Source: Rubellimicrobium arenae
GTDB taxonomy: Bacteria; Pseudomonadota; Alphaproteobacteria; Rhodobacterales; Rhodobacteraceae
DNA: 64,000 bases
Assembly: GCF_017916275.1 (NCBI RefSeq)
Contig: NZ_JAFMST010000003.1
Span: 248,001-312,000 of the forward strand
Direction of reading: 5' to 3'
The notes beneath the pieces were generated by a model that did no database searches, was not told the DNA's origin, and saw nothing but the letters and a program-made list of their open reading frames with translations. The position numbers were made by a program, and so were the translations under genes. This document shows, piece after piece, positions 1 to 64,000 of this stretch; positions within the stretch are counted from its first letter, which is position 1; each line of letters begins with the position of its first letter.

Positions 1-875
1 CGGTGGACCCAGAACCACTGGCCGGGATGGGCGTTGACCCGCGCCTCGAGCCGGCGGGTCGCCTCCTCCATCATCGCGATCGGGGTTCCATGGACGATGG
101 GATCCTCCAGCGCGATCTCGAAGCCCAGTCCGTCCGGCTGGCGTATCCCCCAATAGGGCAGCAGCAGCGCGTCGTAGCGCAGCGCAAGGTCGGCGGCCGT
201 GGTCGCCGTCATCGCCGGCCGCCCGAGAAAGGGGATCGCCACGCCATCATAGGCGTGGAGGTCGAACAGGATCGTCGCCATGCCGCCCCCGGCGATATGG
301 CGGACGAAGCCCAGCGTCCCCCGCCGCCCCTTGGGAAAGATCGGCCCCGATACCTCGGCCATGGTCGCGGCGTAATGGGCATTCACGAGGGCGTTGTCCA
401 TCTCGCGGTAAAGCCCGCCGATCCGGTAGCCCAGCCGGGTAAGCACCTGGCGCGGCGCCTCATGGTTTCCGAAATGCCCGGTCACGAAGATCACCGGACG
501 CCCCTGGGCGCGCGCCTCTGCCAGATGGGGCAGGCCACCGCCGGTCGGCGTCACCGTCGCAAGACGGTCCCCGAACTCGCGCCAGGAATAGTTCTCGATC
601 AGGGTGCGGCCGACGTTGTCCAGAACCTCCCGCGTCACGGCGCGACGGCGGTCCTCGGGCCAGTCGGCATGGATCCGGGCAAGGTTGGCGAGGGCGCGAC
701 GTCGGTAGCCGGCCAGCGGCCCAAGCACGTTCCGCGTCAGCGTCCCCATGGCTGCGACGCGCCGGTCGTAGGGCAGGGCCATGACCGAGCCGATGAGACC
801 GCGCAGGCCGAGATCGACCGCGCGGTCGGCAAGGCTCCCCTGTGGGGCGGCGGGCGTGTCGGAGCGTTCGGGCAT
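1..875 (-). CDS. LpxL/HtrB-family lipid A acyltransferase, C-terminus off the window
   Basis: This is a minus-strand reading frame whose 3' end lies beyond position 1, so only the first 291 residues are visible. The product should transfer a fatty acyl chain onto lipid A precursor at the inner membrane. The acyltransferase HX4E motif is seen as GHFGNHEAPR around residue 135, followed by the GLYREMDN and FPKGRRG blocks. The sequence ends in HPGQWFWVHR, the usual late motif of LpxL/LpxM proteins, so only a short tail is missing. The ATG at 875 has an AGGA six bases upstream. It starts about 93 bp downstream of the stop of the FliG-like gene and on the same strand, so the two could be co-transcribed. 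Whether it is LpxL, LpxM or a lysophospholipid acyltransferase cannot be settled here. Confidence 0.85.
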   Translation of the reverse strand, partial: MPERSDTPAAPQGSLADRAVDLGLRGLIGSVMALPYDRRVAAMGTLTRNVLGPLAGYRRRALANLARIHADWPEDRRRAVTREVLDNVGRTLIENYSWREFGDRLATVTPTGGGLPHLAEARAQGRPVIFVTGHFGNHEAPRQVLTRLGYRIGGLYREMDNALVNAHYAATMAEVSGPIFPKGRRGTLGFVRHIAGGGMATILFDLHAYDGVAIPFLGRPAMTATTAADLALRYDALLLPYWGIRQPDGLGFEIALEDPIVHGTPIAMMEEATRRLEARVNAHPGQWFWVH

Positions 876-968
876 CGGATCCTGCCAGGACTATGCCCGC
901 CCCTTAGAGCCCGGGGCCGGAACTTCCAAGACCGCCCCGCGGCGGGCGCCCTCGGGCCAGGACCGCGC

Positions 969-2027
969 TCAGGGCTTCCCGGCCGCCGCCTGTGCGTCCT
1001 CCGGGTCGACGAGTTCGATCTCGCCCAGGGCCGCCCGGTCCCGGACGGTGTTGACGATGGCGGCCTGCGCGGACTCGGCGTCGACCGGCTTGATCCGCTC
1101 CAGCGTCGCCATCTCCTCCCGGATCGTATCCGCCAGACGCTGCGGCAGGCTTTCCAGCAGGAACTCGGCGGCTTCCATCTCGTCCGCCTTGCCGCTCCGC
1201 TCGGCGGCGGCCAGCGCGATGGCCGCGACCCGAGGCTCGACGAGGCGCAACAGGCGGGGGACGTCGGCCGCCTTGACCCGTCGGGGCAGGTGCGTGAACG
1301 TGAAGATCGCGCGCCGCACCTCGGCCGCGAAATCCTTGTCGGCCACCTCGAGGCCGCCCAGCACATCCTCGCGGGTGGCCGGGGGCGAACTGTTGAGAAT
1401 GGCGCCCAGACGCTCGCCCGCGGGTTGCGGAAAGGCCGAGGCCGGGGTCATGCAATACTCCTCGGCCAGGGCGCGCCCGATCCGCAGGACCGCCTCGGGA
1501 GAGATCCTGCTCGTGCGGGAGACGGCAAAGGTGATGCGACGGGCCTGCTCCCCCGGGAGCTTGCCCAGCACCTCGGCCGCCTTGGGGACGGGAAGCTTGG
1601 ACAGGGCGACCGCCGCGACCTCGACGCTTTCCCGCGCCAAAAGGCGCGCCAGTTCCGTGAGGCCAAGGGCCGCCACCGCCCCCCAGGGGTCCGATCCGTT
1701 GCGCAACGCCGCCTCGGCCTTCAGCCGCGCCACGGCGCCCGGGCTGATATGGCTGGACAGGGCATCCAGGGCAGCGTCCTCACCCCCGGGCACCGCAAGG
1801 CCCACGCCCTCCAGCTCATCCGCGAACTCCGAGATCACGGCGTCCAGCGTGGTGCGGTCGACGACGTTCAGCCGCGCCATCTCACGCGTGAGCTCGACCT
1901 GCGTGTCCTCGGGCAGGTTGGCCAGCGGCGGGCGCTGGCCGTCCGCCAGGAGGAATCGCACGATGATGGCCGCCTTGCGCCGCTGATCCAGCCGCGCGGA
2001 GTCGAAAGCGAAGGTCATGAAGGGCAT
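969..2027 (-). CDS. fliG: FliG-like flagellar motor switch protein
   Basis: The 352-residue product resembles FliG, which sits in the C-ring of the flagellar basal body and couples stator ion flow to rotation. The N-terminal part (about residues 10-75) has the RRKAAIIVRFLL and EMARLNVVD pattern of the FliG N domain. The C-terminal part (about 285-335) has the ESLPQRLADTIREEM and LGEIEL pattern of the C domain. The length is usual for FliG. It stands alone here with no other flagellar gene, so it may be an orphan or second copy. Two in-frame ATGs (2027 and 2018) are possible, and an AGGA sits 8 bases before the second one. The family is fairly sure; a role in motility is inferred. Confidence 0.72.
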   Translation of the reverse strand: MPFMTFAFDSARLDQRRKAAIIVRFLLADGQRPPLANLPEDTQVELTREMARLNVVDRTTLDAVISEFADELEGVGLAVPGGEDAALDALSSHISPGAVARLKAEAALRNGSDPWGAVAALGLTELARLLARESVEVAAVALSKLPVPKAAEVLGKLPGEQARRITFAVSRTSRISPEAVLRIGRALAEEYCMTPASAFPQPAGERLGAILNSSPPATREDVLGGLEVADKDFAAEVRRAIFTFTHLPRRVKAADVPRLLRLVEPRVAAIALAAAERSGKADEMEAAEFLLESLPQRLADTIREEMATLERIKPVDAESAQAAIVNTVRDRAALGEIELVDPEDAQAAAGKP

Positions 2028-2092
2028 CCTGGCGCGTTGACCCCGTCAGGATGCGGCGGATTCGGTTAGGATTCGGTTTATGACCAGCGCGG

Positions 2093-2245
2093 TCAGCTCG
2101 TGCTGACCGGGACGCAGGCGTTGGCCTGGGCGTCCCAGCGCATCCCTTCGGCGCAGGACATGGCCTGCTGGTGCCGCGAGGCGCAGTCGGCCCAGGCCGT
2201 GAGGGGGGAGGACAGGAGGGCGATGGAAAGGACAAGGCGCTTCAT
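2093..2245 (-). CDS. Small secreted Cys-containing protein (50 aa)
   Basis: A 50-residue product starts at an ATG with GGGAG six to eight bases upstream. Residues 1-19 form a Sec signal peptide (MKRLVLSIALLSSPLTAWA) with an AWA cleavage motif. The mature part holds three Cys residues and a CAEGMRWDAQANAC core that looks like a half chitin-binding (peritrophin-like) module. Similar tiny proteins beside purB are, as far as I recall, common in Rhodobacterales, but I know of no function. A candidate promoter, TTGGCC-16 bp-TAGAAT, lies at about 2280-2307 on the minus strand. The remaining DNA up to the purB stop (2308-2470) shows no convincing gene. Confidence 0.65.
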   Translation of the reverse strand: MKRLVLSIALLSSPLTAWADCASRHQQAMSCAEGMRWDAQANACVPVSTS

Positions 2246-2470
2246 GGCAGGAACTCCCTGATGAACCACTGACGCGATTCTAGCGCGTCCCGCGCCTTGG
2301 CCAAGCGCAAATCATCCGGCCCGTCGCTCGGGGGGCTGCTCCGGGCCAGCCTGGCGGTCGAGCGGCTGGCGGCACGGCTGGGGCAAGGTGCCAGGCACGC
2401 CATGGCGACCGGCCCCTCCGACCAGGCGGTCCGGACCAGCCCGATCGCCCGCCCGGAGCGATGCCGCCGG

Positions 2471-3778
2471 CTAGCGGGACCCGAACACCCGGGCAAAGAT
2501 CGTGTCCACGTGCTTGAGGTGGTAGCCCAGGTCGAACTTCTCCTCGATCTCGGCGGGCGGCAATGCGGCCGTGACCTCGGGGTCGGCCAGCAGCTCGGTC
2601 TTGAAGTCCGCGCCCTGTTCCCAGACCTTCATGGCGTTGCGCTGCACGAGGCGGTAGGCGTCCTCGCGGCTCACGCCCGCCTGAGTCAAAGCGAGCAGCA
2701 CCCGCTGGCTCATCACCAGGCCCCGGAACCGGTTCATGTTCCGCATCATGTTCTCGGGATAGACCACCAGCTTCTCGATCACCCCGGCCAGCCGGTGCAG
2801 CGCGAAATCGAGCGTCACGGTCGCGTCCGGGCCGATGGCCCGCTCGACGGACGAATGGCTAATGTCCCGCTCGTGCCAGAGCGCGACGTTTTCCAGCGCC
2901 GGCGTGACGGCAGAGCGCACCAGCCGGGCGAGGCCGGTCAGGTTCTCGGTCAGGACCGGGTTCCGCTTGTGCGGCATCGCCGAGGAGCCCTTCTGGCCGG
3001 GGCTGAAAAACTCCTCCGCCTCCAGCACCTCGGTCCGCTGCATGTGGCGGATCTCGATGGCGACGTTCTCGATCGAGGAGGCGATCACGCCCAGCGTCGC
3101 GAAGAACATCGCGTGGCGGTCGCGTGGGATGACCTGCGTCGAGATGGGCTCGGGCGTGAGCCCCATCATCCGGCAGACATGTTCCTCGACGAAGGGGTCG
3201 ATGTTGGCGAAGGTGCCCACCGCGCCCGAGATGGCGCCGGTCGCGATCTCCTCCCGGGCGCGGCGCAGGCGCGACCGGTTCCGGTCCATTTCGGCATGGA
3301 AGCGGGCAAAGGTGAGGCCCATGGTCGTGGGCTCGGCATGGATGCCGTGGGACCGGCCGATGCGCGGCGTGTCCTTGTATTCGAAGGCGCGGGTCCTCAG
3401 GGCGTCGCAGACCCGGTCCAGGCCCTTGAGCAGCAGGTCCGCCGCCCGGGCCAGCTGCACGTTCAGGCAGGTGTCCAGCACGTCCGAGGAGGTCATGCCC
3501 TGGTGGACGAAGCGCGCCTCGTCCTGGCCGATGATCTCGCCCAGGTGGGTCAGGAAAGCGATGACGTCGTGCTTGGTCACCGCCTCGATCTCGTCGATGC
3601 GGGCCACGTCGAAGGTCGCATCGCGGGCCTTCCACACCGCCTCGGCGTTGGCCTTGGGGATCACGCCCAGCTCGGCCTGCGCGTCGCAGGCATGGGCCTC
3701 GATCTCGAACCAGATCTTGAAGCGGGTCTCGGGGGACCAGATGGCGACCATCTCGGGGCGGGAATAGCGGGGGATCAT
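2471..3778 (-). CDS. purB: Adenylosuccinate lyase
   Basis: A 435-residue enzyme of purine synthesis. It removes fumarate from SAICAR and from adenylosuccinate, so it acts both in the common IMP pathway and in AMP formation, in the cytoplasm. The fumarase/aspartase superfamily signature GSSAMPHKRNP is present near residue 265 and contains the flexible catalytic loop. The N-terminus MIPRYSRPEM is typical of PurB, and the length matches the short bacterial form. The start at 3778 has a GAGG just upstream. It is divergent from the DUF6314 gene and no other pur gene is nearby. Confidence 0.96.
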   Translation of the reverse strand: MIPRYSRPEMVAIWSPETRFKIWFEIEAHACDAQAELGVIPKANAEAVWKARDATFDVARIDEIEAVTKHDVIAFLTHLGEIIGQDEARFVHQGMTSSDVLDTCLNVQLARAADLLLKGLDRVCDALRTRAFEYKDTPRIGRSHGIHAEPTTMGLTFARFHAEMDRNRSRLRRAREEIATGAISGAVGTFANIDPFVEEHVCRMMGLTPEPISTQVIPRDRHAMFFATLGVIASSIENVAIEIRHMQRTEVLEAEEFFSPGQKGSSAMPHKRNPVLTENLTGLARLVRSAVTPALENVALWHERDISHSSVERAIGPDATVTLDFALHRLAGVIEKLVVYPENMMRNMNRFRGLVMSQRVLLALTQAGVSREDAYRLVQRNAMKVWEQGADFKTELLADPEVTAALPPAEIEEKFDLGYHLKHVDTIFARVFGSR

Positions 3779-3867
3779 GGAAAGCCTCGGCCGGGTGGGG
3801 TAGGGGTTCCGTAGGGCGGGGCCTATCCGCCCACAAGACCGAAATTGTAGGCTCGGGCGGCTCGGCG

Positions 3868-4296
3868 ATGCTCCATCTGGACGATTTCCGCGGTGAATGG
3901 CGGCTCGGGCGGCGGATCGCGGACCACCTGTCGGGGCAGGCGGGCCGCTTTGACGGCGACGCCCGGCTCTGGCGGGACGGGGACGGCCTGCGCTACCGCG
4001 AGGAGGGGCAGCTCCGGCTGGGTCAGGGGCCCGCCTTCGCGGCTCATCGCGATTACCTGTGGCTCGCCGCCGGCGACCTGATCGAGATGCGATTTCCGGA
4101 CGGGCGTCCGTTCCATAACTTCCGGCCCTGGGGTCGTGCCCTAGGCACGGATCACCCCTGCGGGCGCGACCTGTATCGCGTCACCTACGACTTCACCGCC
4201 TGGCCCGTCTGGACCGCGACCTGGTGGGTGACCGGCCCCGCCAAGGACTACGAGATGGTGTCTTCCTATGCGCGGGGACCAAGGGAACTTGCGTGA
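3868..4296 (+). CDS. DUF6314 family protein
   Basis: A 142-residue soluble protein rich in Trp, Arg and Gly, with a beta-strand-like pattern (FRGEWRLGRRI, GDLIEMRFPDGRPFHNF, YRVTYDFTAWPVWTATWWV). The overall pattern matches the DUF6314 family, small proteins that are widespread in alphaproteobacteria and have no assigned activity as far as I know. The Shine-Dalgarno signal is weak. Its stop lies 51 bp before the bioY start, so the two may be expressed together, but no link to biotin is evident. I assign no function. Confidence 0.75.
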   Translation: MLHLDDFRGEWRLGRRIADHLSGQAGRFDGDARLWRDGDGLRYREEGQLRLGQGPAFAAHRDYLWLAAGDLIEMRFPDGRPFHNFRPWGRALGTDHPCGRDLYRVTYDFTAWPVWTATWWVTGPAKDYEMVSSYARGPRELA

Positions 4297-4347
4297 CGCG
4301 GGCCCATGCGTCAGAAGAGCCGAAAGAGTTTGGAGGGAGGCCCCGCT

Positions 4348-4995
4348 ATGGCCCAAGCAGTGACTCGGACGGGCTGGCCCGTCCTGGCCGAAGTCGGAGG
4401 CCGCGACCAGCGCGCGGCGGGACTGGCCCGACAGGCGCTCCTCGTGACGCTGGGCATCGCGGCGCTGGCGTTGTCGGCCAAGGTGCAGGTCCCCGTCTGG
4501 CCCTCGCCGGTGCCCGTGACGATGGGAACCTTCGCGGTGCTGGCCGTCGGCTCGGCCTACGGACCCCGGCTCGGCCTCGCCACCATCCTGGGCTACATGC
4601 TGATCGGCGCCCTGGGGTTCGACGTCTTCGCGAGCTCCTCGGCGGACAAGAACGGGCTGGCCTACATGATGGGCGCGTCCGGCGGCTACCTCCTGGGCTA
4701 TGTCCTGGCCACGGCGCTGCTCGGCGCGCTCGCGCGGCGGGGCTGGGACCGGAGCGTCGGGGGCATGGCCCTGGCCCTGCTGCTCGGCAATGCGGTGATC
4801 TACCTGCCGGGCCTGGCCTGGCTCCACCACGTCGTGGCGAACGGCGCCTTCGACGCCTCCAAGTACGGCACCGTCTGGCAGCAGACCCTTGCCTGGGGCC
4901 TGACCCCTTATCTGATCGGCGATGCGATCAAGCTCGCGCTGGCGGCGCTTCTGGCGCCCGCGCTCTGGAAGCTGGTCGGGTCGGCCCGGGGCTAG
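4348..4995 (+). CDS. bioY: Biotin transporter BioY (ECF S component)
   Basis: A 215-residue membrane protein with about six hydrophobic segments. BioY is the substrate-binding S subunit of energy-coupling-factor transporters and binds biotin in the inner membrane. In many alphaproteobacteria it works alone or with shared EcfAT modules. The family pattern KVQVPVWPSPVPVTMGTFAVL followed by GPRLGLATILGYMLIGALGFDVFA is visible at about residues 45-95. The ATG at 4348 was chosen over an in-frame ATG at 4306 because GGAGGGAGG ends seven bases before it. No bioMN or bioB genes are nearby. A terminator follows about 40 bp after the stop. Confidence 0.9.
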   Translation: MAQAVTRTGWPVLAEVGGRDQRAAGLARQALLVTLGIAALALSAKVQVPVWPSPVPVTMGTFAVLAVGSAYGPRLGLATILGYMLIGALGFDVFASSSADKNGLAYMMGASGGYLLGYVLATALLGALARRGWDRSVGGMALALLLGNAVIYLPGLAWLHHVVANGAFDASKYGTVWQQTLAWGLTPYLIGDAIKLALAALLAPALWKLVGSARG

Positions 4996-5033
4996 TCGCC
5001 GGACCGTCCGCCTTCACGTCCTCAGGACACGCG

Positions 5034-5063
5034 CGGCCGGGCCTTCGCCCGGCCGTTCTTGTT
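5034..5063 (+). terminator. Rho-independent terminator after bioY
   Basis: A nine-base-pair GC stem (CGGCCGGGC / GCCCGGCCG) with a CTTC loop is followed by TTCTTGTT. It lies about 40 bp after the bioY stop on the same strand. Confidence 0.8.
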
Positions 5064-5173
5064 CAGCGGGCCGCGTGCCAGGACGCAGTCGCCTGCGGGC
5101 GGCCCTGGCCAAGGCCGACCACCGCGGCAAGGGACGGATGCTCTGCCGGGATGGCCGTCCGGTTCGCCCGGGC

Positions 5174-5956
5174 TCAGTTGCGGGTGGTCGTGGTCACGTT
5201 GGCGCTGCGCGTCGCCGGCGTGCCATTGGTCGTGGTCCCGGTCGGCACCACGACCAGCATCAGGGCCGCATTGACCAGGTGCACGGCCAGCCGCACGGGG
5301 GCCAGGCGTCCCGGCCTGCCTGCGGAGGCGCCCCGCCGTACCGAGCGGAACAGCGGCAGCCCCTTCCGCTGGGGGGCCGGCAGCGCGTCGTCCCCGGCCT
5401 CGCGACGTTGCGCCAGGGTCGATTCGACCTGGGCCAGCATCCGGGGCAGGTCGTCCGGCCCGACGAAGTGGCGTGGAGTGGCCCGCTGGGCGCTGGCGCG
5501 CTCCGCCTTCATCTGCCGGCGCGTGCTGCTCAGAACCGACATCTCCGCCGTGCTGCTGGCGATGAGCTCCAGGGTCGGCGCGCTGTCGCTCGTGCTCCAG
5601 AGCGTTTCGCGCGGGGGATGCCGTGCGGTGATGCGGTCGGCGATCAGCCGGGCCAGGACGGCCCGCCGCTGCGCGTGGCGCTGGTCCGCATCCCCGTCCG
5701 GTCCGCAGCCCACGGCGATCGTCACCACGCCCGACCGCGAGGGTTCGGCCCCGCGCGCCAGGGCCAGCATGATGCGCGCCGATCCGACGTCGATCTGCGC
5801 AGCCTCCTCGCCGGCCCAGGCCAGGGTCCGCTCGCCCATGCGGCCGACCGACAGTGCGGTGTCCAGGTCCGCCATCAGCTTCTCGAAGCTGAACGCCGGA
5901 AGTTGCGCGTACACGAGCTGCCCGATCGTGGTCCTCGCCTGAGATGTGGTCGTCAT
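5174..5956 (-). CDS. Unrecognised 260-aa protein with one C-terminal hydrophobic segment
   Basis: I do not recognise this protein. The ATG at 5956 is preceded by AGGGAG at a good distance; an in-frame extension of 42 codons upstream lacks a ribosome site and was dropped. The sequence is mostly hydrophilic and helical, with GQLVYAQLPAFSFEKLMADLDTAL near the start. It also contains a GVVTIAVGCGPDGDADQRHAQR stretch. Near the C-terminus there is a single hydrophobic stretch (LAVHLVNAALMLVVVPTG) followed by a Thr-rich tail. It could be a tail-anchored membrane protein. It stands alone between bioY (convergent) and glnA, with a 5' region of relatively AT-rich DNA (about 6010-6110) that probably holds its promoter. 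Confidence 0.6.
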   Translation of the reverse strand: MTTTSQARTTIGQLVYAQLPAFSFEKLMADLDTALSVGRMGERTLAWAGEEAAQIDVGSARIMLALARGAEPSRSGVVTIAVGCGPDGDADQRHAQRRAVLARLIADRITARHPPRETLWSTSDSAPTLELIASSTAEMSVLSSTRRQMKAERASAQRATPRHFVGPDDLPRMLAQVESTLAQRREAGDDALPAPQRKGLPLFRSVRRGASAGRPGRLAPVRLAVHLVNAALMLVVVPTGTTTNGTPATRSANVTTTTRN

Positions 5957-6177
5957 CTCGTACTCCCTGCGGATGGGTCGGTCTGGCCGGAACGGCCTAT
6001 GGGGCTGGCTGGATCTGTTAACGGATACGACTGCGCTATTCACACCTATGGAGCATTTGCGACGGTATCGACACAAACACAACGAGTATCTTGCAACCTG
6101 AGCGGGAATCTGCCCGCGCCGTTGTTTTCGAGGGTCTGGAACGGTCCATTCGGCCCGATCATGGGCCCGAAACGACG

Positions 6178-6205
6178 AAGGGGCGCCCCGGAGGAGGCGC
6201 CCCTT
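6178..6205 (-). terminator. Terminator after glnA
   Basis: A perfect ten-base-pair stem AAGGGGCGCC / GGCGCCCCTT with an eight-base loop begins 40 bp past the glnA stop. On the minus strand it is followed by a short T-containing run (CGTCGTTTC). It could also stop transcription entering from the other side. Confidence 0.7.
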
Positions 6206-6245
6206 GTTCCCTGTCCCGTGCGGGACGATCCGCGTCAGACGCCGA

Positions 6246-7649
6246 TCAGCAGGAGTAGTACATCTTGTATTCGACCGGGTGCGGCGTGTGTTCGAAGGCG
6301 TAAACCTCCTCCCACTTCAGCGCCATGTAGCCCTCGAGCTGGTCGCGGGTGAACACGTCGCCCTGGAGCAGGAACTCGTGGTCCTTCTCCAGCTCCTGCA
6401 GCGCCTCGCGGAGCGAGCCGCAGACGGTCGGGATCTGCGCCAGTTCTTCCGGCGGCAGGTCGTACAGGTCCTTGTCCGAGGACGGGCCCGGGTCGATGCG
6501 GTTCTTGATGCCATCGAGGCCGGCCATCAGAAGCGCCGCGAAGGCGAGGTAGGGGTTCGCCGACGGATCGGGGAAGCGGGCTTCGACGCGCTTGGCCTTG
6601 GGCGATTCGGCCCACGGAATACGGATGCAGCCGGACCGGTTGCGGGCGGAGTAGGCGCGCAGCACGGGGGCCTCGAAGCCGGGGATCAGGCGCTTGTAGC
6701 TGTTGGTCCCGGGGTTGGTGATCGCGTTCAGCGCCTTGGCGTGCTTGAGGATGCCGCCGATGAAGTAGAGCGCTTCCTGCGAAAGGTCGGCGTACTTGTC
6801 GCCCGCGAAGAGCGGCTTGCCGTCCTTCCAGATCGACATGTTGACGTGCATGCCCGAGCCGTTGTCGCCCGCGATGGGCTTGGGCATGAAGGTCGCCGTC
6901 TTGCCGTAGGCCTGGGCCACGTTGTGGATGACGTACTTGTACTTGAGGATCTCGTCGGCCTGCTTGGTCAGCGTGCCGAAGATGATGCCCAGCTCGTGCT
7001 GCGTGGAGGCCACCTCGTGGTGGTGCTTGTCCACCTTCATGCCCATCCGCTTCATGGTGGAGAGCATTTCCGAGCGCAGGTCCTGCGCGTCGTCGATCGG
7101 CGGCACCGGGAAGTAGCCGCCCTTGATCCCCGGGCGGTGGCCGGTGTTGCCCGATTCGAACTCGGCGTCCGAGTTCCAGGCGGCGTCCACGCCATCGACC
7201 TGGAAGGACACCTTGTTCATCGAGACGCTGTAGCGCACGTCGTCGAAAATGAAGAACTCGGCTTCGGGACCCATGTAGGCGGTGTCGCCGATGCCCGAAG
7301 CCCTGAGATAGGCCTCGGCCTTCAGGGCCGTGCCGCGCGGGTCGCGGGAGTAGGGCTCGCCGGTGTCGGGCTCGACCACGTTGCAGTGCACGCAGATCGT
7401 CTTTTCCGCGAAGAACGGATCGACATAGGCGCTGTCCGCGTCGGGCATCAGCTTCATGTCGGACTGGTCGATGGACTTCCAGCCGGCGATCGACGAGCCG
7501 TCGAACATGAAGCCGTCCTCAAGGAACTCGGCATCCACGAGATCGGCCACCACGGTCACGTGCTGGAGCTTGCCGCGCGGATCGGTGAAGCGGATATCGA
7601 CGTACTCCGCCTCCTCCTGCGCGATGAGGTCGAGAAGCTTGTTGGCCAT
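6246..7649 (-). CDS. glnA: Glutamine synthetase, type I
   Basis: A 467-residue cytoplasmic enzyme that makes glutamine from glutamate, ammonia and ATP. It is the dodecameric GSI form. The N-terminal [11 protein letters not shown] motif, the metal/ATP-binding region [21 protein letters not shown] and [17 protein letters not shown] are all visible. Tyr396 lies in [10 protein letters not shown], the adenylylation site, so activity should be tuned by GlnE (encoded at 60.4 kb). It lies 88 bp downstream of glnB on the same strand, the usual glnBA arrangement, and ends at a terminator. No clear sigma-54 element was found in the short glnB-glnA gap, so it is probably co-transcribed with glnB. Confidence 0.98.
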
Positions 7650-7737
7650 TTCCCTTGTGCTTTCCCTTCGTTGTCCCGTCGGGCGTCATCGCCCGATATG
7701 CTGTGCGCGTCAGGCTGGGCGGGGCCCGGCCTGCTCC

Positions 7738-9951
<2,214 letters not shown>

Positions 9952-10054
9952 GCGCCCGGCTCCGGCATTTTTCCCCTCGCTCCCGACCGCCCCCTCTGCT
10001 AGGAGGCGCGCCAGCCAGGGGGGGAGGGCGACGGCCCGCCTCCCGCATGACTTT

Positions 10055-10139
10055 GCGGGTGTGGCGGAACTGGCAGACGCACCGGATTTAGGTTCCGGCG
10101 CCGCAAGGCGTGGGGGTTCGAGTCCCTTCACCCGCACCA
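10055..10139 (+). tRNA. tRNA-Leu (anticodon UAG)
   Basis: An 85-nt class II tRNA with encoded CCA. The acceptor stem GCGGGTG / CACCCGC, the anticodon arm CCGGA-TTTAGGT-TCCGG giving anticodon TAG, an extra arm (CGCCGCAAGGCG) and the GGTTCGAGTCC T-arm are all seen. It lies 18 bp before tig and may share its transcript. Confidence 0.95.
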
Positions 10140-10157
10140 GGACGCGAGGATGAGGAT

Positions 10158-11483
10158 ATGCAAGTCACCGAGACGCTGAACGAGGGCCTGAAGCGCGGCT
10201 ACACCGTCACCGTCACCGCCGCCGAGCTTGACCAGAAGGTCCAGGCCAAGCTCTCCGAGATCCAGCCCCAGGTCGCCATGAAGGGCTTCCGTCAGGGCAA
10301 GGTCCCGATGGCGCTCCTGCGCAAGCAGCATGGTCCCCGCCTGATGGGCGAAGCCATGCAGGAGACCATCGACGGCGCGGTGAGCTCGCACCTCGAATCC
10401 AGCGGCGACCGGCCGGCCATGCAGCCTCAGGTCAAGATGACCAACGAGGACTGGAAGGAAGGCGACGACGTCGTCGTGGAAGTCGCCTACGAGAAGCTGC
10501 CCGACGTGCCCGCCGTGGACCTGTCCTCGGTCGCCCTCACCCGCCTGAACGTCAAGGCCGACGACGCTGCCGTCGATGAGGCCCTGTCGAACCTCGCCGA
10601 CACCGCCAAGACCTTCGAGGACAAGGACGGCGCGGCCGAGAACGGCGACCAGGTCACCATCGACTTCGTCGGCAAGGTCGACGGCGAAGCCTTCGAAGGC
10701 GGCTCCGCCGAGGACTACCCGCTCGTGCTCGGCTCGAACTCGTTCATCCCGGGCTTCGAGGACCAGCTCGTCGGCGTCACCGCCGGAGAGCAGAAGGACG
10801 TCAACGTCACCTTCCCGGCCGAATACGGCGCCTCGCACCTCGCCGGCAAGGACGCGGTCTTCACCTGCACCGTCAAGGCCGTGAAGGCCGCCAAGCCCGC
10901 AACCATCGACGACGAGCTGGCCAAGCGCTTCGGCGCCGATGACCTCGAAGCCCTGCGCACCCAGGTCCGCGAGCGTCTGGAGCAGGAGTATCAGGGCGCG
11001 GCCCGCGCCGTCGCCAAGCGCGCGCTCCTCGACGAGCTCGACAAGCTGGTCGATTTCGACCTGCCCCAGGGTCTTGTCGACGCCGAGGCGAGCCAGATCG
11101 CCCACCAGCTCTGGCACGAGGAAAACCCGCACGTCCACGGGCACAACCACGACCACATCGAGCCGACCGAGGAGCATCAGCGCCTGGCCAAGCGCCGCGT
11201 GAAGCTGGGCCTCCTGCTCGCCGACCTGGGCCAGAAGGCCGAGGTCAAGGTCACCGACGCCGAGCTGACCCAGGCCGTGCTCCAGCAGGCCCGCCAGTAC
11301 CGTGGCCAGGAGCGGCAGTTCTTCGAATACGTGCAGAACAACGCCGCCGCCCGCCAGCAGATCCAGGCCCCGATCTTCGAGGACAAGGTGATCGACCACA
11401 TCTTCGGCCAGGCCAAGGTCGAGGAGAAGGAGGTCTCCAAGGACGAGCTGCAGCAGGCCGTCGAGGCGCTCGACGAGGAATGA
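10158..11483 (+). CDS. tig: Trigger factor chaperone
   Basis: A 441-residue ribosome-associated chaperone and peptidyl-prolyl isomerase that meets nascent chains at the exit tunnel. The N-terminal ribosome-binding domain has the GFRQGKVP signature (about residues 44-51). The FKBP-type domain spans about 155-245 ([20 protein letters not shown]), and the rest is the helical C-terminal domain. A His-rich stretch HVHGHNHDH near residue 325 could bind metal. The start at 10158 follows GAGGATGAGG; the frame extends upstream into the tRNA, so an earlier start is excluded. A strong terminator follows. In most alphaproteobacteria tig precedes clpPX, but here a GNAT gene follows. Confidence 0.96.
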
Positions 11484-11504
11484 GGGCTCCGACCCGCTGA
11501 TCGG

Positions 11505-11530
11505 AAAGGCGCCCCTTGGGCGCCTTTTTC
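11505..11530 (+). terminator. Rho-independent terminator after tig
   Basis: AAGGCGCC / GGCGCC hairpin with a short loop is followed directly by TTTTTC, 22 bp after the tig stop. Confidence 0.88.
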
Positions 11531-11605
11531 GTTTCGGCCGGGGGTGCAGTCGGCCGTTGTGGTCCCCCGATGCGGCATGGCAGCCTGCGCGCGGCAAGAG
11601 ACTCA

Positions 11606-12211
11606 ATGGACCCTTCGATGGACAGCCTTTCCTTCCCGTACCGGCGCGCCACCCCCGACGACGCGGCCGCCCTGACCGACCTCGTGGACATCGCGGGCGA
11701 GGGGCTCGCCTCCTATCTTTGGGCCAGGCAGGTCCAGGAGGGCGAGACGCCGCAGGACGTGGGCCGCCGCCGCGCGCTGCGCGAGGAGGGGTCCTTCTCG
11801 TTCCGCAACGCGGTGGTCGCGGACGAGGGGCGCGGCGTGGTCGCCGCCCTGATCGGATATCCCCTGGCCAACGTGCCCGACCCGATCCCCGACGACTTTC
11901 CGCCCATGTTCGTGCCCTTGCAGGAGCTGGAGAACCTCGCCGCCGGGACCTGGTACGTCAATGCGCTGGCCGCCTACCCGGACCAGCGCGGACAAGGGCA
12001 CGGCACGGCCCTCCTTGGCATCGCCGAGGGGCTGGCCCGCGGCCTGGGCCGGCGCGGGGTCAGCATGATCGTCTCCGACGCCAACCCCCGGGCGGGGCGC
12101 CTTTACGAACGCTGCGGCTTCCGGGCCATCGAGTCCCGTCCGATGGTCAAGGAAACCTGGGACAATCCTGGCTCCACCTGGACCCTGATGATGAAGGAAT
12201 GGACCGACTGA
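11606..12211 (+). CDS. GNAT family N-acetyltransferase
   Basis: A 201-residue GNAT protein that should move an acetyl group from acetyl-CoA to an unknown amine. The acetyl-CoA binding motif A is seen as NALAAYPDQRGQGHGTALL at about residue 128-146 (Q/R-x-x-G-x-G). It is followed by the ISDANPRAGRLYERCGF-type segment that ends most GNAT folds. The start is either 11606 or 11618; I chose the first because AAGAG lies just upstream, but this is weak. It sits between the tig terminator and convergent cpdB, so it is probably a single-gene unit. A GC hairpin without a T-run follows at about 12222-12243. Confidence 0.82.
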   Translation: MDPSMDSLSFPYRRATPDDAAALTDLVDIAGEGLASYLWARQVQEGETPQDVGRRRALREEGSFSFRNAVVADEGRGVVAALIGYPLANVPDPIPDDFPPMFVPLQELENLAAGTWYVNALAAYPDQRGQGHGTALLGIAEGLARGLGRRGVSMIVSDANPRAGRLYERCGFRAIESRPMVKETWDNPGSTWTLMMKEWTD

Positions 12212-12249
12212 GCGGCAGCGCGAGGGGGCGGACGCGCGCCCCCGCCGCG

Positions 12250-14208
12250 TCAGAGCGCGATGCGGAAGCGGGCGAAGCCGTCCGGCCCTTCGCCCGCCGG
12301 CTCGATGCTGAGCCCGGCAACCTGGTCCAGGTAGTCGGCCGCCCGCGGCCCGGTGTCGAACAGCACCGTTGTCCCGGGCATCGCGGCAAAGCGCCAGTTG
12401 CCGTCCGCCGCCGGGTCGATGGTCCCCTGCTCCACGATATAGCGCACGATCACGTCGCGGTTGGTGTCCGGGGCCTCGAAGACGATGGTGGAGCCGTCCG
12501 CGCCGGGAAAGCTGCCGCCGCCTTCGGCCCGGTAGTTGTTCGTCGCGACGATGAACTCCTGCGCCGGATCGATCGGCTGGCCGTCGTAGGCCAGGTCCAC
12601 GATCCGGTTCGCGCCCTCGTTCACGAGGTTGCCGTCCGTGTCGAACCTGGACGGCTGCGACAGGTCGATCCGGTAGGTCACCCCGTCGATGACGTCGAAG
12701 TTGTAGGACCGGAAGTCCGGGTTCAGCAGCACCTGATCCTGCCCGCCCGGCGTGATCTGGTTGAACATTCCGGCTGACCGCTCCAGCCAGTCCTTGACCT
12801 GCGCCCCGGTGATCCGGACCGCGCGCACGGTGTTCGGGTAAAGATAAAGGTCTGCCACGTTGCGGATCGCGACGTCGCCCACGGGCACGTCGGTGTAGTA
12901 CTCGGGCCCGCCACGCCCGCCCGCCTTGAAGGGCGCCGCCGCCGACAGGATGGGGAGGCCCTCGTGCGGCGTGCCCTGCATCATCTGGGCGATGTACCAG
13001 GCCTGCGCGATCGACACGATCTGCACCGACGGATCATCGGCGACCAGCGCGAAGTAGCTGTGGAGCGGCGCCGAGGTCTTGCCGACCGGCCGGCGCACAT
13101 ACTCCAGCGTGGCCTCGTGCTCGGCCTCGACCGACGCGAGGACCTTGGGGTCGCTCTCGACGGTGGGCGTGGTGGCGCCCTCTTCGTCGCGGAGGTAGAT
13201 CGGCCGGGCCTCCACCTCGAACGAGGCGATGCGCCAGCCGTCGCCCTCGCGCTCGAGCAGAAGGTCCACCAGTCCCATATGGCTGCCCCAGAACCCGGCC
13301 ATCACGGCCGGCTTGCCGTGGATGGTGCCGCGGGCGGCATCGACGGCCTCGAAGCCCTCGTAGTCCGGTCCAGGCAGCACCAGGTGGGAATGCCCCGTCA
13401 GGATCACGTCGATCCCCTCCACGGCGGCGAGCGGGACCGCCGCGTTCTCCATCCCCGGCGTGGGCTGGGCGTCCCCGATCCCGGAATGGCAGAGCGCGAC
13501 GACGATCTGCGCCCCTTCGGCCTTCATCCGGGGCACCCAGGCCTGCGCCGCTTCGACGATGTCGCGCGTGGTGACCCGCCCTTCCAGGTTCTTGCGGTCC
13601 CATTCCATGATCTGCGGCGGCACGAAGCCGATCAGCCCGATCCGGATCGGATGCTCCTGGCCCGCGCCATCGGTCACCATGCGGTCAAGGATCACGTAGG
13701 GGGGCACCAGCGTCGTGTCCGCGTCGGGCGTCGCCCCCGGCGCGGTGACCACGTTGGCGCTGACGATCGGGTACTCCGCCCCCTCGACCGAGCGCATCAG
13801 GAAGTCGAGCCCGTAGTTGAACTCGTGGTTCCCGAAGGTCGATCCCTCGACGCCCAGCGTGTTCATCGCCGTGACGACCGGGTGCCGGTCGCCCTGGTTC
13901 ATGCCGCGATCGTAGGCGACATAGTCCCCGAGCGGGTTGCCCTGCAGGAAATCCCCGTTGTCGAGGAGGAGCGAGTTGGTCGACTCGGCCCGCACCGCGT
14001 TGATGAGCGAGGCGGTGCGCGCCAGCCCCACGGTGTCGAGAGGCTTGTCCGCGTAATAGTCGTAGGGAAACACGTGGACGTGGATGTCCGTGGTTTCCAT
14101 GATGCGGAGATGCGCCTGCCCCTCCTGCGCGCGGGCCGAGAAGGGGTGGAGCGCGATCAGGCTTCCGGTGGCGGCCATGAACCCGCGGCGGCTGAGTCGG
14201 ATGGGCAT
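12250..14208 (-). CDS. cpdB: Periplasmic 2',3'-cyclic-nucleotide phosphodiesterase / 3'-nucleotidase
   Basis: A 652-residue metallophosphatase that degrades 2',3'-cyclic nucleotides and 3'-nucleotides in the periplasm for nucleoside and phosphate scavenging. A twin-arginine signal (LSRRGFMAATGS, cut after ARA) shows Tat export. The calcineurin-like metal motifs are present in order: TTDIHVHV (about 39-46), LLDNGDFLQGNPLGDY, GNHEFNYGLDF and, later, CHSG and TGHSHLVLPG. The C-terminal 5'-nucleotidase domain starts near residue 370 and contains NNYRAEGGGSFPG. The length equals that of E. coli CpdB. It stands alone; its upstream gap to the rplI terminator (14209-14340) should hold the promoter. 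Confidence 0.93.
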   Translation of the reverse strand: MPIRLSRRGFMAATGSLIALHPFSARAQEGQAHLRIMETTDIHVHVFPYDYYADKPLDTVGLARTASLINAVRAESTNSLLLDNGDFLQGNPLGDYVAYDRGMNQGDRHPVVTAMNTLGVEGSTFGNHEFNYGLDFLMRSVEGAEYPIVSANVVTAPGATPDADTTLVPPYVILDRMVTDGAGQEHPIRIGLIGFVPPQIMEWDRKNLEGRVTTRDIVEAAQAWVPRMKAEGAQIVVALCHSGIGDAQPTPGMENAAVPLAAVEGIDVILTGHSHLVLPGPDYEGFEAVDAARGTIHGKPAVMAGFWGSHMGLVDLLLEREGDGWRIASFEVEARPIYLRDEEGATTPTVESDPKVLASVEAEHEATLEYVRRPVGKTSAPLHSYFALVADDPSVQIVSIAQAWYIAQMMQGTPHEGLPILSAAAPFKAGGRGGPEYYTDVPVGDVAIRNVADLYLYPNTVRAVRITGAQVKDWLERSAGMFNQITPGGQDQVLLNPDFRSYNFDVIDGVTYRIDLSQPSRFDTDGNLVNEGANRIVDLAYDGQPIDPAQEFIVATNNYRAEGGGSFPGADGSTIVFEAPDTNRDVIVRYIVEQGTIDPAADGNWRFAAMPGTTVLFDTGPRAADYLDQVAGLSIEPAGEGPDGFARFRIAL

Positions 14209-14342
14209 TCGGGGCTCCCTGCAAGCTGGGGCGGATCGACTGGAGCGATCCTTGCGCGATGCAGGGTGACAAACAGGTGACGAGTTGGCGACAATACCGT
14301 CGCGTCACGGGCTCGACGGGCCGACTTCCGCACAAATGAACA

Positions 14343-14366
14343 GGGCCGCCCCCGAAGGAGCGGCCC
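14343..14366 (-). terminator. Terminator after rplI
   Basis: GGGCCGC / GCGGCCC hairpin, followed on the minus strand by TGTTCATTTG, 23 bp past the rplI stop. Confidence 0.72.
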
Positions 14367-14389
14367 CAAGGCAAGCGCGGTGCCCGGAC

Positions 14390-14959
14390 TTATTCGTCCG
14401 AGGCGGCCCCGCCGATATCGTCGAAGAGCTGGCCGATCTCGTACTCGGCGGCAGCTTCCGCCTCGGCGGCAAGCTCCTGCACCGACTTGCCCGAGGCCTG
14501 AAGCTCGGCTTCCTCGGGGGAACGGGCGACGTTCACGCGGATCTCCGAATCCACCTCGGGGTGGAGGCGCACGGTGACCGTGTGGATGCCCAGGTCCTTG
14601 ATCGGGGCGTTCAGGATGACCTGACGCTTGTCGACCGAGAACCCGCCATTGGTCGCGGCCTCGGCCACGTCACGGGGACCGACCGAGCCGTAGAGCGCGC
14701 CGGCGTCCGAGGCCGAGCGGATGACCACGAAGGTCTGCCCGTTCAGGCGGTCCGCGGCCGACTGCGCTTCGGCGCGGGTCTCGAGGTTGCGGGCCTCGAG
14801 CTGGGCCTTCTGCTGGTCGAACTTGGCAATGTTCGCGTCCGAGGCGCGCATCGCCTTGCCCTGCGGCAGGAGGAAGTTGCGGGCGTAGCCGTCCTTGACG
14901 CGGACGACCTCGCCCATCTGGCCAAGCTTGGCCACGCGTTCCAGAAGGATCACTTGCAT
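14390..14959 (-). CDS. rplI: 50S ribosomal protein L9
   Basis: A 189-residue L9. The N-terminal domain with [19 protein letters not shown] and [13 protein letters not shown] binds 23S rRNA near the L1 stalk. A long helix (about 40-75) and a C-terminal domain follow. The tail after about residue 150 is an acidic, Ala/Glu-rich extension beyond the E. coli length (149), common in alphaproteobacteria. It is the last gene of the rpsF-rpsR-rplI operon, 10 bp after rpsR, and is followed by a terminator. Confidence 0.98.
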
Positions 14960-14969
14960 CGGAGTGGCC

Positions 14970-15197
14970 TCACTTCACGGCGTAGGGCAGCAGGGCCAGG
15001 AACCGCGCGCGCTTGATCGCCTGGGCGAGCTTGCGCTGGTTCTTGGCGCCGACGGCGGTGATGCGCGAGGGGACGATCTTGCCCCGCTCGGAGATGTAGC
15101 GCTGCAGCAGGCGCGTGTCCTTGTAGTCGATCGCCGGGGCGTCCTTGCCCTCGAACGGATCGGACTTGCGGCGGCGGAAGAAGGGCTTGGTGGCCAT
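14970..15197 (-). CDS. rpsR: 30S ribosomal protein S18
   Basis: A 75-residue S18 of normal length, with the basic N-terminus and the conserved [26 protein letters not shown] and [14 protein letters not shown] blocks. S18 pairs with S6 on the small-subunit platform. It lies 20 bp after rpsF and 10 bp before rplI. Confidence 0.98.
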
Positions 15198-15217
15198 CTG
15201 TCATGTCCTCCTGGAGA

Positions 15218-15643
15218 TCAACGACGCTCGCGGCCGAAGCCGCGGTCTTCACGCGGGCGGTCGTCGCGCGGACGGTCGCCCCGGTCACCCCGGTCGCCGC
15301 GTCCATCACGCTCACGCTCGTCGCGCTTCTGCATCTGCACCGAGGGGCCGTCGTCGTGCTTTTCGACCTTGACCGTCAGCACGCGCATCACGTCCTCATG
15401 GAGGCGCATCAGGCGCTCCATCTCCGTGACGGCCGCGGCGGGGGCGTCCGAGCGCAGGTAGGCGTAGTGGCCCTTGCGGTTCTTGTTGATCTTGTAGGAC
15501 ATCGTCTTGACGCCCCAGTATTCGTTGGTCACGACCTTGCCGCCGTTGTCGGCGAGGACGGTCCCGAAATGCTCGATCAGCGCCTCGGCCTGTGCGTTCG
15601 ACAGGTCCTGACGGGCGATGAACACATGCTCGTAAAGCGGCAT
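15218..15643 (-). CDS. rpsF: 30S ribosomal protein S6
   Basis: A 141-residue S6, with the core [15 protein letters not shown] and the [21 protein letters not shown] block that contacts S18. Past about residue 100 there is a charged tail of Arg/Asp/Gly repeats ([20 protein letters not shown]), as in many alphaproteobacterial S6 proteins. The start was set at the ATG at 15643 because AGGAG ends five bases upstream; a GTG two codons earlier touches the ribosome site and is unlikely. It is the first gene of rpsF-rpsR-rplI. Confidence 0.97.
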
Positions 15644-15748
15644 GCTCACTCCTGACTAGCTGCGCACTTCATAGGGAGGGGGCTTGCCTTCCGCGCCCGT
15701 CCCACGAGAGGCTGCGCCGGTTTCAAGGGCTTCGCGGAAGGATGGGGC

Positions 15749-15776
15749 CTTATACAGATGCGCCGCCCCGGCGCAA
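15749..15776 (-). promoter_or_regulatory. Promoter of the rpsF operon
   Basis: On the minus strand TTGCGC, a 16-bp spacer and TATAAG lie about 105 bp before rpsF. The hexamers match the usual alphaproteobacterial housekeeping pattern. Confidence 0.6.
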
Positions 15777-15806
15777 GGGTCCGCCTGCGCCGCCGCAGCG
15801 CCCGCC

Positions 15807-15835
15807 TTGCCCCGCTGCGGCGCACCGCCTAAGAC
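15807..15835 (+). promoter_or_regulatory. Possible promoter of fabD
   Basis: TTGCCC, 17 bp, TAAGAC on the plus strand, about 32 bp before fabD. The -10 hexamer is weak. Confidence 0.35.
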
Positions 15836-15866
15836 TGCGCGCGATTTCGTGAGGGAGGGAAAGGCC

Positions 15867-16808
15867 ATGCGCGCCTTCGTGTTTCCGGGGCAGGGGGCTC
15901 AGGCCATCGGCATGGGCAAGGCCCTGGCCGAGGCTTACCCCGCCGCCGCCGCCGTCTTCGCCGAGGTGGACGAGGCGCTGGGCGAATCCCTGTCCGGCCT
16001 GATCTGGGACGGCGACGCCGAGACGCTCCAGCTCACCCGCAACGCCCAGCCCGCGCTGATGGCGACCTCCCTCGCAGCGCTCCGCGCCCTCGAATCCGAA
16101 GGGATCGGCGTGACCGCCGCCGCCTATGTCGCGGGCCACAGCCTGGGCGAGTATTCCGCCCTTTGCGCCGCCGGAGCCATCGGACTGTCCGACGCCGCGC
16201 GCCTCCTCCGCCTCCGGGGCGAGGCCATGCAGGCGGCCGTGCCGGTCGGCGAGGGGGCCATGGCCGCCCTGCTCGGGCTCGACCTTGATGCGGCGATCGC
16301 CGTCGCCGAGGAGGCGCAGGCCCAGGGTGGCGTCTGCCAGGCCGCCAACGACAACGATCCCGCCCAGGTCGTCGTGTCCGGCACCCGCAAGGCCGTGGAG
16401 CGCGCCGTGACCATCGCCAAGGGGCGGGGGGCCAAGCGGGCCCTTCTCCTGCCGGTGAGCGCCCCCTTCCACTCCACCCTCATGCAGCCCGCGGCCGACG
16501 CCATGGCCCAGGCCCTTGCCGGTGTGGAGATCCGCGACCCGCAGGTGCCGCTGGTCGCCAACGTGGTCGCCGGCCCGGTGCAGGACGGCGCGGCGATCCG
16601 CGACCTCCTGGTGCGGCAGGTCACGGGCTCGGTCCGCTGGCGCGAGTCGGTCGCCTGGCTCGCCGAGGCGGGCGTCACCGAGACCTGGGAGATCGGCGCC
16701 GGCAAGGCGCTGTCCGGGATGATCCGCCGCACCGCGCCCGGCATCGCCGTGCGCAACATCGGCACCCCCGACGAGGCCCGCGCCGCGGCCGCCTCGCTCA
16801 ATGCATAA
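15867..16808 (+). CDS. fabD: Malonyl CoA-acyl carrier protein transacylase
   Basis: A 313-residue cytoplasmic enzyme that loads malonyl groups onto acyl carrier protein for fatty acid elongation. The N-terminal FVFPGQGAQ motif and the nucleophile elbow GHSLGEYSA (Ser near residue 92) are seen. The PVSAPFHSTLM block carries the catalytic His near residue 200. The start at 15867 follows GAGGGAGGGAAAGGCC; an upstream in-frame extension is not conserved in character. fabG follows 13 bp later and acpP after that, the common bacterial fab order. Confidence 0.97.
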   Translation: MRAFVFPGQGAQAIGMGKALAEAYPAAAAVFAEVDEALGESLSGLIWDGDAETLQLTRNAQPALMATSLAALRALESEGIGVTAAAYVAGHSLGEYSALCAAGAIGLSDAARLLRLRGEAMQAAVPVGEGAMAALLGLDLDAAIAVAEEAQAQGGVCQAANDNDPAQVVVSGTRKAVERAVTIAKGRGAKRALLLPVSAPFHSTLMQPAADAMAQALAGVEIRDPQVPLVANVVAGPVQDGAAIRDLLVRQVTGSVRWRESVAWLAEAGVTETWEIGAGKALSGMIRRTAPGIAVRNIGTPDEARAAAASLNA

Positions 16809-16821
16809 AGGACCCACCGCC

Positions 16822-17559
16822 ATGTTCGACCTCACCGGCAAGACCGCCCTCGTCACCGGCGCCTCGGGCGGTCTGGGCGGCGCCATCGCCAAGGCGCTCC
16901 ATGGGGCAGGGGCCACGGTCGGCCTGTCCGGCACCCGGACCGAACCGCTCGAGGCCCTCGCGGCCGAGCTGGGCGACCGCGCCCATGTCCTGCCCTGCGA
17001 CCTGTCGAACAGCGAGGCGCTGGCGGCGCTCCCTGGGCAGGCCGCGGCGGCGATGGGCTCGGTCGACATCCTGGTGAACAACGCCGGCATCACCCGCGAC
17101 AACCTGTTCATCCGCATGTCGGACGACGACTGGGACAAGGTCATCGCGGTCAACCTCACCTCGGTCGCCCGCCTGACCAAGGGCGTGATCCGCGGCATGA
17201 TGAAGGCGCGCTGGGGCCGGGTCGTCAACATCTCCTCGGTCGTGGGCGCGACCGGCAACGCGGGGCAGGCCAACTACGCCGCCGCCAAGGCGGGCATGGT
17301 CGGGATGTCCAAGGCCCTGGCCGCCGAATTCGCGGGCCGCGGCATCACGGTGAACTGCGTGGCCCCGGGCTTCATCACCACCGCGATGACGGACAAGCTC
17401 AACGACGACCAGAAGTCGGCCATCCTCACCCAGGTCCCCGCCGGCCGGATGGGCACCCCGGAGGAGATCGCCGCCGCCGTGCTGTACCTCGCCAGCCCCG
17501 AGGCGGGCTACGTCACCGGGGCCACGCTGCACGTGAACGGCGGCATGGCGATGATCTGA
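16822..17559 (+). CDS. fabG: 3-oxoacyl-[acyl-carrier-protein] reductase
   Basis: A 245-residue short-chain dehydrogenase that reduces 3-oxoacyl-ACP with NADPH. The Rossmann glycine motif [12 protein letters not shown], the NNAG motif and the catalytic NYAAAKAG (Tyr near 152, Lys near 156) are present, with the Ser in NISSVVG. Translation starts at 16822 ([13 protein letters not shown]). The length fits FabG. It lies between fabD and acpP on the same strand, which supports FabG over other SDR enzymes. Confidence 0.96.
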
Positions 17560-17600
17560 ACCGGATCGGCATCGCGTCCCCGCTGGCGGGGCGAAAGCGT

Positions 17601-17628
17601 TTGCCACCGTTCAAATCTCTGCTATGAC
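17601..17628 (+). promoter_or_regulatory. Promoter of acpP
   Basis: TTGCCA, 16 bp, TATGAC lies about 136 bp before acpP. The -10 is identical to that before fabF. Confidence 0.5.
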
Positions 17629-17764
17629 CCGCCCCGACACTGGCCGGTACGCTCCTCGCGCGCCGTGCCCGTGGCTCGGCAAAGGGAACCCGGACAAGGG
17701 TTCCGGATTTGCAGGGCTGACCAGTTTGACAGACGGGCCGCGGCCCAGGACGAGAGGACTTTCT

Positions 17765-17998
17765 ATGAGCGACGTCGCCGATCGCGTGCGCAAGATCGTT
17801 GTGGAGCACCTTGGTGTCGAAGAGGAGAAGGTGACCGAGAACGCCTCCTTCATCGACGACCTGGGCGCTGACTCGCTCGACACCGTCGAGCTGGTCATGG
17901 CGTTCGAAGAAGAGTTCGGGATCGAGATCCCCGACGACGCCGCCGAAACCATCCAAACCTTCGGCGACGCGGTCAAGTTCATCTCCGAAGCCCAGTAA
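17765..17998 (+). CDS. acpP: Acyl carrier protein
   Basis: A 77-residue acidic helical protein that carries the growing fatty acid on a 4'-phosphopantetheine arm attached to Ser37 in [10 protein letters not shown]. The length and the [18 protein letters not shown] start are typical. It has its own promoter and a strong terminator, consistent with very high expression. In many relatives fabF follows directly; here two other genes (a ureohydrolase and an adenylation-acyltransferase fusion) lie between them. Confidence 0.98.
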
Positions 17999-18016
17999 CC
18001 GGCTCGGACGTGCATG

Positions 18017-18055
18017 AAAGGGCGGCGCTCCTCCGGGGGCGCCGCCCTTTTCGTT
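18017..18055 (+). terminator. Rho-independent terminator after acpP
   Basis: A perfect twelve-base-pair stem AAAGGGCGGCGC / GCGCCGCCCTTT followed by TCGTTGTC, 18 bp past the acpP stop. Confidence 0.88.
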
Positions 18056-18157
18056 GTCTGCTGTCCCCGCCGGTCCCGCCGTCGTAGGTCACTCGGCCCC
18101 TTGCGCTCCGGACCTCGCGGCCCGACTGTCCCCCGGGTTCAGGACAGGGGGACAGGG

Positions 18158-19072
18158 ATGGCGACGCTGGGCACGATGTTCGGGGCAAAGGACGCCGCCA
18201 CCTTCATGGGGCTGCCCGGCTGGGACCGGGGGGCCGCCCCGGCCGTGCTGATCGGCGCGGACGGCTGCACCCCCTATCCCTCGGTGGGCTTCTATTGCGC
18301 GGGCGGCCCCGCCGCGATCCGCGCGGCCTCGGGGGACTTCGCGGGGTCGCTGGCCCATCATAACTTCGACATCGACGCCCCGGCCTTCGGGGACCGCCAT
18401 CCCGCCGACGCGGGCGACCTCCCCGTGCGCGAGGATGATCCGACGGGCAACCGGGTTTTGATCCGCGACATGGTGGCCCAGGTGCTGGCGCAGGGCGCGG
18501 TGCCGGTGCTCCTGGGCGGCGACGATTCCCTGCCGATTCCCATGCTCCAGGCGTTCGAAGGGCAGGGGCCGCTGACCATCCTCCAGATCGACGCCCATAT
18601 CGACTGGCGCGACGAGGTCGAGGGCGAGCGTTGGGGCCTGTCCTCGACCATGCGGCGCGCCTCCGAGATGCCGCAGGTCGAACGGATCATCCAGGTCGGC
18701 CAGCGCGGCATGGGCTCGGCCCGGCCCTCCGACGTGGAGGATGCCCTGCGCTGGGGCGTCCAGTTCGTTCCCGCCTCCCGCCCCGACCCGGTGGCCGAGG
18801 CGCTGGACCTCGTGCCCCCGGGCGCGCAGGTGGTGATCTGCTTCGACTGCGACGCGCTCGACCCGTCGATCATGCCCGGCGTGATCGGCCGCACGGCCGG
18901 CGGGCTGTCCTACAACCAGGCGCTGGCGATCGTGCGGGGGGTTCACCGCAAGGCGCGGCTGCGGGCCATGGACCTGGTGGAGTTCATGCCGTCCCGCGAC
19001 GTGGACGGACTTGGCGCCATGACCGCCGCGCAGTTGGTCGCCGCGGTGCTGGGGCTGCTGTCCCGCGCCTAG
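18158..19072 (+). CDS. Agmatinase/arginase (ureohydrolase) family protein with GGDDS in place of GGDHS
   Basis: A 304-residue member of the ureohydrolase fold, which hydrolyses guanidino compounds such as agmatine, arginine or guanidinobutyrate to urea. The dinuclear Mn centre motifs are seen as GGDDS (about 121-125), DAHID (about 145-149) and FDCDALDPSIMPG (near 230-242). In characterised enzymes the first motif is GGDHS, whose His binds Mn; here it is Asp, so substrate or activity may differ. The start at 18158 follows AGGGGGACAGGG. It is flanked by the acpP terminator and a 190-bp gap. I would not call it speB with confidence; it may belong to a distinct subfamily. Confidence 0.78.
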   Translation: MATLGTMFGAKDAATFMGLPGWDRGAAPAVLIGADGCTPYPSVGFYCAGGPAAIRAASGDFAGSLAHHNFDIDAPAFGDRHPADAGDLPVREDDPTGNRVLIRDMVAQVLAQGAVPVLLGGDDSLPIPMLQAFEGQGPLTILQIDAHIDWRDEVEGERWGLSSTMRRASEMPQVERIIQVGQRGMGSARPSDVEDALRWGVQFVPASRPDPVAEALDLVPPGAQVVICFDCDALDPSIMPGVIGRTAGGLSYNQALAIVRGVHRKARLRAMDLVEFMPSRDVDGLGAMTAAQLVAAVLGLLSRA

Positions 19073-19128
19073 CCCCGTCCGTGCATTATTAAGAAACAGT
19101 TAACCACGATATCGCACGGTTCGTGGGA

Positions 19129-19157
19129 TTGTCCGGTCGGCTTGGCGCTGCCATAGC
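19129..19157 (+). promoter_or_regulatory. Possible promoter of the adenylation-acyltransferase gene
   Basis: TTGTCC, 17 bp, CATAGC in the relatively AT-rich gap 19073-19262, about 106 bp before the gene. A weak match. Confidence 0.3.
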
Positions 19158-19262
19158 CTTGGATACGACGTGCAGCCTGGTTCCTTTTGACGATTGTCAT
19201 CCCGACGCTCTGCGAGCCGCCCGCTGCGCACCTTCTGAACTTCAGCAGGTAAGGCACGGACA

Positions 19263-21917
19263 ATGCGGACCAAAATGCAGGACCAGGCATCGGAAGGGCT
19301 GGCGCCGCACGCTGCCTTCTGGACGTTCCCAGCCGCCTTCGCCGCATCGAGCGCCTTGATCGTCCCCGGCGTGGATGGCGCGGAGATCGTCACCTACGAT
19401 GACCTTTCCGCCCGGGCCGACCTCTGGCGCGAGCGGATCGTTGCCGCCTCCGGGCCGGAATCCGCCGCCCTCGTGGCCCTCGAATTCGAGACCTCGGTCG
19501 AGGCGATCGCCGCCTATGTGGGGGCCCTGCGCTCCGGCTGCCCGCTCCTCGTGATCGAACCCGGCCAGCTCGCGCAGCCCGGCCCGATCTCGCGCATCTA
19601 CGCGCCCGAGATCGTCCTGGGCCGCCGGGGCGGGCGCTTCGACCTCCAGGCAGCAGGCACGCCGTCGGGCGTTGCCGCGCACCCCGACCTCAAGCTGCTG
19701 CTGTCCACCTCGGGCAGCACCGGCGACCCCAAGCTCGTGCGGCTGTCCGCCCTCAACATCGACTCCAACGCCCGGGCGATCGCGGACTACCTGGCCATCC
19801 GCGCCACCGACCGGGCCGCGACCACGTTGCCGCTCTTCTACTCCTACGGGCTGTCGGTGCTGAACTCGCATCTGGCGGCCGGGGCGGCGCTGGTCCTCAC
19901 CGAGGACTCCGTCGCCGCGCCGGAGTTCTGGGCCACCTGCCGCGCGACCGGCGTCACCAGCCTGGCCTTCGTGCCCCACCAGTTCGAGCTGCTCGACGCG
20001 GGCCACTTCGCGCGGCTGCACCTTCCCAGCCTGCGGTACGTCACGCAGGCGGGCGGGCGGCTCGGCCCCGACCTCGCGCGGCGGGTGCGCGACCTGGGCC
20101 GCCAGTCCGGCTGGGATCTGGTCATCATGTACGGCCAGACCGAGGCCGCCCCGCGCATCGCCTATGTCCCGCCCGAGCTCCTGCCCGAGGCCGCCGACAC
20201 CATCGGCCGGGCCATCCCCGGCGGGCGGCTCCGCATCCTGGGCGAGGACGGCGCCGAGATCACGGCCCCCGGCCGGCAGGGCGAGCTGGTCTACGAAGGC
20301 CCCAACGTCATGATGGGCTACGCCGAGCGGCGCGAGGACCTGTCGCGCGGCAAGGAGGTGACCGAGCTTCGCACCGGCGACCTGGCCGAACGGACCGCCT
20401 CGGGGCTGTTCCGCATCGTGGGGCGCAGCAAGCGCTTCGTGAAGCTCTTCGGCCTGCGCCTCAGCCTCGACCAGATCGAGGCCCTGCTCGAACGCGAGGG
20501 CATCGCCGCCCGCGCCGTGGCGTCCGACGACCGGCTCGTGCTGCTCCACGCCCGGGCCGACCAGGGCCAGGCCGCCCGCTCGGCGGTGGCGCGGACCTAT
20601 GGGATCCCGATCGCGCAGGTCCATGCCGGCCACCTTGCCGAGACGCCGCTCCTGCCGTCCGGCAAGGTCGACCAGCGGGCGCTCGTGCGTCACGCGGCCG
20701 ACCTTCTGGCGCGCGAGGCGGCACGCCCGCAGAAGCGGCCCGACACCAGCCTTGCCGACGTCCTGCGGCAGGCCACCCGTTCCCCCGAGGTCGGACCCGC
20801 GGACAGCTTCGTCTCGCTCGGGGGCGACTCGCTCAGCTACCTCGAGATGCAGCTCGAGCTCGAGCAGCGGCTGGGCGCGGCCCCGGACGGCTGGGAGCGG
20901 ATGCCGCTCGGGGATCTCGAACGCCTCGCCACGCAGGGAACCCCCAAGCCGGGCCGGTCCCGGATCGGCATCGACGTGCCGCTCCGGCTCGGGGCGATTT
21001 CGATGGTCGTGGGGCAGCACGCCACGGACTACCCGCTGTTCGGCGGGACCTGGGCGCTCCTCCTCCTGATGGGCTTCACGCTGGGCCGCTTCCAGACGGA
21101 CCTGCTCCGCAACGGCGAGGCGCTGCGCTTCGGGCAACGGATGCTTTATCCGATCCTGCCGCTCTACGCCGTCCTGACAGCCGCCTATGCGGGGCTCCAT
21201 GGCGGCGTGCCGGACAGCTACATGGCCCTGCTGGGCAACTACCATGTCTGGACCGAATCCTCGGCGCTCGAGCCCTACTGGTTCGTCAGCCTTTACACCC
21301 AGGTCGTGCTGGTCGTCGGGCTCGCCTCTCTTCTTCCGCCCGTGCGGCGCGGGCTCGCGCGGCGGGCCTGGGCCTCGGTGGGGCTGGCCTACGCCGTCGC
21401 GATCGGGGTGCTCGGGACCGGGATCGCCGTCCTGGGCGGCCAGGGGCTGGAGAGCCTGCCCGTGCCCCATCACGCCGCCCGCGACATCCTGGTCTGCCTT
21501 CCGGTGGTCCTGCTGGGCTGGATGCTGCAATCCGCCCGGACGCCCGTGCAGCGGGTCGCCACGCTCCTGGCCGGGGTGGCGCTCTGGCTGGCGGTCGCAA
21601 GCCTGAACGGCGCGCCGGGGCCGCGCATCGTCCTTGCCGGGGCCATCCTCCTCCTGGCCTGGAGCCCCTCCATCCCGGCGCCCCGGCTCGTGGCGCGTCT
21701 GCTCCAGCAGCTCGCCTCGGTCACGCTCTTCGTCTACCTGCTCCACGTGATCGTGGTCAGCGTGGCGTCGCGGCTGCCGGTGGGCGACCTCCCGCGGCTG
21801 GTGTTCGCGCTGGTCCTGTCCTTTGCGCTGGGCGCCCTGGCCAAGGCCGGCTTCGACTGGCTGGAACGGCTGCCCCGGCCGGTCTGGACCCGGCCGCCGC
21901 GCCACAGCCACCCCTGA
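19263..21917 (+). CDS. Adenylation-carrier-membrane acyltransferase fusion protein (A-T-AT3)
   Basis: An 884-residue three-part protein. Part 1 (about 20-480) is an ANL-type adenylation domain: STSGSTGDPKL near 146, YGQTEAAPR near 290, RTGDLAER near 370, GRSKRFVKLFGLRLS near 390 and PSGKVDQ with the catalytic Lys near 467. Part 2 (about 495-560) is a phosphopantetheine carrier with SLGGDSLSYLEM. Part 3 (about 570-884) has some nine to ten membrane segments, an R-X10-H motif (RLGAISMVVGQH) and a late FVYLLHVIVV, as in acyltransferase-3 proteins. The core that usually holds the amino-binding Asp reads LFYSYGLS, closer to acyl or aryl acid ligases. Inference: it activates a carboxylic acid, holds it on its own carrier and transfers it across or within the membrane to an unknown acceptor. 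It has its own hairpin terminator. Confidence 0.8.
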   Translation: MRTKMQDQASEGLAPHAAFWTFPAAFAASSALIVPGVDGAEIVTYDDLSARADLWRERIVAASGPESAALVALEFETSVEAIAAYVGALRSGCPLLVIEPGQLAQPGPISRIYAPEIVLGRRGGRFDLQAAGTPSGVAAHPDLKLLLSTSGSTGDPKLVRLSALNIDSNARAIADYLAIRATDRAATTLPLFYSYGLSVLNSHLAAGAALVLTEDSVAAPEFWATCRATGVTSLAFVPHQFELLDAGHFARLHLPSLRYVTQAGGRLGPDLARRVRDLGRQSGWDLVIMYGQTEAAPRIAYVPPELLPEAADTIGRAIPGGRLRILGEDGAEITAPGRQGELVYEGPNVMMGYAERREDLSRGKEVTELRTGDLAERTASGLFRIVGRSKRFVKLFGLRLSLDQIEALLEREGIAARAVASDDRLVLLHARADQGQAARSAVARTYGIPIAQVHAGHLAETPLLPSGKVDQRALVRHAADLLAREAARPQKRPDTSLADVLRQATRSPEVGPADSFVSLGGDSLSYLEMQLELEQRLGAAPDGWERMPLGDLERLATQGTPKPGRSRIGIDVPLRLGAISMVVGQHATDYPLFGGTWALLLLMGFTLGRFQTDLLRNGEALRFGQRMLYPILPLYAVLTAAYAGLHGGVPDSYMALLGNYHVWTESSALEPYWFVSLYTQVVLVVGLASLLPPVRRGLARRAWASVGLAYAVAIGVLGTGIAVLGGQGLESLPVPHHAARDILVCLPVVLLGWMLQSARTPVQRVATLLAGVALWLAVASLNGAPGPRIVLAGAILLLAWSPSIPAPRLVARLLQQLASVTLFVYLLHVIVVSVASRLPVGDLPRLVFALVLSFALGALAKAGFDWLERLPRPVWTRPPRHSHP

Positions 21918-21928
21918 GCGGTCCAAAG

Positions 21929-21968
21929 GCGCAACGGGGGCCGTCCTCGGCGCCCGCCCCCGTTGCGC
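21929..21968 (+). terminator. Hairpin after the A-T-AT3 gene
   Basis: A perfect thirteen-base-pair stem GCGCAACGGGGGC / GCCCCCGTTGCGC begins 12 bp past the stop codon. No T-run follows, so termination is likely but not certain. Its 3' arm supplies the -35 box of fabF. Confidence 0.55.
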
Positions 21969-21991
21969 AGCCCTCGCCCCATCTGTATGAC
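21963..21991 (+). promoter_or_regulatory. Promoter of fabF
   Basis: TTGCGC, 17 bp, TATGAC, ending 30 bp before the fabF ATG. Confidence 0.62.
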
Positions 21992-22021
21992 CAGCCCGCA
22001 CAATCTGCGGGAGGACAGCGG

Positions 22022-23281
22022 ATGCGTCGTGTCGTCGTGACCGGGCTCGGGCTCGTGACCCCCTTGGCCGATGGGGTCGAGGAAACCTGGCGGCGTCTGC
22101 TGGCCGGCCAGTCCGGGGCGGACACCATCAAGCAGTTCGACGCCTCCCAGCTCGCCACCGACTACGCCTGCGAGGTCAAGCGCGGCGACGGGACCCAGGG
22201 GACGTTCAACCCCGACAAGTACCTCGAGCCCAAGGACCAGCGGAAGATCGACGACTTCATCCTGTACGGCATCGCCGCCGCGCAGCAGGCCGTCGAGGAT
22301 TCGGGCTGGGTTCCCCAGACCGACGAGGACCGCGCCCGCACCGGCGTCCTGATCGGGTCCGGCATCGGCGGCCTGAAAAGCATCGAGGCCACGACCCTCC
22401 TCATCAAGGAAAAGGGGCCGCGCCGCGTCTCTCCCTTCTTCATCCCGGGCGCGCTGATCAACCTGATCTCGGGCCAGGTCTCCATCCGCTACGGCTTCAA
22501 GGGGCCGAACCACTCGGTCGTGACGGCCTGCTCGACGGGCGCGCATGCGCTGGGCGACGCCGCCCGTCTCATCAAGTATGGCGCGGCGGACGTCATGGTC
22601 GCCGGCGGGGCCGAGGCCGCCATCTGCGAGATCGGGATCGCCGGCTTCAACGCCTGCAAGGCCCTGTCCACCAAGCGCAAGGACGACCCGACCAGGGCGT
22701 CCCGCCCCTATGACATCGACCGCGACGGCTTCGTGATGGGCGAAGGCTCGGGCATCGTCGTCCTCGAGGAGCTGGAGCACGCCCGCGCCCGCGGCGCCAA
22801 GATCTACGCCGAGGTGCTGGGCTACGGCCTGTCCGGCGACGCCCACCACATCACCGCCCCCTCCGAGGACGGCGACGGGGCCGAGCGGGCGATGCGCATG
22901 GCGCTCGAGGACGCCCGGCTGGCGCCCGCCGACATCGACTACATCAACGCCCACGGCACCAGCACGATGGCCGACGTCATCGAGCTCGCCGCCGTGGAGC
23001 GGCTCATGGGCAACGCGGCCTCCAAAGTCACGATGTCCTCGACCAAGTCGATGACCGGGCACCTCCTGGGGGCGGCGGGCGCGATCGAGTCGATCTTCTC
23101 GATCCTGGCGCTGCGCGACCAGATCTGCCCGCCGACGATCAACCTCGACACCCCCGCCGTCGAGACGCCGGTGGACCTCGCCCCGAACCAGGCCCGCCAC
23201 CGCGAGGTGAAGGTCGCCGTCAACAACTCCTTCGGCTTCGGCGGCACCAACGCCTCGCTCGTGCTCGGGGCGGCTCCGTGA
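22022..23281 (+). CDS. fabF: Beta-ketoacyl-ACP synthase II
   Basis: A 419-residue condensing enzyme that extends acyl-ACP with malonyl-ACP, including the temperature-dependent C16 to C18 step. The Cys-His-His triad is seen as TACSTGAH (Cys near 170), [13 protein letters not shown] and [10 protein letters not shown]. The C-terminal [14 protein letters not shown] closes the thiolase fold. The ATG follows GGGAGGACAGCGG. mltG starts 16 bp after its stop, so the two are likely one operon. Confidence 0.97.
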
Positions 23282-23297
23282 TCCTCGGGGTCGCGTG

Positions 23298-24503
23298 ATG
23301 TGGCGCCACATCGCCGCGAACGCGCTGACCTTCTTCACGGTCGCGCTGTTCCTGATCGCGGGCCTCATCACCTGGGGGGTCAACGAATACTCGGCCGAAG
23401 GGCCGCTGCCCGAACCGATCTGCCTGCGGGTTCCCTCGGGGGCGAGCCTGCGCGCCGTCAGCCAGGATCTCGCGGACAAGGGGGCGATCTCCTCGCCCTC
23501 GATCTTCCGCATGGGCGCGGACTACACCGACCGGGCCGGTGACCTGAAGCAGGGGAGCTTCCTGATCCCCGAACGCGCCTCGATGCGCCAGATCACCGAC
23601 ATCGTGACCGGGGGCGGCGCGTCCACCTGCGGGACCGAGGTCGTCTACCGGATCGGCGTGAACCGCACGCTGGCGCAGGTCCGCGACCTCGACCCGGCGA
23701 CCGGCGACTACGTCCAGCGCGCCGAGTTCGAGCCGCTGGCCAGCGCCCCCATCCCCGAGGACTACGCCGCCGTCCGCGCCGAGGCCGACACCACCTACCG
23801 CGTCGTCGTCGCCGAGGGCGTCACGAGCTGGCAGGTCGTGCAGGCCCTGAACGCCATCGACGTTCTCGACGGCGACGTCGCCGAGATTCCGCCCGAAGGG
23901 ATGCTCGCGCCCAACAGCTACGCCGTGGCGCCCGGCGACGACGTGGCCGGCCTCCTGGGGCAGATGCGCGCCGCGCAGGAGGGCATCCTGGCCGAGGCCT
24001 GGGCGAACCGCGCCCAGGATCTCCCCTTCGACACGCCCGAGCAGGCGCTCACCCTCGCCTCCATCGTGGAAAAGGAGACGGGCGTCGCCGAGGAACGGCC
24101 CCTCGTGGCCTCGGTGCTCGTGAACCGGCTGCGCGACGGCATGCGGCTGCAGTTCGACCCGACGATCATCTACGGCATCACGCGCGGGGCGGGGCTGCTC
24201 GATCGGCCGATCCGCCAGTCCGACATCGACGGCGCCACCGAACGGCAGCTCCACGGCGACGTGCTCTACAACACTTATGTCGTGAACGGGCTGCCCGCCG
24301 GTCCCATCGCCAACCCCGGCCGCGCCGCCATCGAGGCCGCGCTCGCGCCCGCCGACACGGACTATCTGTACTTCGTCGCGAACGGCACGGGCGGCCACGC
24401 CTTCGCCAGCACCCTCGACGAGCACAACGCCAACGTCGCGCGCTGGCGCGAGATCGAGGCCCGCCAGGCCAGCGAGGGCGAGCCCGCCGACACCTCCCAG
24501 TAA
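23298..24503 (+). CDS. mltG: Endolytic peptidoglycan transglycosylase MltG
   Basis: A 401-residue inner-membrane protein. A single N-terminal membrane helix (about 6-28) places the YceG domain in the periplasm, where it cuts nascent glycan strands and sets their length. The catalytic Glu is in LASIVEKETG (near residue 257), followed by QFDPTIIYG and YNTYVVNGLPAGPIANPG. The length is in the usual range. The start could be the ATG at 23298 or the adjoining GTG at 23295. It follows fabF closely. Downstream come two GC hairpins and then the GTA cluster. Confidence 0.93.
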   Translation: MWRHIAANALTFFTVALFLIAGLITWGVNEYSAEGPLPEPICLRVPSGASLRAVSQDLADKGAISSPSIFRMGADYTDRAGDLKQGSFLIPERASMRQITDIVTGGGASTCGTEVVYRIGVNRTLAQVRDLDPATGDYVQRAEFEPLASAPIPEDYAAVRAEADTTYRVVVAEGVTSWQVVQALNAIDVLDGDVAEIPPEGMLAPNSYAVAPGDDVAGLLGQMRAAQEGILAEAWANRAQDLPFDTPEQALTLASIVEKETGVAEERPLVASVLVNRLRDGMRLQFDPTIIYGITRGAGLLDRPIRQSDIDGATERQLHGDVLYNTYVVNGLPAGPIANPGRAAIEAALAPADTDYLYFVANGTGGHAFASTLDEHNANVARWREIEARQASEGEPADTSQ

Positions 24504-24504
24504 C

Positions 24505-24570
24505 GGGGAGGGCTCCCGCCGGCCCCTCCCAGGCGTGGGGGCAACGGCCCGGCCCGGGCTCCGCCGTTGC
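24505..24570 (+). terminator. Two tandem hairpins between mltG and the GTA cluster
   Basis: GGGAGGG / CCCTCCC (24506-24512 with 24524-24530) and GCAACGGC / GCCGTTGC (24541-24548 with 24563-24570) follow the mltG stop. Neither has a T-run, so this is only a probable boundary. Confidence 0.4.
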
Positions 24571-24724
24571 GCGGACCCGGCCCGCACCGACCGATGCCGT
24601 CATCCGGCCTTAACCCCGGCGCGCGGTGCTCCAACCAATCGTTCGCTCTTTTCCTGCACCTTGGGTTCACGACCGGGACCTTCCCCGGCCGCGTCAACAA
24701 CAAGAGCAGGAAAGGCCACCCACC

Positions 24725-25060
24725 ATGACCCGATCGCGCGGCTCCACCCTCCTGACGCAGGAGGATATCGAGCTCAACTTCCGCGACGCCCTCACGCTGC
24801 TCCGGTCCGTCCGGCGCACCCTGTCGGACCTCCTCGACCGCGTCAGCGACGACGAGCCGGGCCTCCTCAAGGACATCGGCCTCAAGCAGTCCGAGCTCGA
24901 GACCGCCCTCAAGCGGGCCTTCGAGGCCGAGGAGAAGTACAACGCCTGGCACGAACGGCACTCGGGCGTGACGAACGCCTGCGAGATCGACTTCGACACC
25001 CTGCGGGAGGAGCTGGCCTGCCGGCTCGCCCGGCTGAGGGAGTGCTGCGAGGATGCATGA
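24725..25060 (+). CDS. GTA small terminase (g1, TerS-like)
   Basis: A 111-residue helical protein at the first position of the GTA cluster. In Rhodobacter capsulatus the g1 product acts as the small terminase subunit that helps load DNA with little sequence specificity. The sequence has a coiled pattern (LLKDIGLKQSELETALKRAFEAEEKYNAW) and no helix-turn-helix that I can see by eye. The ATG at 24725 is preceded by AGGAAAGG. Its last 8 bases overlap the TerL start. Identification rests mainly on position and size; the 221-bp gap before it should hold the cluster promoter, but I could not define it. Confidence 0.72.
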   Translation: MTRSRGSTLLTQEDIELNFRDALTLLRSVRRTLSDLLDRVSDDEPGLLKDIGLKQSELETALKRAFEAEEKYNAWHERHSGVTNACEIDFDTLREELACRLARLRECCEDA

Positions 25061-26480
25061 CGCCCCCGACCGCACCTGTTCCCCCGGGCCGTCGACCTCC
25101 GGCGCCCCGGACCCCCGCGACGCGGCGCCCACGCCCTATGGCGCGGGCTGGCTGGCCCGGCAGGACCCGGACCTCGTCCGCTACACGCTCCAGGGCTTTT
25201 CCGACCGCGAGGTCGCGGGCCTGCCCTTCCTGTTCGACTTCTGGGCGCACCCCCACCAGCTTCCGCCCCAGGGCGACTGGCGGACCTGGGTGATCCTGGG
25301 CGGCCGTGGCGCGGGCAAGACGCGCGCGGGCTCGGAATGGGTCCGCTCCATGGTCGAGGGGCCGCGCCCCCGCGACGCCGGCCGCGCCCGCCGCGTGGCC
25401 CTGCTGGCCGAAACGCTCGACCAGGCGCGCGAGGTCATGGTCTTCGGGGATTCGGGCATCATGGCCTGTTCCCCGCCCGACCGTCGCCCGCACTGGCACG
25501 CCACGCGGCGGATGCTCGAATGGCCGAACGGCGCCACCGCCCAGCTCTTCTCGGCCCACGAGCCCGAGGCGCTGCGCGGCCCGCAGTTCGACGCCGCCTG
25601 GGCGGACGAGCTGGCCAAGTGGAAGAAGGGCGAGGAGACCTGGGACCAGCTCCAGTTCGCGCTCCGGCTCGGGACGGACCCGCGCTGCGTCGTCACCACC
25701 ACGCCCCGGAGCGCGCCCGCGCTGCTCGCGCTGCTCGACCGGCCGGGCACGGTCACGACCCATGCGCCGACCCGTGCCAATCGGGCCAACCTCGCCCCCG
25801 GCTTCCTCGACGAGGTGCAGCGCCTTTACGGCGGCACGCGCCTGGGACGGCAGGAGCTCGATGGCGTCCTGATGGACGACGTGGACGGGGCGCTCTGGAC
25901 CCCGGCCCTGATCGACGCGGCGCGCGCGGCCTTCGCCCCCCGGTTCGACCGCGTGGTCGTGGCCGTGGACCCGGCCGTGTCGACCGGCAAGTCCTCCGAT
26001 TCGACGGGGATCGTCGTCGTCGGCGCCGTCACCCGGGGCGAGGTGAAGGACTGGCGCGCCTTCGTCTTGGAGGATGCCACCGTCCAGGGCGCCTCGCCGG
26101 ACGAATGGGGCCGTGCGGTCGTGCAGGCCAGCCGCCGTCACGGCGCGTCCCGTGTGATCGCCGAGGTCAACCAGGGCGGCGCCATGGTCGAGACGATCCT
26201 GCGCCAGATCGACCCCAACCTCCCGGTCACGCGCGTTCATGCGCGGGAAGGCAAGGGGATCCGCGCCGAACCCGTCGCCGCCCTTTATGAACAGGGCCGC
26301 GTCCATCACCTGGCCGGCGCCGACCTGCGCCTGCTCGAGGACCAAATGACCCGCATGACCGTGACCGGCTATCGCGGGAAAGGCTCGCCCGACCGCCTCG
26401 ATGCGCTGGTCTGGGCGGTCCACGACTCCATCCTTGCCCCCTCGGCCCAGCGCCGGGATCCCCGGATTCGGGGCCTCTGA
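25053..26480 (+). CDS. GTA large terminase (g2, TerL)
   Basis: A 475-residue packaging motor and headful nuclease. The ATPase Walker A is GGRGAGKT at residues 83-90 and the Walker B region is FDAAWADELAKW. The C-terminal nuclease begins with VVVAVDPAVSTG near 305-316, which supplies a metal-binding Asp. It cuts and pumps host DNA into preformed heads. The first 25 residues are Pro/Asp-rich and could be an over-extension, though the overlap with TerS fits the cluster's style. A 114-bp gap separates it from the portal gene and may carry a secondary promoter. Confidence 0.94.
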   Translation: MHDAPDRTCSPGPSTSGAPDPRDAAPTPYGAGWLARQDPDLVRYTLQGFSDREVAGLPFLFDFWAHPHQLPPQGDWRTWVILGGRGAGKTRAGSEWVRSMVEGPRPRDAGRARRVALLAETLDQAREVMVFGDSGIMACSPPDRRPHWHATRRMLEWPNGATAQLFSAHEPEALRGPQFDAAWADELAKWKKGEETWDQLQFALRLGTDPRCVVTTTPRSAPALLALLDRPGTVTTHAPTRANRANLAPGFLDEVQRLYGGTRLGRQELDGVLMDDVDGALWTPALIDAARAAFAPRFDRVVVAVDPAVSTGKSSDSTGIVVVGAVTRGEVKDWRAFVLEDATVQGASPDEWGRAVVQASRRHGASRVIAEVNQGGAMVETILRQIDPNLPVTRVHAREGKGIRAEPVAALYEQGRVHHLAGADLRLLEDQMTRMTVTGYRGKGSPDRLDALVWAVHDSILAPSAQRRDPRIRGL

Positions 26481-26594
26481 CAGGGGCGTTGCGTCCGGCC
26501 GCACCCACCGTTCGGTGCTGTCGGACCTCATTAACCAACTCTTGGCAAATTCAATCGCACGGACCGCGAACCCGGCCCGAGGAGAAGGAAACAG

Positions 26595-27800
26595 ATGTTC
26601 GACTTCCTGAAACGAAAGGACATGGGGACCCCAGCCGGGGCCGTTCCGGTCCCCGCCGCCGTGCCCGAGGTCAAGGCCTCGGCCGCGGGTCGGCTGATCC
26701 CCCTGCCGGGGGTGGCGGGCCGCGCGGTCGTCGCCCCCCGCGACACGGCCCAGCTCACGCAGGCCGGCTTTGCCCGCAACCCGGTGGGCTTCCGCGCGGT
26801 CCGCCTCATCGCCGAGGCCGCCGCCGCGCTGCCCCTGGTCCTGCAGGACGCGCGCCAGCGCTACAGCGAGCATCCGGTGCTCGACCTCATGGCGCGCCCG
26901 AACCCCGCCCAGGGCCGGGCGGAGCTGCTCGAGGCGCTCTACGGCCAGCTTCTCCTGACCGGCAACGGCTTCGTCGAAGCCGTGGGCGAGGAGGGTCTCC
27001 CGCAGGAGCTTCACGTCCTGCGCTCGGACCGCATGGCCGTGGTCCCGGGCGACGACGGCTGGCCGGTGGCCTACGACTACATCGTGGGCGCGCGCCGCCA
27101 TCGGTTCGCGGTGGGCGACACCTCCGCCATCTGCCACGTCAAGAGCTTCCATCCGCAGGACGACCATTACGGCCTGAGCGCGCTCCAGGCGGCCGCCAGC
27201 GCCATCGAGGTGCACAACGGCGCCTCCCGCTGGAGCCTCGCGCTCCTCGAGAACGCCGCCCGCCCCTCGGGCGCCATCGTCTACAATGGCCCGAACGGCG
27301 CGACGATGTCGCAGGACCAGTTCGACCGGCTCCTGGCCGAGATGGAAACCCAGCATCAGGGCGCGCGCAACGCCGGCCGCCCGATGCTGCTCGAGGGCGG
27401 CCTCGACTGGAAGCCCATGGGCTTTTCGCCATCGGACATGGAGTTCCAGAAGACCAAGGAGGCCGCCGCCCGCGAGATCGCCGTCGCCTTCGGCGTGCCG
27501 CCGATGATCCTCGGCATCCCCGGCGACGCGACCTACGCCAACTACCAGGAGGCCAACCGCGCCTTCTACCGGCTCACGGTGCTGCCGCTTGCCACGCGGG
27601 TCGCCTCGGCGATCAGCGACTGGCTGTCCGACTTCACCGGCGAGCGGATCACCCTGTCGCCCGACCTCGACCAGATCCCGGCGCTCGCCGCCGAGCGCGA
27701 GGCCCAGTGGCGCCGCATCGCCGCCGCGGCCTTCCTCACCCAGTCCGAGAAGCGGCAGCTTCTTGGGCTCCCGCGCCTGGAGGCCCCCGATGGGCCATGA
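26595..27800 (+). CDS. GTA portal protein (g3, HK97 family)
   Basis: A 401-residue HK97-type portal protein. It forms the ring at one head vertex through which DNA enters and to which the neck attaches. Family blocks seen include NPVGFRAVRLIAEAAAALPL (about 60-80), the LDLMARPNP turn and the C-terminal FGVPPMILGIPGDATYANYQEANRAFYRLTVLPL. The ATG at 26595 has GAGGAGAAGGAAACAG upstream. It overlaps g3.5 by 11 bp. Confidence 0.94.
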   Translation: MFDFLKRKDMGTPAGAVPVPAAVPEVKASAAGRLIPLPGVAGRAVVAPRDTAQLTQAGFARNPVGFRAVRLIAEAAAALPLVLQDARQRYSEHPVLDLMARPNPAQGRAELLEALYGQLLLTGNGFVEAVGEEGLPQELHVLRSDRMAVVPGDDGWPVAYDYIVGARRHRFAVGDTSAICHVKSFHPQDDHYGLSALQAAASAIEVHNGASRWSLALLENAARPSGAIVYNGPNGATMSQDQFDRLLAEMETQHQGARNAGRPMLLEGGLDWKPMGFSPSDMEFQKTKEAAAREIAVAFGVPPMILGIPGDATYANYQEANRAFYRLTVLPLATRVASAISDWLSDFTGERITLSPDLDQIPALAAEREAQWRRIAAAAFLTQSEKRQLLGLPRLEAPDGP

Positions 27801-28008
27801 ACCCCGCTCCTTCCTTTGCGCCCCCGGTCTCCGGATCGAGTCGCAGGAACGGCTGGCCGAGCTCCAGTTCGCCCAGCTCAACACCGCGCTCGAAAAGATC
27901 GAAAGCATGATGGAGCGTCTCGAGAAACGCCTCTGGCTCACCGTCTACGGGGTGGTGGCCGTGATCCTGGCCCAAACGGTCCAGTCGATCCTGGGGCACC
28001 TGCCATGA
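27790..28008 (+). CDS. GTA g3.5 small membrane protein
   Basis: A 72-residue protein with an amphipathic helical middle (LNTALEKIESMMERLEKRLW) and one C-terminal membrane helix (TVYGVVAVILAQTVQSIL). It overlaps the portal gene by 11 bp and the protease gene by 4 bp. A small gene called g3.5 lies at this place in the Rhodobacter GTA cluster. The exact role is unknown to me. It is too short to find by length alone, but the overlaps at both ends argue that it is translated. Confidence 0.8.
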   Translation: MGHEPRSFLCAPGLRIESQERLAELQFAQLNTALEKIESMMERLEKRLWLTVYGVVAVILAQTVQSILGHLP

Positions 28009-28550
28009 AGGACCTGACCATGGAACGCAAGTTCACCCAGCCCCTGACGGGGATCGCCGTCGGCTCGGATGGCACGCGCATCGAAGGCTATGCCTCGCTG
28101 TTCGGCGCCGAGGACCAGGGCGGCGACATCGTGGAGCCCGGCGCCTACGCCGCGTCCCTCAGGCGGCTCGTCCAGGGCGGCAACTCCGTCAAGATGCTCT
28201 GGCAGCACGACCCGTCCGAACCCATCGGGATCTGGGACACGGTTCACGAGGACTCCCGCGGCCTTTGGGTGCGCGGTCGCATCCTCCCCGAGGTCGCCCG
28301 GGGCCGCGAGGCCGCTGCCCTGATCCGCGCCGGAGCCATCGATGGCCTTTCCATCGGCTACCGGACGCTCCGCTCGACCAAGGACAGCCGCGGCCGGCGG
28401 CACCTGGCCGAGGTCGATCTCTGGGAGGTGTCGCTCGTGACCTTCCCGATGCTCCGCGAGGCGCGCCTCGCGGCCAAGGGCGCGCCGGCCGTGCTCTTGC
28501 ACGACATGACGGCGGCGATGGCCCAGGCCCGCGCCCGCCTCATGGGCTGA
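28005..28550 (+). CDS. GTA prohead protease (g4)
   Basis: A 181-residue HK97-type prohead protease that cuts the N-terminal scaffold from the capsid protein during head maturation. The catalytic His is His68 in MLWQHDPSEPIG and the Ser is Ser116 in AIDGLSIGY. The start codon overlaps the g3.5 stop (ATGA). A second start at 28020 (MERKFTQPL) is possible. It lies directly before the capsid gene, as in HK97 phages. Confidence 0.94.
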   Translation: MKDLTMERKFTQPLTGIAVGSDGTRIEGYASLFGAEDQGGDIVEPGAYAASLRRLVQGGNSVKMLWQHDPSEPIGIWDTVHEDSRGLWVRGRILPEVARGREAAALIRAGAIDGLSIGYRTLRSTKDSRGRRHLAEVDLWEVSLVTFPMLREARLAAKGAPAVLLHDMTAAMAQARARLMG

Positions 28551-28585
28551 CGCCCAACCTCCAACCCCGACCGAAAGGACCAACC

Positions 28586-29770
28586 ATGACCGACCCCGAG
28601 ATCTATTCCCGGGACGGGGAAGATCTGTCCCCGACCCACGAAGTGAAGGCCGCCATGGGCGCTTTCCTGAACGAGTTCAATTCCTTCACCGCCGAAGTTT
28701 CCACCCGGCTGCAACACCACGAGGATCGCATGACCAAGCTCGACCGCAAGATGACCCACGCCGCCCACCGCCCCATGCTCGCCGCCCAGGCCGGCCTCGA
28801 GGCGCCCCACCAGAAGGCCTTCGACGCCTATGTCCGCTCGGGGGACGACGCGGGCTTCCGGTCCCTGGCCTATGAGGGCAAGGCGATGTCCAGCGCCGTC
28901 GCCGCCGACGGCGGCGTGCTCGTGTCGCCCCAGGCGGCCGAATCCATCCGCCAGATCCTCGTGTCCACCGCCTCGATCCGGTCCATCGCCAGCGTCGTCG
29001 CCGTCGAGAACGGCAGCCTCGACATCCTGATCGACCGGGGCGAGGTCAGCGCCGGATGGGCCACCGAGACGGGCGCCGCCGCCGAATCCTCGACCGGCAT
29101 CCTCGAGAAGATCAACATCCCGCTCTACGAGCTCGCCGCCCAGCCCAAGGCGTCGCAGCGGCTCCTCGATGACGCGGCCTTCGATGTGGAGACCTGGCTC
29201 GCCGGCCGCATCGCCGAGAAGTTCGCCCGCTCCGAATCGGCGGCCTTCGTGTCGGGCAACGGCGTGGACAAGCCCAAGGGCGTCCTGAGCTACCCGGCCG
29301 TCGCCAACAGCGGCTGGACCTGGGGCAACCTCGGCTACGTGGCAAGCGGCGGGGCCGGCGCGCTGACCTCGATCGACCCGCTCGTGGACCTGGTCTACGC
29401 GCTCCCCGCCCAGTACCGGGCCCGCGCCACCTTCGTGATGAACTCGCGCACTACCGGCGTGCTCCGCAAGCTCAAGGACTCGGACGGCCGCTTCCTGTGG
29501 TCGGACGGCATGGTGGCGGGCGAGCCGGCGCGGCTGATGGGCTACAAGGTCCTGATCTGCGAGGACATGCCCGACATCGCCGCCAGCTCCTTCTCGATCG
29601 CCTTCGGCGACTTCGAGTCCGGCTACACCATCGCCGAGCGCCCCGACCTCCGCGTCCTGCGCGACCCCTACAGCGCCAAGCCCCACGTCCTCTTCTACGC
29701 GACCAAGCGCGTGGGCGGCGGCGTCACGGACTTCGCGGCCATCAAGCTCCTCAAGTTCGCGGCGAGCTGA
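28586..29770 (+). CDS. GTA major capsid protein (g5, HK97 fold)
   Basis: A 394-residue capsid subunit. The first 80 or so residues form a charged helical scaffold region (HEVKAAMGAFLNEFNSFTAEVSTRLQHHEDRM) expected to be cut off by the g4 protease. The HK97 core follows, with GGVLVSPQAAESIRQILVSTASIRSIASVV and the typical later blocks PKASQRLLDDAAFDVETWLAGRIAEKFARSE and GDFESGYTIAERPDLRVLRDPYSAKPHV. The ATG is preceded by GAAAGGACCAACC. It is probably the most expressed gene of the cluster. Confidence 0.96.
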   Translation: MTDPEIYSRDGEDLSPTHEVKAAMGAFLNEFNSFTAEVSTRLQHHEDRMTKLDRKMTHAAHRPMLAAQAGLEAPHQKAFDAYVRSGDDAGFRSLAYEGKAMSSAVAADGGVLVSPQAAESIRQILVSTASIRSIASVVAVENGSLDILIDRGEVSAGWATETGAAAESSTGILEKINIPLYELAAQPKASQRLLDDAAFDVETWLAGRIAEKFARSESAAFVSGNGVDKPKGVLSYPAVANSGWTWGNLGYVASGGAGALTSIDPLVDLVYALPAQYRARATFVMNSRTTGVLRKLKDSDGRFLWSDGMVAGEPARLMGYKVLICEDMPDIAASSFSIAFGDFESGYTIAERPDLRVLRDPYSAKPHVLFYATKRVGGGVTDFAAIKLLKFAAS

Positions 29771-29833
29771 GCCTCCGCCGGGGCCGTCCATCCGGGCGGC
29801 CCCGACCCAGCCCTGTGAGCGAAAGGTTTCGCG

Positions 29834-30430
29834 ATGAATCTGGTCGAATTGACGGAGGTGCCCGACGCCGCGCTTCCTGTCGCCCGCCTGAAGGAGCACC
29901 TGCGCCTCGGGACGGGGTTCTCGGACGACGACGTGCAGGACACCCTTCTGGCCGGCTTCCTGCGGGCCGCCATCGCGGCGGTCGAGGGGCGCACCGGCAA
30001 GGCCCTGCTGCGGCGCGGCTTTGCCCTGTCGGTCGCGAGCTGGCGCTTCCCCGACCGGCAGCCCCTGATGGTCGCGCCGGTGGCGGCGGTCACCTCGTTC
30101 ACCCTGGTCGCGCCCGACGGGACCGGGACGCCGGTCTCCCTGGCCGGCTTCCGGCTCGACCAGGATGCCCAGCGCCCCTGCCTTGGCGCCCTGGGCGGCC
30201 TGCTGCCGTCCATCCCGACCGGGGGGCAGGCCCGCATCGCCTTCGAAGCCGGCTTCGGGCCGTCGTGGGACGCGGTCCCCGCCGACCTGGCCCAGGCGGT
30301 CATGCTGCTTGCCGCCCATTACCACGACTACCGCCACGAGACGGCATTCGGCGCCGGCTGCATGCCCTTCGGCGTCACCGCCCTCATCGAGCGCTACCGG
30401 CCGATCCGCCTGTCGGGAGAGCGTCCATGA
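29834..30430 (+). CDS. GTA head-tail connector / adaptor (g6)
   Basis: A 198-residue gp6-like adaptor, which binds below the portal and begins the neck. The N-terminal LPVARLKEHLRLGTGFSDDDVQDTLLAGFLRAAIAAVEGRTGKAL is the standard helical bundle of this family. The C-terminal half holds LAQAVMLLAAHYHDYRHE. The ATG follows GAAAGGTTTCGCG. Its stop overlaps the g7 start by 4 bp. Confidence 0.92.
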   Translation: MNLVELTEVPDAALPVARLKEHLRLGTGFSDDDVQDTLLAGFLRAAIAAVEGRTGKALLRRGFALSVASWRFPDRQPLMVAPVAAVTSFTLVAPDGTGTPVSLAGFRLDQDAQRPCLGALGGLLPSIPTGGQARIAFEAGFGPSWDAVPADLAQAVMLLAAHYHDYRHETAFGAGCMPFGVTALIERYRPIRLSGERP

Positions 30431-30765
30431 CCGCGCCGCGCCTCAGCCGCAGGCTCATCCTCAAGGCGCCGACCCGGCAGCCGGACGGCGCGGGCGGCTT
30501 CACCCGCGGCTGGACCGCCCTTGGCGCCCTTTGGGCCGAGGTCGCGCCCGGGACCCCCCGCGTCACGGCCCAGCCCGGGCTGGCCGAGGCGCGTCTTCCG
30601 TTGCGGATCACGCTGCGCGGCGCGCCGGTGGGCGCCCCGTCCCGCCCCGTGGCGGGCCAGCGCTTCCGCGACGGAGCCCGGATCTACGCGATCGACTCGG
30701 TCAACGAATCCGACCTCGGCGGCCGCTTCCTGCTCTGCCTGTCCCACGAGGAGGCCGCGCTGTGA
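30427..30765 (+). CDS. GTA head-tail stopper protein (g7)
   Basis: A 112-residue head closure protein of the phage SPP1 gp16 type by position. The pattern PDGAGGFTRGWTALGALWAEVAPGTPRVT near the N-terminus and GARIYAIDSVNESDLGGRFLLC near the C-terminus fit this beta-barrel family. It should keep DNA in the head and join it to the tail. It starts in the stop of g6 and ends in the start of g8. Confidence 0.88.
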   Translation: MTAPRLSRRLILKAPTRQPDGAGGFTRGWTALGALWAEVAPGTPRVTAQPGLAEARLPLRITLRGAPVGAPSRPVAGQRFRDGARIYAIDSVNESDLGGRFLLCLSHEEAAL

Positions 30766-31187
30766 CCTACGCCCTCGCTCAGGGAATCCAGGCCGCGATC
30801 TTCCGGCGCCTGACCTCGGACGCGGCGCTCCGGGCGCTGGTCGGCGACGACGTCTACGACCAGGTGCCGCCGGGCTTCCTGCCGACGCTCTATGTCGCGC
30901 TGGGGCCCGAGGTCGCCCGGGACCGCTCGGACCAGACCGGGCGTGGGACCGAGCACGACGTGGCCGTGTCCGTCGTCTGCGACGGGGCGGGCTTCTCGGC
31001 CGCCAAGGCCGCCGCAGCCGCGGTGTCCGACGCGATGCTCGGCCCTGATCTCGCGCTCGACCGTGGCCGGGTCGTCTGGCTCCGCTTCCTGCGGGCGCAG
31101 GCCCTCCGGAAGGGTGCGGGCGAGACGCGCCAGATCGACCTCATCTTCCGTCTCCGCGTCGAGGACGACGCGACCTCCAACCCATAA
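30762..31187 (+). CDS. GTA tail terminator, DUF3168 family (g8)
   Basis: A 141-residue DUF3168 protein that caps the tail tube next to the neck. It begins with GTG at 30762, overlapping the g7 stop by 4 bp (GTGA). The conserved IQAAIFRRLTSDAALRALVG...VYDQVPPG pattern and a final QIDLIFRLRVEDD strand are typical. Confidence 0.9.
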   Translation: MTYALAQGIQAAIFRRLTSDAALRALVGDDVYDQVPPGFLPTLYVALGPEVARDRSDQTGRGTEHDVAVSVVCDGAGFSAAKAAAAAVSDAMLGPDLALDRGRVVWLRFLRAQALRKGAGETRQIDLIFRLRVEDDATSNP

Positions 31188-31199
31188 GGACCCCTCATC

Positions 31200-31616
31200 A
31201 TGGCTGCCCAAGCCGGCAAGGACCTCCTCATCAAGATCGACATGAACGGCCAAGGCCAGTTCGAGACCGTCGCGGGCCTGCGCGCCACGCGCATCTCGCT
31301 CAACGCCGAGACCGTGGACGTGACCTCCCTCGACTCCCCCGGCGGCTGGCGCGAATTGCTGGCGGGCGCGGGCCTGCGGTCGGCGGCGCTCTCGGGGAAC
31401 GGCGTCTTCAAGGACGCCGCCTCGGACGCCCGGATGCGCGCGCTCTTCTTCGCGGGGGAGCATCCCTCGTGCCAGGTCGTCATCCCGAGCTTCGGGATCC
31501 TCCAGGGCGCGTTCCAGATCGGCTCGATCGAATACGCGGGCACCCATGACGGCGAGGCGACCTTCGAGGTCTCGCTCGCTTCGGCGGGGGCCATCAGCTT
31601 CGCGGGGCTGGCATGA
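31200..31616 (+). CDS. GTA major tail tube protein (g9)
   Basis: A 138-residue tail tube subunit. Its KDLLIKIDMNGQGQFETVAGLRATRISLNAETVDVTSLDSPGGWRELL opening is the hallmark of siphovirus tail proteins with the sandwich fold. It should stack as hexamers to form the tail channel. Ribosome site AAGGACC precedes the ATG. Its stop overlaps the g10 start. Confidence 0.93.
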   Translation: MAAQAGKDLLIKIDMNGQGQFETVAGLRATRISLNAETVDVTSLDSPGGWRELLAGAGLRSAALSGNGVFKDAASDARMRALFFAGEHPSCQVVIPSFGILQGAFQIGSIEYAGTHDGEATFEVSLASAGAISFAGLA

Positions 31617-31930
31617 TGGCGAACCCCCATGCCGGAGAGGTGGAGGTCATGGTCGACGGCATCCCGCGGACCGCCCGCCTGACGCTCGGCGCGCTGGCCG
31701 AGCTGGAGGCGGGGCTGGGCGACGACACCCTTGTCGCGCTCGTGGGCCGCTTCGAATCCGGCGACATCTCCTCCCGCGAGGTGATGGCCCTCCTTGTTGC
31801 AGGCCTGCGCGGGGGCGGCTGGCGGATCACCGCCGCCGACCTCCTGGCCTCCGAGATAGCCGGCGGTCCCCTGGGGGCCGTCCGCACCGCGGCCGAGCTC
31901 CTGGCCCGCGCCTTCGCGGTGCCCGCATGA
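31613..31930 (+). CDS. GTA tail assembly chaperone (g10)
   Basis: A 105-residue protein of the GTA-gp10 family. Tail assembly chaperones coat the tape measure protein before tube growth. The core VMVDGIPRTARLTLGALAELEAGLGDDTLVALVGRFESG and SSREVMALLVAGLRGGGWRITAADLL is characteristic. It starts within the g9 stop and overlaps the next gene by 4 bp. Confidence 0.9.
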   Translation: MMANPHAGEVEVMVDGIPRTARLTLGALAELEAGLGDDTLVALVGRFESGDISSREVMALLVAGLRGGGWRITAADLLASEIAGGPLGAVRTAAELLARAFAVPA

Positions 31931-32127
31931 GCCCCGCCCTCGACTGGCCCGCGCTGCTGCGCGCGGGGCTCCAGGTCCTCCGCCTGTTCCCGCGCGACTT
32001 CTGGGATCTCACCCCCGCCGAGCTGTCGCTGATGCTGGGCCTTGGCGACCAGTCCGCGCCCATGGGCCGCGCCCGCTTCCTCGCGCTCGCCGCAGCGCAT
32101 CCCGACACCCCTGCCACCGGAGCATGA
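31927..32127 (+). CDS. GTA g10.1 tail assembly chaperone-like protein
   Basis: A 66-residue protein with the LRAGLQVLRLFPRDFWDLTPAELSLMLG pattern of the small Phage_TAC_6 type chaperones. It lies between g10 and the tape measure gene with 4-bp overlaps on both sides, and a g10.1 gene is known at this position in Rhodobacter. The two chaperone genes may act as a pair. Confidence 0.87.
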   Translation: MSPALDWPALLRAGLQVLRLFPRDFWDLTPAELSLMLGLGDQSAPMGRARFLALAAAHPDTPATGA

Positions 32128-32780
32128 CCATGAGCCTGTTCGACTTCGACGAGGAGGTGGGCGGCCTCGAGACCCGCCTCGGGGACGCGGGCCGGGTCGC
32201 CGCCGCCTTCTCGGCCGAGCTGTCCCGCGTCCGGGATTCGCTCGAGGACACGACGCGCGACTTCGGTGCGATCGAACGGGGCTTTGCCGGCGGGCTGCGC
32301 CGCGCCATCGACGGCCTCGTGATCGATGGCGACCGCCTGTCCCAGGCGCTGGGGCACGTCGGCAAGGCGATGGTCGACACCGTCTACCGCTCCGCCATGA
32401 AGCCCGTGTCCGACCGGCTGGGCGGGATGCTCGCCCAGGGGCTCAACGGCGTCGTGTCGAACCTCATGCCCTTCGCCAGCGGCGCGCCCTTCAGCCAGGG
32501 CCGCGTGATGCCCTTCGCCCGGGGCGGCGTCATCTCGCAGGCGACGCCCTTCCCGATGCGGGGGGCGACCGGCCTGATGGGCGAAGCCGGGCCCGAGGCG
32601 ATCATGCCCCTCACCCGGGGGGCGGACGGGCGCCTGGGCGTCCGGGCCGAGGGCGGCTCGCGCGGGCCGCAGGTCACCATCAACATCTCCACCCCCGATG
32701 TCGCGGGCTTCCGCCGCTCCCAGGGTCAGATCGCGGCCGAGATGGCCCGGCTGCTCGGGCGCGGGGCCCGCAACCGCTGA
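32124..32780 (+). CDS. GTA tape measure protein (g11)
   Basis: A 218-residue tape measure protein, very short for a siphovirus but normal for GTAs, whose tails are only about 50 nm long. The N-terminal half is helical (GRVAAAFSAELSRVRDSLEDTTRDFGAIERGFAGGLRRA). The C-terminal half has the RGGVISQATPFPMRGATGLMGEAGPEAIMPLTRG motif that is also seen at the end of long phage tape measures. The protein's length should set tail length. It overlaps g10.1 by 4 bp. Confidence 0.92.
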   Translation: MTMSLFDFDEEVGGLETRLGDAGRVAAAFSAELSRVRDSLEDTTRDFGAIERGFAGGLRRAIDGLVIDGDRLSQALGHVGKAMVDTVYRSAMKPVSDRLGGMLAQGLNGVVSNLMPFASGAPFSQGRVMPFARGGVISQATPFPMRGATGLMGEAGPEAIMPLTRGADGRLGVRAEGGSRGPQVTINISTPDVAGFRRSQGQIAAEMARLLGRGARNR

Positions 32781-32789
32781 GGACATCCC

Positions 32790-33422
32790 ATGGCCTTCCA
32801 CGACATCCGCTTCCCCGCGGCCCTCAGCTTCGGCGCCCAGGGCGGCCCCGAGCGGCGGACCGAGATCGTTCCCCTCGCCAACGGCTGGGAGGAGCGCAAT
32901 TCCCCCTGGGCGCAGAGCCGCCGCCGCTACGACGCGGGCCTGGGCCTGCGCTCGCTCGATGATCTGCACGAGCTCGTGGCCTTCTTCGAGGCGCGGGCCG
33001 GACAGCTCCACGCCTTCCGCTGGAAGGACTGGGCCGACCACAAGTCCTGCAATCCGTCGGCTCTCCCCAGCGCGCTGGACCAGCCGCTGGGCCTGGGCGA
33101 CGGCGTCACGCGCGTGTTCCAGCTCCGCAAAGGCTATGGCTCGGGCGGGGTGACGGCCTGGCGTCCCATCGCCAAGCCGGTCGCGGGAACGGTCGCCGTG
33201 GCGGTCGGCGGCGCGACCCAAAGCGAGGGCGCGGACTGGACGCTGGACCCCGGCACGGGCCGGGTCACCTTCGCCCATGCCCCCGCCACGGGCGCTCCGG
33301 TCACCGCCGGGTTCGAGTTCGACGTCCCGGTGCGCTTCGACACCGACGCGATCCGCGTCCAGGTCTCGACCTTCCAGGCGGGCGAGGTTCCGTCCGTGCC
33401 GGTGATCGAGGTGCGCGCATGA
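32790..33422 (+). CDS. GTA distal tail protein, DUF2460 family (g12)
   Basis: A 210-residue DUF2460 protein that forms the ring at the tail tip between tube and hub. Seen are FPAALSFGAQGGPERRTEIVPLANGWEERN, the FEARAGQLHAFRWKDWADHKS block and a C-terminal FDVPVRFDTDAIRVQ strand. It starts 10 bp after g11 and overlaps g13 by 4 bp. Confidence 0.92.
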   Translation: MAFHDIRFPAALSFGAQGGPERRTEIVPLANGWEERNSPWAQSRRRYDAGLGLRSLDDLHELVAFFEARAGQLHAFRWKDWADHKSCNPSALPSALDQPLGLGDGVTRVFQLRKGYGSGGVTAWRPIAKPVAGTVAVAVGGATQSEGADWTLDPGTGRVTFAHAPATGAPVTAGFEFDVPVRFDTDAIRVQVSTFQAGEVPSVPVIEVRA

Positions 33423-34288
33423 GCCTCCGCGACCACCTTGCCACCGGCGCCACCACCGTCGCGCGCTGCTGGGCCGTCACGCGGCGGGACGGCCTCACGC
33501 TGGGCTTCACCGACCATGACCGGCCGCTGACCTTCGACGGGATCGACTTCCGCCCGGAAACCGGCCTTTCGGCCAGGGCGGTCGTGCAGGGGACGGGCCT
33601 TGCCGTCGACAACACCGAGGCCCTGGGGCTGCTGTCCTCGGACGCCATCACCGACGCCGACATCGAGGCCGGGCGCTACGACGAGGCCGAGCTGCGCCTT
33701 TGGGCGGTCAACTGGGCCGATCCGACGCAACGCGAGCTGCGGTTCCGCGGAACCCTGGGCGAGATCCGGCGCGGCGACGGCGCGTTCCACGCCGAACTCC
33801 GGGGCCTGACCGAAGCCCTGAACCGCCCGGTGGGCCGCCTGTTCCAGACCACCTGCGGCGCGGTCCTGGGCGACCGGGCCTGCGGCTTCGACACGGCCCG
33901 GCCCGGCTTTTCGGCCGAGCTGGCCTGCGGGATCACGGACGGATCGGTCTTTCGCCTTCCGGGGCTGGACGCCTTTGCGCCCCGTTGGTTCGAGAGGGGC
34001 CGCCTCACCGTGCTGACCGGAGCGGCGCGCGACCTTCGCGGCGTCGTCAAGCACGACCGGATCGAGGGCGGGATGCGCGTCCTCGAGCTCTGGTCCCCCC
34101 TGCGCGCGCCGCTCGCCCCGACGGACCGGATCCGTCTGGAGGCCGGCTGCGACCGCCGGGCGATCACCTGCCGGACGCGGTTCGACAACATCGCGAACTT
34201 CCGCGGCTTTCCCTTCATCCCGGGCGAGGACTGGCTGATGAGCGTGCCCTCCCGGTCCGGGGCCAACGACGGCGGGTCCTTGCGATGA
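33419..34288 (+). CDS. GTA hub protein, DUF2163/BR0599 family (g13)
   Basis: A 289-residue hub protein at the tail tip. The N-terminal DUF2163 part has the CWAVTRRDGLTLGFTDHDRPLTFDG pattern. Five Cys residues lie in the second half: TTCG, RACGFD, LACG, EAGCD and ITCRTR. The RcGTA hub is reported to bind an iron-sulfur cluster, and these residues are the obvious candidates here. The protein should line the path through which DNA and the peptidase pass. It overlaps g12 and g14 by 4 bp each. Confidence 0.92.
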   Translation: MSLRDHLATGATTVARCWAVTRRDGLTLGFTDHDRPLTFDGIDFRPETGLSARAVVQGTGLAVDNTEALGLLSSDAITDADIEAGRYDEAELRLWAVNWADPTQRELRFRGTLGEIRRGDGAFHAELRGLTEALNRPVGRLFQTTCGAVLGDRACGFDTARPGFSAELACGITDGSVFRLPGLDAFAPRWFERGRLTVLTGAARDLRGVVKHDRIEGGMRVLELWSPLRAPLAPTDRIRLEAGCDRRAITCRTRFDNIANFRGFPFIPGEDWLMSVPSRSGANDGGSLR

Positions 34289-34707
34289 GCCGCATCGTCC
34301 AAGCCGCCCGTGCCTGGATCGGCACGCCCTACCTCCACCAGGCAAGCCGGAGGGGCGCGGGCTGCGACTGCCTGGGCCTGATCCGCGGCGTCTGGCGCGA
34401 GGTCCATGGCCAGGAGCCCGCCGTCGTTCCGCCCTATACCCCCGACTGGTCCGAGCCGCAGGGGGAGGAGCGCCTCTGGGAGGCCGCGCGACGGCTCCTT
34501 GGGCCGGGGCAGGGGCGTGCGGGCGACCTGCTGCTCTTCCGGATGCGCCCCGGCGCGGTGGCCAAGCATCTGGGCATCCTTTCCGCGACGGGCGACCAGC
34601 CCGCCTTCATCCATTCCATGAGCGGCCACGGCGTCATCGAAAGCCCGCTCTCCGAACCCTGGGCGGCGCGGGTCGTGGCCCGCTTCGACCTTGAAGGAGC
34701 CGCCTGA
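34285..34707 (+). CDS. GTA NlpC/P60 cell-wall peptidase (g14)
   Basis: A 140-residue NlpC/P60 peptidase in the tail tip, expected to cut peptidoglycan of the recipient during DNA entry. The catalytic Cys is Cys29 in GCDCLGLIRG and the His is in AVAKHLGIL (about residue 95). The family's WIGTPYLHQAS opening is present. It starts within the g13 stop codon. Confidence 0.93.
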   Translation: MSRIVQAARAWIGTPYLHQASRRGAGCDCLGLIRGVWREVHGQEPAVVPPYTPDWSEPQGEERLWEAARRLLGPGQGRAGDLLLFRMRPGAVAKHLGILSATGDQPAFIHSMSGHGVIESPLSEPWAARVVARFDLEGAA

Positions 34708-34708
34708 C

Positions 34709-37700
34709 ATGGCCACCCTCGTCCTTTCCGCCGCCGGCATGGCGCTGGGCGGTTCCATCGGAGGCTCCGTCCTGGGGCTCTCCTCGGCCGTGATCGGCCG
34801 CGCGGCGGGCGCGATGCTTGGCCGCGCGATCGACGAGCGGCTGCTCGGGCCGGGCAGCGCCCCCGTCGAGACCGGGCGCGTCGACCGCTTCCGCCTGACC
34901 GGGGCCTCCGAGGGGGCCGCGGTGCCGCGCGTCTATGGGGCGGTGCGCGTCGCCGGGCAGGTCATCTGGGCCACCCGGTTCCAGGAAACGGCGACCACCT
35001 CGGGGGGCGGCAAGGGCGCGCCCCGGCCCGAGGTCACCCAGTACAGCTACAGCGTCTCGCTGGCCGTCGCGCTCTGCGAGGGCGTGATCACCGGCCTCGG
35101 GCGCATCTGGGCGGACGGGGTGGAGATCCCGACGGGCGATCTCCAGCTTTCGGTCTATCCCGGATCCGAGGACCAGCTTCCCGATCCCCGCATGGAGGCC
35201 GTCGAGGGCGCGGGCCGGGTCCCCGCCTACCGCGGCATCGCCTATGTCGTGATCGAGGACCTGGACCTCGGCCGCTTCGGCAACCGCGTGCCCCAGTTCT
35301 CCTTCGAGGTGTTCCGCCCGGCGGCCCAGCGGTCCGACGACAAGGCCGAGGATGTCGCCCGTCTCCTGCGGGGCGTGGCGCTGATTCCCGGCACGGGCGA
35401 ATATGCGCTGGCGACCACGCCGGTCTACCTGTCGCGCGGCTTCGCGGAGCGCGTGCCGGCCAATGTCAGCACGCCCCAGGGCAAGGCCGACCTTCTCGTG
35501 TCGCTCGATTCGCTGACGACCGAGCTGCCCCGCCTCCGGTCGGTCAGCCTCGTGGCCTGCTGGTTCGGGGGCGACCTGCGCGCCGGGCACTGCCAGCTGC
35601 GTCCCAAGGTCGAACAGGCCGATTCCGACGGGGAGGGAATGCCCTGGAGCGTCTCGGGCCTGTCCCGGGCAGAGGCGGCCCTGGTCCCAAGGACCGACGG
35701 CCGCCCCGTCTATGGCGGAAGCCCTGCCGACGCCTCGGTGCTCCAGGCCATCCGCGAGATCCGGTCCCGGGGCCGGCAGGTGATGTTCTATCCCTTCCTC
35801 CTCATGGACCAGCTTCCTGGCAACGGCCTTCCCGATCCCTACGGCCAGGCCGAGCAGCCCGCGCTCCCCTGGCGGGGCCGGATCAGCCTTTCCGTGGCTC
35901 CGGGCCTGACGGGGTCGCCCGACGGCACGGCCGCCGCCGAGGCCGAGGTGGCGGCCTTCTTCGGCCAGGCCCGGCCCTCAGACTTCACGCGGCAGCCGAC
36001 GGGCGTGGCCTACCATGGCCCGGCCGAATGGTCGTTCCGGCGCATGATCCTGCATTACGCGCATCTGTGCGCCGAGGCCGGGGGCGTCGACGCCTTCTGC
36101 GTGGGGACCGAGATGCGGGGGCTGACCACCATCCGGGGCGCCTCGGGCTTTCCGGCGGTGCAGGCGCTCCGGCAGCTCGCGGCCGAGGTGAAGGCCATCC
36201 TGCCGGGGGCCAGGATCACCTACGCCGCCGACTGGTCCGAGTATTCGGGGTATCAGCCGCCGGGCACGTCCGACCGCATCTTCCACCTCGACCCGCTCTG
36301 GGCCGATCCCGCCATCGATGCCATCGGGATCGACAACTACATGCCGCTGTCGGACTGGCGGGACGGGGAGGGACATCTCGATGCCTCCTGGGGGGACATC
36401 CACGACGTCGATTACTTGGCCAGCAACGTCGCCGGAGGCGAGCTGCACGACTGGTACTACGCCTCCGAGACCGACCGCGCGGCGCAGGTCCGGACTCCCA
36501 TCGCCGATCCTCAGGGCGAGCCCTGGATCTGGCGTCCCAAGGACATCCGATCCTGGTGGTCCAACCCGCACCATGACAGGATCGGCGGCCGTCGCAGCGT
36601 GACCCCCACCCCCTGGGAGCCCCGGTCCAAGCCGGTCTGGTTCACCGAGATCGGCTGCGCCGCCATCGACAAGGGCACCAACGAACCCAACAAGTTCCTC
36701 GACCCCAAGTCCTCCGAATCGAGCCTGCCCCATTTCTCGACCGGCCAGCGCGACGACCTGCTGCAGCAGAGCTATTACCGCGCGATGTTCCGCCACTGGG
36801 CGGACCCGGCGAACAACCCGGTCTCGCCGGTCTATGGCGGGCCCATGGTGGACATGGACCACGCCCATGCCTGGGCCTGGGACGCGCGGCCGTTTCCGGC
36901 CTTCCCGGCGCGGGGCGACCTTTGGGGCGACGGGCGGAACTACGATCGCGGCCACTGGCTGAACGGACGGGCCTCGGCCCGCAGCCTGGCATCGGTGGTC
37001 GAGGAGATCTGCCGCGACAGCGGAGCCGTTCGCCCCGACACGACACGGCTCCACGGCCTGGTCCGGGGCATGGTCATCGAGGAGGTCGGCACCGGGCGCG
37101 AGGCGCTGCAACCCCTCATGCTGGCCTGCGGCTTCGACGCGGCCGAGCGGGAGGGGCGGCTTGTCTTCCGAAGCCGGAGCGGATCGGTCAGCGCCGTTCT
37201 GGGCCGGGATGACCTGGCATTCGATCCGGGCGCGGAGGCCACATCCCTGCGGACCCGCGCCCCGGAGGCCGAGCTTGCCGGACGGGTTCAGGCGAGCTTC
37301 CTTGAACATGGGGGCGACTACGCCGTCGTCTCGGCGGATGCGCTGCGCCCGGACGAGAGCGTGCCACTGCTGTCGCGCAATGCGTTGCCGCTCGTGCTCC
37401 TGCGCGAGGAGGGCAAGGCCATCGCCGAACGCTGGCTGCACGAATCCCGCGCCGCCCGCGACAGCCTCCGCGTCGCGCTGCCGCCCTCCCTGGCCCATCT
37501 CGGCCCCGGCGACGTCGTGGCGCTGGATGGCGCGTCCTGGCGTATCGACCGGGTGGAGGATGCAGGACTTCGCACGATCGATGCCACGCGCATCGAGTCG
37601 GGCCTTTGGCACGCCACCGAGGCCGCCATCGAACCGCCCGTCCCGCGGCCCTTCGTGGCACCCAGCCCGGTCGAGGCGGTGTTCCTCGATCTTCCGATCC

Positions 37701-38593
37701 TGACCGGGACCGAGACCCCCCATGCCCCGCATGTCGCCTTCGCCGCGACGCCCTGGCCGGGCTCGGTGACGCTGAAGGCGAGCCAGGTGGACGCGGATTA
37801 CCGGACCTTGCTCGTGCAGCGGGGGGCCGCGACGGTGGGCACGACCCTGACGCCCCTCATGGCCGCCGAAGCCGGGATCTGGGACCGGGGGCCGGCGCTG
37901 CGGGTCCGCCTGGCCGGGGGGACGCTGGCCTCCGTCGGGCCGGAGCGGGTCCTGGGTGGGGCCGGGGCCGCCGCCATCGGAGACGGCTCGACGGCCAACT
38001 GGGAGGTCTTCCAGTTCGCCGAAGCCCATCTGGTCGCGCCCATGACCTGGGACCTCCGGCTGCGGCTGCGCGGCCAGGCGGGTACGGACGGCACCATGCC
38101 GGCCACTTGGCCGCCGGGATCGCTGTTCGTGCTTCTCGACGGAACGCCATCGCAATGGGAGGTGCCGGTCTCCCGGCGGGAGCAGTCTATGCACTACCGC
38201 TGGGGACCCTCGGGCCGGTCCTCCGCCGAGGCTTGCTGGAGCCATCGCGAGGTGGCGTTCAGCGGGGTGGGCCTGCGCCCCTACGCCATATGCCACCTGC
38301 GGGTTTGGCGGGACCCGGACGGGCTTCGGGTCGGCTGGACCCGCCGGACCCGGATCGACGGCGATTCCTGGACAGGGAGCGAGGTTCCCCTGGGCGAGGA
38401 CCGCGAGGCCTACCTCCTACGGGTCCGGCGCGGCGGCGCGGTGCTCCGGGAGGTTGAGGTCGGTTCGCCCGCCTGGACCTACACCCCGGCCGAGCAGGCG
38501 GCCGACGGTCCCGGCGCCGTCACGATCGAGGTCGCGCAACTCTCGGATCGCTTTGGCGCGGGTCCGTTCCGCGGCCTTGCGGCGGCGGTCTGA
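34709..38593 (+). CDS. GTA baseplate megatron protein (g15)
   Basis: A 1294-residue tail fibre/baseplate protein, the largest of the cluster. A Gly/Ala-rich hydrophobic N-terminus (about 5-45) is followed by beta-rich tail domains. A GTA TIM-barrel-like domain spans about 430-720 and contains WSFRRMILHYAHLC, YAADWSEYSGYQPPG, IGIDNYMPLSDWRDG and VWFTEIGCAAIDKG; it resembles glycoside hydrolases. A Phage-tail_3 type domain follows (about 780-940). It probably binds receptors and opens the recipient surface. The ATG at 34709 follows AAGGAGCCGCC only one base after the g14 stop. The reading frame is intact, which argues that the cluster is maintained. Confidence 0.94.
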   Translation: MATLVLSAAGMALGGSIGGSVLGLSSAVIGRAAGAMLGRAIDERLLGPGSAPVETGRVDRFRLTGASEGAAVPRVYGAVRVAGQVIWATRFQETATTSGGGKGAPRPEVTQYSYSVSLAVALCEGVITGLGRIWADGVEIPTGDLQLSVYPGSEDQLPDPRMEAVEGAGRVPAYRGIAYVVIEDLDLGRFGNRVPQFSFEVFRPAAQRSDDKAEDVARLLRGVALIPGTGEYALATTPVYLSRGFAERVPANVSTPQGKADLLVSLDSLTTELPRLRSVSLVACWFGGDLRAGHCQLRPKVEQADSDGEGMPWSVSGLSRAEAALVPRTDGRPVYGGSPADASVLQAIREIRSRGRQVMFYPFLLMDQLPGNGLPDPYGQAEQPALPWRGRISLSVAPGLTGSPDGTAAAEAEVAAFFGQARPSDFTRQPTGVAYHGPAEWSFRRMILHYAHLCAEAGGVDAFCVGTEMRGLTTIRGASGFPAVQALRQLAAEVKAILPGARITYAADWSEYSGYQPPGTSDRIFHLDPLWADPAIDAIGIDNYMPLSDWRDGEGHLDASWGDIHDVDYLASNVAGGELHDWYYASETDRAAQVRTPIADPQGEPWIWRPKDIRSWWSNPHHDRIGGRRSVTPTPWEPRSKPVWFTEIGCAAIDKGTNEPNKFLDPKSSESSLPHFSTGQRDDLLQQSYYRAMFRHWADPANNPVSPVYGGPMVDMDHAHAWAWDARPFPAFPARGDLWGDGRNYDRGHWLNGRASARSLASVVEEICRDSGAVRPDTTRLHGLVRGMVIEEVGTGREALQPLMLACGFDAAEREGRLVFRSRSGSVSAVLGRDDLAFDPGAEATSLRTRAPEAELAGRVQASFLEHGGDYAVVSADALRPDESVPLLSRNALPLVLLREEGKAIAERWLHESRAARDSLRVALPPSLAHLGPGDVVALDGASWRIDRVEDAGLRTIDATRIESGLWHATEAAIEPPVPRPFVAPSPVEAVFLDLPILTGTETPHAPHVAFAATPWPGSVTLKASQVDADYRTLLVQRGAATVGTTLTPLMAAEAGIWDRGPALRVRLAGGTLASVGPERVLGGAGAAAIGDGSTANWEVFQFAEAHLVAPMTWDLRLRLRGQAGTDGTMPATWPPGSLFVLLDGTPSQWEVPVSRREQSMHYRWGPSGRSSAEACWSHREVAFSGVGLRPYAICHLRVWRDPDGLRVGWTRRTRIDGDSWTGSEVPLGEDREAYLLRVRRGGAVLREVEVGSPAWTYTPAEQAADGPGAVTIEVAQLSDRFGAGPFRGLAAAV

Positions 38594-38615
38594 GGGCGGG
38601 GCGGCATGATCCATT

Positions 38616-38661
38616 CGTCGGAGCCACCGGAAAGAGAACGGCTCTTTCACGGTGGCTCCGA
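38616..38661. terminator. Long inverted repeat between GTA g15 and cysE
   Basis: GTCGGAGCCACCG plus GAAAGAG pairs with CTCTTTC plus CGGTGGCTCCGAC, giving about 20 bp of stem with one bulged A and a 5-base loop (AACGG). It begins 22 bp past the g15 stop and lies 47 bp before cysE. No T-run follows on either strand, so it may be a GTA terminator, an RNA-stability hairpin or an attenuator for cysE. Confidence 0.55.
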
Positions 38662-38707
38662 CAGCCTATCTGCGCTAGGGACAGAGCGGAGCGATGGAGG
38701 GCACGCG

Positions 38708-39514
38708 ATGGCGACACCCAGGATTCAACTGGCCGAACTCGACCCCGTCTGGTCGCGCATCCGTCTCGAGGCGGAGGCCGCCATCTCGGGCGAGCCGCTG
38801 CTGGGCGGCCTCGTCCATTCCAGCGTCCTCCACCATGCCAGCTTCGAACGGGCCCTGGCCTACCGGATCTCGATGAAGCTGACCTCGCCCGAGATGTCGG
38901 GCCAGATCCTGCGCGAGATCGTGGACGCGGCCCTGGCCGACGAACCCGAGATCGCGCAGGCCGCGCGGGCCGACATCGTCGCCATCTGCGACCGCGACCC
39001 GGCCTGCCACACGTTCCTTCAGCCCATGCTCTACTTCAAGGGCTTCCAGGCCGTGCAAGCCTACCGCGTGGCGCACCATCTCTGGACCACCGGGCGCAGG
39101 GACATGGCCTACTTCTTCCAGATGCGGGTCTCCGAGGTGTTCGGCGTGGACATCCATCCCGCCGCACGGATCGGCAAGGGCGTCATGATCGACCACGCCC
39201 ATTCCATCGTCATCGGCGAGACCGCTGTGGTCGGCGACAACGTCTCGATGCTGCACTCGGTGACGCTGGGCGGCACCGGCAAGACCGACGGCGACCGGCA
39301 TCCCAAGATCGGCGACGGCGTCCTGATCGGGGCGGGGGCCCACGTCCTGGGGAACATCACGATCGGACACTGCTCGCGCATCGCGGCGGGCAGCGTCGTC
39401 CTTCATGACGTTCCGCCGTGCAAGACCGTCGCCGGGGTGCCCGCCCGCATCGTCGGCGAGGCCGGCTGCGCGCAGCCGGCCATCAACATGGATCACCGCG
39501 TCCCGGGCGAGTGA
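38708..39514 (+). CDS. cysE: Serine O-acetyltransferase
   Basis: A 268-residue cytoplasmic enzyme that makes O-acetylserine, the first committed step of cysteine synthesis. The helical N-terminal domain (DPVWSRIRLEAEAAISGEPLLGGLVHSSVL) is followed by the left-handed beta-helix with DIHPAARIGKGVMIDHAHSIVIGETAVVGDNV and GVLIGAGAHVLGNITIGH. The ATG at 38708 follows GGAGGGCACGCG. Its place just downstream of the GTA cluster is conserved in Rhodobacterales. Confidence 0.96.
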   Translation: MATPRIQLAELDPVWSRIRLEAEAAISGEPLLGGLVHSSVLHHASFERALAYRISMKLTSPEMSGQILREIVDAALADEPEIAQAARADIVAICDRDPACHTFLQPMLYFKGFQAVQAYRVAHHLWTTGRRDMAYFFQMRVSEVFGVDIHPAARIGKGVMIDHAHSIVIGETAVVGDNVSMLHSVTLGGTGKTDGDRHPKIGDGVLIGAGAHVLGNITIGHCSRIAAGSVVLHDVPPCKTVAGVPARIVGEAGCAQPAINMDHRVPGE

Positions 39515-39517
39515 GCC

Positions 39518-39961
39518 TCAGCCCCCGGACCGGCACTCTGTCCCGGCAGCGGAGGCCAGGCTTTCACCGGGCGCGAGCGGCGCGAGCGAAGCGGTGTCGA
39601 GGCCCCATCTCCACCACTGGTAGCCTCCGCCGATGTAGCGGACGCCGTTGGCCGACGAAGCCTGCACCATGCGGTAGCTTCGCCCGTCGATGTAGATGCG
39701 GGCCGACCGGTCGCTCAGGGGCCGGCCGATGCTGAACACGTCGTCGTCGTCACTCCGGCCCGGATAGGCTGCCTGGACCACCTGACCGTTCGCGCAAAGA
39801 TAGTTGATGGTGTCCCCGCGCGGTGGAATCGCCGCTCCTGCGACTTCGCTGGGCGTGGGCGCGCCCGAGCCGTCGGGGGGCGCCGGGAACGATCCGACTT
39901 GCAGGTCCGCGCACGCCGCCAGGGCGCCAAGAGCGGCCAGGGAAATGATGAGCCTGCGCAT
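39518..39961 (-). CDS. MliC-like lipoprotein (c-type lysozyme inhibitor family)
   Basis: A 147-residue predicted lipoprotein: signal peptide with lipobox LAAC (Cys17) and a Pro/Ser-rich linker. A C-terminal domain (about 50-130) then has the MliC pattern INYLCANGQVVQAAYPG, SYRMVQASSANGVRYIGGGYQWWRWG. MliC proteins bind and block c-type lysozymes at the cell envelope. The spacing of the conserved Tyr, Cys and Trp residues fits, but similarity is from memory. Convergent with cysE with only 3 bp between stops. Confidence 0.77.
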   Translation of the reverse strand: MRRLIISLAALGALAACADLQVGSFPAPPDGSGAPTPSEVAGAAIPPRGDTINYLCANGQVVQAAYPGRSDDDDVFSIGRPLSDRSARIYIDGRSYRMVQASSANGVRYIGGGYQWWRWGLDTASLAPLAPGESLASAAGTECRSGG

Positions 39962-40048
39962 CGGATGTCCTACTCATGATTTGGGCGCCAGCGTCCCCCG
40001 GGGAAGCTAGCGCCCGCCGTGCTCAAGTCATGCGATCGGCTGGCCGCG

Positions 40049-41485
40049 TCAGGCCAGCATGCCGACCGGATTCTCGAGGTTGTCCTTGATCGCCTGGAGC
40101 AGTTCCGCCCCGAGCGCCCCGTCGATGACGCGATGGTCCACGGACAGCGTCACGGACATGACGGTGGCCACCTCGATCTGGTCGTTCGCGCCCACGACGG
40201 GTTTCTTCACGCCCGCGCCCACGGCCAGGATCGCGCCATGCGGCGGGTTGATCACCGCGTCGAAGTTGTCGACGCCGAACATGCCGAGGTTCGAGATCGC
40301 GAAGCTGCCGCCCTGATACTCCTGAGGCGCGAGCTTGCGGTCACGGGCCCGCGCCGCGAGGTCCTTCATCTCGGCCGACAGGGCAGAAAGCGACTTGAGA
40401 TGCGAGTCCCTGAGCACCGGCGTGAACAGCCCGCCTTCGACCGCCACGGCCACGGCCACGTCGGAGGGCTTCAGCTTGATGATCCGGTCGCCCGCCCAGA
40501 TGGCGTTGGCGTTCGGCACCTGCTGGAGCGCCAGGGCGCAGGCCTTGATGACGAAGTCGTTCACCGACAGCTTGACCTTGCGGCCTTCGAGAGCGGCGTT
40601 GAGTTGCGACCGGAACGCGAGCAGCGCATCGAGCCGGATGTCGCGGCGCAGGTAGAAGTGCGGGATCGTCTGCTTGGCTTCCGTCAGGCGGGCCGCGATC
40701 ACCTTGCGCATCCCGTCGAGCTTGACCTCCTCGTAGGGACGTCCCTCGTACATGCGCAGGATCGCATCGGCGGTCGGGCCGACGGGGGCCGCGGCGGCGA
40801 CCGGAGCGGGCTTTGCGGGCGCTGCGGCCGGAGCGGGGCTTGGCGCGGCCTGCGGGGCCGGAGCCGCCGGGGCCGGGCGAGCGTTTTCCACGTCGGCCTT
40901 GACGATGCGGCCGTTCGGACCGCTGCCCTGGACCTGCGACAGGTCAAGCCCCTTGTCCTGCGCGATGCGGCGCGCCAGCGGGGAGGCGAAGACCCGGCCC
41001 CCGGACGAGGCAGGTCCGCCCGTGGCCGGGGCCTGCGAGGCGCCGCCGGGACGTTCGGCCTTGGCTGCGGCGGCATCGAGCACGCCCGCGGGCGCGCTGC
41101 CGGTCCTCTCCGGCACCGGACCCAGGGAGTAGTCGGAGATCGCGCCAGAGGGAGCAGGGGCGTCGCCCGGCGGGTTCGCGCCCGCGTCCGCCGACGCCTT
41201 GGACCCGGACGAGCCGCCATCCTGCGCGGCGGAGGCGTCCTCGCCTTCGCCCAGCAGCACGGCGATCGGTTCGTTGACCTTCACGCCCTCGGTCCCTTCG
41301 GGGACGAGGATCTTGCCGATCACGCCTTCATCGACGGCTTCGAACTCCATGGTGGCCTTGTCCGTCTCGATCTCGGCCATGACGTCGCCGGACTTGACGG
41401 TGTCGCCCTCCTTCACGAGCCACTTCGCGAGGGTGCCCTCTTCCATGGTCGGGGACAGGGCGGGCATCAGGATCTGCGTGGGCAT
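40049..41485 (-). CDS. pdhC: Pyruvate dehydrogenase complex E2 (dihydrolipoamide acetyltransferase)
   Basis: A 478-residue E2 core protein. One N-terminal lipoyl domain (1-80) carries the lipoylated Lys43 in [10 protein letters not shown]. An Ala/Pro linker leads to the E1/E3-binding domain (about 160-195, [34 protein letters not shown]). A second linker of Ala/Pro/Gln precedes the acetyltransferase domain (about 235-478) with catalytic His451 in DHRVIDG. It is the last gene of pdhABC, 10 bp after pdhB. Ribosome site GAGGGACGCGAC precedes the ATG. Confidence 0.97.
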
Positions 41486-41495
41486 GTCGCGTCCC

Positions 41496-42971
41496 TCAGC
41501 GATAGGTGACTTGTTTCACGGCCTCGATCACCTCGGGCACGGTGACGAGCGCGAGTTTCTCGAGATTGGCCGCATAGGGCATGGGCACGTCCTTGCCGCT
41601 GAGCGAGATCACCGGGGCGTCGAGATGGTCGAACGCCTGCTGCATGATCTGCGAGCCGATGTAGGAGCCCACCGAGCCCTGGGGCCAGCCTTCCTCGATC
41701 GTCACGCAGCGGTTGGTCTTGCGAACCGACTCGATGACGGTGGGAAGGTCCATCGGGCGGAGCGAGCGAAGGTTGATGACCTCGGCCTCGATCCCCTCAC
41801 TGGCCAGTTCCTCGGCGGCCTGGAGCGCATAGGTCATGCCGATCCCGAAGCTCACAATGGTGACGTCGGTGCCGACCCGTTCGACCTTGGCCTTGCCAAA
41901 GGGGATGGTGAAGTCATCCGTCTGCGGCACCTCGAAGGAGCGGCCGTAAAGGATCTCGTTCTCGAGGAAGATGACGGGGTTCGGGTCGCGGATCGCCGTC
42001 TTCATCAGCCCCTTCGCGTCCGAGGCGGAGTAGGGCATCACGACCTTGAGGCCGGGCACCTGCATGTACCAGGCTGCAAAGTCCTGGCTGTGCTGGGCCG
42101 CGACGCGGGCTGCCGCGCCGTTCGGACCGCGGAAGACGATGGGGCATCCCATCTGGCCGCCGGACATGTACAGCGTCTTGGCCGCCGAGTTGATGAGGTG
42201 GTCCATGGCCTGCATGGCGAAGTTGAAGGTCATGAACTCGACGATGGGCCGGAGCCCGCCAAAGGCGGCGCCGACGGCGAGGCCGGCAAAGCCATGCTCG
42301 GTGATGGGCGTGTCGATGACGCGCTTGGCCCCGAACTCGTCCAGCATCCCCTGCGAGATCTTGTAGGCGCCCTGATATTCGCCCACCTCCTCGCCCATGA
42401 GGAAGACGCTCTCGTCGCGGCGCATCTCCTCGGACATGGCCTCGCGGAGAGCCTCGCGCACCGTCATGGTCTTGGTCGGCGTGCCTTCGGGAACATCGCC
42501 GAGCCTGTCGGCCGGCCAGGCTCCATTGCCGCCGGGGGTCACGGGCGAGGCCGGGGTGGCCGGGACGGGCGCCTCGGCCTGCGGGTCGGGCATCTTCTTC
42601 TCGACCGTGGTGGGCGAGTCGCCGGTGCCTGGGACATCCCCGACCGGAGCCTGCGCCAGGTTGGCGCGCTCCTCGGGGTCCGCCGAGCCCGGGCCGGCCG
42701 TCGGCGCCACGGTGGCGGAGGCGTCCTCGCCCTCGGCCAGAAGCACGGCGATGGGGGCGTTCACCTTCACGCCCTCGGTCCCCTCGGGCACGAGGATCTT
42801 GCCGAGGGTGCCCTCGTCCACCGCCTCGAATTCCATGGTGGCCTTATCGGTCTCGATTTCGGCGAGGATGTCGCCGGACTTGACCGTGTCACCCTCCTTC
42901 TTGAGCCAGCGGGCAAGCGTACCCTCTTCCATGGTCGGAGAGAGGGCGGGCATCAGGATATTGGTGGCCAT
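41496..42971 (-). CDS. pdhB: Pyruvate dehydrogenase E1 beta subunit with N-terminal lipoyl domain
   Basis: A 491-residue E1 beta subunit. Residues 1-80 are a lipoyl domain almost identical to that of pdhC, with Lys43 in [11 protein letters not shown] linker of about 80 residues rich in Ala, Pro and Gly follows. The transketolase-like E1 beta part runs from about 155 to 491, with [36 protein letters not shown]. An extra lipoyl domain on E1 beta is a known feature of alphaproteobacterial PDH. It lies between pdhA and pdhC. Confidence 0.97.
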
Positions 42972-42992
42972 ACTTGTACCTTGGCTGATCGT

Positions 42993-44012
42993 TCAGGCGA
43001 CGATGTCGGTCCAGAGCTCGCTCACGTCCGGCTCGGGGCTTTCCTTGGAGAACTCGGCGGCTTCGTTCACGATCTCCTTGATCTCGCGGTCGATGGCCTT
43101 GAGGTCGTCCTCGCTGGCGTGGTTGCCGGTGAGAAGGATGGAACGGACATGCTCGATCGGGTCGCGCTCGTCCTTCATCTTCTGCACCTCCTCGCGGGTC
43201 CGGTACTTGGCCGGGTCCGACATGGAGTGGCCGCGATATCGATAGGTCTTGACCTCGAGGATGTAGGGACCCTGGCCCGAGCGGCAGTGTTCGACCGCGC
43301 GTTCCCCGGCGGCCTTGACGGCAAGGACGTCCATGCCGTCCACCTCCTCGCCCGCGATGCCGTAGGCGGCGCCGCGTTCCCAGTAGGTGCGGGACATGGT
43401 GCTCCGCTTGACGGAGGTGCCCATGGCGTACTGGTTGTTCTCGATGACGAAGACGACCGGGAGCTGCCAGAGCTGGGCCATGTTGTAGGTCTCGTAGACC
43501 TGGCCCTGGTTGGCGGCGCCGTCGCCGAAGTAGGTGAAGGTCACGCGGCCGTTGCCCTGGTACTTGTCCGCGAAAGCAAGGCCCGCGCCGATCGGAACCT
43601 GCGCCGCGACGATCCCGTGGCCGCCGTAGAAGTGCCGCTCCTTGCTGAACATGTGCATGGAGCCGCCCTTGCCCTTCGAGTAGCCCCCTTCGCGGCCCGT
43701 GAGCTCGGCCATCACGCCCTTGGCGTCCATCCCGCAGGCCAGCATGTGGCCATGGTCGCGGTAGGAGGTGACGCGCTTGTCGCCTTCCTCGGCGGCGGCC
43801 TCCAGGCCGACCACGACCGCCTCCTGGCCGATGTAGAGGTGGCAGAAACCCCCGATCAGCCCCATCCCGTAAAGCTGGCCCGCCTTCTCCTCGAAGCGGC
43901 GGATCAGAAGCATCTCCCGGTAGAACTTGAGAAGCTCGTCCCGTGAGACGTTGGGAAGCGCGCCGGACTCGGGGCCGGGCTCGGCGGTCTGCGCAGCTGT
44001 CGCGGTGGCCAT
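42993..44012 (-). CDS. pdhA: Pyruvate dehydrogenase E1 alpha subunit
   Basis: A 339-residue E1 alpha subunit that decarboxylates pyruvate with thiamine diphosphate. The ThDP motif GDGAANQGQVYETYNMAQLW and the loop YRYRGHSMSDPAKYRTREEV are seen. The start follows GTAGGAGACACCAT. It heads pdhABC; its 123-bp upstream gap holds a perfect CGTTAGCGCTAACG palindrome. ftsB lies upstream on the same strand. Confidence 0.97.
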   Translation of the reverse strand: MATATAAQTAEPGPESGALPNVSRDELLKFYREMLLIRRFEEKAGQLYGMGLIGGFCHLYIGQEAVVVGLEAAAEEGDKRVTSYRDHGHMLACGMDAKGVMAELTGREGGYSKGKGGSMHMFSKERHFYGGHGIVAAQVPIGAGLAFADKYQGNGRVTFTYFGDGAANQGQVYETYNMAQLWQLPVVFVIENNQYAMGTSVKRSTMSRTYWERGAAYGIAGEEVDGMDVLAVKAAGERAVEHCRSGQGPYILEVKTYRYRGHSMSDPAKYRTREEVQKMKDERDPIEHVRSILLTGNHASEDDLKAIDREIKEIVNEAAEFSKESPEPDVSELWTDIVA

Positions 44013-44109
44013 ATGGTGTCTCCTACCTCGACCTTTGTCGAATGTCAGAAGACGACTTAGCGGACCCCAGGGGCCTTGGCGAGGGATGACATCCGCCGCA
44101 GTGCAGCGA

Positions 44110-44123
44110 CGTTAGCGCTAACG
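44110..44123. promoter_or_regulatory. CGTTAGCGCTAACG palindrome upstream of pdhA
   Basis: A perfect 14-bp dyad about 100 bp before the pdhA start codon. It matches the LacI-family operator that I recall for the carbon regulator CceR (PckR in rhizobia). A related site precedes fba. Confidence 0.6.
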
Positions 44124-44135
44124 GCGCCTGTGACC

Positions 44136-44435
44136 TCAGCGAATGACGATCTCGTCCGGCCGGACCATCCCCAGCACGTCGCGCACCTGCTGGTCGAGCA
44201 GGTCGAGGTCGAGGTAATCGTCCGAAAGGCGCCGCGTCAGATTCTCCATCCGGTCCACGTCGGCCGACATGGAGGCGAGCTGAACCTTGAGCTGAAGGGC
44301 CTGGGCGTCCACCTCGGCCCGTCGGAAGACGCCGTAGTCCCCCTGAACGGCTGCGAAGACGAAGTAGAGCGCAAGGGCGCTCATCCCGCCGATGTACGAC
44401 AGATAGCCGAGCGGCGCGCGCGTGCTCCGGATCAT
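44136..44435 (-). CDS. ftsB: Septum formation initiator FtsB/DivIC-like protein
   Basis: A 99-residue bitopic protein of the divisome. One membrane helix (about 12-32, YLSYIGGMSALALYFVFAA) is followed by a coiled coil (about 40-75, AEVDAQALQLKVQLASMSADVDRMENLTRRL) and the LDLLDQQVRDVLGMVRPDEIVI end typical of DivIC/FtsB. It links FtsQ and FtsL to septal wall synthesis. The ATG at 44435 was chosen; an in-frame extension of 17 codons has no family similarity. A place beside pdhA is common in Rhodobacterales. Confidence 0.9.
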   Translation of the reverse strand: MIRSTRAPLGYLSYIGGMSALALYFVFAAVQGDYGVFRRAEVDAQALQLKVQLASMSADVDRMENLTRRLSDDYLDLDLLDQQVRDVLGMVRPDEIVIR

Positions 44436-44601
44436 GGCGGATGGTTTCCACTGCCCTGGGCGCCTCTGGCGGGCGCATGGCCCCACGATGGCACAAGGCC
44501 GGCCCTCTTGGCGAGAGCCGGCCCGAGGCTATGCGGGAACTGGCGCAAAACTGCCACGAATGGCGGCCGTGCGACCCCGCCCATGACGGGCGGGGTGGCC
44601 G

Positions 44602-45525
44602 TCAGGCCGTGTAGATGCCGACCAGCTGATCCAGCAGGGCGATGGCCTCGCTGCGTGGGCGCTGGAACACGTTCCGGCCGATGATCGAGCCGTTGCCGCC
44701 GCCCGCCTGGATGTTGCGGGCGTCCTGAATCACCGAGTCCTCGCCCTTGGCGGCACCGCCCGAGAACACGACGATCCGCCGCCCGCCCAGGCAGGCCTGC
44801 ACGACGTGACGGACGCGCGCGGCCTGGGTGGACACGTCGATCTTCTCGGACTCGTAGACCTTCTTCGCCTCGGGCTGGCTCACGTGGTCGGTGGGCAGCT
44901 TGACCTTGATGATGTGGGCGCCGAGCAGCGCCGCGATATGGGCGGCGTAGGCGGTCACATCCACGGCCGTTTCGCCGTTCTTGTCGAGATCCTCGCCCCG
45001 CGGATAGGACCAGATCACCGTGGCGACCCCCTTGGAGGCGGCTTCGCGGCGCATCTCGGCGATGTCCTCGAACATCTCGAGCGACAGGCTGCTGCCCGGG
45101 TAGATGGTGAAGCCGATGGCCGAGCAGCCGAGCCGGAGCGCGTCGTCGACGGTCGCCGTGATCGCCTGCGTCTTGGGCGAGGCGGCCGGCAGCAGGGAGT
45201 TCGAGGAGTTCACCTTGAGGATGAGCGGGAGCTGCCCGGCGAAGGTGTCGGCCCCGGCCTCCAGCGGCCCGAGCGGGGCGGCATAGGCGCTCAGCCCCGC
45301 ATCGAGGGCGAGCTGGTAATGGTAGTGGGGGTCGTAGGCGTCCGGGTTGATGGCGAAGCTGCGCGCCGGCCCATGCTCAAAGCCCTGGTCCACGGGAAGG
45401 ATGACCATCCGTCCCGTGCCCGCCAGCCGGCCCTGCATCAGCATCCGGGCCAGGTTGGCCTTCACGCCGGGGTTCTCGCCCTCGTAGTTCTTCAGGATCG
45501 ACTGGACGATGGGTGTGATGGTCAT
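44602..45525 (-). CDS. fba: Class I fructose-bisphosphate aldolase (DhnA/FbaB type)
   Basis: A 307-residue Schiff-base aldolase of the DhnA family, which interconverts fructose 1,6-bisphosphate and two trioses. Visible are VILPVDQGFEHGPARSF near residue 41, the GCSAIGFTIYPGS strand and a Lys in HIIKVKLPTD that likely forms the Schiff base. A phosphate-binding FSGGAAKGEDSV and GSIIGRNVFQRP close the barrel. pgk lies 123 bp upstream on the same strand. A promoter and a CceR-like half-conserved operator precede it. Confidence 0.94.
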   Translation of the reverse strand: MTITPIVQSILKNYEGENPGVKANLARMLMQGRLAGTGRMVILPVDQGFEHGPARSFAINPDAYDPHYHYQLALDAGLSAYAAPLGPLEAGADTFAGQLPLILKVNSSNSLLPAASPKTQAITATVDDALRLGCSAIGFTIYPGSSLSLEMFEDIAEMRREAASKGVATVIWSYPRGEDLDKNGETAVDVTAYAAHIAALLGAHIIKVKLPTDHVSQPEAKKVYESEKIDVSTQAARVRHVVQACLGGRRIVVFSGGAAKGEDSVIQDARNIQAGGGNGSIIGRNVFQRPRSEAIALLDQLVGIYTA

Positions 45526-45554
45526 GGCAGCCTCGTCGTTGATGGGTCACGGAA

Positions 45555-45583
45555 GGGTTATGCTGCGGGAGCGAGGGGGGCAA
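45555..45583 (-). promoter_or_regulatory. Possible promoter of fba
   Basis: On the minus strand TTGCCC, 17 bp, TAACCC, about 30 bp before the fba ATG, with the putative operator immediately upstream. Confidence 0.42.
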
Positions 45584-45588
45584 TGGTC

Positions 45589-45602
45589 CGGCAGCGCTAA
45601 CA
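45589..45602. promoter_or_regulatory. TGTTAGCGCTGCCG operator-like site before fba
   Basis: On the minus strand the site matches the TGTTAGCGCTAACA pattern at 11 of 14 positions, by hand, and begins five bases upstream of the -35 box. Confidence 0.4.
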
Positions 45603-45648
45603 GGGCAACCGAGGGCCGGACCTCGCCGATCCGGCCCGGCCGTCCGGA

Positions 45649-46836
45649 TCAGCCCAGGGCGGCCACGCCGGGCAGCTCCTTGCCTTCCATCCATTCGAGG
45701 AACGCGCCACCGGCCGTGGACACATAGGAGAACTGGTCGGTCACGCCGGTGTCGTTCAGCGCGGCGACCGTATCCCCGCCACCCGCTACCGAGACGAGGT
45801 TGCCGGCCTGCGTCAGCTCGGCCGCCTTGCGGGCGACGGCATGGGTTCCGGCGTCGAAGGGCTTGGTCTCGAAGGCACCGACCGGGCCGTTCCAGATCAG
45901 GGTCCGGGCGTGGCCCATCACGGTGTCGATGTAGCTGACCGAGGCCGGGCCGATGTCCAGGATCATCTGGTCCGGCGGGCAATCATGGGGTCCCATGACC
46001 GTTTCCGTCGCGCCGGCCTTGAGTTCCTTAGCCACGATGATGTCGCGGGGCAGGATGATCTCGCACCCAGCCTCGTCGGCCCTGGCCAGGATCGTGAGGG
46101 CGGTCTCGGCCAGGTCGGGCTCGTGCAGGGACAGGCCGACCGGATAGCCCTGGGCATGAAGGAAGGTGTTGGCCATGCCCCCTCCGATCACGAGGTGATT
46201 CACCTTGCCCACCAGATTGCCGAGCAGGTCGAGCTTGGTCGAGACCTTGGAGCCCCCCACGATCGCCACGACCGGGCGCTGCGGGCTGCCGAGCGCCTTT
46301 TCCAGCGCGGACAGCTCCTCGGCCATGAGCAGGCCGGCGCAGGAGGGCAGGAGCCGCGCGATCCCCTCGGTCGAGGCATGCGCCCGGTGAGCCGCGCTGA
46401 AGGCGTCGTTGCAGTACACGTCGCCGAGCCGCGCCATCGCGGCGGAAAAGCCGGGGTCGTTCTTTTCCTCCTCAGCGTGGAACCGCGTGTTCTCGAGCAG
46501 GAGGACGCCGCCCTGGGGCAGGGCGGCGACGGCGGCCTCTGCCCGCGGGCCCACGCAGTCGTCGGCGAAGGCCACGGGCTGTCCCAGCGCCTGCTCCAGC
46601 GCGGGCACGACCTGCCGAAGCGACATGGTGGGCTCGGGACGGCCCTTGGGCCGGCCGAAATGGGCCAGGAGGATCGGCTTGCCGCCCTGGGCCAAGATGG
46701 CCTGCACGGTCGGGACGATGCGGTCGATTCGGGTGGTGTCGGTGACGCGGCCATTCTCGACGGGGACGTTGAGATCGACGCGGGTCAGCACGCGCTTGCC
46801 GCGCAGGTCCATCTCGTTCAGCGATCTCCAGGCCAT
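45649..46836 (-). CDS. pgk: Phosphoglycerate kinase
   Basis: A 395-residue glycolytic and gluconeogenic enzyme that makes ATP from 1,3-bisphosphoglycerate. The substrate-binding [19 protein letters not shown] at the N-terminus, [11 protein letters not shown] and the C-terminal [10 protein letters not shown] nucleotide loop are present. The start at 46836 ([13 protein letters not shown]) fits the family; a 19-codon in-frame extension was dropped. It is divergent from the cyclophilin pair, and fba follows on the same strand. Confidence 0.97.
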
Positions 46837-46901
46837 GCGCGCCTCCCTCTTGTTGGCTGGGCTACAGGTGGCCTCTCGCAGGCGTGAGGTCAACGGCGGG
46901 A

Positions 46902-46930
46902 TTGGCTTTGCCCCGGGGCCCCTCTAGATC
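46902..46930 (+). promoter_or_regulatory. Possible promoter of the cyclophilin pair
   Basis: TTGGCT, 17 bp, TAGATC, about 31 bp before the first cyclophilin ATG. Confidence 0.42.
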
Positions 46931-46961
46931 ACGCGCCAGTCCAAGACAAAGGGAGGGCCCG

Positions 46962-47498
46962 ATGGCCGACATCAAGGACCCGGAAAACACCATCATCATC
47001 GACCTCAAGGATGGTCCCGTGGTGATCGAGCTCCTGCCCGACGTGGCGCCCAAGCACAGCGCGCGCATGAAGGAACTGGCCCGCAGCGGCGCCTACGACA
47101 ACGTGGCGTTCCACCGCGTCATCGAGGGTTTCATGGCCCAGACCGGCGACGTCGAGAACGGCAACATGGAGAAGAGCTTCAACATCCGGCGCGCCGGAAC
47201 GGGCGGCTCGGACCTGCCGGACCTCCCGGCCGAGTTCTCCGGCGTCCCGCACGACCGGGGCACCCTGGGGGCGGCGCGCTCTTCGAACCCGAACAGCGCG
47301 AACTCGCAGTTCTTCATCAACTTCAAGGACAACCACTTCCTGAACCGGCAGTACACGGTCTACGGCCGCGTGATCTCGGGCATGGAGCACGTGGACAAGA
47401 TCACCCGCGGCGAGCCGCCGGCAAGCCCCGACCGCATGATCCGCGTGCGGGTGGCGGCGGACGCCGCCGACGACCAGCAGAGCGGAGCAAGCGAATGA
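46962..47498 (+). CDS. Cyclophilin-type peptidyl-prolyl isomerase, cytoplasmic
   Basis: A 178-residue cyclophilin without signal peptide. It speeds cis-trans isomerisation of Xaa-Pro bonds. The catalytic region VAFHRVIEGFMAQTGD, the FFINF strand and SSNPNSANSQFF are clear. The start at 46962 follows GGGAGGGCCCG. Its stop overlaps the start of a second, exported cyclophilin (ATGA). Confidence 0.93.
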   Translation: MADIKDPENTIIIDLKDGPVVIELLPDVAPKHSARMKELARSGAYDNVAFHRVIEGFMAQTGDVENGNMEKSFNIRRAGTGGSDLPDLPAEFSGVPHDRGTLGAARSSNPNSANSQFFINFKDNHFLNRQYTVYGRVISGMEHVDKITRGEPPASPDRMIRVRVAADAADDQQSGASE

Positions 47499-48040
47499 AG
47501 CGACTGGCCCTCATCCTCGCGCTGGCGGGCACCCCCGCCCTGGCCACGGACCTGGAGCTCGACGTGGCGGGCGAGGCGAACGGGACGATCCGGATCCATC
47601 TCCTGGACGACGTCGCCCCGCAGCACGTCGCCCGGATCGTGGAGCTGGCGAAGTCGGACGCCTACGACAACGTGGTCTTCCACCGCGTCATCGAGGGCTT
47701 CATGGCCCAGACCGGCGACGTGCAGTACGGCAAGATGGGCAGCGACCTGTCCATGGCGGGCATGGGCGGCTCGGACCTCCCCGACCTCCCGGCCGAGTTC
47801 TCGGACCGGCCCTTCACGCGCGGCGTGGTCGGCATGGCCCGCAGCTCGGACCCGAACAGCGCCAACTCGCAGTTCTTCATCATGTTCGCCGACGCGCCGC
47901 ACCTCAACGGCCAGTACACCGTCGTGGGCGAAGTGACCGAGGGGCTCGACATCCTCGACGCGATCAAGAAGGGCACCGGGCCCAACGGCGAAGTCGAGGG
48001 CGAGCCCGATCACATCGCCGATGTCCGGGTGATCGAGTAA
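47495..48040 (+). CDS. Cyclophilin-type peptidyl-prolyl isomerase, periplasmic
   Basis: A 181-residue cyclophilin with a Sec signal (MKRLALILALAGTPALA, cut after ALA), so it should help protein folding in the periplasm. The catalytic VVFHRVIEGFMAQTGD and SSDPNSANSQFFIMF blocks match its upstream neighbour closely, and the two reading frames overlap by 4 bp. They look like a tandem duplication in which one copy gained an export signal. Confidence 0.93.
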   Translation: MKRLALILALAGTPALATDLELDVAGEANGTIRIHLLDDVAPQHVARIVELAKSDAYDNVVFHRVIEGFMAQTGDVQYGKMGSDLSMAGMGGSDLPDLPAEFSDRPFTRGVVGMARSSDPNSANSQFFIMFADAPHLNGQYTVVGEVTEGLDILDAIKKGTGPNGEVEGEPDHIADVRVIE

Positions 48041-48064
48041 CGGGCAGCGCAGCACGCGCGACCT

Positions 48065-48092
48065 GACGGGCGGGGCCAGGGTCCCGCCCGTC
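48065..48092. terminator. Hairpin between convergent cyclophilin and selO genes
   Basis: A perfect ten-base-pair stem GACGGGCGGG / CCCGCCCGTC lies between the two stops and could serve both strands. It lacks a long T-run. Confidence 0.5.
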
Positions 48093-49505
48093 TCACGTCC
48101 CGCAGAAGGTCTGGACCACGCGCTCCTCCTCCTGCGGGGGCACGCGCAGATGGTCGAAGCGGGAATCGGAGTCGAAGGGACGCGCCAGGGCTTCGCGAAG
48201 CTCATCGAGCGGGGCGAGGTCGCCCGCGACCGCCGCCTGGATCATCGCCTCGACCCTGTGGTTTCGGGGAATGATCGCCGGGTTCGCGGCGCGCATCGCA
48301 TCGCGGTCCGGGGACTTGGCCTCCCAGTCCCGACGCCAGTCCTGGAAGGCGGGCTGCGCCGCCAGGTCCGCAGGCACCTCGCCGTCTTCGGCCAGAGCCC
48401 GGAAGGTGAGGGTGAAGTCGGCCCAGGTGGCCGCCATCTGGTCGAGGAGCCGTGTCGCGAGCGGTTGCACATCCGGGTCGGCCGGATCGAGCCCGAGCTT
48501 GGCGGCGAAACGGCGGGTCCATTCCTCCGCATAGATGCCGGCCAGGCCCTGCACGACCTCGGTCGCCTCGGGGATCGCGGCTTCGTTGCCCATGAGCGGC
48601 AGAAGCGCCGTGGCAAGCTGCGCGAGGTTCCAGGCGGCGACCTGCGGCTGCTGGCGATAGGCGTACCGCCCGTAGGCGTCGATGGACGAGAACACCGTAT
48701 CGGGATGGTAGGCGTCCATGAAGGCGCAGGGGCCGTAGTCGATCGTCTCGCCCGAGACCGCCATGTTGTCGGTGTTCATCACGCCGTGAATGAAGCCCAG
48801 CGACATCCATTGCGCCACGAGCCGGGCCTGCCGGTCCACGACGGCGCGAAGCAGTCCCATGGCCCCTTCGACGCCGGGGTAATGGCGCTGGAGCACATGC
48901 TCGGTCAGGGCGACCAGCGCCTCCATGTCGTTGCGCGCATAAAAGTACTGGAATGTGCCGACGCGGATGTGACTCGACGCCACGCGGGCGAGCACGGCGC
49001 CGGGGTAGGCGCGTTCCCGCCGGATCGTCTCGCCCGTGGCGACGGCGGACAGGGCGCGCGTGGTCGGGACGCCCATGGCGTGCATGGCCTCGGACACGAC
49101 GAACTCGCGCAGGACGGGGCCGACCCAGGCCCGGCCATCGCCCATGCGGGAGAACGGCGTCCGGCCCGCGCCCTTGAGTTGGATGTCGCGGCGCTGGCCG
49201 CTCTGGTCCACGACCTCGCCGAGAAGGATCGCACGGCCGTCGCCCAGTTGGGGGTTCCAGCCGCCGAACTGGTGCCCGGCGTAGGCCTGCGCCAGGGGCT
49301 CCGCGCCCTCGGGCACGGCGTTCCCGGCCAGCATGGCGATCCCCTCCGGCGAACCAAGGGCCGCAGGGTCGAGGCCCAGGTCCCGGGCCAGAGGTTCATT
49401 GAGGGCCAGGAGCCGGGGCTCGGCCACGGGAACCGGCGCCTGTCGGACGTAGAACCGGTCCGGCAGGCGCGCGTAGCTGTTGTCGAAGGCGATGTGCAGG
49501 GTCAT
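48093..49505 (-). CDS. selO: Protein adenylyltransferase SelO (YdiU)
   Basis: A 470-residue pseudokinase-fold enzyme that transfers AMP from ATP to Ser, Thr or Tyr of target proteins, linked in E. coli to redox stress. Family blocks are [44 protein letters not shown] and [28 protein letters not shown]. The C-terminal TFCGT keeps a Cys three residues from the end, which corresponds to the selenocysteine region of eukaryotic SelO and may form a regulatory disulfide. The protein is a little shorter than E. coli YdiU (478). Confidence 0.94.
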
Positions 49506-49547
49506 GCGCTGGATGTAGGCGCAGATCTGCCAGGGACCAAGCGAGCG

Positions 49548-50483
49548 CTAGAGCGTCCCGATCCGCTCGGCCAGGAGGGCGAAATACCCTTCGGCGTTCA
49601 CGTCCCGCAGGAACGTCGCATTGGGCGCGCGCTTGGTCACCCGCCACCAGTCGGCCACCGTCATGCCGCGTGTGAGTTCGGAGGTGGTCTCCACCTCGAC
49701 GTTGATGAGCCGTCCGCCGAACAGCTCGGGCCGGAGCAGGTAGGCGATGACGCAGGGATCGTGGAGCGGGCCGCCGTCGGACCCGTACTTCTGGACGTCG
49801 AAGCGCTCGAAGAAGTCGAGCCAGCCCGCGACGGCTTCGCCCACCCGGGTGCCCATGGCGCGGAAGCGTTCGACCCGCGCGCGGGTGGTGAGAGCCTTGT
49901 GGGTGCAATCGAGCGGGACGATGGTCAGCGGACGGCCGCAGCGGAACACGATGTCCGCCGCCTCCGGGTCGACGTAGATGTTGAACTCGGCGGCGGGGGT
50001 GATGTTGCCCCCTTCGAAGAAGCCGCCGCCCATCAGGACGATCTCCTGCACGCGGTCCACCACCTCGGGGGCGCGCAGGAAGGCCGTGGCGACGTTCGTG
50101 AGCGGCCCCAGCACGCACAGCGTCACCGTCCCGGCCGGCTCCTCATGCAGCGTGTCGATGATGAAATCCACAGCGTGCCGCGGGTCGAGTGGCAGGGTCG
50201 GCTCGGGCAGGTCGGCCCCATCGAGGCCGGTCTTGCCATGCACATGCTCGGCGGTCTCGAGCGGACGCCGAAGCGGCCGGTCGCAGCCCGCCATCACCGG
50301 AACCGGACGCCCCGACAGTTCGACGGCCACGCGGGCGTTCCGTTCCGTCCGGGCGAGCGGGACGTTGCCGGCCACGGCCGTGACGCTCAGGACCTGAAGC
50401 TCGGGCGAGGCGAGCGCCAGGAGGATGGCCACGGCATCGTCCTGGCCAGGGTCGGTGTCGATGATGATCTTGCGCGGTGCCAT
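49548..50483 (-). CDS. Nucleoside hydrolase (inosine-uridine preferring family)
   Basis: A 311-residue enzyme that splits ribonucleosides into base and ribose. The calcium/ribose motif DTDPGQDDA lies at residues 9-17; VLGPLTNVATAF and MGGGFFEGGNITPAAEFNIYVDPEAA follow. The Asp near the end is in LHDPCVIAYLL. The ATG at 50483 was chosen over a TTG 15 bases upstream because AAGGAAC precedes it. Substrate preference cannot be read from sequence. The 97-bp gap to ilvN shows nothing clear. Confidence 0.92.
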   Translation of the reverse strand: MAPRKIIIDTDPGQDDAVAILLALASPELQVLSVTAVAGNVPLARTERNARVAVELSGRPVPVMAGCDRPLRRPLETAEHVHGKTGLDGADLPEPTLPLDPRHAVDFIIDTLHEEPAGTVTLCVLGPLTNVATAFLRAPEVVDRVQEIVLMGGGFFEGGNITPAAEFNIYVDPEAADIVFRCGRPLTIVPLDCTHKALTTRARVERFRAMGTRVGEAVAGWLDFFERFDVQKYGSDGGPLHDPCVIAYLLRPELFGGRLINVEVETTSELTRGMTVADWWRVTKRAPNATFLRDVNAEGYFALLAERIGTL

Positions 50484-50580
50484 GCCCGTTCCTTTCAAAG
50501 TCCCGGTCGTTTGACCAAGAACCCCCGGAAGAGGGAAGACCCGCCGCGACGTTGCGCCGACAATCGCGACGGGGAAGGGG

Positions 50581-51147
50581 CTAGGCGGTCCTGGCGCCCC
50601 GCGACAGGGCCGCGACGCCCGTGCGCGCGATCTCCTGCAGCCCGAGCGGCCGCATCAGGTCGGCAAAGGCGTCCACCTTCTCGGGCGTGCCGGTGATCTC
50701 GAAGACGAAGCTGGACAGCGTCGAATCGACCACCCGGGCCCGGAAGACGTCGGCAAGCCGCAGCGCCTCCACCCGATGATCCCCGGTGCCGGCGACCTTG
50801 AGAAGGGCCAGCTCGCGCTCCACGGCCGGGCCTTCGGCGGACAGGTCATGCACTTCGCGGACCTGCACGATGCGGCCCAGCTGCGCCTCGATCTGGTCGA
50901 TGATCTGGGGCGTTCCGGCGGTCACGATGGTGATGCGCGACAGGTGGCCGGCATGGTCGGTCTCGGCGACGGTCAGCGATTCGATGTTGTAGCCGCGCCC
51001 CGAGAAGAGCCCGATCACCCGGGCCAGCACCCCGGGCTCGTTGTCCACGATGATGGCCAGCGTGTGCCGCTCCACCACCTCCGAGTAGGTGGAGCGGAGG
51101 TTGTAGGCCGAGTGGCTCGTGGAGCCCGATGCGATGTTCAGTGCCAT
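50581..51147 (-). CDS. ilvN: Acetolactate synthase small (regulatory) subunit
   Basis: A 188-residue regulatory subunit that activates IlvB and gives valine feedback. The N-terminal ACT domain (about 28-100) has HTLAIIVDNEPGVLARVIGLFSGRGYNIESLTVAETD. The C-terminal ALS_ss_C domain follows (about 105-185). It starts 22 bp after ilvB and is expected to be controlled by the same leader and attenuator. Confidence 0.96.
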   Translation of the reverse strand: MALNIASGSTSHSAYNLRSTYSEVVERHTLAIIVDNEPGVLARVIGLFSGRGYNIESLTVAETDHAGHLSRITIVTAGTPQIIDQIEAQLGRIVQVREVHDLSAEGPAVERELALLKVAGTGDHRVEALRLADVFRARVVDSTLSSFVFEITGTPEKVDAFADLMRPLGLQEIARTGVAALSRGARTA

Positions 51148-51169
51148 GTCCCTGTGTCCTTTCCGGCGC

Positions 51170-52939
51170 TCAGACGAGCACCGCGCCGCCGGCCTGGATC
51201 GCGCCCTCGGTGGACGCCTCGCCGAGCAGCATCTCGTTGTGGGGCTTTCCGCTCGGGATCATCGGGAAGCAGTTCTCGTGCTTCTCGACCAGGCAGTCGA
51301 AGATGACCGGGCCGTCGTAGGCCAGCATCTCCATGATCGCGTCGTCGAGGTCCTTGGGGTCCTTGCACAGGATGCCCTTGGCCCCGAACGCCTCGGCGAG
51401 CTTGACGAAGTCGGGCAGGGCTTCGGACCAGGATTGCGAGTACCGCTCACCGTGAAGGAGCTGCTGCCACTGGCGCACCATGCCCAGCCGTTCGTTGTTC
51501 AGGATGAACTGCTTGACGGGCAGGCGGTACTGAACGGCCGTTCCCATCTCCTGCATGTTCATGAGCCACGACGCCTCGCCCGCGACGTTGATGACGAGGG
51601 AGTCGGGATGAGCGAGCTGCACGCCGATGGACGCCGGGAAGCCGTAGCCCATGGTGCCGAGGCCCCCGGAGGTCATCCAGCGGTTCGGGTCCTCGAAGCC
51701 CAGGAACTGCGCGGCCCACATCTGGTGCTGGCCGACTTCGGTGCAGATGTAGCGGTCCATGCCCCTGGTCAGCGCCTCGAGGCGCTCCAGCGCATACTGC
51801 GGCTTGATGGTGGTCTGGGACGGCGTGTAGGTCAGGCACTTGCGCGCGCGCCATTGGGCAACCTGCTGCTGCCAGGCGGCGAGGCCGCTCGCGTTGAGCC
51901 TGCGGCCACGGGCGGTCCAGAGGTCCAGGATGGCCCGCAGGGCGTCGGCCACGTCCGCGACCACCGGGAAATCGACACGGACGACCTTGTTGATCGAGGA
52001 CGGGTCGATGTCGATGTGCGCCTTGCGCGATCCCGGCGAGAAGGCGTCGAGCCGCCCGGTGATCCGGTCGTCGAAGCGCGCCCCGATGTTCAGCATCAGG
52101 TCGCAGCCGTGCATCGCCATGTTGGCCTCGTAGAGGCCGTGCATGCCGAGCATCCCGAGCCATTGCGGCCCGGAGGCTGGGTAGGCGCCCAGGCCCATCA
52201 GCGTCGAGGTGATCGGGAAGCCGGTCGCCGCGACCAGCTCGCGCAGGAGGCGCGTCGCCTCGGGGCCCGAGTTGATGACGCCGCCGCCGGTGTAGAAGAC
52301 CGGACGCGCCGAGGTTTCCATGGCGTCCACGATGGCCTCGATCATCGCGGGATCGGGCTGGCGCTTGGGCTGGTAGCGTGAGACGTGATCCGCCCGCTGC
52401 GTGTAGAGGCCCGTGGCGAACTGGACGTCCTTGGGGATGTCGATGAGGACCGGCCCGGGGCGGCCCGAGCGGGCGACGTGGAACGCCTCGTGCAGCGTCT
52501 GCGCGAGCTTGTCCGTTTCCTTCACCAGCCAATTGGCCTTGGTGCAGGGGCGGGTGATGCCGATGGTGTCCGCCTCCTGGAAGGCGTCCGAGCCGATCAT
52601 GAAGGTCGGGACCTGACCCGTCAGGACGACGATCGGGATCGAGTCGAGGAGCGCGTCGGTCAGGCCGGTGACCGCATTGGTCGCGCCCGGCCCGGAGGTG
52701 ACGAGCGCGACGCCGACCCTGCCGGTCGAGCGGGCATAGCCCTCGGCGGCGTGGACCGCCCCCTGCTCGTGCCGGACGAGGATGTGGCGGATGTCGTTCT
52801 GCTGGAACAGCTCGTCATAGATAGGAAGGACGGCGCCGCCCGGATAGCCGAACACGGTGTCCACGCCCTGGTCCTTGAGGGCCTGGACCACCATGCGGGC
52901 GCCGGTCATCTCGCGGGTCATCTGGGTCGCTCCGTCCAT
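51170..52939 (-). CDS. ilvB: Acetolactate synthase large subunit
   Basis: A 589-residue thiamine diphosphate enzyme that starts valine, leucine and isoleucine synthesis. It shows MVVQALKDQGVDTVFGYPGGAVLPIYDEL, the catalytic Glu in RHEQGAVHAAEGYAR and GQHQMWAAQFL. The usual metal motif GDG is replaced by AGEASWLMN, a conservative Asp to Glu change. I placed the start at 52939 (MDGATQMT) because AAGGAG ends eight bases before it. A start at 52960 would put the first codons into the attenuator's T-run and has no ribosome site. Confidence 0.95.
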   Translation of the reverse strand: MDGATQMTREMTGARMVVQALKDQGVDTVFGYPGGAVLPIYDELFQQNDIRHILVRHEQGAVHAAEGYARSTGRVGVALVTSGPGATNAVTGLTDALLDSIPIVVLTGQVPTFMIGSDAFQEADTIGITRPCTKANWLVKETDKLAQTLHEAFHVARSGRPGPVLIDIPKDVQFATGLYTQRADHVSRYQPKRQPDPAMIEAIVDAMETSARPVFYTGGGVINSGPEATRLLRELVAATGFPITSTLMGLGAYPASGPQWLGMLGMHGLYEANMAMHGCDLMLNIGARFDDRITGRLDAFSPGSRKAHIDIDPSSINKVVRVDFPVVADVADALRAILDLWTARGRRLNASGLAAWQQQVAQWRARKCLTYTPSQTTIKPQYALERLEALTRGMDRYICTEVGQHQMWAAQFLGFEDPNRWMTSGGLGTMGYGFPASIGVQLAHPDSLVINVAGEASWLMNMQEMGTAVQYRLPVKQFILNNERLGMVRQWQQLLHGERYSQSWSEALPDFVKLAEAFGAKGILCKDPKDLDDAIMEMLAYDGPVIFDCLVEKHENCFPMIPSGKPHNEMLLGEASTEGAIQAGGAVLV

Positions 52940-52960
52940 TTCGATAACTCCTTTGGGCAT

Positions 52961-52990
52961 GAAAAAGCCCCCGGGAAGGTTCCTCGGGGG
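52961..52990 (-). terminator. ilvBN attenuator (rho-independent)
   Basis: On the minus strand GCCCCCGaGGAA-CC-TTCCCGGGGGC is followed by TTTTTC, ending 22 bp before the ilvB start. It lies after a leader peptide, not after a gene, which marks it as an attenuator. Confidence 0.85.
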
Positions 52991-53033
52991 CGCATGGGGA
53001 CCGGATGGGTCTGCCGTTACCGGCCCATGCGCC
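52989..53033 (-). promoter_or_regulatory. ilvBN antiterminator pairing
   Basis: GGCGCATGGG inside the leader peptide gene (53024-53033) is a perfect complement of CCCATGCGCC (52989-52998), which overlaps the base of the attenuator stem. Pairing of the two would disturb the terminator. Confidence 0.62.
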
Positions 53034-53064
53034 TGATCCCTACGATTACAAGAAGAACCTTCAC
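53017..53064 (-). CDS. ilvBN leader peptide (15 aa)
   Basis: A tiny gene starting with GTG, reading MKVLLVIVGIRRMGR and stop. Seven of the first nine residues after the start are Val, Leu or Ile. GGAGG ends eight bases upstream of the GTG. It lies between an ilv promoter and an attenuator hairpin, so its translation should sense charged branched-chain tRNAs. Its last codons contain one arm of the alternative pairing. By analogy with E. coli ilv and leu leaders, stalling relieves termination. Confidence 0.85.
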   Translation of the reverse strand: MKVLLVIVGIRRMGR

Positions 53065-53091
53065 GGGTCGTTCCTCCAACGTTCGGTGGGC

Positions 53092-53120
53092 CTTATGCCC
53101 GCGCAACGCCCCTGGGTCAA
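53092..53120 (-). promoter_or_regulatory. Promoter of ilvBN
   Basis: On the minus strand TTGACC, 17 bp, CATAAG, ending 28 bp before the leader peptide start. Confidence 0.62.
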
Positions 53121-53240
53121 CCGTATTCGGATGAGAAAATGTCGCAGGCATCCAGATCACGGTAATATTGTTGCTCCAGCCGGCCGGCATCCCCGGTCGG
53201 CACGCGGCGTCGGCGGTAGACCCTCAGGGGCGCCGCCCAG

Positions 53241-54179
53241 TCACTGGTTCCCGGGCGTCACGGCCTTGGCGGCGCGGACCGGCTCGGCGGAGTCGCCGGC
53301 CTCCTTGTCCTGGCGCGCGATCTCGTCGTCCATCTCGGCCCCCATGAGCACGATATAGGCCGACAGCCAGAGCCAGGTCAGCAGGACGATCACGCCGCCC
53401 AGGGCGCCGAAGGTTTCGTTGTAGGCGCCGAAGTTCTGGACGTAGATGGCGAAGATGATGCTGCCGACCAGCCAGAGCGCGCAGGCGACGCCCGCGCCGG
53501 GCGTGATCCAGTGCCACGGCACCGGGCCGCGGTCGGGCGCATACCGGTAGAGAACGGCGAGCCCGAGCGCGAGGACCACGAGCACGAGCGGCCAGCGCAG
53601 CAGCGACACCACCGTCTGCGTCATGTCGCCGAACTGGAGGAAGGCCAGCACGACCGGCAGGAGCGCCAGGATGGCGATGATCAGCAGGAAGCCGATGATG
53701 AGCCCGACCGTCAGCGCCAGGGCGGTCAGGTAGTATCGGACGAGGCCGCGCTTCTCCTCGACCTCGAAGGCGACGTTCAGGCCCTCCATCAGCGAGGTCA
53801 CCCCCTTGGAGGCGGAGTAGAGCGCCACGAGGATCCCGAAGAGCGCGGCGAGGCCGAGGCCCCCGGATTCGGACCCCGCCACCGCGACGGCCTGATCGAT
53901 CACGATCTGGGCCGCCTCCTGCGGGAGGAACCGTGACAGGCCCTGGAGTTGGCTCACCACCGTGTTGGGGTCCATCACGAGACCGGCGATGGCCATGCCC
54001 GCGACGATCCCCGGAAAGATGGCGAGGAGACCGTAGAAGGCCACCCCGGCCGAGATCAGCCCCACATGGTCCTCGGTCATCTCCTTGTAAAGGTTGACCA
54101 GGAGGCGCCACCATCCCCGCCCTCGCTTGGCGCCCGATCCGGATTTCGGGGCAGATGAGGCGGCGGGGGCGTCGGTCAT
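53241..54179 (-). CDS. YihY/BrkB family inner-membrane protein
   Basis: A 312-residue membrane protein with about six transmembrane helices, of the YihY (formerly RNase BN/virulence factor BrkB) family. Seen are AGVAFYGLLAIFPGIVAGMAIAGL, the YSASKGVTSLMEGLNVAFEVEE loop and GGVIVLLTWLWLSAYIVLMGAEMDDEI. The biochemical role of the family is unsettled. The ATG at 54179 is preceded by GGAGCCCTCCC. An in-frame extension further upstream is not part of the family. It is divergent from the TRAP binding protein, with a 264-bp gap in which I see no clear operator. Confidence 0.92.
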   Translation of the reverse strand: MTDAPAASSAPKSGSGAKRGRGWWRLLVNLYKEMTEDHVGLISAGVAFYGLLAIFPGIVAGMAIAGLVMDPNTVVSQLQGLSRFLPQEAAQIVIDQAVAVAGSESGGLGLAALFGILVALYSASKGVTSLMEGLNVAFEVEEKRGLVRYYLTALALTVGLIIGFLLIIAILALLPVVLAFLQFGDMTQTVVSLLRWPLVLVVLALGLAVLYRYAPDRGPVPWHWITPGAGVACALWLVGSIIFAIYVQNFGAYNETFGALGGVIVLLTWLWLSAYIVLMGAEMDDEIARQDKEAGDSAEPVRAAKAVTPGNQ

Positions 54180-54386
54180 GGGAGGGCTCCGTGGTCGTCT
54201 GGCGTTTCTCCAACGACGACGGGGGGCTACTGTTCCGCCGTTCCGCCGACCGGAGGGTGCGAACGGGGGCACGAAGGGGCACCCGCATGGTTCGGTGCGC
54301 TGGGCCACCGGGCGGTCGGACCCCGGTTCCGTGACGCTGCGGCATCAACCGAAGCTCCTGCTTGCCGCATGGGACGGTGCCGTTAA

Positions 54387-55541
<1,155 letters not shown>

Positions 55542-55560
55542 GCTGGACGTCCGAACGGCG

Positions 55561-55595
55561 AACCCCCGGGCGCGATGCGGCCCGGGGGTTTTCGT
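55561..55595 (+). terminator. Terminator after the TRAP binding-protein gene
   Basis: A perfect eleven-base-pair stem AACCCCCGGGC / GCCCGGGGGTT with TTTTCG after it, 20 bp past the stop. It could also stop dctM transcripts on the other strand. Confidence 0.88.
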
Positions 55596-55611
55596 TTCGG
55601 CGGTTCGGGTG

Positions 55612-57195
55612 TCACGGAGCGGTGGCCGGGGCTTGGAGCCCCGCGGGAGCGCCCGGCTGCGGGGCGGGGGGCGAGATGTCCCCGGCGGGCTGGCCCAGGC
55701 CGCCCGGCTGGCCCAAGCCGCCCGGCTGGCCCAACCCGCCCGGCTGGCCGAGCCCGCCCGGTTGGCCGAGTCCGCCCGGTTGGCCGAGCCCTCCTGGTTG
55801 GCCCAGGCCGCCGCCGAGGCTCGGGGCGATGATCTGGACCGAGTTCGGGTCCACCTTCGGTCCGCGGTCGAGCATCCCCGTCACCAGCCCCGGCCAGAAG
55901 ATCACGATCGCCACCAGCAGGAGCTGGAGTCCGAGCCACGGGATCGCGCCGAGGTAGATCTGCTTGGTCGGCAACGACTTGGGCGCGATGGAGCGCAGGT
56001 AGAACAGCGCGAAGCCGAAAGGCGGGTGCATGAAGCTGGTCTGCAGGTTGATGCAGATGAGCACCCCGAACCAGATCAGGTCGATCCCCAGCGCCTCGGC
56101 CGCGGGGGCGAGGAGGGGGATGACGATGAACGCGATCTCGAAGAAGTCGAGGAAGAACGCCAGGAAGAAGATGAAGATGTTGACGAAGATCAGGAAGCCG
56201 ACCTGACCGCCGGGCAGGTGCGACAGCAGGTACTTGATCCACTCGCCCCCATCCATGCCCTGGAAGACGAGCGTGAAGATCGAGGACCCGATCAGGATGA
56301 AGACCACCATCGCGGTCAGCGTGGCCGTGGTTGTCATCGCCTCGCTGACCAGGGGCCAGCTGAGCCGCCGGTTCATGGCCGCGAGGACCATCGCGCCGAC
56401 GACGCCCAGGGCCCCGGCTTCGGTCGGGGTGGCGAGGCCCAGGAAGATGGTGCCCAGCACCAGGAAGATGAGCACCAGCGACGGCACGATGCCCCAGATC
56501 ACCCGCAGGATGAGGGCCAGGCTGGCCTCGCCCCGGACCTCGGGCGGGAGGGGCGGCATGGAGGCGGGGCGCAGGATCGACATGACGAGGATGAACGCCA
56601 TGAAGATCAGGACCTGCGCGATCGACGGTCCGAACGCGCCGAGGTACATGTCGCCCACGGGGCGGCCGAGCTGGTCCGCCAGCACGACAAGGACGAGGGA
56701 GGGCGGGATCACCTGCGTGATGGTGCCCGACGCCGCGATCACGCCGGTGGCCAGCCGTTCGCTGTAGCCGTAGCGCAGCATGATGGGCAGCGCGATCACG
56801 CCCATGGTGATGACCGAAGCGGCCACCGTCCCGGTGACGGCGCCCAGGATGGCCCCCACGACGATCACGGAATAGGCGAGGCCCCCGGGCACGCGCCCGA
56901 ACAGCTTGCCCATGCCTTCCAGCATGTCCTCGGCCAGGCCGCAGCGCTCCAGGATCGCGCCCATGAAGGTGAAGAACGGGATCGCCAGCAGAAGCGGGTT
57001 CGACAGGATGTTGGTTCCGGCGATCCGGTGCGGCATCGCCTGGAGGAACGCCCAGTCGAAGTGATCCGTCGCGATCCCGATCGCCCCGAAGAAAAGGCCG
57101 ACGGCACCCAGCGAGAAGGCCACGGGAAAGCCGTAGAGCATGAACACGACCATGCTCGCGAACATCAGGGGCGGCAGGGGGCCGTATTCGAACAT
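55612..57195 (-). CDS. dctM: TRAP transporter large permease subunit with a GLGQPG-repeat tail
   Basis: A 527-residue permease with about twelve membrane helices, the ion-driven transport subunit of the TRAP system. Seen are LFGRVPGGLAYSVIVVGAILGAVTGTVAASVITMGVIALPIML, IPPSLVLVVLADQLG and TSFMHPPFGFALFYLRS. After the last helix, about 65 residues form a tail with seven GLGQPG units and a Pro/Ala-rich end, which ordinary DctM proteins lack. The ATG at 57195 is 10 bp after dctQ. The 3' end meets the binding-protein gene's terminator. Confidence 0.93.
   Translation of the reverse strand: MFEYGPLPPLMFASMVVFMLYGFPVAFSLGAVGLFFGAIGIATDHFDWAFLQAMPHRIAGTNILSNPLLLAIPFFTFMGAILERCGLAEDMLEGMGKLFGRVPGGLAYSVIVVGAILGAVTGTVAASVITMGVIALPIMLRYGYSERLATGVIAASGTITQVIPPSLVLVVLADQLGRPVGDMYLGAFGPSIAQVLIFMAFILVMSILRPASMPPLPPEVRGEASLALILRVIWGIVPSLVLIFLVLGTIFLGLATPTEAGALGVVGAMVLAAMNRRLSWPLVSEAMTTTATLTAMVVFILIGSSIFTLVFQGMDGGEWIKYLLSHLPGGQVGFLIFVNIFIFFLAFFLDFFEIAFIVIPLLAPAAEALGIDLIWFGVLICINLQTSFMHPPFGFALFYLRSIAPKSLPTKQIYLGAIPWLGLQLLLVAIVIFWPGLVTGMLDRGPKVDPNSVQIIAPSLGGGLGQPGGLGQPGGLGQPGGLGQPGGLGQPGGLGQPGGLGQPAGDISPPAPQPGAPAGLQAPATAP
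55684..55809. repeat. Seven tandem 18-bp repeats inside dctM
   Basis: Seven direct repeats of an 18-bp unit encode GLGQPG (last unit GLGQPA). Unit sequences differ mostly at third codon positions, so the peptide is kept while the DNA drifts. Confidence 0.93.
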
Positions 57196-57205
57196 CGCTG
57201 CGCCC

Positions 57206-57745
57206 TTACTGGTCTGGCTTGTGGTAGGAGGTGTCGATGGCGATGGCGCCGCGAAGCGCCGCGATCCGCTTGATGAGCTCGGACAGGCCCTGGAGCGCGA
57301 GGAGTCCGAAGCCCAGGGGCAGCAGCATCCGCAGCGGCCAGAGCGGAAGACCCCCGGCGCTGGCCGAACCTTCGCGGGTGACGACCGAGCGCCATGCGAT
57401 GGGCCAGCTGAGCCAGGCCATGACGAGCATGAAGGGCAGCAGGAACAGCAGGATCCCCACGATGTCGACCCAAAGCCTGCGGCGTGCCGAAAGGTTCGAG
57501 TAGATGAGGTCCACCCGGACATGCTCGTTGCGGCGCAGCGTCTCGGAGGCTCCGAGGAGCACGAGCCCGGCGAACAGGTAGGACTGGATCTCGAGCCAGG
57601 CGTTGGAACTGATGCTGAGCAGGTAGCGCACGGTGGCGTTCCCGGCGCTGATCAGCGCCGCGGCCAGGACAAGAAACGCCGACAGCCGGCCCAGAAAGAT
57701 GTTCAGCCTGTCGATCCCGCGCGACAAGCCCAGCAACCACTCCAT
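57206..57745 (-). CDS. dctQ: TRAP transporter small permease subunit
   Basis: A 179-residue membrane protein with four helices, the small subunit of the TRAP transporter. It shows LSAFLVLAAALISAGNATVRYLLSISSNAWLEIQSYLFAGLVLLGASETLRRNEHVRVDLI, the family core. It is followed 10 bp later by dctM. A candidate promoter lies 50 bp upstream. Its length is typical of the TakQ type. Confidence 0.93.
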   Translation of the reverse strand: MEWLLGLSRGIDRLNIFLGRLSAFLVLAAALISAGNATVRYLLSISSNAWLEIQSYLFAGLVLLGASETLRRNEHVRVDLIYSNLSARRRLWVDIVGILLFLLPFMLVMAWLSWPIAWRSVVTREGSASAGGLPLWPLRMLLPLGFGLLALQGLSELIKRIAALRGAIAIDTSYHKPDQ

Positions 57746-57794
57746 CGACCCCTCCCCGTGGGGCGCGGCCTTTCCGGCCCGCTTGGTTCCCGGA

Positions 57795-57821
57795 GTCTTA
57801 CAAACGGGAGGGGTCCGTCAA
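57795..57821 (-). promoter_or_regulatory. Possible promoter of dctQM
   Basis: On the minus strand TTGACG, 15 bp, TAAGAC, 50 bp before dctQ. The spacer is shorter than ideal. Confidence 0.42.
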
Positions 57822-57861
57822 CCGATTCAGCGGTTTGTGCCGTAGGGTCACGGCGGGAGGA

Positions 57862-58242
57862 TCACGGCGGGCCCAGGAGGTCCCAACGGTTGCCCCAGGG
57901 ATCACGCCAGACCGCGACAACGCCATAGGATTCGCGGCGTGGCGGCTCCTCGAAGACCGCCCCGGCCCGTTCCAGCAGGGCATGGGTGCCTTCGAAGTCG
58001 TCGGTGGACAGGAAGAAGCCGACCCGGCCCCCGGCCTGATGCCCCAGCGCGGCGATCTGCTCCGCCTCGGTCGCCCGGGCGAGCAGGAGCGGGCTGCCCC
58101 CGGCGGGAGGTTCCACAAGGATCCACCGCTTGCCGCTGCCGTGGTCCTGGTCGGACACCAGCCGCCATCCCAGCCCCTGCACGAAGAAGGCGGTGGCCTG
58201 GTCGTAGTCGGGAACCAGGAAGGTGACGGCGCTGAGCTTCAC
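57862..58242 (-). CDS. VOC (glyoxalase/dioxygenase superfamily) protein
   Basis: A 126-residue VOC-fold protein. It has two beta-alpha-beta-beta-beta modules: VKLSAVTFLVPDYDQATAFFVQGLGWRLVSDQ and VGFFLSTDDFEGTHALLERAGAVFEEPPRRESYGVVAVWRDPWGNRWDLLGPP. The end resembles metal-binding VOC proteins that handle small metabolites or confer resistance, but the substrate is unknown. Translation starts at GTG 58242, one base after the stop of bpt, so the two are coupled. No terminator was seen. Confidence 0.82.
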   Translation of the reverse strand: MKLSAVTFLVPDYDQATAFFVQGLGWRLVSDQDHGSGKRWILVEPPAGGSPLLLARATEAEQIAALGHQAGGRVGFFLSTDDFEGTHALLERAGAVFEEPPRRESYGVVAVWRDPWGNRWDLLGPP

Positions 58243-58243
58243 G

Positions 58244-59062
58244 TCAGCCTTTGGTCGGCCGGGCGTCGGGCAGATGGATCCGTGCCACCTGTTCGGCGAT
58301 CGGGTCGACCGACAGGGGATGGGTTTCCACGGAATAGCTCGACGGGTCGCCGATCGGCTGCCACTGCCCGCGCTTGTAGACCTCGAGGGCGCCGAAGCGG
58401 GACTTGTAGCCCATCTTGTCGCTGCCCGGGACCCAGTAGCCCAGATACACATAAGGGAGCGACAGCTCCCGCGCGATCCGGACATGGTCGAGGATCACAT
58501 AGGTGCCGAGCGAGTCCTTCTCGCGCTCCGGGTCGAAGAACGAGTAGACCATGCTGAGCCCGTCATCGAGCAGGTCCGTCAGGCAGACGCCCCGGAGGTC
58601 GCCGTCCGGCGCCGTGTATTCGATGAGCCGCGAGCGGACGGGCGTTTCCTCGACCATGGCCGCGAACTCGAAGATATCCATGTCGGCCATGCCGCCTTCG
58701 GCGTGGCGGCCGTCGAGGTAGCGGCGGAACAGCGCGAATTGTTCCTCGGTCGCCCAGGGCGAGGAGGCGCGGCGGCGCAGGGCGGCGTTGCGCTTCATGA
58801 CCCGCGCCTGGCTGCGCGACGGCTCGAAGTCGGCGACGCGGATGCGAGCCGAATAGCAGGCCTGGCAATCGGCGCAGGACGGCCGGTACAGCACGTTCTG
58901 GCTGCGGCGGAAGCCCTGGCGCGACAGCGCGTCGTTCAGCTTCTCGGCCTGGTCGCCCTGAAGGGCGGTAAAGAGCTTCCGCTCCATCCGCCCGGGCAGA
59001 TAGGGGCACGGCTGGGGGGCCGTCACATAGAACTGCGGCGCAAGGGGAAGCGTGTGGCGCAT
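58244..59062 (-). CDS. bpt: Aspartate/glutamate leucyltransferase (arginyl-transferase family)
   Basis: A 272-residue aminoacyl-tRNA-protein transferase of the N-degron pathway. Bacterial Bpt adds Leu to proteins with N-terminal Asp or Glu, marking them for ClpS/ClpAP. The Cys-rich N-terminal block [16 protein letters not shown]...[25 protein letters not shown] and the [32 protein letters not shown] block are clear. The ClpS/ClpA genes are not in this window. It is followed directly by the VOC gene. Confidence 0.93.
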
Positions 59063-59155
59063 CGGTCCGGCGATGGAAACTGGGCGGGTGCCCGACTGAG
59101 GTTAGCGTGAGCCCCGGGGGTCGCCAAGGGTGAGAGGCAGCCTTTTCTCTCTGTC

Positions 59156-59614
59156 TCAGGCGGGGCGGTTGATCGCCGCCGTCCCGAGCAGGAGGTCCGT
59201 GAGTCCCTGTCCGCGCCCCAGCCCGATCATCAGCGCGATCGAGATGAGCTGCAGCGGGAAGGCGGCGACCGAAACCGAGTAGCCCAGCACGTGCAGGAAG
59301 GCCGTGAACGGGTCGAGCCGCTGGCCGTTCCGGTCGCGCAGGGTGATCGCCATGAGGCGCATCCCCCAGGTCCCCGAGCCGCCCGCCAGCGTGGCCCAGC
59401 GGTAGAGGAATCCGACGATGAGCCAGAGCACCGGCCACCAGAACAGCGCCGTGAAGGCGGTGAAGGGCAGGGCCAGGAGGCAGAAGAAGAAGGTGACGGC
59501 CGCGTCGACGATCCAGGCCAGCCCGCGCTTGGTCGTCACGCCCGCGTAGAACTCGGGCTCGCGCGCGGGGTCGGGAAGGCCGTGGAGCGTGGCGGGCGAA
59601 GCGGTGGCGAACAT
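59156..59614 (-). CDS. RDD family membrane protein
   Basis: A 152-residue protein with three or four hydrophobic segments and the RDD pattern KRGLAWIVDAAVTFFFCLLALPF, then GGSGTWGMRLMAITLRDRNGQRLD. RDD proteins are small membrane proteins of mostly unknown role; some act in ion transport. The start at 59614 has no strong ribosome site. It sits between bpt and the DUF2852 gene on the same strand. Confidence 0.85.
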   Translation of the reverse strand: MFATASPATLHGLPDPAREPEFYAGVTTKRGLAWIVDAAVTFFFCLLALPFTAFTALFWWPVLWLIVGFLYRWATLAGGSGTWGMRLMAITLRDRNGQRLDPFTAFLHVLGYSVSVAAFPLQLISIALMIGLGRGQGLTDLLLGTAAINRPA

Positions 59615-59738
59615 GGTTGATCCTGTCGGAACTGGGGGCGCGGCGCCTGGAAAGGGCGGTGCCGCCGGGGTGATGTGGGAACCGCCCGCCGTTGGCGCAA
59701 GCGGAGGGCGGCCCCGGGGGGCCGCCGTTCGGACCGGA

Positions 59739-60227
59739 TCAGGCCGCGTCCTGTCCCTGGTCGTCGCCGTTGCCATTCCGGGCGCGGCGCGCGCGGTCTT
59801 CCATGAACTGGTCGAACTCGGCCTTGTCGCGGGCTTCGCGGAGACGGGCGAGGAACTCCTCGAAGGCCCGCTGCTCGTCCTCGAGACGGCGGAGCGTCTC
59901 GGCCTTGTAGGCGTCGAAGGCGGCGTTGCCCGAGGGCCGCATGGCCGTGCGGGCGTTGCGCCATTGGTCCATCTTCTCGCGGCGGGAGCCGCACATCATG
60001 GACCGGCCGAAGCCATCGTGGCGGTGCTTGGAAAACATGCGCTTGCTCCAGATCATGTAGGCGAGGATGGCGAGGCCCACGGGCCAGAACAGGACGAAGC
60101 CGACGATCATCGCGGCGATCCAGGCGCCCTTGCCACGATCGTCCAGCCAATCCTCGGCCTTGCCGAGCCAGCTGCGGGCAGAGGGCCCCCGGGTAGGGGA
60201 CGGGTAGGACAGGTCAGGCGAGCTCAT
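59739..60227 (-). CDS. DUF2852 family membrane protein
   Basis: A 162-residue protein with one or two hydrophobic segments near residues 35-58 (GAWIAAMIVGFVLFWPVGLAILAYMIW). A charged, helical C-terminal half follows, rich in Glu, Arg and Ala (AFDAYKAETLRRLEDEQRAFEEFLARLREARDKAEFDQFM). This is the DUF2852 pattern, common in alphaproteobacteria and of unknown function. AAGGAGG is correctly placed. Two TGTGAA-N5-TTCACA palindromes lie 23 and 82 bp upstream of its start, so it is probably under specific control. Confidence 0.88.
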   Translation of the reverse strand: MSSPDLSYPSPTRGPSARSWLGKAEDWLDDRGKGAWIAAMIVGFVLFWPVGLAILAYMIWSKRMFSKHRHDGFGRSMMCGSRREKMDQWRNARTAMRPSGNAAFDAYKAETLRRLEDEQRAFEEFLARLREARDKAEFDQFMEDRARRARNGNGDDQGQDAA

Positions 60228-60249
60228 CGGTGGGCCTCCTTGGAGGGTT

Positions 60250-60270
60250 CATGTGAACATCATTCACATG
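60250..60270. promoter_or_regulatory. Palindromic operator 1 (CATGTGAA-N5-TTCACATG)
   Basis: An inverted repeat with perfect 8-base arms lies 23 bp upstream of the DUF2852 start. Its core is TGTGAA-N5-TTCACA. It is not a standard CRP site because the TGTGA/TCACA spacing is 7, not 6. Confidence 0.72.
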
Positions 60271-60308
60271 CGGCAAGATGGGGCGTCGGCGGCGGCGCAT
60301 CAAGCCTC

Positions 60309-60329
60309 GATGTGAAGGATTTTCACATC
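60309..60329. promoter_or_regulatory. Palindromic operator 2 (GATGTGAA-N5-TTCACATC)
   Basis: A second inverted repeat with the same TGTGAA-N5-TTCACA core lies 59 bp from the first (centre to centre), between DUF2852 and glnE. Confidence 0.72.
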
Positions 60330-60422
60330 TCGCCGCCGTGAGCGAGAAGTCGCTGATGCTGGGGTCTCAGGCGCTAGGGGGCCGATCATCGGGCGGCGTT
60401 GACCCTGACCGGTGCACTGCCC

Positions 60423-63215
60423 ATGGTGGCGGACATGCCCGACCCGCTCCGCGCCCGACTGACCAAGCTGCCCCAGCCCTTCGACGTGGCGCGGGGGGAC
60501 GAGGTGGCCGCGCGGCACGCCGCTCTCGATCGCGACCTGGGCGGCCTGATCCGGGGCATCGCCGGATCGAGCCCGTTCCTGGCCGAGCTCCTGCTGCGCG
60601 AGGCCGACTGGATCGGGCCCGCGCTGGACGACCCGGAGGCGGCGCTCGAGGATGTGCTGCGGGCCGTGCCGGACGGCCCGGCGGAGCGTCTCGGCCCGGC
60701 GCTGCGGCAGGCCAAGCGGCGGGTGGCGCTGCTGGCCGGGGTGATGGACCTGGGCGGGGCTTGGCCCTTGGAGGCAGTGACCGGTGCGCTGACCCGGCTG
60801 GCCGACATGGCCGTGGACCGGTCGATCCGCGCGCTGGTGGCCGAGGGAATCGCAAGGGGGCGGCTCGCCGGGCTGGGTCCCTCGGATGCGGGAAGCGCGG
60901 GGGGCATGGTCGCGCTCGCCATGGGCAAGATGGGCGCCTTCGAGCTCAACTATTCGAGCGACATCGACCTGGTCTGCCTGTTCGACGAAACCCGCGTCTC
61001 GCGCGAGGATTACCCGGCGCTCCGTTCGGGGCTGGTCAAGGTCACGCGTGCGATGACCGCCCTCTTGCAGGACCGCACCGACGGCTACGTGTTCCGCGTG
61101 GACCTGCGGCTTCGGCCGGACGCGGCGGTCACGCCCGTCTGCATGTCGATGGCCGGGGCCGAGGCCTACTACGAGAGCCTGGGCCGCACCTGGGAGCGGG
61201 CCGCCTACATCAAGGCGCGGCCCTGCGGGGGCGACCTCGAGGCCGGCGCGCGGTTCCTCGACACGCTCCGGCCCTTTGTCTGGCGCAAGCACCTGGACTT
61301 CGCGGCGATCCAGGACGCCCACGACATGCGGCTCAGGATCCGCGACCACAAGGGGCTGGGCGGGCCTCTCCAGATGGACGGGCACAACCTCAAGCTCGGG
61401 CGGGGCGGCATCCGCGAGATCGAGTTCTTCACCCAGACGCGACAGCTGATCGCCGGGGGGCGCGATCCCTCCTTGCGGGTCCGTGGCACCGTCGAGGGTC
61501 TGGGCCGCCTGGCGCAGGCGGGCTGGGTTCCAACCGAGGTGACGGCGACCCTGACAGCCCATTACCGCCGCCTTCGGGAGGTGGAGCATCGCGTCCAGAT
61601 GATCGCCGACCAGCAGACGCATGCCCTTCCGTCGGGCGCGGAAGGGTGGGCGCGGCTTGCGGCGCTGATGGGCGAGGACCTGGACGCGCTTCAGCGCGAC
61701 CTGACCCTCCGGATGGAAGAGGTCCACGAACTCACCGAGGATTTCTTCGCCCCCGGACCGGCGCCGCGCGTGGCCAACGACGGATTCGGGGCCGACGTCA
61801 CGGCGCGCTGGCCGACCTACCCGGCGCTCCGGTCCCAGCGCGCCGTCGAGATCTTCAACCGCCTCCGTCCCGAGATCCTGCGCCGCCTGCGCGAGGCGGC
61901 GCGGCCCGACGAGGCGTTGTCGAGCTTCGATCACTTCCTTGCGGGGCTGCCGGCCGGCGTCCAGCTCTTCTCGCTCTTCGAGGCGAATCCCGACCTGCTC
62001 CGCCTGCTCGCCGAGATCGCGGCGACCTCCCCGGCCCTGGCGCGCTACCTCGGGCGCAACGCGGGCGTCCTGGATGCCGTGATCGCCGGCCGCTTCTTCG
62101 CGCCTTGGCCGGGACGGGACGGCCTGGAGGCCACGCTGGAGCGGGCCATGGCCGAGGCGCGGGACTACGAAGCGCAGCTGAACGCGGCGCGGCGCTGGAT
62201 GAAGGACTGGTGGTTCCGCATCGGCGTCCACCACCTGCAGGGCGTCATCGGCGCGGATGAGGCCGGAGCGCAGTACGCCGACCTCGCCGACGCCGTGCTG
62301 CGGCGCATGTTCCCCAGGGTGCAGGAGGAGTTCGCCCGCAGGCATGGCACCGGACCCGGCTGGGGGGCGGTCGTGCTCGGGATGGGATCGCTCGGGGTCG
62401 GGCGGCTCTCGGCCTCCTCGGACCTGGACCTCATCGTCATCTACGACGCGGGCGGGGCCGAGGCGTCGGACGGCGCGCGCGCCCTCGCGCCACGGACCTA
62501 CTTTGCCCGGCTCACCCAGGCGCTCGTGACGGCGCTCTCGGCCCCCATGGCGGAGGGGCGCCTTTACGAGGTGGACATGCGGCTGCGCCCCTCCGGACGG
62601 CAGGGGCCGGTGGCGACCTCCTGGGCTTCGTTCCAGAGCTATCAGCGCGACGAGGCCTGGACCTGGGAGCATCTGGCCCTGACCCGCGCCCGGGTGGTGG
62701 CCGGGGCGGGGGATGGCGCGGCGGCCCTGGCCCAAGGGGTGGAGGCCTTCCGCGAGACCCTGATCGCGGGCCGCAGGGGCGACGCGCGCATCCTCCCCGA
62801 CGTGGCGGAGATGCGGGCCCGGCTCGCGGCCGCCAAGGCGGGCGATGGCGCCTGGGATCCCAAATCCGGCCCGGGGCGGCTTCGGGACATCGAACTGTTC
62901 GCCCAAGGGCTCGCGCTCCGGGCCGGATCGCCGGCGCGCGGCACCGCCGACCAGCTGGAGGCCGGCGCGACCGGGGGTCTTGTGTCTGCAGAGGACGCGG
63001 CCACCCTGGCGCGCGCCGCGGACCTGCTCTGGCGCGTGCAGGCGGCGGCGCGGCTCCTGACCGAAGGCGCTCTCGATCCCGAGCGGGTGGGCGAGGGCGG
63101 ACGCCGTTTCCTCTTGCGGGAAACGGGCGAGGGCAGCATCCCGACGCTGGACGACCGCTTGTCCGCCGAGGCGGCAAGGGCGGCGACCGTGATCGGCAGG
63201 GCTTTGGAAGGATGA
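60423..63215 (+). CDS. glnE: Bifunctional glutamine synthetase adenylyltransferase/deadenylase
   Basis: A 930-residue enzyme with two nucleotidyltransferase domains. One removes AMP from glutamine synthetase and the other adds it, under PII control. The first motif MGKMGAFELNYSSDIDLV is near residue 175. The second, MGSLGVGRLSASSDLDLIVIYD, is near 660. Its target Tyr in GlnA and the PII protein GlnB are both encoded earlier in this window. The exact start is uncertain: ATG 60423, ATG 60435 or TTG 60399, none with a clear ribosome site. The next gene starts 1 bp after its stop. Confidence 0.95.
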   Translation: MVADMPDPLRARLTKLPQPFDVARGDEVAARHAALDRDLGGLIRGIAGSSPFLAELLLREADWIGPALDDPEAALEDVLRAVPDGPAERLGPALRQAKRRVALLAGVMDLGGAWPLEAVTGALTRLADMAVDRSIRALVAEGIARGRLAGLGPSDAGSAGGMVALAMGKMGAFELNYSSDIDLVCLFDETRVSREDYPALRSGLVKVTRAMTALLQDRTDGYVFRVDLRLRPDAAVTPVCMSMAGAEAYYESLGRTWERAAYIKARPCGGDLEAGARFLDTLRPFVWRKHLDFAAIQDAHDMRLRIRDHKGLGGPLQMDGHNLKLGRGGIREIEFFTQTRQLIAGGRDPSLRVRGTVEGLGRLAQAGWVPTEVTATLTAHYRRLREVEHRVQMIADQQTHALPSGAEGWARLAALMGEDLDALQRDLTLRMEEVHELTEDFFAPGPAPRVANDGFGADVTARWPTYPALRSQRAVEIFNRLRPEILRRLREAARPDEALSSFDHFLAGLPAGVQLFSLFEANPDLLRLLAEIAATSPALARYLGRNAGVLDAVIAGRFFAPWPGRDGLEATLERAMAEARDYEAQLNAARRWMKDWWFRIGVHHLQGVIGADEAGAQYADLADAVLRRMFPRVQEEFARRHGTGPGWGAVVLGMGSLGVGRLSASSDLDLIVIYDAGGAEASDGARALAPRTYFARLTQALVTALSAPMAEGRLYEVDMRLRPSGRQGPVATSWASFQSYQRDEAWTWEHLALTRARVVAGAGDGAAALAQGVEAFRETLIAGRRGDARILPDVAEMRARLAAAKAGDGAWDPKSGPGRLRDIELFAQGLALRAGSPARGTADQLEAGATGGLVSAEDAATLARAADLLWRVQAAARLLTEGALDPERVGEGGRRFLLRETGEGSIPTLDDRLSAEAARAATVIGRALEG

Positions 63216-63216
63216 C

Positions 63217-63480
63217 ATGACCGACAGGGATCCCCATGATCCGAAGGGCCTGGTGCGGGAAGCCTACGCGATTCCCGGCATCACCCCGTCGGAGTGCCGG
63301 TCGATCTTTCTGGACTGGGCGCTGTCGCTTCCGGACGGGGCCGATCCGATCCCGTCGGTCCAGGCGCTTATCGACCGGTATGGCGCCGAGCATCCGATGA
63401 CGGAGGTGCTCCGGGCGGCCCTGCATCCGCCGGGCGGTCCGCGGCGTCGGGGCGGGCGTGCCGGTCGCCTGACCCGTTAA
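63217..63480 (+). CDS. Small unknown protein coupled to glnE (87 aa)
   Basis: An 87-residue soluble protein: an N-terminal half with [31 protein letters not shown], and a basic Gly/Arg-rich C-terminus. I do not recognise a named family. It starts one base after the glnE stop, so translation is coupled and it may be part of the GS control system or merely share the transcript. It ends 50 bp before prfA. A small gene at this place may be common in Rhodobacterales, but I cannot verify that. Confidence 0.7.
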
Positions 63481-63530
63481 GGCCGCCGGGCGCCCTTGAC
63501 CGGACGGTCGCAAGAGGCGAAAGCCCCCGC

Positions 63531-64000
63531 ATGATCCCCGAGGACCGCCTTCACGACATCGCCCAGCGCTACGCCTTCCTCGAGGCGAAGATGCAGGACG
63601 CCCTACCGCCCGCCGAGATCGCCCAAGTCTCGCGCGAGTGGTCGCAGCTCCGGCCGGTCGTCGAGGCCGCCGAGGCCTGGCGCGCGCTGTCCCGCAGCGT
63701 TGCCGAGACCGAGGCGATGCTGGCCGATCCCGACCTGCGTCCCCTGGCCGAGGAGGAGCTTCCTGTGCTCCGGGACCGGCTGGCCCAGGGGGAGCGGGAC
63801 CTGCAGCTCGCGCTCCTGCCCAAGGATGCCGCCGACGCCCGGCCGGCCATGCTCGAGATCCGGCCCGGCACCGGGGGGGACGAAGCCGCGCTGTTCGCCG
63901 GCGATCTCGCGCGCATGTACCAGCGCTATGCCGAAGCGCAGGGCTGGCGCTTCGACGTAGTCGAGGAGCAGGCCACCGATCTCGGCGGCCTCAAGGAGCT
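63531..64000 (+). CDS. prfA: Peptide chain release factor 1, C-terminus off the window
   Basis: The first 156 residues of RF1, which ends translation at UAA and UAG. Domain 1 is the helical N-terminus (about 1-95) with the heptad pattern [30 protein letters not shown]. The start of domain 2, with the conserved [31 protein letters not shown], follows at about 107. The GGQ and PAT/PVT motifs lie past the window edge, so RF1 is distinguished from RF2 only by this N-terminal pattern. Confidence 0.9.

Follow-up and report, generated by a model that had tools for sequence, protein, structure and literature searches.

What might a bacterium do with one polypeptide that unites an adenylation (A) domain, a carrier (T) domain, and a membrane acyltransferase-3 (AT3) domain? 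The question arises from an open reading frame of Rubellimicrobium arenae, located within the window analyzed here (a stretch of 64,000 nucleotides, to which all positions refer). The ORF at 19263–21917 of the plus strand starts with ATG and encodes 884 residues. Judged from sequence, it is a real gene: among 101 genomes searched, the source genome included, 10 have a family member, which in one of them is split over two ORFs. Neither a characterized ortholog nor a description of the A-T-AT3 family or architecture was found in the literature searched.

Domain architecture and substrate class

Pfam, sequence motifs, and the modelled fold place adenylation, carrier, and membrane transfer modules in a single 884-residue chain, as a sequence-only reading of the locus had proposed. 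The gene and its parts are as follows:

19263–21917, plus strand: A-T-AT3 gene, 884 amino acids plus stop (ORF list, translation, Pfam)
19347–20702, plus strand: adenylation domain, about residues 29–480 (Pfam AMP-binding, core motifs, model)
19842–19844, plus strand: Ser194, which replaces the amino-acid-anchoring Asp (alignment columns; putative equivalence by motif)
20154–20156, plus strand: Arg298, a putative pocket residue (alignment; invariant in 71 of 71 homologs)
20751–20942, plus strand: carrier domain, approximate limits (Pfam PP-binding at residues 497–539; attachment Ser523 at 20829–20831)
20949–21914, plus strand: acyltransferase-3/TmAT membrane domain, residues 563–884 (Pfam, model, fold alignment)
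20985–21020, plus strand: R575-X10-H586 motif (kept in 70 of 71 homologs; the model places it on the first helix of the membrane domain)

The HMM searches suggested for the first two modules both scored above the Pfam cut-offs, with AMP-binding at 152 bits (cut-off 29.9) and PP-binding at 24.6 bits (cut-off 20.8). Core motifs A3, A5, A7, A8, and A10 are present in an ANL/NRPS A-domain fold, namely STSGSTGDPK (148), YGQTE (290), TGD (371), GRSKRFVKLFGLR (387), and PSGKVD (465), and the 50 matches listed for a fold search with the whole-protein model are A and A-T structures. DltA is a distant match to the A domain (66 bits in one search and 48.7 bits in another). The usual amino-acid-binding Asp is missing, as had been noticed earlier: the column corresponding to Asp 235 of NRPS A domains, an equivalence that rests on motif alignment, holds Ser194 here and Cys, Ser, or Ile in 42, 28, and 1 of 71 homologs, respectively. 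Given this absence, the substrate is probably something other than an α-amino acid, which agrees with the earlier proposal. Arg298 would line the pocket. In their A and T folds and motifs, NRPS A-T didomains and ANL ligases (LgrA, THR1, HitB, and oxalyl-CoA synthetase) resemble the window protein, which differs from them in having an Arg at the position aligned with residue 331, in the lack of the amino-binding Asp, and in the lack of condensation and thioesterase domains, neither of which appears in its Pfam list.

The carrier motif LGGDS contains the attachment residue Ser523, and Ser is found in this column in all 71 homologs. Among the relatives scanned with Pfam, PP-binding exceeds its cut-off in L010, L061, L064, L112, and L145, scores 20.7 against the cut-off of 20.8 in L034, and gives no match in L008, L009, L090, L096, L137, and L146.

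The third module was recovered by its HMM, but Acyl_transf_3 (PF01757) scored 27.2 bits (E 2.6e-6), below the Pfam cut-off of 31. The same domain lies over the cut-off in relatives L008, L009, L090, L112, and L146 and in the separate L010 ORF, under it in L034, L061, L064, and L137, and has no match in the scanned relatives L096 and L145. The R-X10-H motif expected of such proteins was found as R575/H586, conserved in 70 of 71 aligned homologs. A model of residues 563–884 alone (pLDDT 93.7, pTM 0.91) aligned with human HGSNAT at Z 14.3 (273 residues, 4.5 Å) and with GWT1 at Z 10.4, the next row being 7.3, in a tool with which helical bundles can reach a Z of about 13 by chance. Plain Foldseek on the membrane domain returned nothing at E ≤ 0.001, with HGSNAT at rank 16 (E 0.83, probability 0.75). 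As modelled, the membrane part has a TmAT-like fold, and the transmembrane acyltransferase suggested from sequence is thus upheld by both the motif and the alignments to HGSNAT and GWT1. The window protein displays RxxxR (R622/R626), not the third-helix RxxR of AT3 proteins. RxxR occurs within domain residues 41–105 in 40 of 59 homologs versus 20.7 in shuffles. The idea that loss of RxxR marks a carrier donor was weighed and dropped.

Relation to known systems

With the acyltransferase-3/TmAT superfamily (OafB, OatA, HGSNAT, and GWT1), the window protein shares R-X10-H and a TmAT-like modelled fold. The fusions in the available descriptions of that superfamily, however, involve SGNH, alanine racemase, and NRF domains with acyl-CoA as the donor, whereas here the donor would be the fused carrier. 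The Dlt system (DltA, DltC, DltB, and DltD) likewise combines adenylation, a carrier-bound acyl group, and a membrane acyltransferase delivering to the outer face, but it consists of separate proteins, uses d-alanine, and employs the MBOAT protein DltB, while the window protein is one ORF with an AT3 domain and gives no MBOAT match at E ≤ 1 in the Pfam scan. AlmEFG, which adds glycine to lipid A, also couples activation, a carrier, and acyl transfer for an envelope change; it differs in comprising three proteins, in its amino-acid substrate, and in having a transferase from another family.

ε-Polylysine synthetase has a similar layout, with A-T followed by a membrane region, although the membrane region of the window protein is AT3 and its Pfam list contains no condensation-like domains. 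A polymer-forming synthetase of this type, whose membrane domain repeatedly condenses an acid into a poly-acid, would suit both the A-T-membrane layout and a single self-sufficient gene. We regard it as very improbable, as motif and modelled fold assign the membrane part to AT3/TmAT, a family of single acyl transfers, and the Pfam scan lacks a condensation-like domain.

Gene setting and family distribution

The immediate surroundings of the gene comprise the following features:

17765–17998, plus strand: acpP neighbor (Pfam PP-binding; name from place and reading)
18158–19072, plus strand: arginase-family gene (PF00491, 157 bits), between acpP and the A-T-AT3 gene
21929–21968, plus strand: G+C-rich hairpin 3′ of the gene (z −2.0; 6 of 200 shuffles fold equally well; no T tract)
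22022–23281, plus strand: fabF neighbor (Pfam ketoacyl-synt)

The gene had been placed between acpP and fabF; both do flank it, but the arginase-family gene intervenes after acpP. The terminator ascribed to the gene was not borne out, given that the downstream hairpin lacks a T tract and the terminator scan lists no site there. The idea of a polyamine acceptor was given up: in G004, acpP directly precedes L002 with no arginase-family gene in between, and the other annotated neighborhoods name no such enzyme.

The sequence-only reading held that known pathways split these steps. The protein is nonetheless not unique, because the fused layout belongs to a widespread family that, on sequence grounds, spans at least Pseudomonadota and Actinomycetota; in one relative (L010), A-T and AT3 lie in adjoining ORFs. 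All 30 listed of 100 matching plasmid records bear the name "AMP-binding protein", two with a second name. Relatives were taken as the best 80 of 567 candidates, a number that is no family count because it includes ordinary adenylating enzymes. The 55 actinobacterial loci discussed below comprise 50 of the best 80 plus 5 selected among the 30 plasmid rows listed, and the 36 other loci comprise 30 of the best 80 plus 6 from these rows; one of the 22 Rhizobiales loci bears the label Roseateles in a record flagged as unverified. Set A3 excludes L054, L090, L096, and nine plasmid rows. As the loci are related to each other, the counts given here do not represent independent events. The neighboring genes offered no lead to the substrate; beside individual copies, we observed an agmatine deiminase and a polyamine-binding protein (plasmid of Roseateles sp. 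XES5), a spermidine-synthase-like gene (Phyllobacterium), and a zinc transporter (Leisingera).

Association with iron in two other groups

In Actinomycetota, IdeR-type boxes were found at 34 of 55 loci, 24 before the enzyme gene and 10 before an importer operon leading to it, and at none of the other 21 with up to 3 mismatches to the consensus allowed. There were 39 boxes in 32,069 bp of upstream windows versus 0 in the remaining 1,105,221 bp, where 15 windows at importer operons had been added after a first plain scan, many windows were counted from the match start, and start codons were chosen by the analyst. As a control, 300 permuted palindromes gave a mean of 0.06 loci and a maximum of 7. 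An SfuA-like binding protein is encoded within 7 kb of the enzyme gene at 37 of the 55 loci, and 12 of the 18 loci without one also carry an IdeR-type box. All three SfuABC-type importer subunits lie within 7 kb at 34 loci (in 21 of them, binding protein and enzyme share a strand), compared with only 1 of 36 loci outside Actinomycetota, and at 11 actinobacterial loci the importer ATPase ends 2–12 bp before the chosen enzyme start. The binding protein of R. fascians matches Serratia SfuA at 449 bits; proteins of the SfuA type, however, are known for ferric iron and are not known to handle siderophores.

In Rhizobiales, a RirA-type box (TGAC-N8-TCA) precedes the start by 48–73 bp at 16 of 22 loci, a 21-fold upstream enrichment over the rest of the same loci for a pattern fixed after the upstream regions had been read; the other 6 loci have none at this setting. 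Among Rhodobacterales of the rhizobial clade, the exact form occurs in L005 and L142 and is missing from L006, L007, L031, L066, L086, L091, L139, L140, and L143, with L140 and L031 being one base off. The fhuA IRO box has the same form in the available part of PMC10510648. The family member of Sinorhizobium meliloti is probably SMc00592, an identity derived from gene order counted from ndk (SMc00595). Known rhizobial siderophore mutants are CAS-negative, which makes a strong secreted chelator less likely as the product of this gene. According to PMC2848241 (Table 2), an array of a fadD mutant under swarming conditions showed SMc00592 rising together with hmu and fhu genes and with the genes for two iron ABC binding proteins.

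These iron-starvation promoter marks in relatives from two other bacterial groups suggest an iron-gathering role more than ordinary surface decoration, and iron acquisition is most likely the job of the family. On envelope decoration, the purpose proposed in the sequence-only reading, the evidence leans neither way. Envelope remodelling without chelation is a somewhat unlikely alternative, according to which a lipid, glycan, or peptidoglycan is acylated and the gene joined the iron-starvation response of some lineages since the cell gains from a changed surface or metabolism. Extracytoplasmic sugars are, according to PMC9558356, what AT3 proteins mostly acylate, and the annotation of three alphaproteobacterial regions lists no siderophore transporter within 14 kb. 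There is also a partial parallel in AimS of Acinetobacter, an AT3 protein induced by metal starvation and belonging to an iron-starvation response, although AimS is described as a stand-alone AT3 protein; according to the preprint (PMC13345540), this iron-starvation-induced AT3 acts without altering cell metal content, which counts against the iron-acquisition reading. A changed surface alone nevertheless does not readily account for the pairing with a ferric importer at 34 of 55 actinobacterial loci, with a gap of 2–12 bp in 11.

The clade of the window gene

In a quick family tree (midpoint root for drawing only; L137 and L138 not placed), the window clade is separate from both iron-boxed groups, to which it has about 33–41% identity. 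Inspection by eye revealed no iron box ahead of the window gene or of L002, L003, L004, L009, L037, or L038, nor was the RirA form found upstream of L136–L138. The Iron-Rhodo-box of Rhodobacteraceae is named, with its sequence not given, in the available part of PMC4618611, and the hemP upstream region of the same genome yielded no motif transferable to that of the window gene. No ferric importer lies beside the window gene, the nearest SfuA-like gene being about 81 kb away.

The window clade could have its own role unrelated to iron, for example acyl modification tied to fatty-acid synthesis, with only other clades serving iron. Along with the lack of an iron box in the clade, this would accord with the position between acpP and fabF in both G000 and G004 and with pocket differences at H239 (found in part of the family too), Q240, and P297. 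We consider it distinctly unlikely. The rest of the pocket is much alike between clades, R298 and Y193 included; the neighboring ORFs of G039, G028, G031, L037, and L038 look different by eye; and genus members G002, G003, and G007 carry the rhizobial-type gene instead of the window type, which suggests replacement by an equivalent. The window clade presumably shares the iron role.

Proposed function

Taken jointly, the evidence gives about an even chance that the protein works as a self-contained acyl-transfer synthetase of the inner membrane and serves iron acquisition. The A domain would consume ATP in activating a carboxylic acid other than an α-amino acid, probably one with a further anionic group that Arg298 holds. 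The acyl group would then be loaded onto the phosphopantetheine arm at Ser523, and the loaded arm would enter the AT3/TmAT pore from what is presumably the cytoplasmic side, as modelled for the phosphopantetheine of acyl-CoA in other AT3 proteins. His586 may assist transfer of the acyl group to an acceptor located on the outer face or beyond it. The product is probably an iron-binding or cell-surface acyl conjugate made across the membrane, and a chelating conjugate, whether secreted as a small molecule or displayed on the cell surface, could supply SfuABC and similar importers with ferric iron.

A more specific version of this proposal, which we consider unlikely, is a one-gene transmembrane siderophore synthetase that activates and carries a metal-binding acid and joins it to an acceptor during membrane passage, the chelator thus being made while it is exported, with no separate exporter, the ferric iron returning via SfuABC-type importers. 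If true, it would constitute a third siderophore route beside multi-modular NRPS and NIS synthetases, in at least Pseudomonadota and Actinomycetota.

What is new is a widespread family whose relatives are tied to iron. Promoter boxes appear to place it in the iron-starvation response of two phyla under two unrelated regulators, and the proposed chemistry would have an AT3 pore fed by a fused carrier arm in place of acyl-CoA. Owing to the regulatory link, cells can be compared in the presence and absence of both iron and the gene, which makes an otherwise blind search for the substrate tractable. If the product binds iron, the family would represent a compact chelator route that genome mining for NRPS condensation domains or NIS enzymes would miss.

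Domain Architecture and Modeled Fold

The gene under study joins adenylation (A), carrier (T), and membrane acyltransferase-3 (AT3) domains, as delimited by its open reading frame (ORF) and Pfam:

19263–21917, plus strand, A-T-AT3 gene, 884 residues

At 152 bits, AMP-binding exceeds its Pfam cut-off, as does PP-binding at 24.6 bits; Acyl_transf_3, also proposed by the sequence-only reading, is matched by HMM at 27.2 bits, short of the 31 that its cut-off requires. Motif reading located the A-domain core motifs, carrier Ser523, and R-X10-H at 575–586. An alignment of 71 homologs showed S523 conserved in all, and R575 and H586 both conserved in 70, the sole exception (L096) being another kind of protein, one that ends in a GDSL-lipase part. 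AlphaFold modeled the whole chain with a mean pLDDT of 90.1 and pTM of 0.67 and the membrane part alone with values of 93.7 and 0.91. Plain Foldseek returned no match for the membrane part at E ≤ 0.001, with HGSNAT at rank 16, and the assignment to the AT3/TmAT fold therefore rests on the R-X10-H motif and a second structure aligner, which matched HGSNAT (Z 14.3, 273 residues, 4.5 Å) and GWT1 (Z 10.4; the following row only 7.3). These two proteins are placed in one superfamily by the TmAT paper (PMC12423673). The two domains above cut-off, the R-X10-H motif, and the modeled fold bear out activation, carrier, and membrane acyltransferase in one 884-residue chain; the earlier observation of the gene is right and its reading of the chemistry sound. 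An antisense ORF of 919 aa (19242–22001, minus strand) mirrors the whole gene and is probably a shadow of the kind common opposite G+C-rich coding strands.

AT3 proteins are described as having a pore that admits acetyl-CoA, the phosphopantetheine segment of which is mobile in the pore, and as transferring to an acceptor outside (PMC9833829, PMC9558356, PMC12423673). Given its conserved Ser, the fused carrier should bear the same arm as CoA and could take its place in the AT3 pore. Among AT3 proteins in the accessible parts of these three papers, the fusions named are SGNH, alanine-racemase, and NRF; "adenylat" and "acyl carrier" are absent from the text of PMC9558356, "AMP-binding" from PMC9833829, and "acyl carrier" and "AMP" from PMC12423673. 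The open-licence literature searched yielded no description of an A-T-AT3 architecture.

Substrate Pocket

Pocket positions were assigned by our own motif alignment on NRPS numbering. At the position where amino-acid-activating domains hold the amino group, the protein has Ser194; among the 71 homologs the residue is Cys in 42, Ser in 28, and Ile in 1, in agreement with the earlier claim that the anchoring Asp is missing. Arg298, aligned with position 331, is invariant (71/71), as are Y193, S198, A263, and M289. From these residues, we infer an acid without an α-amino group and with a second anionic group as substrate. The nearest sequence relatives of known structure, among them NRPS modules (LgrA) and oxalate-CoA ligase, point to no substrate.

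Family Distribution and Variant Members

The enzyme family is patchy, with a member at E ≤ 1e-80 in 14 of 394 genomes drawn more widely from the bacterial family; the first search found one in 10 of 101 (the window's own counted in both). Relatives at E ≤ 1e-50 occur in 100 plasmid records (Rhizobium 53, Leisingera 17, Rhodococcus 6, plus others), 50 of which reach 80% coverage in one place. The best 80 of 567 contig candidates, a set that includes ordinary adenylating enzymes and is not a family count, are titled Alphaproteobacteria, Gammaproteobacteria, and Actinomycetota, plus two MAGs titled only "bacterium" and "Proteobacteria bacterium".

In a quick-method, midpoint-rooted tree of 71 members, one branch (support 100) sets 41 actinobacterial rows apart from the rest. 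A group of 17 (support 100) unites Rhizobiales rows with four from Rhodobacterales, L008, and a Marinobacterium; a third group of 7 (support 95) comprises the window protein and loci L002, L037, L038, L003, L004, and L009. G002, G003, and G007, which belong to the window's genus as well, have the rhizobial-type gene.

The closest relative, L002 (65%; G004:C4, about 211069–213985), is matched in two frames toward its end (query 16–830 and 717–880). A frameshift or misreading may thus affect its AT3 end, and in the alignments used here the last part of its row is out of frame. Genome G046 (L135/L010) carries a split version in which an AT3 ORF (92.6 bits) directly precedes an A-T ORF, with a transposase-like ORF, so labeled by reading, further on. 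L096 (Photobacterium sanctipauli, 9977–12628) continues from a related A domain into a GDSL-lipase-like end in place of AT3. The annotation of L121 (Rhizobium sp. NXC14 plasmid, 9923–12534) divides the gene between two overlapping ORFs, with the break at about residue 410. The match in L144 (G282) falls in a frame reported to stay open for 1416 aa, and our own reading of the stretch met a stop. Two genomes hold two members each (L139/L145 in G184; L140/L146 in G139).

Association with Iron in Actinomycetota

We scanned 55 actinobacterial loci (1.14 Mb) with an IdeR/DtxR consensus, allowing ≤3 mismatches. All 39 sites fell within 460 bp upstream of the enzyme gene or of an importer operon leading to it, and none in the remaining 1,105,221 bp. 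Boxes occur in 34 of the 55 loci (24 before the enzyme gene, 10 before the importer operon), against a mean of 0.06 and a maximum of 7 loci for 300 permuted palindromes. Some loci are closely related, so these figures count loci rather than independent events.

A SfuA/YfuA/HitA-family ferric-binding protein (449 bits versus SfuA) lies within 7 kb in 37 of the 55 loci, and all three importer subunits are present in 34, versus 1 of 36 other loci. In 11 loci, the importer ATPase ends 2–12 bp before the enzyme-gene start that we chose. The box is not merely the importer's, because 12 of the 18 loci lacking the binding protein (6 of these 18 with <6.5 kb of sequence on a side) retain it; Pseudarthrobacter likewise has a box and no annotated importer. 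The importer is annotated beside the gene in R. gordoniae, R. fascians, M. chubuense, and R. pseudokoreensis, of which R. gordoniae alone has a box at ≤3 mismatches, the others showing one only at 4 or 5. On plasmids of Rhodococcus fascians (L036) and Mycolicibacterium chubuense (L118), gene and importer lie near cadmium-transport and cation-ATPase genes, and in the latter also arsenic genes.

Association with Iron in Rhizobiales and Related Rhodobacterales

In 16 of 22 Rhizobiales loci, TGAC-N8-TCA stands 48–73 bp ahead of the start, at an upstream density 21-fold that of the remaining sequence of those loci; PMC10510648 prints a RirA IRO box of this form for fhuA. This case is weaker than that for IdeR, since TTGAC can also be a −35 element. 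Of the Rhodobacterales loci in the rhizobial clade, L005 and L142 have the exact form and L006, L007, L031, L066, L086, L091, L139, L140, and L143 lack it, with L140 and L031 one base off.

The S. meliloti gene is annotated three genes before ndk, which is SMc00595 (PMC2912261), and should thus be SMc00592, an identification by gene order rather than by sequence. SMc00592, a "hypothetical, transmembrane protein", appears alongside hmu and fhu genes in Table 2 of PMC2848241, a swarming experiment rather than iron starvation itself, whose authors count 17 iron genes. Its log2 changes in the fadD mutant are 1.47 (swarming versus broth, 14 h) and 1.30 (swarming versus hard agar, 7 h).

Surroundings of the Window Gene

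The sequence-only reading had placed the gene between acpP and fabF; both are neighbors, together with an arginase-family gene. The acpP–fabF position is retained in G004, the genome of L002, without the arginase-family gene. Inspection by eye, with a scan for the RirA form, revealed no IdeR- or RirA-type box upstream of the window gene or its clade, and about 81 kb separate the gene from the nearest SfuA-like gene. Given these surroundings, we infer the window protein's own link to iron from other clades, whose pockets are much like its own. Past fabF and a gene of the YceG/MltG family come genes for a phage portal protein and the large terminase subunit (25053–27800), a layout that we take to resemble the start of a Rhodobacterales gene-transfer-agent cluster.

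Iron Acquisition or Surface Change

Ferric-iron binding by the enzyme's product would account for the regulation as well as for the importer pairing. The chief rival is an altered surface that benefits iron-starved cells by other means than chelation, for which AimS of Acinetobacter offers a precedent (PMC13345540, a preprint). Envelope decoration, the purpose suggested by the sequence-only reading, is one of two live options. The link to iron is new and, at the level of the family, better supported than envelope decoration.
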